28,883 nucleotides of DNA, taken from positions 1 to 28,883 of IMG/VR virus record IMGVR_UViG_3300045303_000104; one strand, 5' to 3'. The translations under genes and the position numbers were made by a program. Shown here piece after piece: positions 1 through 28,883 of this stretch. Position 1 is the stretch's first letter; each line of letters begins with the position of its first letter. The DNA comes from a virus. The notes below the pieces were generated by a model. That model ran no database searches, had not been told where the DNA came from, and saw only the letters and a list, made by a program, of their open reading frames with translations.

Positions 1-1
1 A

Positions 2-475
2 GTCCTTGCATACACTGCGCTTAGCGCAGCTGACGGGTACTTGAAGCGCCCAATCGACAGTCACGGCAAGCTTCGTTTTCTCTACGGCAAGACAGTCGTG
101 GCAGTGCAGGGCGATATTGGCAGCACATTCGCACTTGGCAAGCTTCCGCCCGGCGCGGTGCGGCTGATCTACCCGCTCTCATACGTCGCCAATTCGGCGT
201 GGGGCGCGAGTGCGACGTTGGCCATAGGCCATGCCGCGTATCGGTCCAAACAGGACCAAGCCGCGTTGAATGACGGCATTGAGCCGGCCAGCGTCAACGC
301 GCTCATGGTCGCAACGTCAATGACAGCCGCCGCACGTGCTCAGCTGAATGCGGCCTTGCTGATCAAGTACGACTTCTACAGCTTGGCCGGTGTTGATTTG
401 GTTGCAACGCTTGCCGGCGCAGTCGTGCCAGTCGCCGCAACGCTGGAATGGCTGATCGCGTACTTGTACGAGTAA
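2..475 (+). CDS. Virion-associated hypothetical protein, 5' end cut by window
   Basis: The frame is open from base 2, so the true start lies outside the window and the TTG at 41 is probably internal. About 157 residues are visible. The middle reads as alternating beta strands with the phrases GDIGSTFALGKLPPG and SAWGASATLAIGH, a pattern I associate with small beta-rich proteins near the major capsid gene of podophages. The C-terminus is hydrophobic (VPVAATLEWLIAYLYE). It lies directly before the tail adaptor gene, which fits a head or head-completion component. No enzymatic motif is visible. The structural role is inferred from position and fold impression only. Confidence 0.7.
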   Translation, partial: VLAYTALSAADGYLKRPIDSHGKLRFLYGKTVVAVQGDIGSTFALGKLPPGAVRLIYPLSYVANSAWGASATLAIGHAAYRSKQDQAALNDGIEPASVNALMVATSMTAAARAQLNAALLIKYDFYSLAGVDLVATLAGAVVPVAATLEWLIAYLYE

Positions 476-480
476 GCCGG

Positions 481-502
481 CGCTAGTGATCCTGACCTAG
501 CG
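481..502 (+). other. Small intergenic inverted repeat
   Basis: CGCTAG (481-486) is followed after a 10-base loop by its exact reverse complement CTAGCG (497-502), in the 49-base gap between the first two genes. The stem is short and no U tract follows, so a terminator is unlikely. It may be a weak leader structure or chance. Confidence 0.3.
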
Positions 503-524
503 GTGGTCAACGGGAGCCCCGATC

Positions 525-1115
525 ATGCCTACGATGAAAGAAATTTGTAACAAGGGGTTGGGCAAGATTGGGGCGTCTCGTGTGAACAACTTGGCACCAC
601 CGATCACGGTGCTGGAAGTCAAGTGCGCGGACGAGTATCCGCAATGGAAGGCGGCTGAGCTAAAGAAACGCCGTTGGACCTTCGCGACCACCTTGGTAAA
701 GCTGTCAGCCCTGCTAACTCCTGTGTCAGCCGACACGGATGGGCGCACGTTTCAGTTTGCCAAGCCCGGCGACCTACTACGGGCACTCAGGGCAAAGAAC
801 ATCACATGGGTACAGCGTGGCGAGTTTTTCTACGACTACCAGAACACGATTAGTCTTGAGTACATTCGCAACGTAGCGGACAACGAGATCACGGACCCGT
901 TGTTTATCGACGTGCTGGCGTGCCGCATCGCGTACGAGTGCGCGGAGTCAACAACGCAGTCGCCAGCGAAGCAGCGCAATGCGCTGATCATGTACAAGGA
1001 CGCGTTGGAAGAGGCGGGCAGGAACAACGCGTTTACGCTGGAGCCCCACCAGACGGGTGGTGACGAGGCCGCTTATACATGGGACAACGCCCGGCTCTAT
1101 CCCGGTTGGATGTAA
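525..1115 (+). CDS. Tail adaptor (T7 gp11 / tail tubular protein A-like)
   Basis: This 196-residue protein matches the size and pattern of T7 gp11-type tail adaptors, the ring that joins portal to nozzle. The N-terminal phrase KEICNKGLGKIGASRVNNL, the helical W-K-x-A-E-L-K-K-R-R-W-x-F-A segment and the C-terminal helix with CRIAYECAE followed by a tail ending near PGWM are typical of the family. The start at 525 is supported by GGAG at 513-516. The nozzle gene follows after 3 bases, the conserved order of gp11 and gp12. No oddity is seen in the coding sequence. Confidence 0.88.
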   Translation: MPTMKEICNKGLGKIGASRVNNLAPPITVLEVKCADEYPQWKAAELKKRRWTFATTLVKLSALLTPVSADTDGRTFQFAKPGDLLRALRAKNITWVQRGEFFYDYQNTISLEYIRNVADNEITDPLFIDVLACRIAYECAESTTQSPAKQRNALIMYKDALEEAGRNNAFTLEPHQTGGDEAAYTWDNARLYPGWM

Positions 1116-1118
1116 GGC

Positions 1119-4100
1119 ATGGCCAAGGTATCGCCAGCGCATAACGTCTTTGAAGGCGAATTCTCTCCACTAGCCGAAGGCAGAACCGACATTGAGCGCT
1201 ACGGGCGCGCAATGCGGTATATGTCCAACATGATCCCGTGTCGCACGGGGCCAGCCATCGGCCGGTCAGGCACGTATTACGAAGTGCGCTGTATGGACGT
1301 GACGAAGCCGTCCAAGATACTGCCATTTGAGTACAACGAAGAGGAAACGCTAGGGCTTGAATTCGGGCATTTCAAGCTGCGCTTTCTGTACGAGTACAAT
1401 GGCGTGGCCGCGCATCGCGAAGTGGCTGTCACGGTTATCAGTGCCGTAGCGCCGTTCACGTACACGGCTGTTGGCCATGATGCAGTCATTGGCGAGAGTG
1501 TCGTATTCTCAGGCTTTCCCGGCGCATATAACGTCAATGGCGTAATCGCCACGATCACGAACGTTGCCGGCGACGTGATAACCACGGACTACACAGCCAA
1601 CGTAGGGCCGGGCATTTCCGGCAGCCCTGTTATGGCGGTGGTCTATGAGGTCGTGACGCCTTACCATCGTGACGACGTGAAGAACCTTCGTATCGTACAA
1701 GAGCTAAACCTTTGCCATTTGTTCTGTACCAAGTCGGATGGCAGTGGCGACTATCAGATGTACGAGCTATTGCGCCGAGACACGTTCTACTGGACAATCC
1801 TACCTATGGCTCTGCAAGACGGGCCATTCATGGACATAAACACGACCAACACAAACCTGATCCCGGTAGGGACGGGTATGTGGATACCCAACATGACAGC
1901 CGCGACCGTGCCGACTGGCGCGGCAGCCGCGAGCACCGAAGTTGCCGGGCATGAGGCATGGCGAGCCTTCGATGGCGACATAGATACGTATTGGGAAGCC
2001 AACAACGCGCAAGAGGGTTGGCTAGAGTACGCGTTTGAGACAGGCTTTGCTAACCAATTGCTGGTGTTTACAGGCGCAACGTCAGGCGCTCAGACGATCA
2101 GCACATCTTCGCAACAAGCTGGCTCCGAAGGCTGGCGGGCTTCTGATCGCGACTTCCAAGAGGATTGGCGGTCTAGCGGGGCAGTTCCGCAGGAATGGCG
2201 CATAGACTTTGGATCAGCGCAGACCGTGCGCGAGTATACGATACGCGCCAGCACGATCAAGGAAGAATTTGCGCCACGTACTTGGACGCTGGACGGTTCA
2301 AATACAGGCACAGGTGGGCCATGGACAAACGTTGACTCGCGTACTAACCACTTGTGGAACAGCGGTCAGAAGAAACAATTCACTGTGCAGTCACCGGCAT
2401 CGTTCCGGTACTATCGGATCAATGTGACCGCAGTCAACCGGCAACCTGTCACGACCATCATACCAGCTGTAGGTGTGAAAGGCACGCCCGGCTTTGTGCC
2501 GCGTCACACCGTGACGACAAAGACGCCCAACTTCGCGGGCTTCGCCGAAGTGCAGATGAGCTACGGCAGTGGTCAACCGCGTATCGTAGACGGCTACACG
2601 ATCTATCTTGGCCGTTATAACAAGGGCAAGGACGTAATCGAGCACGCGCCCAAGACGTGGTACTTTGAAGGCTATGACGGCACAGACTGGCAATTACTGG
2701 ACAGCCAGCAAGACGTAACGACGTGGGGCCTGTATCGGTCGGACTACTTCCCGATCTTGAATGACGAGCCCTACAAAAAATATCGCATACGTATAAAGAC
2801 GTGCGTTGCGGCCGGCGACGTTAACCCACGCATTGGCCGGCTGGTCATGTCGTCGCCAGATGCACCACCGATCACGCTGCGCGCCACGAGCAAGGTGGGG
2901 ATCAACAGTAATCAAGGCTTTCTAGCGACTGACGTTGGCCGGCAGATACGCGTGCGTGACGCCGATAACATGTGGCGTTGGGCTTTCATCGCTTCTGTCG
3001 TCTCAGCTGTCAGGGTCACGCTGAACCTGATCAGCAATGACCCGCTTGTACTGGAGAAGCGAGTTTCGCTATGGCGGCTTGGCCTGTGGTCCGACACCAC
3101 CGGATGGCCGATCTGTGGCACCTTGCATGAGGACAGGCTGTTTGTCGGCGGTGCGAGCGGCTTCCCCGACACGTTTGTGGGCTCTGTGATTGGCCGGCAT
3201 AACATATTCCGGCAGATCAGCCCGGTTGACGTGGTGACAGACATTCACGCGATTGTCTCCCGCTGCAACAGCAAGCAAATGTCGCGTATCACGTGGATGA
3301 AATCGGCCGAGGAAGCACTGCGCATCGGCACCGGCAAGGCAGAGTGGATACTGTCGGCACCAGTTGACGAGGCGCTAAGCGCCCGCAACGCCCGAATTCG
3401 ACAGACCACGAAGCGCGGCAGCGACATGCAAGAGCCGGCGATCATAGATAACGATGTAGTATTCGTGCAGAAGAACCAACGCGCTCTCTACGCACTGGCT
3501 TACGCACAAGGCCAGTCAGGCGTGGCAGCATCGTACAAGTCAGCGCTGGTTTCCAAGCTCGGCAGCCATCTAATGTCGCCGCCCGTCGTTCAGGTCGTGT
3601 ACCAGCAAGAGCCGCATGGGCTGATTTGGGGCCGGCGATCTGACGGTTCCATCGTTGCCATGAGCTACAGCAACGATGACGACATATTCGGCGGGCATAG
3701 GCACAATTTTGGCGGCTCTGTGTACGACCTATGTGTCATATACAGCCCCACGGACAGGCAAGATAGCCTATGGGCGGTGGTCAAACGTGTAATTGGTGGC
3801 GTTGATCAGTACTACATTGAGCACCTTTACAGATTTTGGGATTTCGGCCTTACACTGAACGCCAACGCGACGTTCATGGACAGTGCTCTGCGCTACTATG
3901 GAACCACCCCGACCGACAAGGTGTATGGTTTGCGCCATTTGAACGGTCAGTATGTCAGTGTGCTAGCTGATGGGGTGGTTTATGCCAACATGGGGCCAGT
4001 GACCAACGGCATGTTGCAGCTGCAAAACTCAGCGCTCAACATAGTTGTGGGCCTGCCATACGTCATGGAAGGCGAAATCATCGCACCGGAAGCCGGGGCC

Positions 4101-4409
4101 GAAGATGGAACGGCGCAAGGTAAGTCAAAACGTCCGCACAGCGCTGTTCTACGGCTGTGGGAGAGCGCGCGGGGCGAGGTTGGCCGTTGGAACGAAGATC
4201 AGAACGTACTTGAGTGGACGCCTATCGAGTACAACGACCCGCAAACGGCTCTACTCCCGGAAACCACGCTGAAAACGTGTTTGACAAAGGTTATGTCGCT
4301 TCCAGCTGGCTACGGCACGCTTGGGACAGTCAGATTTAGGCAGACAGAGCCGTTGCCGTTCAACGTGGTGGGTGTATATCCACAAACGTACGTCGAAGAC
4401 GACAGATGA
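1119..4409 (+). CDS. Tail nozzle (T7 gp12 / tail tubular protein B-like) with inserted discoidin-like domains
   Basis: At 1096 residues it is about 300 longer than T7 gp12 (794). The N-terminus (SPAHNVFEGEFSPLAEGRTDIERYGRA, MIPCRTGPAIGRSG) and the later segment with LHEDRLFVGGASGFPDTFVGS are family hallmarks. The extra length lies roughly at residues 270-580 and reads as discoidin (F5/8 type C) sequence, a beta-sandwich fold that often binds carbohydrate. Visible pieces are FDGDIDTYW (284-292), GWLEYAF (300-306), QEWRIDFG (358-365), TWTLDGSN (near 389), VDGYTIYLG (490) and TWYFEGYDG (near 514). The order suggests one discoidin domain inserted inside another. The start directly follows the adaptor stop, and the TGA overlaps the next ATG. 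The nozzle role is from family knowledge; glycan binding is inference. Confidence 0.87.
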   Translation: MAKVSPAHNVFEGEFSPLAEGRTDIERYGRAMRYMSNMIPCRTGPAIGRSGTYYEVRCMDVTKPSKILPFEYNEEETLGLEFGHFKLRFLYEYNGVAAHREVAVTVISAVAPFTYTAVGHDAVIGESVVFSGFPGAYNVNGVIATITNVAGDVITTDYTANVGPGISGSPVMAVVYEVVTPYHRDDVKNLRIVQELNLCHLFCTKSDGSGDYQMYELLRRDTFYWTILPMALQDGPFMDINTTNTNLIPVGTGMWIPNMTAATVPTGAAAASTEVAGHEAWRAFDGDIDTYWEANNAQEGWLEYAFETGFANQLLVFTGATSGAQTISTSSQQAGSEGWRASDRDFQEDWRSSGAVPQEWRIDFGSAQTVREYTIRASTIKEEFAPRTWTLDGSNTGTGGPWTNVDSRTNHLWNSGQKKQFTVQSPASFRYYRINVTAVNRQPVTTIIPAVGVKGTPGFVPRHTVTTKTPNFAGFAEVQMSYGSGQPRIVDGYTIYLGRYNKGKDVIEHAPKTWYFEGYDGTDWQLLDSQQDVTTWGLYRSDYFPILNDEPYKKYRIRIKTCVAAGDVNPRIGRLVMSSPDAPPITLRATSKVGINSNQGFLATDVGRQIRVRDADNMWRWAFIASVVSAVRVTLNLISNDPLVLEKRVSLWRLGLWSDTTGWPICGTLHEDRLFVGGASGFPDTFVGSVIGRHNIFRQISPVDVVTDIHAIVSRCNSKQMSRITWMKSAEEALRIGTGKAEWILSAPVDEALSARNARIRQTTKRGSDMQEPAIIDNDVVFVQKNQRALYALAYAQGQSGVAASYKSALVSKLGSHLMSPPVVQVVYQQEPHGLIWGRRSDGSIVAMSYSNDDDIFGGHRHNFGGSVYDLCVIYSPTDRQDSLWAVVKRVIGGVDQYYIEHLYRFWDFGLTLNANATFMDSALRYYGTTPTDKVYGLRHLNGQYVSVLADGVVYANMGPVTNGMLQLQNSALNIVVGLPYVMEGEIIAPEAGAEDGTAQGKSKRPHSAVLRLWESARGEVGRWNEDQNVLEWTPIEYNDPQTALLPETTLKTCLTKVMSLPAGYGTLGTVRFRQTEPLPFNVVGVYPQTYVEDDR

Positions 4410-4831
4410 TCAGGTTCAAACCGTGTGAGGACTGGCATATCGTACTGATTGAAGCACAAGACAGTCAGATTGGTGAGAAAGAGCTTGGTGCGGGAGCGGT
4501 GGGCAATTACGTGGAAAACTCGTTGGCCCTGTCTTGCTGGATTGACGACGCTTGTGTCGGGGCGGCGGGTATCCGCCCGGTTTGGCCGGGCCGCGCGGTG
4601 GCTTGGATGCTCCTAGGGAGGGGCGCGCGCCCGGCCATGCTGGCGATCGCCAGAAAACTCCGCTTCGTCCTCGATACATACCCCGCCAATCGCATAGAGA
4701 TGACCGTACGCGCGAATTTCCTGCCCGGCTGTCGTCTGGCAGCGCTTCTCGGCTTCGGCGAAGAGGCGCGGCTCGCCAGCTTCTACCCGGACGGCTCCGC
4801 CGCGAGGCTCTACGCGCGCTTGAGAGGATAA
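4406..4831 (+). CDS. GNAT-like internal virion protein (T7 gp13-type)
   Basis: At 141 residues it is close to T7 gp13 in size and sits at the same place, after the nozzle and before the core proteins. The layout is that of a GNAT acetyltransferase fold: an N-terminal helical part, the strand pair LSCWIDDACVGAAGIRPVW, then a helix, then RIEMTVRANFLPGCRLAALLGFGEEARLASFY, the last part resembling the usual R-x-A-x-x-L-G-F end of the fold. The canonical acetyl-CoA loop is not clear, so activity is doubtful; the family is thought to act in virion assembly. It overlaps the nozzle stop by ATGA. From about 4560 the base composition jumps to about 69% GC by hand count, unlike its own 5' end. Confidence 0.75.
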   Translation: MIRFKPCEDWHIVLIEAQDSQIGEKELGAGAVGNYVENSLALSCWIDDACVGAAGIRPVWPGRAVAWMLLGRGARPAMLAIARKLRFVLDTYPANRIEMTVRANFLPGCRLAALLGFGEEARLASFYPDGSAARLYARLRG

Positions 4832-4838
4832 CCACCCT

Positions 4839-5288
4839 ATGGGCGCGATGTCAGGTGGGCTGAGCATCATTGGCGGGCTTGTTGGGGCCATGGGGGCCAT
4901 GCAACAGGCTGAGGCAGAGGCCAAAGCACACGAATACAACGCGGCTGTGGCAGAGCGTAATCGCGGCACGATCCATGAGCAAACCTATGCAGCCGTGGAC
5001 GACGCGTTGCGAGCACGTTCACGTGAGATAGACAATATCCGGGGCAAGTTTGCCGCGAATGGCATGACGTACACCGGATCAGCCCTTGACGTGATGAGCG
5101 ACACGATACGCGAAGAGGCACTAGGCATTCAGCGCACACAGTATCGTGGCAGGCTTGCTGAAATCGAGCAGATCGACACGAAGAACCTCGAATTGATGGG
5201 CGCGGACGCCGCGCGCAAGGCCGGGACGATCAGCGCAGTTTCCTCGATCCTCAACGGCTTCGCTGGCGCAGTCAGTGCCGCGAGCTAG
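4839..5288 (+). CDS. Internal core / ejection protein (T7 gp14-type)
   Basis: This 149-residue protein starts with a hydrophobic, glycine-rich helix (SIIGGLVGAMGAMQQAEAEAKAHEYNAAVAERN) and continues as a long alpha-helical region with A-N-G-x-x-x-x-G-S-A-L-D-V, a phrase common to phage virion core proteins that form the first part of the ejected channel. Size, helix content and position before the larger ejection proteins match T7 gp14. GAGAGG at 4822-4827 serves as the ribosome site with rather long spacing. It probably inserts in the outer membrane during DNA entry, which is inferred from the T7 model. Confidence 0.78.
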   Translation: MGAMSGGLSIIGGLVGAMGAMQQAEAEAKAHEYNAAVAERNRGTIHEQTYAAVDDALRARSREIDNIRGKFAANGMTYTGSALDVMSDTIREEALGIQRTQYRGRLAEIEQIDTKNLELMGADAARKAGTISAVSSILNGFAGAVSAAS

Positions 5289-5297
5289 GGTGGTCAA

Positions 5298-8200
5298 ATG
5301 CCTTTTATCCCGACTATACAGACCGAAGTTGACGCACGGGTTGGCGCACCGGGCTCGCACGCGACCGGACAAGAGTTTGGCGCGGAGATTGGCGCGGCTA
5401 CGCAACAGCTAGGCCAAGCGTTCGGGAATTTGGGCTCAGCCTTCGCCAGTAAGGGCAAGGAAGAGGCAGCACGTAAGGACGCACTGACACAGGCCACGTC
5501 ACTTGCAACGTCCAGCTTCACGCCCATCCAAAACAAGATCGAAACAGACTATCCCGACCCGACAGGAGCCGGGCTGCCCGATACGATGAAAGACGCCAAT
5601 CTGAAATGGATTGACGAGCAATATGCAGCCGACATTAAGGGCGGCATGTCGAAGAAAAATGCTGACGCTGTGAAACTGGCACGGTTGCGTCAGGTACCGG
5701 GTAATGTCGATCAGGCAGCCAACCAAGCAACCAAGCTGGCCGGCGAGCACGCCACGCTATCGTCAAAGGACGCATTGGAGAGCCTGAAAAACGACGTGTT
5801 TCTGCATGGTGCGACCACGCCGGATGATTTTCAGAAGAAACTAGAGCTTGGCTACAAGGTCATTGATAACCAGCCCGGTTCGACTGTCACACAGAGGCAG
5901 CAAGCCAAGCTGAATTGGGATAACGACCTAGCTAGCGCACGTTTTGATGCTATGCTCAGGGCAGCCCATACGCCGGCTGACGTGGCAGCCCTAAAGAAAC
6001 AATTGGACGACCCGTATTGGAAAGGTAAGTTTGTAACGGCCGAATTGCAGCGTCAGTCGCTTCAATTAGACCAGAGTGCGCAGCGTTGGGCCGTAATCGG
6101 TACAGACGCCCACATTAACGAGGTACGTGCTGATCCGGCAAACTATGACAAGGCAGTCAAGGCCGGGTTGGACGAGATTATCGCTACGCCCGATCCGGAC
6201 GGGGCTGTACAGGCCACGAAGATAAAGCAATATCGGTCAGACTTGGCGCAAGCGCGTTTTGAGAGTAAAGCTGAGAAGTTGGCGCTTGAGCCAACGCCAG
6301 CCAATCGTGCGGGCTTGGAACAGCTACAGAAGGAATTGAAGGACCCGAAATGGTCGGGCGAAATGACACAGGCTGACTACAAGGCACAGACTGACAGCCT
6401 GATCACGCATATGAACCAGATTGACGCCGCGTTGGAGAGGCAGCATAATAAGCTTGACAGTGAGCACGACAAGCAAGTCACTCAGATGCGGGCTGAGCAC
6501 AACGCGACACTGAGCACGCTAAAAACCATATCGAAAGAGTACATCATACCAAGCGACACGATGAACACGCTTTTTGCACAGCGGGCCGCGCTTGGCGAGC
6601 TTGGTGCTGTGACGCCGGAAGAGGAAGCCAGCTTTAACGAGATTTACTATAACCAGAAGGCTAAGGCTGCTACGGTTGGCGTGACAAGCGCGGCTAAGCT
6701 GGACGAAATCAAACGCGGTATTCTGAACAAGAACGAAACGCGTTTTTCACGCACCAAGGGACTGGGCCGGGCTGGCGCGGGTGGCGGGGGTGGTATCTCG
6801 TACACTGCGCCAAATGGCGTGCGTGTCGAAAGCGGCATCATTGACCAGACTTCGGTCAGGGGTATGCAACCACGTGCGTACGACATTCTTGACGGCATGG
6901 CAGAAGCCGCAGGCGCTAACGGCATCACGCGTTTGGTCATAACGGCTGCCGCTGGCGGCGGGCATAAGTCGCACAGCCAAGGTACCGAATGGGACGTTGT
7001 TGGGTATCGTGCTGACGGTTCCAAGTGGAATGGCGCACAACGCGTTGCTGTAGCACGTGGTGGTTTCAGGCGTGGTGGCGACCGGGCCGGGCTGTACGAA
7101 GGCGGCAACATGAGCCTTCACATGGGTTACTCGGGGCCGGGCAGGCCAGCGGCGATATGGGGCGCGGGTGGGCTGACAGGGGGCGATGCATCACGGGCTT
7201 TCCGTGATCCGGCCAGCGCAGCATTTCTGACAGAGGTTGGCGGCGGGGCAGCTGGCGGGCGTGGTGGCGGCGGTGCGGCAGGGAGGCGTGATGTTGGCGT
7301 AGGTTTCCGTAACGCGTTAATCGGGTTTGAGAGTAGCGGCGACCCGCGCGTTGTAAACCCGATCATGACTACATCCGGTAATGCCAGCGGGCTTTACCAG
7401 ATCACAAGCGAGACATGGAAAGACTTTGGCGGTTTGGCGACCGGCTATAAAACCGCAGGAGAAGCGCCGCCCGACGTACAGAGGCAAATAGCTGACAAGA
7501 TACCGATAGAGCGTTGGGCAGCGGAAACGCTCAACAAGATGCAGAAAGCCGGGTGGACGATACACCCCGGCAAGACGTTGGCAGAGAATGCGGCGCTCAA
7601 TGGCGACACGCCCGGCGGCGCGGGTGGGCCGAATGCTGGCGACATTCCCGCTGCCGGCGTGAGCCAACCATACGGTGGTGTAACGCCAGCGCAAGCCCAA
7701 CAGATCAGCGTGATTGACGACGTAGCGCAGAAGCGCGCGGCGGCCATGAACGCCGACATGATGACGTACTACTCGGGCGCGACCGGGCTCCAGCTATCAA
7801 CGCTATCCTCGAATGGCGACGGGTGGGCTCAGCGTGCCAGCGACTATGCGACCGCAATCGAGAGGACAGGCGCATCAGGCAATGAACGGCAGCCGTTCAC
7901 TGAGCCGGAGCTAGCAGGCTACAAGAACCTCATGGCTGGCACCGACAACGATGCTAAGTTACAGCTGTTCAGCAACATTGCCAAATGGCCAGACAGGCAG
8001 ATGCAAGACGACGCATTTCGCCAGTTGGGCAAGGTTGATCCGTACATGGCTTCTCTTGGCCGACTTGTTGCTGACAACCAACTGGGCCTAGCCCGGTCAG
8101 CCATGGCTGGCAATGCTGCGATTAAAGCATTGCCTTCGGGCGTGAAACCCACTTGGCAGGATGGCAGTGACAAAGCCTACATCGAGACGATGGGCGATGC

Positions 8201-9002
8201 TATTCGTGGTATGGACCCGCGTGTGGCCAGTGAGAAGAAACAACTGTATGACAGCCTCTATGCTGATCAGTATGGCCTTCGGCACGAGTATAATCAGGAA
8301 CAGTACGAGGCAATAGTCGAACGAGTTGAAGGCGGCAAGTTTGACACGGTGAATGGCCTACGTACGTTAGCGCCTAATGGCGTACCGCCCGGCTACATGG
8401 AAAAGGCTCTCCCGAATATCGACTGGAGTGCCGTATCAATCTCGCAGACGCCTATCATGGCGCGTGATCCGTCATTCGATGGCAAAGGTGGGCTTTCGAC
8501 GCCAAGTGAATGGGCATTGAGCAACGCACACCTGATCCGTACAGGCGACGGTGAGTATGCGTTGGCCGACGACAAGGACCAGTTCTTTGTCACGCAGCTG
8601 CCCAATGGCGACGTTGTGCCGTTTGGCGCGACACTGACAGCCAAGGTAATTAACGAGGCAGCCACGAAGACGCTAGAGGCTAAACGGTCGTCCATTGGCG
8701 CACCGAATGCGGTTGAGGGAAGTATCGGCGCTAGCCCGCAAATGACTGACGAGGACAGAGCCGACCGGAACCGTATTCTGAACCAGCCAAACCACCTGAG
8801 AAGCATGTTGCCAGTCCTGCCAGAGAATGCACCACCAGCGACGGGCAGCATGTCCAAAGCGGCAGAGGAACAAGCCAAGTCGAGTGTTGAGACGTACAGA
8901 AGCGTGCTGATACGTAACGGCGTGTCAGAAGCCGAAGCCAGCAAGATGGCAGAGGAATTCATGAGCCAGCTGCGCAATAACTATCTGAGCAAAGGCAAAT
9001 GA
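5298..9002 (+). CDS. Large ejection protein with M15-type peptidase motif and lytic transglycosylase domain
   Basis: The 1234-residue protein has a long charged helical N-terminus (about 1-480), then a glycine-rich linker near 490-500. Residues 555-610 carry HSQGTEWD (559-566) and a downstream SLHMG (H608), the H-x-x-G-x-x-x-D plus H-x-G zinc pattern of M15 D,D/L,D-carboxypeptidase-like folds. After a second glycine-rich linker, residues 670-760 form a lysozyme-like transglycosylase: ESSGDP with the likely catalytic E678, then SGLYQI (697-702). The C-terminal 450 residues are helical. It stands in the place of T7 gp15/gp16 and likely locally opens peptidoglycan during genome entry. GGGTGGTCAA lies right before its ATG. 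The stop overlaps the next start by ATGA. The peptidase is judged from motif alone. Confidence 0.82.
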   Translation: MPFIPTIQTEVDARVGAPGSHATGQEFGAEIGAATQQLGQAFGNLGSAFASKGKEEAARKDALTQATSLATSSFTPIQNKIETDYPDPTGAGLPDTMKDANLKWIDEQYAADIKGGMSKKNADAVKLARLRQVPGNVDQAANQATKLAGEHATLSSKDALESLKNDVFLHGATTPDDFQKKLELGYKVIDNQPGSTVTQRQQAKLNWDNDLASARFDAMLRAAHTPADVAALKKQLDDPYWKGKFVTAELQRQSLQLDQSAQRWAVIGTDAHINEVRADPANYDKAVKAGLDEIIATPDPDGAVQATKIKQYRSDLAQARFESKAEKLALEPTPANRAGLEQLQKELKDPKWSGEMTQADYKAQTDSLITHMNQIDAALERQHNKLDSEHDKQVTQMRAEHNATLSTLKTISKEYIIPSDTMNTLFAQRAALGELGAVTPEEEASFNEIYYNQKAKAATVGVTSAAKLDEIKRGILNKNETRFSRTKGLGRAGAGGGGGISYTAPNGVRVESGIIDQTSVRGMQPRAYDILDGMAEAAGANGITRLVITAAAGGGHKSHSQGTEWDVVGYRADGSKWNGAQRVAVARGGFRRGGDRAGLYEGGNMSLHMGYSGPGRPAAIWGAGGLTGGDASRAFRDPASAAFLTEVGGGAAGGRGGGGAAGRRDVGVGFRNALIGFESSGDPRVVNPIMTTSGNASGLYQITSETWKDFGGLATGYKTAGEAPPDVQRQIADKIPIERWAAETLNKMQKAGWTIHPGKTLAENAALNGDTPGGAGGPNAGDIPAAGVSQPYGGVTPAQAQQISVIDDVAQKRAAAMNADMMTYYSGATGLQLSTLSSNGDGWAQRASDYATAIERTGASGNERQPFTEPELAGYKNLMAGTDNDAKLQLFSNIAKWPDRQMQDDAFRQLGKVDPYMASLGRLVADNQLGLARSAMAGNAAIKALPSGVKPTWQDGSDKAYIETMGDAIRGMDPRVASEKKQLYDSLYADQYGLRHEYNQEQYEAIVERVEGGKFDTVNGLRTLAPNGVPPGYMEKALPNIDWSAVSISQTPIMARDPSFDGKGGLSTPSEWALSNAHLIRTGDGEYALADDKDQFFVTQLPNGDVVPFGATLTAKVINEAATKTLEAKRSSIGAPNAVEGSIGASPQMTDEDRADRNRILNQPNHLRSMLPVLPENAPPATGSMSKAAEEQAKSSVETYRSVLIRNGVSEAEASKMAEEFMSQLRNNYLSKGK

Positions 9003-11275
9003 ACTACAGCAATCCGAGTAACAAGGATTTCTATCGCCCGGTAGACCCGTCAAGGATCAGTGACCTTGGCGGGGCTGAACCACCCGGCTTTCTTGACAGC
9101 ATTGGCCGCAATTACGACTACGCACGTGCCGGCAGCGAATGGGCGTATCAAACGTTCATGGCAGACGCCGACGAGGCGAATACGAGGAAAGTCGAAGCAG
9201 CCGGCTTCAAGCTGGAGCCTGTCTTTCAGCTGTTGACCGAAGGTCGCAACATCGCAGCGGCGGGGACTGAGTTTCAGTCGATCATGGCGCACAACTCGCC
9301 AATGCCCGGTCCCGATGACAGATACCAAGCCGTGACAGACTTCCAGAAACGCGTTTCTGACGCAGTTACGCATAACAAAGAGGTTTTGGCCAAAGCCAAG
9401 CTTGTAGACCCGACTATCGAAACCTATGACGAAATGCACCGAAAGGTCAAAACCGGCATAGCCAGAGCGCGGACGCTGGACCCGCGCACGGGCTGGTTCA
9501 CACAGCTGGCAGCCGGGCTGATCGGCGGCACGGCAGCCATATTCAGCGGAGCCAACCCTTACGCGCCGGTTGAAGCTCTTGGGCTGGCCTTCGGTGGCGT
9601 GGGGCCAAGCACCATAGCGCGTATCGGCTCAGCCGGCGTTGTGGGAGCCGCTTTGAACGTTCTGCCACAACTGGGTGGTCAAGAGACGTTATCGCAGGCG
9701 GGCGTGCCTCTGGCCGACAGGGACATTGTTATGTCCGCTGGCCTAGGGGCGATCTTTGGCATGGGCGGGCAAGGGCTGAGCGAGTTCGCCATGGGCGCGC
9801 GTGGCAGAGCCATAGCCAACGACGCGTACGGCTTCATGAGCTTGGCCAAGCGCCAGTACAAGCGTGAAACCTTCTACGGAGCCGGCAAGGCTGAGGCTGA
9901 TCGTTTTATGGCTAGACCGCCAGCCGGGACGCCGCCAGCGGAGCCATTGCCCCCGCCGCCCCCGCCGCCACGTCAACGGCTACCTAGTGGCGTGCCGGAA
10001 GTGTTTAACCAGAACATACCGAAGCTGGCCAGAGCCGCCAACATCGTGCTGGACATGCACACGGCCACACCAGCCGGCAGGATCAGATTTGCAGAAGACT
10101 TAGACCACGTATCGCGGCAGCTGGAAGTGCTCGGGGCCAGCGTACAGGATTTCTCCGCGCCAACGCGTTCGCTGAAAGAAAGCGCGGCTGTCATACCGAC
10201 GATCAAGACGTGGCTAGGACCGGGCATAGGTGATGCAGCACCGTTGCCGGCCATGTGGCAAAGGCGTGGCAGAACTGTCTTAGATCACGCAGGCGTCAAC
10301 GAGTACGATGCGCGTCAGCTTGATCCGGGTACGTTTGCCAAATGGGACAAGGCCACTAAGGCGCTCAAAGAGGCAGAGATAGAGCTAGCCAACGCGGCCA
10401 AGTTCCGCGCGGACGCATTGGCTGGCAAGACAGAGGCACTTGACCGGCGTATAGCTGAGCTAAACAAACGCGTTGAGCGCGCACGGTCAGCGACAGGCAA
10501 GGCAGCCGCATTTGCTGAAATGGAAGCCGCGATCAAGCACCATGCTGAACTGACGACATATCGGCCGGGTGGTACCCCGCCAGTGTCGCCGACCAAAGAG
10601 CTTGACCACATAGCGCTTGGCCAACGCGTTGTGGCTTTGACTGCCAAACGTGATGAGATTTTCCCGCTTGTAGAACGCGCCATGGAGCGAGCCGATGGGG
10701 CCTTTGGCACGCCTAGCGCCCAACGGGATGCTTTCGAGGATTTCTGGCGACCGGGAGCCGAGAGCCGTATCAACAACGCGTGGCGCTATCCGCCCGGCCA
10801 CAAGCGGCCCAAGGGCAAGAAAAACGCGTATGAGGTAACTTGGCTGAAAGGTGGCAAGAGCACAGAGCAAATCTTTGCTGAGCGCAAGCTGGAGCTACCG
10901 CAAGACACGCATCCGTTGGCCAGTGAAGGCAAACCACCGGGTGAGACACAGATACAGACAGCTACGCGCGTCAACACGCTTGAGCGTAAGAGTATTGACG
11001 AAGAACGAGCCGACGCGTTCATTAAACAGACTAAGGACTTCATTGCCAGCTTGGAAGCCGTAACGAAGGAACTACCAGTACCGAAAGCCGCTGGTAAACA
11101 GCCCGTAGACCCGCTCGTGCCGTCCATGCCGGCTGGAATGACCATGGAGGATTTGCTAACAAGCAAGGGCTTTAGCGTGGCTGGCGAACGAGCCACGTTG
11201 AAAGAGGCAATGGAAGACTTGCTAGGCGATGCGGAGACGCACGCCATATTCACCAGCTGTTCAGTGAGGCCGTGA
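8999..11275 (+). CDS. Internal virion / ejection protein (middle)
   Basis: No enzyme motif is recognised in these 758 residues. The N-terminal third is helical and leads to a glycine- and alanine-rich hydrophobic stretch at about residues 164-263 (QLAAGLIGGTAAIFSGANPY, SAGLGAIFGMGGQGLSEF), the type of membrane-active segment found in podophage ejection proteins. A proline-rich linker with eight consecutive prolines follows near residue 317. Residues of about 447-520 form a strong coiled coil rich in A, E, K and R. It overlaps both neighbours by a few bases, so it is made with them. The ejection role is inferred from position and the membrane-active segment. Confidence 0.72.
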   Translation: MNYSNPSNKDFYRPVDPSRISDLGGAEPPGFLDSIGRNYDYARAGSEWAYQTFMADADEANTRKVEAAGFKLEPVFQLLTEGRNIAAAGTEFQSIMAHNSPMPGPDDRYQAVTDFQKRVSDAVTHNKEVLAKAKLVDPTIETYDEMHRKVKTGIARARTLDPRTGWFTQLAAGLIGGTAAIFSGANPYAPVEALGLAFGGVGPSTIARIGSAGVVGAALNVLPQLGGQETLSQAGVPLADRDIVMSAGLGAIFGMGGQGLSEFAMGARGRAIANDAYGFMSLAKRQYKRETFYGAGKAEADRFMARPPAGTPPAEPLPPPPPPPRQRLPSGVPEVFNQNIPKLARAANIVLDMHTATPAGRIRFAEDLDHVSRQLEVLGASVQDFSAPTRSLKESAAVIPTIKTWLGPGIGDAAPLPAMWQRRGRTVLDHAGVNEYDARQLDPGTFAKWDKATKALKEAEIELANAAKFRADALAGKTEALDRRIAELNKRVERARSATGKAAAFAEMEAAIKHHAELTTYRPGGTPPVSPTKELDHIALGQRVVALTAKRDEIFPLVERAMERADGAFGTPSAQRDAFEDFWRPGAESRINNAWRYPPGHKRPKGKKNAYEVTWLKGGKSTEQIFAERKLELPQDTHPLASEGKPPGETQIQTATRVNTLERKSIDEERADAFIKQTKDFIASLEAVTKELPVPKAAGKQPVDPLVPSMPAGMTMEDLLTSKGFSVAGERATLKEAMEDLLGDAETHAIFTSCSVRP

Positions 11276-13803
11276 TGGCTAAGAAAGCAAAAGGTAGCGG
11301 CGACAAGTTTCTTGATTGCTTGCTCGAAGGCATCGAGAAAGTGCAGGGCTTCGGCAAGACGAAAGTCAGCTTGGCCAAGGACGAGTACCTTCGTCAAGTT
11401 GAATTTAACCAAGAGAATGGTCAAGGGCTGAACGACGCGCGTATCGACGCCATGACGTTTGTACAGACCGCGTTGGAACAGACGAAGCTGGCCAAACAGA
11501 ATTCCATACGCGCAACTGCCAACAAGGTCAGCGAAGCCAACGCGCGGTTTGACGAAGCTGACACCATCCGGCTGCCGTGGCTCAAGAACACGCCGGCTGT
11601 GCGCGCATACCACGCATTGCGTACGATGCTCGAACAGGACCCGCGTATGAAGAAAACAGGCGAGCATAACTTTGTGGCAGAGGTCGAAGTAGCCAAGAAC
11701 AATATGTTTCGCATGTTGCGGGACCAGATTGACGAATTCAGCAAGAACTGGCTAGGCCAGCGGCGCGGCTCTGTGACCGATGCGGACATAGCCGACGAGA
11801 TTATCAGACCCGGCAGTACTGTCAGCCAAGTGGCCAAGGACATAGCCAAGTCGCTGGAGGAAATCGGCAAGTATCACAATTCAGAGCTAAATCTGCATGG
11901 TGTGACGATCAAGCGTCTAGCCGGCGAACTACCATTTCACCCGATTGGGGCCAAGCTGGTCAACGTACCGGAATTTGTTTCCGACATAAAGCAGGGCATC
12001 GACTGGGCCAAGTCAGGCGCGGGGCGGTACATCCGGCCGGCAGAGCGCGACGAGTTCTTGGAAGCATATGCCAAGGCTGTGCAGCGGGGCGATTTCAACA
12101 AGTTTCCAGACAAGTTCCGGCCGTACGAGTACACAGGTGGTGAATTCGCACGTGACTTCCACAATGACCGTTTCATTCAGTTCAAGGACGGCAAGAGCTA
12201 CGCCGACATGGTAGCCAAGTACATGGACGGCGGAATGCTACAGACGACCACGCACAGCATTGAGAAGATGGCGCACAATCTCGGCGTGGTCAAAATCTTC
12301 GGACCAAGCCCAAGTCATACGTCAAAGCTGTTTCGCGAAATGGCAGCTGATCGGGCTGGCGACAAGGCAGTCGCGGCTGGTCAACCACCGTCAAATCGGT
12401 ATCTGCGCCGGTATCAGGCCATGGAAGACATTGCTCTCCGCCGCAATCCAATCGACCCGGAAAGCCGGCTAGGCCAGTTTGTCGAAGGCACTGGCAACAT
12501 GATGACGGCTGCCATGCTGAGCCAAGCATCGTGGCTGAGCATACCGGGCGACATAGCCACGACCATGGCTAATCGCATGGCCAACAACGAGCCAATACTA
12601 CGGATCATGTCGGCATGGCCAGAGGCGTTCATACGCATCAAATGGTCGCGGCGCGAAGCACTGGCGGCTGGTCACGCGTCTTCGGAATTCACAGCCAACA
12701 GCGTAGCGTCTTCGCGCTATGGCGTCATGGCTGAGTACGGTCCATGGATACCGAGGTACATAGCTGACAAGGCTATGCGGCTTAATTTTATGAACCGGGG
12801 CTTCGACGCCATGCGCGGGGCCGACAGTCGTTTGCGGTCAATGAGCCTGTATGAGCAACGGACCCTTGCGTTCAAAGACGTGCGTGAGCGCGTCATGCTG
12901 GAGCGCAACGGTATCACTGAGGCCGAATGGAAACGTACAACGGAAGTAATGGAGAAACACGTTTATCGGCCAGCTGACGACATAACCATGTTCCGGCCAA
13001 TGGATCATTTCGACAGCCTAGGCTCAGACTTGGCGCACAAGTGGCAGCGCATGTTCTATAACGAGAGCCGGCGTAGCGTGATCGAGAACACGATTGAAGC
13101 GCGGGCCATGATGACCGGGGCAACGCGCGCGGATACGCTGACAGGCGCAGTGCTGGCATCGTTCGCCAAGTTTCACGGCTACCCGACAACGTTCTTTCTC
13201 GGCATGGCGCGGGCCGCACTGGCAACCGATACACCGCTGGCAACCACCAAGATGCTGGCGCGTACGGGGCTGATGGTCACGGTCGCGGCAGCCATGGGCA
13301 TACAGGCCAAGCAATTCTGGCAAGGCAAGGAATTCTACGATCCGCGTGACGTGGACTTCTGGATGAAAGCCAGCATGTCAGGCGGGGCATTCAGTATGTG
13401 GGGCGACTTTGTTACAGGCGCAATGCGTGCTGACAGCGCAACGACCATCGTCAAAGGTATGGCCGGGCCGTATGCACAGATGGTAGGCGATGCTTTTGAA
13501 GTAACGCTAGGGTCAGCCTTCCAAGCGTTGGAGATTGGCGAGCATTCCGGCAAGTGGACGGCGGGCAAGGCTGGCGTGGAGCTAGTTGACTTCATGCGTA
13601 AGTATATGATACCAGAGACGTTCTTTGTCGCGCCGATCATGCAACGCGATATTCTTGAGCCGTTCCAAGATTGGCTAAGCCCGGATACGATGGCACACCG
13701 ATACAAATCGCAGAAGGGCTTTGCAGCGGCAGCCGGCACACCGTTCAAGCCCGGTATGGGGCCGGGCTCACTCAACCCGTTGCCAATTGACCTTGGGAGC
13801 TAG
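11275..13803 (+). CDS. Internal virion / ejection protein (distal)
   Basis: The ATG at 11275 overlaps the preceding TGA (TGATG) and has GAGG at 11266-11269, five bases away; an in-frame GTG at 11272 is less well spaced. The product is 842 residues, mostly helical. The central part ([38 protein letters not shown]) and the later [19 protein letters not shown] resemble the C-terminal region of large T7 gp16-like ejection proteins. A hydrophobic segment near residues 660-680 could cross a membrane. No catalytic motif is seen; the transglycosylase function sits on the protein two genes upstream. The role in forming the trans-envelope DNA channel is inferred. Confidence 0.73.
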
Positions 13804-13805
13804 CC

Positions 13806-15905
13806 ATGTCTGTTCCGGCGACCATTGTTGAGCAGCAATTTACGAATGTAGTGGTCAATGTGCCTTTGGCTGTGGGCATTCAGACCAGTGGTTTGCCGGC
13901 TGATATATTTGTATTTTACGGTGCTGGACGGCTGTTAGCCATACAAGGCGTTGACTACACGATTGACTGGGCTGGCAACAACCCCGCGCAACCGGGTGAC
14001 AACCTAGCACTATTCAACTTCACGCCTCTTGCGCCATTGTTGACTAAGATAGCGACAGACGGAACCAACGTCGTTTACGTCACACGTCTCTTGCCGCTGA
14101 CCAGCGATTTTGACTACGTATCCTCGCAGATACGTGAGAAGATCGTCAGCGAATTTGATCGCGTATGGATGGCTACGCAACAGCTGGATTTTCAGCTAGG
14201 CGACCAAGCGTCAGCCGAAGACAGTGCAATTGCGGCAGCTGTCAGTGCGGGGGAGGCAGCGGCTAGCGCAGCGGCAGCACTGACCAGCAAGAACGCGGCG
14301 GCAGCAAGTGCCACGGCAGCGGCAGGGAGCGCCACCAGTGCGGCCGGCAGTGCAACCACGGCTGCCACGCAAGCCGGCAACGCGGCTACGTCAGCCACGG
14401 CAGCGGCGGGCTCGGCGACCACGGCAACGACGCAAGCCGGCATCGCCACGACGCAGGCTGGCAACGCGGCCACAAGTGCGGCAGCGGCTCTGACCAGCAA
14501 GAACAATGCAGCCACGTCAGAAACGAATGCGGCAGGCTCGGCGACGGCAGCGGCGGGGAGTGCTACAGCCGCGTCAGGATCAGCTACGGCAGCATCCGGC
14601 TCAGCTACGGCGGCAGCTGGCTCGGCTACGGCAGCCAACAATTCGGCAGTAGCGGCAGCCGCCAGCGCAGCGTCAATCGTGACTGGCACTTCCGGCCACA
14701 CCATCCCGTATCTTGACGGTGTGAACACGTGGTCGGGCGCACAGACTATATCCCTGACGGCTACAGGGACAGCGTTCACGATACAGACGAACGAGCCTAG
14801 CGCGGTTGGCGGGCCGAACCTCGATATGACGAGGCTAAGTGCCAGCCCGGCCGTCAATGACTCGATTGCTAACATACGTATGATTGGACAAAGCTCAACA
14901 GGCGTGACACGAGCTTATGTCCAATTCATTGCGAGCATCCTTGATCCGGCTAACACGGCTGAGAACAGCCAACTTCAGATCAATAACTATGTGGCCGGCG
15001 CATTCACTGCGCAGTTTACGATGGCAGCCGGTATCCTTTTAGGTGCGGCAGCTGGCGGGGCCAAAGGCACAGGTACACTTAACGCCACTCAGCTGTACGA
15101 AGCCGGCGTCAGCATATCTGCGAAATACCGGCCTATCGCTGACTACTTTAACACGGGGCAATTATTTGGGCTGACGCTATCGAATGATCCTACTGACGCT
15201 GTGAACGACATTGGCATAACGACTGGCAACGCCAGAAGCGACGATGATACAACTGACATGGTACTGGCCGGCGCATTGATCAAGCGCTTAGACGCCGCTT
15301 GGTCAGTTGGCAATAACGGCGGTATGCTGGCCACTGGCGGAGCTATCGCGAACACGACATACCATATATTCTTGATCAAACGCCCCGATACCGGGGTGGT
15401 TGACATAGCCGCTGACAATAGCGTGACCGGCGCAAACATCGCAGCCAATACGAATGCCGCGTACACGAAGAAACGACGCATTGGCTCGATAGTCCGCACA
15501 GCCGGCAATATTAAGGCGTTCAAACAGGAAGGCGACAGGTTTAGGTGGCTCAATCCTGTGGCTGACATAAGCGCAACAAATCCCGGCACAGCCGCAGTCA
15601 CGCGCACGCTGACTTTGCCGACAGGCATAGTAATACAGGCTGACATAGCTATCGGGGTTTTTGGCGTGACAAGTGGGTCAATCAACGCACTTGTAACCGC
15701 GTTGGACGAAACAGACACCACACCATCAGGTACGTTTTTCTCTGTAATTGTCGGCAACACGACAGTGAGGTACGGCAGCGGCATTCAGTCTGTAAAAACA
15801 AATACATCCGCGCAAGTCAGATCACGTCAAGACGCAAGTGGTGCTAGCGACGTGTTCTCTATAACCACGTTTGGCTGGACTGACGGCAGAGGGAGATTAA
15901 GCTAA
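13806..15905 (+). CDS. Tail fibre with alanine-rich heptad shaft
   Basis: The 699-residue protein has an N-terminal domain of about 140 residues ([25 protein letters not shown], then a helix with [13 protein letters not shown]) typical of podophage fibre attachment domains. Residues of about 148-295 are built of seven-residue A-G-S-A-T-A-A-like repeats, a trimeric coiled shaft. A middle part follows, then a C-terminal region with [14 protein letters not shown] and [11 protein letters not shown] that recurs in many phage tail proteins. GGGAG at 13795-13799 is the ribosome site. It has no clear intramolecular chaperone or lyase motif. The C-terminal part should carry receptor binding, by analogy. 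The stop overlaps the next start as TAATG. Confidence 0.85.
14236..14685 (+). repeat. Degenerate 21-bp repeats encoding the fibre shaft
   Basis: The segment consists of imperfect 21-base units encoding heptads such as AGSATAA and TQAGNAA. The 15-base word CTGACCAGCAAGAAC occurs at 14280-14294 and again at 14490-14504, exactly 210 bases or ten heptads apart, which indicates expansion by block duplication. The frame stays open throughout. Confidence 0.85.
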
Positions 15906-16213
15906 TGGCATTCGTTCAACGCAATGGTGGTAATCAGGTCATCGGCGTGTTTGCCAACAAGCAACCGGGTGTGGCAGAGGAAGAGTTGGCTGATGACCAC
16001 CCGGAGGTCGCAGCCTTCCGATCAAAGCTGTTCAGCGACGATCCGCGTAAGGCCGCGATCAAAGCGGAAGCAAACGTTATCGACATGGCCGACCGTATCA
16101 AGAACGCGACCGGCGCGCAGATTGACACTTGGTTCCAGAACAACGTAACCACGCTAGCCCAAGCTCGGGTGGTTTTGGCCACGTTAACCAAGATACTGGC
16201 AACGCGTTTGTGA
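15905..16213 (+). CDS. Small post-fibre protein, unknown function
   Basis: This 102-residue protein begins on the last base of the fibre stop codon (TAATG). It has a beta-like N-terminus (QVIGVFANKQPGVAEEELADDHPEV) and a helical C-terminus with the phrase IDTWFQNNVTTLAQARVVLATLTKIL. Similar short proteins commonly follow phage tail fibre genes, and the phrase about N-N-V-T-x-L-A-Q-A-R recurs there. A role as fibre assembly chaperone is possible, though unproven. It has no signal peptide or membrane segment. Confidence 0.75.
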   Translation: MAFVQRNGGNQVIGVFANKQPGVAEEELADDHPEVAAFRSKLFSDDPRKAAIKAEANVIDMADRIKNATGAQIDTWFQNNVTTLAQARVVLATLTKILATRL

Positions 16214-16398
16214 GAACGAGCGGCATACGTGGGCTGATAGTACTGATCATCATAAGCACGATCTGTCTAGCTATCTTGACGGTCGTGGTGGCAGGGATAT
16301 TCGGTATCAAGGTCAGTCCCGAAGCGCGCGATGCGATCATAGCTCTAGCCGGCACATTGGTGGGAATGGTTGTCGGTTATCTAGCGAAGGAAAGGTGA
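16210..16398 (+). CDS. Small two-helix membrane protein, holin candidate
   Basis: I place the start at the GTG of 16210, overlapping the previous stop as GTGA, because an upstream ATG at 16129 would force an 85-base overlap and add a hydrophilic tail. The 62-residue product has a hydrophobic helix at about 8-28 (GLIVLIIISTICLAILTVVV) and a second at about 43-60 (AIIALAGTLVGMVVGYL), and ends in K-E-R. Two helices and position in front of the endolysin suit a class II holin, which would release or activate the endolysin at the inner membrane. The assignment rests on topology and context only. Confidence 0.62.
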   Translation: MRTSGIRGLIVLIIISTICLAILTVVVAGIFGIKVSPEARDAIIALAGTLVGMVVGYLAKER

Positions 16399-16400
16399 CA

Positions 16401-16727
16401 ATGGCAACGCTGTCGATTGATCCGGGGACCATAACCGGACTGATCTCTCTAGTAACATCAGTTGCTACCGCTGTGGTGACAGTCATTGTGGCTGTGAGGC
16501 AGACGACCACCAATCGCGTTATACGACGCGTTGAAGTCCAATCCAATTCGATGAGCGAGCGTTTGCAGGAGACAGCTTACGGCAAGGGCAAGGCCGAAGA
16601 ACAAGTCAAGGCAGCGGCGGCAGTCATAACGCAGGCAGCATCGAACCAAGCCGTACCCAAGCCATCAGAGCCCCTTGTCGAAGCAGTCGCCAAACACATA
16701 GAGAAGAAAATAGTCGGTACGCCATGA
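16401..16727 (+). CDS. Membrane-anchored lysis cassette protein (holin or inner spanin-like)
   Basis: The ATG at 16401 follows the purine-rich site GAAGGAAAGG (16386-16395) by five bases and is preferred over an in-frame GTG at 16395. The 108-residue protein has one N-terminal membrane helix (about 9-31, GLISLVTSVATAVVTVIVAV) and then a long charged helix likely to form a coiled coil (RRVEVQSNSMSERLQETAYG, EEQVKAAAAVITQAA). One anchor plus a soluble coiled coil is the layout of an inner-membrane spanin, although a holin-like role cannot be excluded. It overlaps the next gene by ATGA. Confidence 0.6.
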   Translation: MATLSIDPGTITGLISLVTSVATAVVTVIVAVRQTTTNRVIRRVEVQSNSMSERLQETAYGKGKAEEQVKAAAAVITQAASNQAVPKPSEPLVEAVAKHIEKKIVGTP

Positions 16728-17149
16728 AGTTTGTATTTCTAGCACTGTGCCTGTACGCGACCGGAGCCTATGGCGCGTCCATGGACTACTGTAGGCCCTA
16801 CGCGGCACAGACAAGTCAGTTACTTGTGACCTATGCGTGGAACCGGGCTTACACGTACTGTCTCAACCAAGACATAGACCCATTGGTGCCTGAGACACGC
16901 GAAGGCGCGTTTGATATAATTTCGCCCACGCCAGCCACGCCCATTCCGCCCATGCGCGCCGAACGCGTTGGCGACGTACCGGCGACAGGACCACTTGATA
17001 CTGAGACTACGGGCGAAAGCGGGTTTACCCCGCATTCCAAAGAGTGGGACGCGTACTGCAAGAAACATTGGCCAGCATCGTTCAGAGCAAAAGATGGGAC
17101 CGTGATCCGACATGGAAGCAAACGAAAGCGTACTCCCTGCCCTGCCTAA
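16724..17149 (+). CDS. Secreted cysteine-containing lysis cassette protein
   Basis: The 141-residue product begins with a plausible signal peptide (MKFVFLALCLYATGAYG, cleavage likely before AS). Four cysteines remain in the mature part: two early (DYC, TYC, 23 residues apart) and two late (AYC, TPC), which could form disulphides in the periplasm. The linker is proline-rich (SPTPATPIPPM) and the C-terminus is basic (GSKRKRTPC). There is no lipobox, so it is not an ordinary outer-membrane spanin. Position between membrane proteins and endolysin suggests a part in lysis or superinfection control. The function is not known. Confidence 0.68.
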   Translation: MKFVFLALCLYATGAYGASMDYCRPYAAQTSQLLVTYAWNRAYTYCLNQDIDPLVPETREGAFDIISPTPATPIPPMRAERVGDVPATGPLDTETTGESGFTPHSKEWDAYCKKHWPASFRAKDGTVIRHGSKRKRTPCPA

Positions 17150-17324
17150 TCGGCGGGCTGCCGCAGCGCTGTGCGCGGCCAAGCGAACGTGCAAGCTCTA
17201 CAAGGGGCAGACAGGTTGCTCCTGTGACCGTGGGCATCCGTGTACGGCTGTGGCCTTGTGGGGCGACATAGCGGCAGCGGTGGTGCTCGGCCTTGAACGT
17301 GAAGGCTACCTAAAACTGGAGTGA
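17112..17324 (+). CDS. Small cysteine-rich protein, unknown function
   Basis: A 70-residue frame begins 38 bases before the previous stop and ends seven bases before the endolysin ATG, filling a gap that would otherwise be empty. Five cysteines cluster in the middle (C-x5-C, then GCSCDRGHPC), followed by a helix (ALWGDIAAAVVLGLERE). This could bind a metal or form disulphides, but no signal peptide is seen. The ribosome site is weak and the overlap is larger than usual for this genome, so the call is tentative. Confidence 0.5.
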   Translation: MEANESVLPALPNRRAAAALCAAKRTCKLYKGQTGCSCDRGHPCTAVALWGDIAAAVVLGLEREGYLKLE

Positions 17325-17331
17325 ATGACCA

Positions 17332-18036
17332 ATGGCTAAAAGCTGGAAGGAAATACAGGAGCAACTGATATTCCTAGGCTATGACCTAGGACCGGATGGC
17401 GCGGACGGCTATCCGGGACAATACACCAAGGCGGCTGTCAGCGCATTCAAAGAGGCTAACGGTTTGCCCAACGTGTACCCCGGCACGGTTGGCCCCAAGA
17501 CGTTGGCCGCGCTGTTCCCCGACGAGAAGCAGGACCCGCCAGCGTTGATCGTGGCCACGCCATGGATAGCGGTCGGGCTCGAAAAGCGTGGGCTCATGGA
17601 GACAGGCAAGGACAAGCCAGAGCTTGTCAAGTTCCTGAAATCAGACGGCGAGAGTGTCGGCGACCCGGCCAAGATACCGTGGTGTGGCGACTTTGTACAA
17701 ACGTGTTTGGCACTGACACTTCCGAATGAGCCACTGCCACGCAATCCGTACTGGGCTCGTAATTGGGGCAAGTGGGGCGTGGAGTGTAAGCCCACATTTG
17801 GAGCCGTGGTGGTGTTCTCACGTGGCAGCGCCGGTCACGTGGCGTTCATCATGGGCGAGAGCCGGAACCAAGCTAATTGGATTATCCTTGGCGGCAATCA
17901 ATCCAACCGGATCAGCGTAGTAGCCAAGAGCAAGGAAAACACGTTGGCCATACGCTGGCCAGCGACGTTGGCTCTACCGACAGTAAGACTTCCTAGGACC
18001 GACGTGGGCGGGGCTCTGTCCATCGACGAAGCGTAG
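17332..18036 (+). CDS. Endolysin: peptidoglycan-binding domain plus NlpC/P60-like domain
   Basis: Residues of about 4-60 (WKEIQEQLIFLGYDLGPDG, TKAAVSAFKEANGL, VGPKTLAALF) form a peptidoglycan-binding type 1 domain. Residues of about 75-210 match the TIGR02594-type cysteine peptidase/amidase family: the likely nucleophile C118 lies in PWCGDFVQ, the likely histidine H169 in GHVAFI, and GGNQSNRISV follows. At 234 residues it is normal for a modular phage endolysin. No signal peptide is present, so it needs the nearby holin candidates for export. GGAG at 17318-17321 is the ribosome site. It is the last gene of the plus-strand operon and faces the minus-strand operon across a hairpin. Confidence 0.88.
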   Translation: MAKSWKEIQEQLIFLGYDLGPDGADGYPGQYTKAAVSAFKEANGLPNVYPGTVGPKTLAALFPDEKQDPPALIVATPWIAVGLEKRGLMETGKDKPELVKFLKSDGESVGDPAKIPWCGDFVQTCLALTLPNEPLPRNPYWARNWGKWGVECKPTFGAVVVFSRGSAGHVAFIMGESRNQANWIILGGNQSNRISVVAKSKENTLAIRWPATLALPTVRLPRTDVGGALSIDEA

Positions 18037-18082
18037 CCAACACGTTTCCTGTGTGATCCTGAGAGCCAGGCACAAACTCACA

Positions 18083-18115
18083 GGGAGCCCCGCCAGAGCG
18101 TTTTGCGGGGCTCCC
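18083..18115. terminator. GC-rich hairpin between convergent operons, probable bidirectional terminator
   Basis: GGGAGCCCCGC (18083-18093) pairs perfectly with GCGGGGCTCCC (18105-18115) around an 11-base loop. It lies between the endolysin stop (18036) and the stop of the minus-strand membrane protein (18142), where both transcripts end. Neither side has a good U tract (CCCTCC on plus, TGTGAGTTTG on minus), so it may rely on stem strength or help in 3' end stability. Confidence 0.65.
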
Positions 18116-18141
18116 CCTCCCGGAGCACGTCGATCACGCGT

Positions 18142-18342
18142 TCAGCGTGGCGTAGGCCCCGCCCCGCTCGATCTCGCCGGCTCCAGCGGAAGCGAGTAGA
18201 TCGCGGAGAGCGAGCCCCCAACGATCCCGACGATTGCCGCCAAGAGCATCGCGACCACGAGAGCCATCAGCAAGTCTGACGTGCGGTTGCTGTGTCGCCG
18301 CTGTTGCTGCACAGCCTTGATATACTCGTCATTTGACAGCAT
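18142..18342 (-). CDS. Small single-pass membrane protein, unknown function
   Basis: The 66-residue product has a polar, basic N-terminus (NDEYIKAVQQQRRHSNRTSD), one strong membrane helix at about 24-48 (LLMALVVAMLLAAIVGIVGGSL) and a short C-terminal tail. The start overlaps the end of the HAD gene by 14 bases and is preceded by GGGTGGTCAACA, which contains a usable GGTGG site. It is the last gene of the minus-strand operon. Its 3' part lies in unusually GC-rich DNA. No function is recognised. Confidence 0.6.
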   Translation of the reverse strand: MLSNDEYIKAVQQQRRHSNRTSDLLMALVVAMLLAAIVGIVGGSLSAIYSLPLEPARSSGAGPTPR

Positions 18343-18724
18343 TGTTGACCACCCACGGCTTTTTGTTCCACGGTACGAATGACATTATCTCGTCCATCGT
18401 TGGAAACACGCCTTCGAACTTGATTGCCCTGTCGTCTATCATGACAAACGCGGCTGGCTTCTCAGTCGGGAATTCTATCTCGGCTATCACGTCCCGCTCA
18501 AGGCCCCAACGTTCTAGCGCGTCCCGCATCGCCCATATGCCGTTGAACATATGCGAGCGCGACGAGAATATGCACACGTTGAACGTCTTCACGGCTTCAC
18601 GCAGAAACTCGATAGCGCCGGGAACGGGTGGGTCGCTTACCTTGTCCGCTCCCTGCCAACCGCTTGTCACGTAGCTGTGCAGCACGCCATCGAAATCTAC
18701 GCACAAAGTCAGTTTCTTATTCAT
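18329..18724 (-). CDS. HAD-superfamily phosphatase, phage replication-module type
   Basis: The 131-residue protein shows all HAD motifs: DFDGV (nucleophile D10 and acid/base D12), the serine of motif II in FSSRS (54-55), a motif III lysine in TEKPAA (K89) and motif IV IDDRA (D97, D98). This is the size of small phage HAD phosphatases such as 5' nucleotide or polynucleotide 3'-phosphatases; the substrate cannot be told. It overlaps the primase stop by a few bases, so it is co-translated with replication genes, in line with a role in nucleotide or DNA-end processing. Confidence 0.82.
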   Translation of the reverse strand: MNKKLTLCVDFDGVLHSYVTSGWQGADKVSDPPVPGAIEFLREAVKTFNVCIFSSRSHMFNGIWAMRDALERWGLERDVIAEIEFPTEKPAAFVMIDDRAIKFEGVFPTMDEIMSFVPWNKKPWVVNNAVK

Positions 18725-20813
18725 CTGTGTCGTCCTCCCCTTCGGGTCGCGGTGGTAGTTCCATACGTGCGGGGTTATATGGCAAGCTTGTATCGACTTC
18801 GATCAGAGAGAACTGATGCATCTTGCTTTCCGTGTCTAGCACCATGGCAAAGCGCTGCCCGTCAGGCGCGACATACGGGTGTGTGATGTTACCACGCTGG
18901 AATAGGATGCGCAGACCTTCGCCTAGCGACTTGACGGACCTGTCGTTGAACGGCGAATTGTCCGCTATGACCAAAGCCGCCTGAGATACTGCCAACGTGT
19001 TTCTGTGATGGGCTAGCATATGGTCGCCAATCATTGTCACGTATGACGCGTTGGTCGAAGCCATGGCGTTCTTAATGTCGATCTTCATGGGTGTTGGGTA
19101 GCCCTGTCCATTGGACGCGCGTAGGATGCGCCGTTCCCACCACGTGAGCATCCCTTTCGGGCCGTAGCTGCACTTGCTGATACGTGTTGAGAAGTAGTTG
19201 TCATTGCGGCCTTGTATGGCTATGTCCGTTGGCGTCTGTGGCAACACGTTGGCTGCAATTCGCGCGCTCGATACGATTGCCCCCGCGCCCACACTTAGGT
19301 CCGCGCTGTCAGGATCAAGGTCCTTGCGCTGTAACAGGTTCTTGCCCGTGTGGTGGCTGACCAGAACAGAAAGATTGAGGCTGTACGCAATCGCGTTTAG
19401 ATGCACCATCGCTTCGCTCATTTGCGCGTTGTCGTTCTCATTTATGCCGCGTAGCATCTTGCGCAACGGATCAAAGAACATGGCCTTCACGTTGGGGTGT
19501 TTTTCCTTGTAGTTGGACAGGTAGCGCACCGTGTCCTCGGGTACGCGCATCTTCCTGTCAACCAGTTCGACCAATGTCAGCTGTTTGTTATTCTGGCTCA
19601 GTACATGGAAGTGCTGCGATACGTGGCCCCAATCCATGCCATATGCCGTACACGTTACCTCTGCCCTGCCCGATATGATAGCCCGGCTGTCCTCCGGATT
19701 GTACAGCATCGTGTCGAAGGGCGACGGTATGGCGTGCGGCCCAAACATCTTGCCGTATGCGGCATGAGCGGCGAGTGCGATCAACCACGCTGATTTGCCT
19801 ACACCGTTCGGGCCAACGAAGACTGTCACTTCGCCCCGTATCAGCAACGGATGCACCAGCCAATCGGTCAGGGGGATGCGTCCCGGCTCTAGAAGCGTGT
19901 CCTCTTCGTCCTCCCGATAGACCAGCGGGGTGGCTGCCACGGTGGTAGCCGGCGTGAACGTCACGCCTTCCATGATCTTGTCAGGGTCGCGCGAGCCTGT
20001 TTCACCAATTGCGTACGCTTCCGCGTTTTCGACCTTGCGCTTTAGCTCGTCAGGCGCCCATGGGGGCATACAGCGCGGATTGAAATGCTCCAGCATCAAT
20101 AGGGTGGTTGTCGGCTCGCTTAGCCCGTAGTCGCGTACGCCCATGCAAGCGACGTTATACGTATGGGTATCTCCACCCTGCCCTTCGATTGCAGGCTCAA
20201 CGCGTTTGAGGTATTCGATATACAAAGGTATAGCTTTTTCACTGTCGGCATGGCCATTGAGCCGTTCCTTACGCTCTCTGACAGGCTTGAGTAGCGACAA
20301 GAGAGCTTGCGGTAATTCGGCAATTGCTTGGTCATGGTATAGCTCATACGAGCCGCCGCTTTCGATTGCGAACGAGCCCGGCGCTATGCCGTAGCCATTC
20401 TCGCATCGTACGTCCACGCTCGGCACTAGCCCTTGCATGTTCGCGAACGTCATCCCCCTAGGCAATCGGAAGTACGCTTGCAAACCACCTGATGCTGTCC
20501 TGACGACAAGCGTGTCCAGCGTCCCGCCAATGGCTATGTAGTTGGCCAGTGCGGAATGCCCGAATTTCTGGTCCCATTTGGTATCTATGTCGAAGATGAT
20601 CAGCCCGTTGCCGCCGCTGCCGCACAATACGCCAATGTTTAGCTCGTGGTGCGGGTTGACCGGATCGCGCCATAGCTGTGTGATCTTCTCAGGGTCGTCA
20701 GTCGCTAGCTCCGGGAAACTAACCGTTGGCCGCTTGCCGCCGAATGGTAGCGGGAAGATTTTAATGCCGCGTCTTGCGAACGCCAGCGCTTCGGCCAATA
20801 CAGCCATGGCCAT
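18717..20813 (-). CDS. Primase-polymerase / AAA helicase fusion (PrimPol plus RepA-like ATPase)
   Basis: Residues of about 5-170 match the bifunctional primase-polymerase domain: GIKIFPLPFGGKRP, the metal-binding FDIDTK (D75, D77), RTASGGLQAYF (108-115) and SVDVRCENGYGIAPGS. Residues of about 310-560 form a RecA/RepA-like ATPase with Walker A GPNGVGKS (334-341, K340), Walker B AMFFDPL (D448) and SVLVSHHTGKN. Such fusions prime and unwind phage DNA. The histidine usually found in the SGG-x-H motif is glutamine here (Q112), encoded CAA. A second ATG two codons downstream is an equally possible start. The upstream small gene ends three bases before. Confidence 0.85.
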   Translation of the reverse strand: MAMAVLAEALAFARRGIKIFPLPFGGKRPTVSFPELATDDPEKITQLWRDPVNPHHELNIGVLCGSGGNGLIIFDIDTKWDQKFGHSALANYIAIGGTLDTLVVRTASGGLQAYFRLPRGMTFANMQGLVPSVDVRCENGYGIAPGSFAIESGGSYELYHDQAIAELPQALLSLLKPVRERKERLNGHADSEKAIPLYIEYLKRVEPAIEGQGGDTHTYNVACMGVRDYGLSEPTTTLLMLEHFNPRCMPPWAPDELKRKVENAEAYAIGETGSRDPDKIMEGVTFTPATTVAATPLVYREDEEDTLLEPGRIPLTDWLVHPLLIRGEVTVFVGPNGVGKSAWLIALAAHAAYGKMFGPHAIPSPFDTMLYNPEDSRAIISGRAEVTCTAYGMDWGHVSQHFHVLSQNNKQLTLVELVDRKMRVPEDTVRYLSNYKEKHPNVKAMFFDPLRKMLRGINENDNAQMSEAMVHLNAIAYSLNLSVLVSHHTGKNLLQRKDLDPDSADLSVGAGAIVSSARIAANVLPQTPTDIAIQGRNDNYFSTRISKCSYGPKGMLTWWERRILRASNGQGYPTPMKIDIKNAMASTNASYVTMIGDHMLAHHRNTLAVSQAALVIADNSPFNDRSVKSLGEGLRILFQRGNITHPYVAPDGQRFAMVLDTESKMHQFSLIEVDTSLPYNPARMELPPRPEGEDDTDE

Positions 20814-20816
20814 TAC

Positions 20817-21059
20817 TCAGGTCAGCTGGATAAGTCGGTACGATCCTACGGCACGCCCAAGGACAAGCCTATAGCTTGATCCTTTGCGTAGCTCGCTTTT
20901 GTTTACCCTGCCGTTGTACGGCCCCATGCCGTTGCCGCCGACCTCTGCCAGTCCTAAATACTGCAAGATGGTCGCGGCTGGCACGTCGATACCAAGCCCG
21001 ACATGCAGCATGTACTTGACAATGGCGTCACACGTTGGCCGGTTATCCCTAGCCGTCAT
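20817..21059 (-). CDS. Small hypothetical protein between polymerase and primase
   Basis: I use the ATG at 21059, which overlaps the polymerase stop as ATGA; a longer frame from 21140 would overlap the polymerase by 85 bases. The 80-residue product has a helical first half (CDAIVKYMLHVGLGIDVPAATILQYLGL) and a basic, beta-like second half (VNKSELRKGSSYRLVLGRAV), which could be a small DNA-binding fold of winged-helix type. That reading is only an impression. Its place between polymerase and primase suggests a replication accessory role. Confidence 0.65.
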   Translation of the reverse strand: MTARDNRPTCDAIVKYMLHVGLGIDVPAATILQYLGLAEVGGNGMGPYNGRVNKSELRKGSSYRLVLGRAVGSYRLIQLT

Positions 21060-23290
21060 TTCGTGTAGCGGTCGCCCGACCATACCGAAGCCGCCAGCGG
21101 AAAGTCCTGAGCCCACGAGGGAAGTTGTGTCAGAAGCCATTTGTAGTACCTCTCATGGTCTTCGGGACGGTCATACCAACGGGTCTTGATCAGCGACAGC
21201 AACTCGTCATGCACTGTCAGAACAACTTCGTACCCGGCCTTTTCGGCTCTTACTATGGCTGGCGCTAAAAAGTCTCTGGCGGTTCCCTGAACGATATTTT
21301 CGCACTGGTAGCCACCGTATAACGCCTTTTTAACCCACTGTTTCGTATCGCTTAACCCGTAGAAACGAACGCCCCGGCGCGAATGCGGGACGATCTTGTA
21401 ACCCAACTTGAGTAACACGTCAAGCTCGAAAGGAAACAGACTATCAACGTCAACATATTGAATTCCATCCCAAATCCGTTCTTCTACTACGGTCGCTATA
21501 TGCGGCTGTGCATACATCAGAACGCGACCGGAAGGCAGCCGGCAATACAAGTAGTTGCCATCGCAGAAATAGGTAGCCTTGCCACTATACACAGGCACTT
21601 CCAAGCCCGGTCGATCTACAGCGTTGATTGCCGCGTCCTGTAAATCCCACCATGCCGCTACTTGCAAAGGATTGGTCTTACGCCAGCCAAGTACGGCGAT
21701 CTTGATCGCTGTCCAAATATGCTCTTCCAGCCCAAACGTGTCGCGTGCGTGTGGAAACCTCTTGGCCACGCCATCCCATATCTCGGCTGACGTTGTATTT
21801 GCAATGGCGGCTGCCAGCTTCGGTATCTTGATCAGGTAGTTGTTGGCAGCTGTCAGAAACGCACCCACACCACCCTGAAATCCGCATTGTAATTCAATCA
21901 CTTTGCCAATCTGTCTGAGCGGCTTCGTGATCTGCTCAACTTCCAGATTGAAAGCGCGGGCGTAGGCCAGCTTGTATAGATCGGGGCCAATGCCAGCATC
22001 AAAATCACGAAACGCTTGTAGCTTCCACGTCTCATTAGCCAGCCATGCATTGATCCGGCCTTCTATGTTTGCGAAGTCTCCGCCGACAAACATATACGTG
22101 TCGTCAGGCACGGCTATCGTTGACCGCAAGCCCTTTGCCATCCACGCCAACGTTGACAGCCCACCTTGGCTGTCGCCGTTGGCCAGCTTCGGCGGGCCTA
22201 GTAGCTCGATCATGTCGTACACTTCATTGATCGGTCGCGTGGCGTCTCGCGTGATCCCAACTACCCACGCAACAAGCGCGGCTTCATCTTCGTCAGATAC
22301 ACGGACATAGTTTTGGGGCTGCACCACCCTGCCGGCCCAACGCATTGTCTGTTGCGCGCCGCCGAACTGTAGCCAGCCGCGCCCGCGTGCGTCAGCCCCT
22401 ACGGAGCCCTTGATCACTTTGTATTTGGCTGTGCTCGTCTTGCCGGTGGTCGAACGCACTTCAATTGTGTCGGCCGCATCATCGTCGCCGGCAGCCTCGC
22501 ATAAGTCCAAGAGCCGCTGCCGCTCGCCTTTCTTCAAACTCGTTGCTGCTATGTTTCGGCTCTGTAGCCAAGCCGTGATCCGCGCAATCTGCGTGGCCTT
22601 TGTGACCTGTCCACCTGTCAGTCGGGAAATCTCTTCGTTGGCCTTGAGCTTGGCGTAATCGACAAGTTCAATCGCACGCCCCACAAATACCATGTCGTGC
22701 GGTATGCCGCGATCATTGATGCGCTGATCAATGTGCCATAGTGCAAGCTCGTCAGGCGTAAGCTCCGGGAGTACCATGTTGGCGTGACGTTCAACGTGTA
22801 CGTCTTGGTCACAATAGTCTTCCTGCCGTAGCATGTCGGCCGGGTCTTCATGCCATGTTCCGTTCTTTCGTGGCTTGCTCAGCTTGAGCATGAGGCTATG
22901 CCCGCTCATGTCTTTCTTCGGCAAGCCTAGAACCTCTGCCAGCTGTTCAAGGCTGCCCGGCAGATTGCACGCGTACGCCCGTATCATCAGATCAGAGCAT
23001 TGTTCGATCTGTAAGACAGGCAACCACGGACAATCTCGCACTAGCGTGTCGTTCCAAATGACCCTTTCAAAAGGGCCATGTGCAACAACGCGTTTGCCAG
23101 CTAGTACGTGGTCAATAAGTTTTCTAGGTGGTGTCTCGCGATACGGTCGCCAGCGTTCTATTGGGCTGTACCCAACACAGTACGACGCGACCGTGACCTG
23201 TGTGCTTGGGTCAGCCGCGTAGCGATACGCGCCAACCTTTTTCAGATTGGCGCGTGATCGCGTCTCAAAGTCTAGAACTAGGTCGTCCAC
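21056..23290 (-). CDS. Phage-type family A DNA polymerase with 3'-5' exonuclease
   Basis: The 744-residue protein opens with an exonuclease domain: LDFET (D7, E9), AHGPFERVIW and YCDQDVHVE (exo III region, near 158-166). The polymerase motifs follow: motif A GGDFANIEGR (catalytic D405), motif B PLRQIGKVIELQCGFQGG (K463) and motif C TVHDE (D695, E696). This is the compact polymerase of DUF2815/DUF2800-type phage replication cassettes and lacks the 5'-nuclease of bacterial Pol I. The motif B position usually tyrosine is phenylalanine (F471). It starts one base from the end of the upstream small gene and overlaps the next one by ATGA. Confidence 0.92.
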   Translation of the reverse strand: MDDLVLDFETRSRANLKKVGAYRYAADPSTQVTVASYCVGYSPIERWRPYRETPPRKLIDHVLAGKRVVAHGPFERVIWNDTLVRDCPWLPVLQIEQCSDLMIRAYACNLPGSLEQLAEVLGLPKKDMSGHSLMLKLSKPRKNGTWHEDPADMLRQEDYCDQDVHVERHANMVLPELTPDELALWHIDQRINDRGIPHDMVFVGRAIELVDYAKLKANEEISRLTGGQVTKATQIARITAWLQSRNIAATSLKKGERQRLLDLCEAAGDDDAADTIEVRSTTGKTSTAKYKVIKGSVGADARGRGWLQFGGAQQTMRWAGRVVQPQNYVRVSDEDEAALVAWVVGITRDATRPINEVYDMIELLGPPKLANGDSQGGLSTLAWMAKGLRSTIAVPDDTYMFVGGDFANIEGRINAWLANETWKLQAFRDFDAGIGPDLYKLAYARAFNLEVEQITKPLRQIGKVIELQCGFQGGVGAFLTAANNYLIKIPKLAAAIANTTSAEIWDGVAKRFPHARDTFGLEEHIWTAIKIAVLGWRKTNPLQVAAWWDLQDAAINAVDRPGLEVPVYSGKATYFCDGNYLYCRLPSGRVLMYAQPHIATVVEERIWDGIQYVDVDSLFPFELDVLLKLGYKIVPHSRRGVRFYGLSDTKQWVKKALYGGYQCENIVQGTARDFLAPAIVRAEKAGYEVVLTVHDELLSLIKTRWYDRPEDHERYYKWLLTQLPSWAQDFPLAASVWSGDRYTK

Positions 23291-23674
23291 CTAGCCTGCC
23301 GGCTTATCAGCAATGCGTTTGGCAGATGCTTGCGCTTCGGGCGAATTGCTGTGCTTGATACGCTCGTGGTCGGCTGTCTCGGCTTCGGGCTCTTTGTACA
23401 AGAACGCGCGCACTGCACAGTCCTTGCTCTCCAAGAGCTTGCGGAGCATGACCGTCCGCTCCGGATTGCTCGGCAGCACGACACACAGGCTTTCAGCAAG
23501 GTCGCCGAAAGGCCGGCTGATTTCTTTCAGATCGTCGCGCAAATGCCCATACGCAAAGAATTGCAACATTCTGTCTCGTGGCATATGTGTCTTCCTCTTT
23601 CTCTTAGGGTGGCTGGCCAGCATCCTGTCCCAACCTTCGCGTTCGGCCAGCGTTCTAACGCTTGGTTTTTCCAT
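23291..23674 (-). CDS. Acb2/Tad1-hairpin-like protein, possible anti-CBASS sponge
   Basis: The 127-residue product has a basic N-terminus (residues 1-35), a core at about 36-90 and an acidic tail. The core FFAYGHLRDDL, RPFGDLAESL, LPSNPERTVMLRKLLESK, DCAVRAFL belongs to a family widespread in phages whose pattern (F-x-Y start, lA helix, P-x-x-E-R, LrkLle, avrA) resembles the Acb2/Tad1 hairpin family. Acb2 proteins soak up cyclic nucleotides made by CBASS defence. The relation is judged by eye, and function is inference. Two starts are possible: ATG 23674 with AGGA in CACACAGGAAAC, or ATG 23584 with GAGGAAG six bases upstream, giving 97 residues and a family-like length. It sits between the SSB and polymerase genes. 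Confidence 0.6.
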   Translation of the reverse strand: MEKPSVRTLAEREGWDRMLASHPKRKRKTHMPRDRMLQFFAYGHLRDDLKEISRPFGDLAESLCVVLPSNPERTVMLRKLLESKDCAVRAFLYKEPEAETADHERIKHSNSPEAQASAKRIADKPAG

Positions 23675-23695
23675 AAACGTGTTTCCTGTGTGGGC

Positions 23696-23731
23696 GGCGG
23701 GGCTGGCGCATTGGCCTACACCAGCCCCGCC
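23696..23731. promoter_or_regulatory. Perfect GC-rich hairpin upstream of the Acb2-like gene
   Basis: GGCGGGGCTGG (23696-23706) pairs perfectly with CCAGCCCCGCC (23721-23731) around a 14-base loop. On the minus-strand transcript it follows the single-strand-binding gene by 38 bases and ends a few bases before the CACACAGGAAAC ribosome site of the next gene. No U tract follows. It could be an attenuator, an RNA-processing or mRNA-stability element. Confidence 0.6.
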
Positions 23732-23769
23732 TTAACCGGGTCGCGGAAACTCCCGCCGCGCTCAGCCGG

Positions 23770-24636
23770 TTATCTCAGTGACGACAGGTCGTATGGATCA
23801 GCCGCCACGGTGGTGTGCTGCATCCCGCTGTAGAGCGGATTGGGCGGGGGCGGCGGCACGAAACCACCCGGAGACGGAGCCATCGGAATGCCCGGCTGTG
23901 GGGGCCTGTAGGGCAGCCCACCCGGCACTGGCGGCGCAAGGCTTGCCAGCGCACCCGGATTGATTATCGGGGGCTTGACGTTGGCGTGAGCGAAGACTTG
24001 CCTAGGGTCCACGCCACCACCGGACAGGTTCGTGTCGTCACCGATTATCATCACAGCCTGTAGTCCGAAGCTGACGCCTTTCTTCGGCTGTGGCGGGCTC
24101 TTACCATAGCCATACGCGTTGACCACGAGAATAGCCCATACGCCGGGATACACTCGTGACCTGTCGGTGATTGGGTTCTTCTGGTAATCCACGATGCTCG
24201 GCTGGAATTTGCTCGTGTGGTTCACATAAAACAAGCCGGGCGTGAAGCCTTCAAACTTCATGCTCTTGTGAGCACAGTCGTGGAACGGGTTTTCCAAGCC
24301 GCTATAGCCGGGAGGCGTCAGATGCGGATTATAGTGGTCGGAAAACATTTCGTTACAGATACGGTAATACTCGGCGTAGTAGATCGCCCAGTCAGTGAAC
24401 GGGCTGTACAGAGCACATACGCTGTACTTGGGCGTGCCTGCCGGATTGTTTGACGGGGCCTTCGGATCATACAGCGTGTCGCAAAAGGCCAGCCGAACGG
24501 GACCAGACGAGATCAGCCGGTTTTCACCGGGCAGCATCACTGTCGGGTTGTTCTGGCATATCTCGCGTACCCACGGGTCGCCAACCTTGCTGTTGGTCAT
24601 GAAGGTCGCGCCGTCCATAAAAGTTGAGCCTGCCAT
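23770..24636 (-). CDS. DUF2815 single-stranded DNA-binding protein with proline-rich tail
   Basis: The 288-residue protein contains the DUF2815 pattern: GPVRLAFCDTLYDPK, KYSVCALYSP, the long region to VYPGVWAILVVNAYGYG and KKGVSFGLQAVMIIGDD, then GGG-x-DP. The family is regarded as an OB-fold, T7 gp2.5-like single-strand-binding protein of phage replication modules. After about residue 220 the chain becomes a disordered proline-rich tail (VPGGLPYRPPQPGIPM, FVPPPPPNP) and does not end in the usual acidic tip. GGA five bases before the ATG at 24636 supports that start; further methionines at residues 7 and 13 are possible. The nuclease gene lies just upstream. Confidence 0.82.
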   Translation of the reverse strand: MAGSTFMDGATFMTNSKVGDPWVREICQNNPTVMLPGENRLISSGPVRLAFCDTLYDPKAPSNNPAGTPKYSVCALYSPFTDWAIYYAEYYRICNEMFSDHYNPHLTPPGYSGLENPFHDCAHKSMKFEGFTPGLFYVNHTSKFQPSIVDYQKNPITDRSRVYPGVWAILVVNAYGYGKSPPQPKKGVSFGLQAVMIIGDDTNLSGGGVDPRQVFAHANVKPPIINPGALASLAPPVPGGLPYRPPQPGIPMAPSPGGFVPPPPPNPLYSGMQHTTVAADPYDLSSLR

Positions 24637-24661
24637 GGTATCCTACTTTCTGGTTTATGAG

Positions 24662-25951
24662 CTATGGTTTCTGAGCTATAGGTACATAGTCGATCAGTGC
24701 TGCTACGTTGATTTCTGGTCGTCTATCCTCCCTGTCTACGAGCACCATATTGCCACTCGTGTCTTTGATTGTCAACGTGGCGATAGCCTCATTGACTTTC
24801 TCAACCTCTTTCTTCGAGCCTGTCCTGCCAACGCGTTCGTACACAGCTTGACGCGCCATTTCCTTCGTGTCGGTTATCGTCAGCAAACCCTCTTTCAGAA
24901 AAGCCGTTGCTGGTATGCCCGTGATTGCTTGCAAGTGGCCGGCTATGACACGTGGTTCACCGTTCCATTTGGACCGGGCCTGCGCATAAACGAGTTTCTT
25001 GTTTGGTATCGCCACGCCTCTACGTGCTAGAGCAATGGCCTGTTTGAACACAGCTTCAAGCCATTCCTCTACCATGTCTCGCATCGACAATATGTCAGCA
25101 ATGCGTTCTACGGATAACTCCGCCACGACGGGCAGTCCAGTCTGTTGCAGCGTGGATATATTGTTATATGTCGGTAGCACAGAGCGCATACGGTGCTGCT
25201 CCGCTTCGGGACATGCCGAAATGGCGGGACACCACCGGCAATATCTCCCCGGAACAATCGAAGGAATGCGCTCTTTGGTCTTAGCAATAGCGAAATTAAC
25301 TTCGCCAATAAACTGGTCAAGCCTATCGTCGCGGCACGTCCACTCTCGCATTGCCCCGTCACGGTGGAAACCTCTTGGCTGGAGGATCATCATACGGTAC
25401 ACGGTCTTACCCGAATTACACAAGCCCTGTCGGCGTAGCTCCTGCCGGCTACCTACGGCGTAGAACATCAGTTGGCTGTTCTCGGTCACGTCAACCGCTA
25501 CGCCGGAACCGTGCTTGAAATCGCATACGATCATCATGTCAAGATTGGGGACATAGATCGTCACGTCGGACGTTCCGCCGCAATCGTCGCCATCGGTGGT
25601 CGGGAACACGAAGCGACATTCAAGGTACACGGTCAGATCAGGTTGGTACGCTTCGATTAGGTCTGATACGAAGTCCAACGCAGCCTGAACGCTGTCCAAA
25701 CGTATTTCCTCTGTGTCGTGCCTGTGCGTCCAATTCAGCCCTGCCATGATCTTAGCTTCATGGGCTGACGCGTAGCTGTTCAACAACGCGTACTCCAGAA
25801 GCTCGTGAGCCTCTTCGCCGTCCAGAGCATACGTTGACGCTATGCCGGCAGGCATCCCGGCCGCACGCTGTATCGAACCGTAGCAGTGCATCCACCTGTG
25901 AGAGCTAGATGCGCTGAATAGGCTGTGCGTACGGCCGGAATGATCAGTCAT
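24662..25951 (-). CDS. DUF2800 Fe-S PD-(D/E)XK nuclease (Cas4/RecB-like)
   Basis: The 429-residue protein has the opening SASSSHRWMHC (C23), common to Cas4/AddB-like nucleases, then the nuclease core: E111, GGTSDVTIY (D129), CDFKHGSG (D144, K146) and NSQLMFYAV (Q160, Y164). Three cysteines follow in YCRWCPAISACP (C238, C241, C247), which with C23 can hold a 4Fe-4S cluster. The C-terminal 180 residues are helical and unassigned. DUF2800 genes are usual partners of DUF2815 and family A polymerase genes in phages, with a presumed role in processing DNA ends for recombination. The start overlaps the end of the upstream small gene by ATGA. Confidence 0.84.
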   Translation of the reverse strand: MTDHSGRTHSLFSASSSHRWMHCYGSIQRAAGMPAGIASTYALDGEEAHELLEYALLNSYASAHEAKIMAGLNWTHRHDTEEIRLDSVQAALDFVSDLIEAYQPDLTVYLECRFVFPTTDGDDCGGTSDVTIYVPNLDMMIVCDFKHGSGVAVDVTENSQLMFYAVGSRQELRRQGLCNSGKTVYRMMILQPRGFHRDGAMREWTCRDDRLDQFIGEVNFAIAKTKERIPSIVPGRYCRWCPAISACPEAEQHRMRSVLPTYNNISTLQQTGLPVVAELSVERIADILSMRDMVEEWLEAVFKQAIALARRGVAIPNKKLVYAQARSKWNGEPRVIAGHLQAITGIPATAFLKEGLLTITDTKEMARQAVYERVGRTGSKKEVEKVNEAIATLTIKDTSGNMVLVDREDRRPEINVAALIDYVPIAQKP

Positions 25952-26211
25952 GATACGGGCTCGCCCAAGCTCTGGAAGGACGGCATGACAGGCGTGCTGA
26001 CGCCAAACGAATTGAGCACAGCCGCCGCCATGTCACAGTAATATTCTTTCTCGCTGGCCGGCAAGTCCGGCCAGTTCTTGTCTCTGTAGAGCATCGGGTG
26101 ACGGTGTGCCGGATCATCGTCGGCAACGCGTTTCTTGCGTAGGCCGAACAACGCCACACCGCCCGTGAGTATGTCGTTTACGTCGGCCGATATGGTAATC
26201 GGGTTTTTCAT
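25948..26211 (-). CDS. Small hypothetical protein upstream of the DUF2800 nuclease
   Basis: I choose the ATG at 26211, two bases after the stop of the upstream gene; the longer frame from 26262 overlaps that gene by 49 bases. The 87-residue product contains ITISADVNDILTGGVALFGLRKKR, a histidine- and aspartate-containing patch (ADDDPAHRHPML) and a helix (SEKEYYCDMAAAVLNSFGV). No family is recognised. Translational coupling to the nuclease by ATGA suggests they act together. Confidence 0.68.
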   Translation of the reverse strand: MKNPITISADVNDILTGGVALFGLRKKRVADDDPAHRHPMLYRDKNWPDLPASEKEYYCDMAAAVLNSFGVSTPVMPSFQSLGEPVS

Positions 26212-26213
26212 GG

Positions 26214-26594
26214 CTAGCCGGGCGGCACGTACGCGTGGTTCCCGAAAGCCTGCTCCAGCCATGCCAGCTGTTCCGGGTTGGCATCCTGTACCCGGCTCAG
26301 CTGTAACTGGTTCAGCACTTTTTTGACGCCAGCAACCTGATGACCGGCACGTGCATACGCGTCCATCAGGCGCAACACGTTGTCCATCTGAGGGTTGCCA
26401 GAGCCGGCTGGCGGCGCGGCTGGCGCGGGCGGGGGCGGCATGGCAGCGGGAGCCGGGGGCATCGCCGGCATCGTGGCAGCGGGCCGCGCGGGCATCCCTG
26501 TGGGAGCACCGCCTGTCCCCGCGTGGCCCATGGCAAGAGCCATCATCGCTTGCGCGACGTTGGGGTCATCGGTCCCAAACATGAAACGAGGCAT
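26214..26594 (-). CDS. Hypothetical protein with proline/alanine-rich linker
   Basis: The ATG at 26594 has AGGAG about ten bases upstream and is favoured over a GTG at 26627 that would add eleven residues. The 126-residue product has an N-terminal helix (DDPNVAQAMMALAMGH), a low-complexity linker of P, A, M and G (about residues 30-65, with runs such as AAMPPPPAPAAPPAG) and a C-terminal helical domain (MDNVLRLMDAYARAGHQVAG, VLNQLQLSRV). This two-part layout with a flexible linker suggests an adaptor between other proteins. The function is not known. Confidence 0.72.
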   Translation of the reverse strand: MPRFMFGTDDPNVAQAMMALAMGHAGTGGAPTGMPARPAATMPAMPPAPAAMPPPPAPAAPPAGSGNPQMDNVLRLMDAYARAGHQVAGVKKVLNQLQLSRVQDANPEQLAWLEQAFGNHAYVPPG

Positions 26595-26656
26595 TCTGTT
26601 ATCACTCCTGTTTTCTGGTTTCTGCACCTACTCGGTAACAAAGATTTTGAGCCTTG

Positions 26657-28027
26657 TCAAATGGCATGTGCGGGCATCGGTTCCCCTTCTATATCAGCTA
26701 TTGCACGCGTTTTTTGTATGACTAGTTCATTGACACGTTCGTCAAAGGTGTTGGCTAACGTTACAAATCTGACAAAGCACGGCATTGTCTGGCCGATACG
26801 GTGAATACGCTTTACAGCTTGCGCATTGCCGGCTGGTGTCCAATCGCTTTCGAGTACGTCAAGCCGGCGCGCAGCAAACAAGTCTGTGCCAAGCCCGGCT
26901 GACTTCGTGTTGCCAAGAAAGACAGTGACGGTCGGGTCGTCCTGAAACTGCCTTACAGCCCTGTCAGCCTGTCGGTCGCTGACTGTGCCGTTGACCAGCA
27001 CGCAGCTGACGCCATGCTTGCGCAGGAAGTTATAGATAAAGTCAAGCGCAGCGATATGAATGCCCATGACCACGTGTTTCTCGCCACCCGTGATCCGTAG
27101 GTCGTCCAGCAGCATGTGCGCGTAGGGGGCTGCCTTAGCCTCGCCTAGCAAACGCCTTAGCGTCATAATGTGCTGGCTTTCGAGGAAGCTCAGCCCACCT
27201 GATCGGACAGCCTGAACGATGGCATGGCTAAGCGTAGGATACAGCTTTAACAGGTCTATGATCGGCTTCGTGTCGCCGTCCACTATGACCGGGTTCATGC
27301 TCAGTTGGGGCAGCTGGAAGCCCACGTCGGAGAGCGTACGCCGGACACGGCAGCCGTCGATCAGTGCCATCAGATCAACGTAAGCCTCTGGCTTGACCGT
27401 CTGCCGGCTACCATACGCGCTTACGTCGCTGTAGAAGAATTGCTTTATGAACGATGGCGCGGCTAGGGTGGTTGCCCGGCACATCTTGAGAAACGTAAAT
27501 ATGTCGAGCGGGTCGTTGGCCATGGGGGTCCCGCTCATATGCCAAACGTGTTCTGCCCAGTTGATCAGCCCGCCTGTACCGTCGTACTTTTCGCCTAGGA
27601 TGGCGCGCGTACGTCGGGCGTCTTGGTTCTTGACGTAGTGCGCTTCGTCCATGGCCACGAAATCAATGGGCTCACCGCTTGCGTGGATAGAGCCAGCCCA
27701 TTTGGTCGCTTGCTCGTAGCTCGTGACGATTATGTGGTATCGGCCTTTCTGCCACGCGATGAAATCGGCCACGGATCGGCCTTCCGTCACACGGTAGCCA
27801 CGCGTTGCCCATAGGTTGAACTGGAACAGCGTATTGCGGCGGAGCTTGGCCGGCACGATGGCTATACCACGTGTGGCCTTGATCTTGTCCACTGCGCGTA
27901 TCATCTGCGCTGTCTTGCCAAGGCCCATGGCATCGTGCAAGCCACATCGCTCGCGGCTTGCCATGAAGTCCACACCAATCTGTTGGTACGGATAGATTGG
28001 CTTGAATACGCCGGGCTTAATTTGCAT
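26657..28027 (-). CDS. SNF2-family helicase/translocase
   Basis: The 456-residue protein has the full set of SNF2-type superfamily 2 motifs: YPYQQIGVDFM, motif I DAMGLGKTAQ (32-41, K38), motif Ia IVPAKLRRN, motif II MDEAH (D127, E128), motif III SGTPMAND (165-172), then in the second lobe FLGNTKSAGLGTDLFAA (motif V) and QAVKRIHRIGQ (motif VI). Phage members of this compact type occur in replication modules and are thought to remodel or migrate DNA structures. The RuvC-like resolvase gene ends one base upstream, which fits a branch-processing pair. Confidence 0.9.
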   Translation of the reverse strand: MQIKPGVFKPIYPYQQIGVDFMASRERCGLHDAMGLGKTAQMIRAVDKIKATRGIAIVPAKLRRNTLFQFNLWATRGYRVTEGRSVADFIAWQKGRYHIIVTSYEQATKWAGSIHASGEPIDFVAMDEAHYVKNQDARRTRAILGEKYDGTGGLINWAEHVWHMSGTPMANDPLDIFTFLKMCRATTLAAPSFIKQFFYSDVSAYGSRQTVKPEAYVDLMALIDGCRVRRTLSDVGFQLPQLSMNPVIVDGDTKPIIDLLKLYPTLSHAIVQAVRSGGLSFLESQHIMTLRRLLGEAKAAPYAHMLLDDLRITGGEKHVVMGIHIAALDFIYNFLRKHGVSCVLVNGTVSDRQADRAVRQFQDDPTVTVFLGNTKSAGLGTDLFAARRLDVLESDWTPAGNAQAVKRIHRIGQTMPCFVRFVTLANTFDERVNELVIQKTRAIADIEGEPMPAHAI

Positions 28028-28028
28028 G

Positions 28029-28535
28029 TCACTTGCCTACTAGGAACGTTTCACCGTAGTACCCTAGCATGGCCGCTTCTGCCCTGTCAAGTAGCCTGCC
28101 GCCTTTCGGTCCACGCCACAAGCCAGTATGCGTAGGCAACAGGTCGTCCGCACGTTCTAAAATCGCTTGGTCGTCGGTCGCCTCTTTCTTCCCCGGAACA
28201 CGTAAAAGACGTTTCCACGTTGCCGCGGGTATTTCCTCAATCGGTAGCCTGACCGATATGCAAGCCATGCGAACAAGCCCAACGCACACGCCCATAATAA
28301 ACATGCCACGTTGTCCCGGCCTTTCCCATATCTGTTCGATGACCACCCTATCAACGCCTTTGAGTACCGCCATTTCAAAGTACGTGATCAGTGCTACATC
28401 GTCGATACGTGCGCGCTTCGTTTTTCCTACAGTAACCTTGTAAGACGGCATGTCTTCGATTTGAAGTATGCCGCGCTCATGGTCATAATAGGCCAACGCG
28501 CCGCCAAGCCCGCAGTCCACGCCTATGGTGGTCAT
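28029..28535 (-). CDS. RuvC-like Holliday junction resolvase
   Basis: At 168 residues it has the size of RuvC. The RNase H-fold acidic residues are placed as expected: D7 in GVDCGLGGALA, E67 in VVIEQIW, and D150 with E153 in DRAEAAMLGYYG, where the family usually shows D-H-A-x-D-A. The segment IPAATWKRLLRVPGKKEAT is also family-like. It should cut four-way junctions formed in replication and recombination before packaging. The start overlaps the upstream gene by ATGA and the stop lies next to the helicase start. Confidence 0.87.
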   Translation of the reverse strand: MTTIGVDCGLGGALAYYDHERGILQIEDMPSYKVTVGKTKRARIDDVALITYFEMAVLKGVDRVVIEQIWERPGQRGMFIMGVCVGLVRMACISVRLPIEEIPAATWKRLLRVPGKKEATDDQAILERADDLLPTHTGLWRGPKGGRLLDRAEAAMLGYYGETFLVGK

Positions 28536-28756
28536 TCTCGAAAATCGTACATCATACGTATCTGTTCTACGATATTATCAATCGACTGAGATTTTTGTGC
28601 TTTGCTAATATCAAGTCCCTGTACCGTTTTCACGATAACCCAACTTAATGCAAACACTGTCTCTTCGGCTGCATAATCAAGTGTTTGCTCACGTACGATC
28701 TCGATAAGCGCATGAGGCGCGGGGCGTTTGCCCCTAGTCCGTGTTCTTCCGGTCAT
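28532..28756 (-). CDS. Small hypothetical protein upstream of the resolvase
   Basis: The ATG at 28756 overlaps the stop of the upstream partial gene as ATGA, so I prefer it to a frame start at 28792. The 74-residue product has a very basic N-terminus (TGRTRTRGKRPAPH) followed by helices (LIEIVREQTLDYAAEETVFALSWVIVKTV; SIDNIVEQIRMMY). It may bind nucleic acid, but no family is recognised. It overlaps the resolvase start by four bases. Confidence 0.68.
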   Translation of the reverse strand: MTGRTRTRGKRPAPHALIEIVREQTLDYAAEETVFALSWVIVKTVQGLDISKAQKSQSIDNIVEQIRMMYDFRE

Positions 28757-28883
28757 GGTCGTTTGAAGCCTGTAGCTTCTGCGTGTTTCCACGCCAGTAG
28801 CATGAGCGCGATATAGGGCTCTTTCATGAATGCCACAAATTCATCGTACGTCGGCTTGCGTAGCTCTGATACACCTAGAAAGA
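28753..28883 (-). CDS. Partial hypothetical protein, start beyond window end
   Basis: On the minus strand one frame stays open from the window edge to a TGA at 28753-28755 and encodes the last 42 or so residues of a protein (FLGVSELRKPTYDEFVAFMK, then LMLLAWKHAEATGFKRP). The stop overlaps the next gene's ATG, as is usual in this operon, which supports it being real. Too little is present to assign a family. Confidence 0.6.
   Translation of the reverse strand, partial: FLGVSELRKPTYDEFVAFMKEPYIALMLLAWKHAEATGFKRP

Follow-up and report, generated by a model that had tools for sequence, protein, structure and literature searches.

The nozzle gene and its setting

The window, meaning the whole stretch of DNA analysed here, is the record of an uncultured virus and comprises 28,883 bases. 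On its plus strand lies a long open reading frame whose coordinates, together with four discoidin half-motif blocks inside it, are as the initial annotation gave them (Table 1). The encoded protein matches PHROG 376 'tail protein' at E 8.4e-120 and the solved nozzle of Cobetia phage Carin1 (gp36, 8ck1) at E 4e-35, and T7 gp12 is reached by a profile of related nozzles (91 %, E 1e-6). The window protein has no match to Pfam PF25675 (Phage_nozzle) at E ≤ 1; since the relative L144 matches this family at 1.7e-8, above the cutoff, the miss reflects the reach of the profile. Judged by core homology, the protein is a podophage tail nozzle of the T7 gp12/Carin1 type. It has the core sequence and the position in the tail gene order in common with T7 gp12 and Carin1 gp36 but differs from both, which are without a discoidin domain at the second insertion site, and it additionally carries an FCCH-like module at the first. 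At 1096 aa against the 794 aa of T7 gp12, it is about 300 residues longer, as had been claimed, and its nearest insert-free relatives measure 660-690 aa, or about 750 aa with the extra FCCH-like module.

The gene is flanked upstream by a phrog_394 tail protein (525-1115) and downstream by a phrog_418 internal virion protein (4839-5288). The order adaptor, nozzle, internal virion proteins is present, is alike in Pelagibacter phage HTVC034P, and is syntenic with the 'tail tubular B' genes of Pelagibacter phages. Farther along, the minus strand from 18717 to 28535 holds a replication module with primase/polymerase-like, DNA polymerase, Gp2.5-like SSB, exonuclease, helicase and RuvC-like resolvase genes; the open reading frames scanned include no recognised RNA polymerase.

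The tail tubular protein B of the HTVC010P type, also from a Pelagibacter phage, is about 30 % identical to the window protein, shares the FCCH-like module at site 1 and has the same neighbour genes (acetyltransferase-like, internal virion protein), but holds just 8 residues at site 2 against 335 in the window. The site-1 module is missing in the 660-690 aa nozzles. In the window protein itself Pfam finds no FCCH match at residues 97-177, and a Trypsin_2 match over residues 101-173 (E 0.098) is regarded as spurious, the same stretch being FCCH-like.

Table 1. Features of the nozzle gene (residues of the protein; nucleotide positions in the window; A-only denotes relatives that carry domain A without B)
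Feature	Residues	Position	Strand	Evidence
Tail nozzle (tail tubular protein B, T7 gp12/Carin1 gp36 type)	1-1096	1119..4409	+	1096 aa; phrog_376, 8ck1, synteny
Insertion site 1, FCCH-like module	97-177	1407..1649	+	Aligned with E1_FCCH (PF16190) matches in HTVC010P-type nozzles
Insertion site 2, whole nested discoidin insert	251-585	1869..2873	+	Length classes at the site across nozzles
Domain A, N-terminal part (FDGDIDTYW..GWLEYAFE)	264-308	1908..2042	+	A-only HMM 55-90; AlphaFold2 pLDDT ~87-94 in most
A-to-B linker	309-315	2043..2063	+	Sole stretch with model pLDDT <50
Inner discoidin domain B	~316-484	2064..2570	+	PF22633, PF00754; profile matches; missing in A-only relatives
Domain A, C-terminal part (VDGYTIYLG..TWYFEGYDG..KYRIRI)	486-583	2574..2867	+	A-only HMM 79-190, 84.5 bits; 7nsn
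Nozzle core after insert		2874..4406	+	phrog_376 610-1094; aligns with T7 gp12 and Carin1

Two discoidin domains at the second insertion site

The inner domain B is matched by Pfam PF22633 (galactose-binding) over residues 348-434 with E 1.9e-10 and 41.6 bits against a cutoff of 27.8, and by PF00754 (F5/8 type C) over residues 327-441 with E 7.8e-5; in relatives the PF00754 match rises above the cutoff. A profile of nine B sequences reaches the discoidins of the GH92 mannosidase 7nsn at E 3.7e-20, a chitosanase CBM32 at E 2.6e-7 and APC10 at E 4e-5, and PHROG 17517 'tail protein' matches the domain at E 8.4e-36. By these profile matches, B is identified as a complete F5/8-type-C (discoidin, CBM32-like) domain, which includes a long hairpin ahead of its last strand.

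The outer domain A scores weakly in Pfam, and on the whole protein Pfam finds none of it. With B cut out and the halves joined, each of the eight members gives a weak match to F5_F8_type_C (best E 0.003), and against the curated Pfam cutoff both joined and contiguous A stay below it, with best E values of 0.003-0.008. Profile-profile comparison brings the two domains together: joined A matches B at 98 % and E 2.7e-13 in an alignment that runs through the junction, contiguous A matches B at 96.5 % and E 8.9e-10, and the joined-A profile reaches the 7nsn discoidins at E 1.3e-12. Additionally, gp52 of Brevibacillus phage Sundance matches A with 45 bits over positions 3-130. On this profile evidence, A is classed as a divergent discoidin homologue and not as a member of the Pfam family.

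The best evidence for nesting is comparative, and consists of domain A standing alone and uninterrupted at the same nozzle site in about ten IMG/VR relatives. A scan with nozzles of the window's clade yielded L142, which is 38-39 % identical to the window protein and carries at site 2 a single uninterrupted domain, AYKAFDGDEETYWASNEQQKGILEVTPAVPFAADGYTIHLARDN...YAPSKFAFEGWNGSAWIELDRQ...YSKYRLRV; a scan starting from L142 then gave about ten further A-only nozzles (L142, L174-L183, L195 and L205 in all, or L142, L175-L183, L195 and L205 in another listing). These proteins lack B, unlike the window protein, and their domain A contains a loop (RPxIAGTxxSPVxFLGRNITY, about 20-30 residues) ahead of the AFD motif that the clade with both domains, A[B], does not have. 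No published description of them was found. When they are aligned with the window insert by MAFFT, one large gap opens and removes B. An HMM built from ten contiguous A domains falls on the window insert in order, with model positions 2-29 and 55-90 before B and 79-190 after it, and hhalign matches joined A to contiguous A over almost the full length (99.9 %, E 1.1e-34). From the gap, the HMM order and this last match, B is placed in the turn of A between the strands GWLEYAF and VDGYTIYLG.

Structure prediction complements this picture. An AlphaFold2 model from 5 sequences reached a pLDDT of 52 and was left out of the evidence; the model used was built from 23 sequences, with A-only relatives included, and gives the window insert a mean pLDDT of 84.2, with values of at least 90 at 158 of 345 residues. 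Values are mostly 77-96 in B and fall below 50 in the A-to-B linker only. The model supports a discoidin-family beta-sandwich fold for B, and it assigns strands in both parts of A. The N-terminal part has few and short strands, which require partners and so probably pair with the C-terminal part, as strand assignment and homology together suggest. With a pTM of 0.56, the model does not fix how A and B are oriented to each other. A Foldseek search with the insert model returns 199 PDB matches at E ≤ 0.001, and the matches listed are proteins with discoidin-type domains, among them the CBM32 of NanJ (TMt 0.77), chitosan-binding modules (0.72-0.78), other CBM32 domains (0.75-0.78), fucolectin, galactose oxidase, sialidase and neuropilin b1b2. 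The CBM32 matches, which come without their matched ranges, probably belong to B rather than to A.

The presence of a tandem discoidin pair such as neuropilin b1b2 among these matches, and the poor quality of the first model, could be taken to mean that the four half-motifs represent two tandem discoidins or decayed half-domains with no nesting at all. This reading is very improbable and was rejected: B by itself covers a full Pfam domain, the parts flanking B join to a domain that matches contiguous A over its whole length, and conservation in the two A parts is on a par with that of the nozzle core. The initial annotation had proposed that a whole discoidin domain lies within a loop of another, and the A-only relatives at the same site, the order of the halves in the HMM and profile comparisons and the confident model all bear this out; the predicted structure and the profile matching of both sub-regions point to two discoidin folds, neither in tandem nor replaced by a non-discoidin insert. 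B is thus almost certainly nested in A.

The nozzle and the domain family are both known; for the arrangement, the openly licensed PMC literature searched yielded no account, whether of a nozzle with a discoidin domain or of one discoidin inside another. The CBM32 or F5/8-type-C domains of Clostridium perfringens NanJ (2v72), the GH92 mannosidase (7nsn) and a chitosanase (4zxe) have the same fold, with TM 0.75-0.78 across the CBM, and the same sequence motifs, but they are contiguous parts of carbohydrate-active enzymes and are neither nested nor in a phage nozzle. Closer in setting, the tailspike of phage LKA1 carries a discoidin-like domain (PMC5701251) and, like PHROG 17517, places a discoidin in a phage tail protein as the window does. 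The LKA1 domain is single, in a tailspike and with no nesting described (PMC5701251), in contrast to the nested pair in the nozzle here.

Distribution and history of the insert

Across about 120 nozzle reading frames, the length at site 2 falls into distinct classes: 334-356 residues in the A[B] clade to which the window belongs, 177-181 in the A-only group, 126-127 in two nozzles with a truncated A, and 0-23 in nearly all others. For one nozzle, L194, two alignments disagree, giving 79 and 16 residues. Residues ~251-585 of the window protein are missing in all aligned nozzles of cultured phages. The architecture of the window protein is not due to chance, since about a dozen independent contigs encode it in proteins that are 53-66 % identical. 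Single-protein scans of viral and genome contigs gave no match, and an alignment of 13 sequences was too diverse for patterns.

A core tree was computed with both insertion sites removed (663 columns, 69 rows; a quick method with SH-aLRT support). A fully supported branch (100) separates all discoidin-bearing nozzles, together with one empty nozzle (L186), from the 46 other empty nozzles. Support is 100 for the A[B] clade, 98 for the A-only clade and 100 for the truncated-A pair. Three label changes suffice on this tree, which is the minimum, and the simplest reading has A gained once and B inserted once, with a single truncation and a single loss besides. Because A occurs in all three inner clades and B in one, A was likely gained before B; this order rests on parsimony, with the branching among the three inner clades left open. 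L186 (4947-7571), within the discoidin-bearing clade, has an empty site 2 and a tip region longer by about 90 residues; it appears to have lost A and gained sequence elsewhere.

A separate question, which concerns the origin of B and not its nesting, is whether A was duplicated in its own gene and the copy inserted into the original, as against B coming from another protein. The folds of A and B are homologous, and an AU test does not reject A and B as one clade (p 0.17). In the domain tree, however, B groups with discoidins of other phages and not with A (93/88), and the best single matches differ, with Erwinia phage RisingSun gp193 for B (76.5 bits) and Sundance gp52 for A (45 bits). Such a duplication is unlikely.

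Judged by the T7 type alone, the modularity of nozzles would be underestimated. The family accepts modules at several sites, corresponding to residues 97-177, 609-651, 867-879 and 927-936 of the window protein, with lengths of 7-300 residues at site 1, 36-266 at the tip, and up to 120 and up to 160 at two C-terminal sites. In L063 (4001-6883) and L209, about 200 residues apparently lie inside the FCCH-like module of site 1, forming a second nested nozzle insertion. In L088, L105, L172 and L240, some 130-145 residues resembling a CBM4/9-type jelly roll stand in place of that module, and Pfam assigns no convincing family to this stretch.

Probable tail-tip position and possible function

In T7, the gp12 nozzle is a hexameric tube that gates DNA, and its tip departs from the propeller via a loop of blade 3 that Y146, Y281 and W297 hold in place (PMC6702177). 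The insert maps between T7 Y146 and Y281/W297 at an identity of about 18-19 %; the T7 residue of the site is placed at 156-184 by MAFFT and at ~200-220 by hhalign, and both placements are inside the tip interval. On this alignment, the insert probably sits at the nozzle tip. Nozzle (TTPB) proteins of other phages are reported to act in host adsorption or host range (PMC7241545, PMC10904470).

The tip interval, the CBM32-like fold and the published host contact by other nozzles make glycan binding and host contact plausible for A[B], by analogy of fold, position and precedent. A role as a glycan-binding adhesin is accordingly somewhat better than an even prospect, and discoidin domains may also have phospholipid or peptide as ligand, or no ligand at all. 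In the general discoidin fold, the turn into which B went would be at the pole away from the usual ligand loops, so that the binding face of A could stay free. Mean pairwise identity is 0.54 in B, 0.67 in the A parts and 0.66 in the core; the lower conservation of B is compatible with an exposed, adapting domain, without amounting to proof of adaptation.

The scenario considered likely as a whole is as follows. A podophage nozzle would have gained the CBM32-like domain A between the beta-propeller and the nozzle tip, and later, in one lineage, B would have inserted into the A turn between GWLEYAF and VDGYTIYLG. If the protein is a hexamer as in T7, six A[B] units would place twelve discoidin domains round the tail tip. 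These would most likely bind cell-surface polysaccharide and, beside the separate tail fibre, help the tail to dock or to take up its orientation for ejecting the DNA.

Alternatively, the nesting is real but structural, with A[B] bracing the nozzle tip or docking the fibre or neighbouring subunits and having no host ligand. Other nozzles of the family do carry different modules, such as FCCH-like modules and tip expansions, at several sites, and some of these may serve packing or decoration. However, the insert is dispensable in the family, most nozzles being without it and L186 appearing to have lost it; B varies faster than the core; and the closest solved matches are carbohydrate-binding modules. 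A purely structural role is therefore unlikely, and polysaccharide binding at the tip is preferred. Taken further, the nozzle might be a modular receptor-binding organelle in which A serves as a platform for a faster-evolving lectin B, and a ring of twelve lectins aids the fibres in host choice or grip before DNA release; this extension is tentative, at slightly less than even chances.

Nozzles are viewed mainly as DNA gates. The arrangement described here indicates that the nozzle family takes up carbohydrate-binding-type domains near what is probably the tip, even one within another, with intermediate states still present in nature. The stages of domain-into-domain insertion are thereby documented with unusual completeness, in an essential virion protein, and whether nozzles take part in host recognition becomes directly testable.
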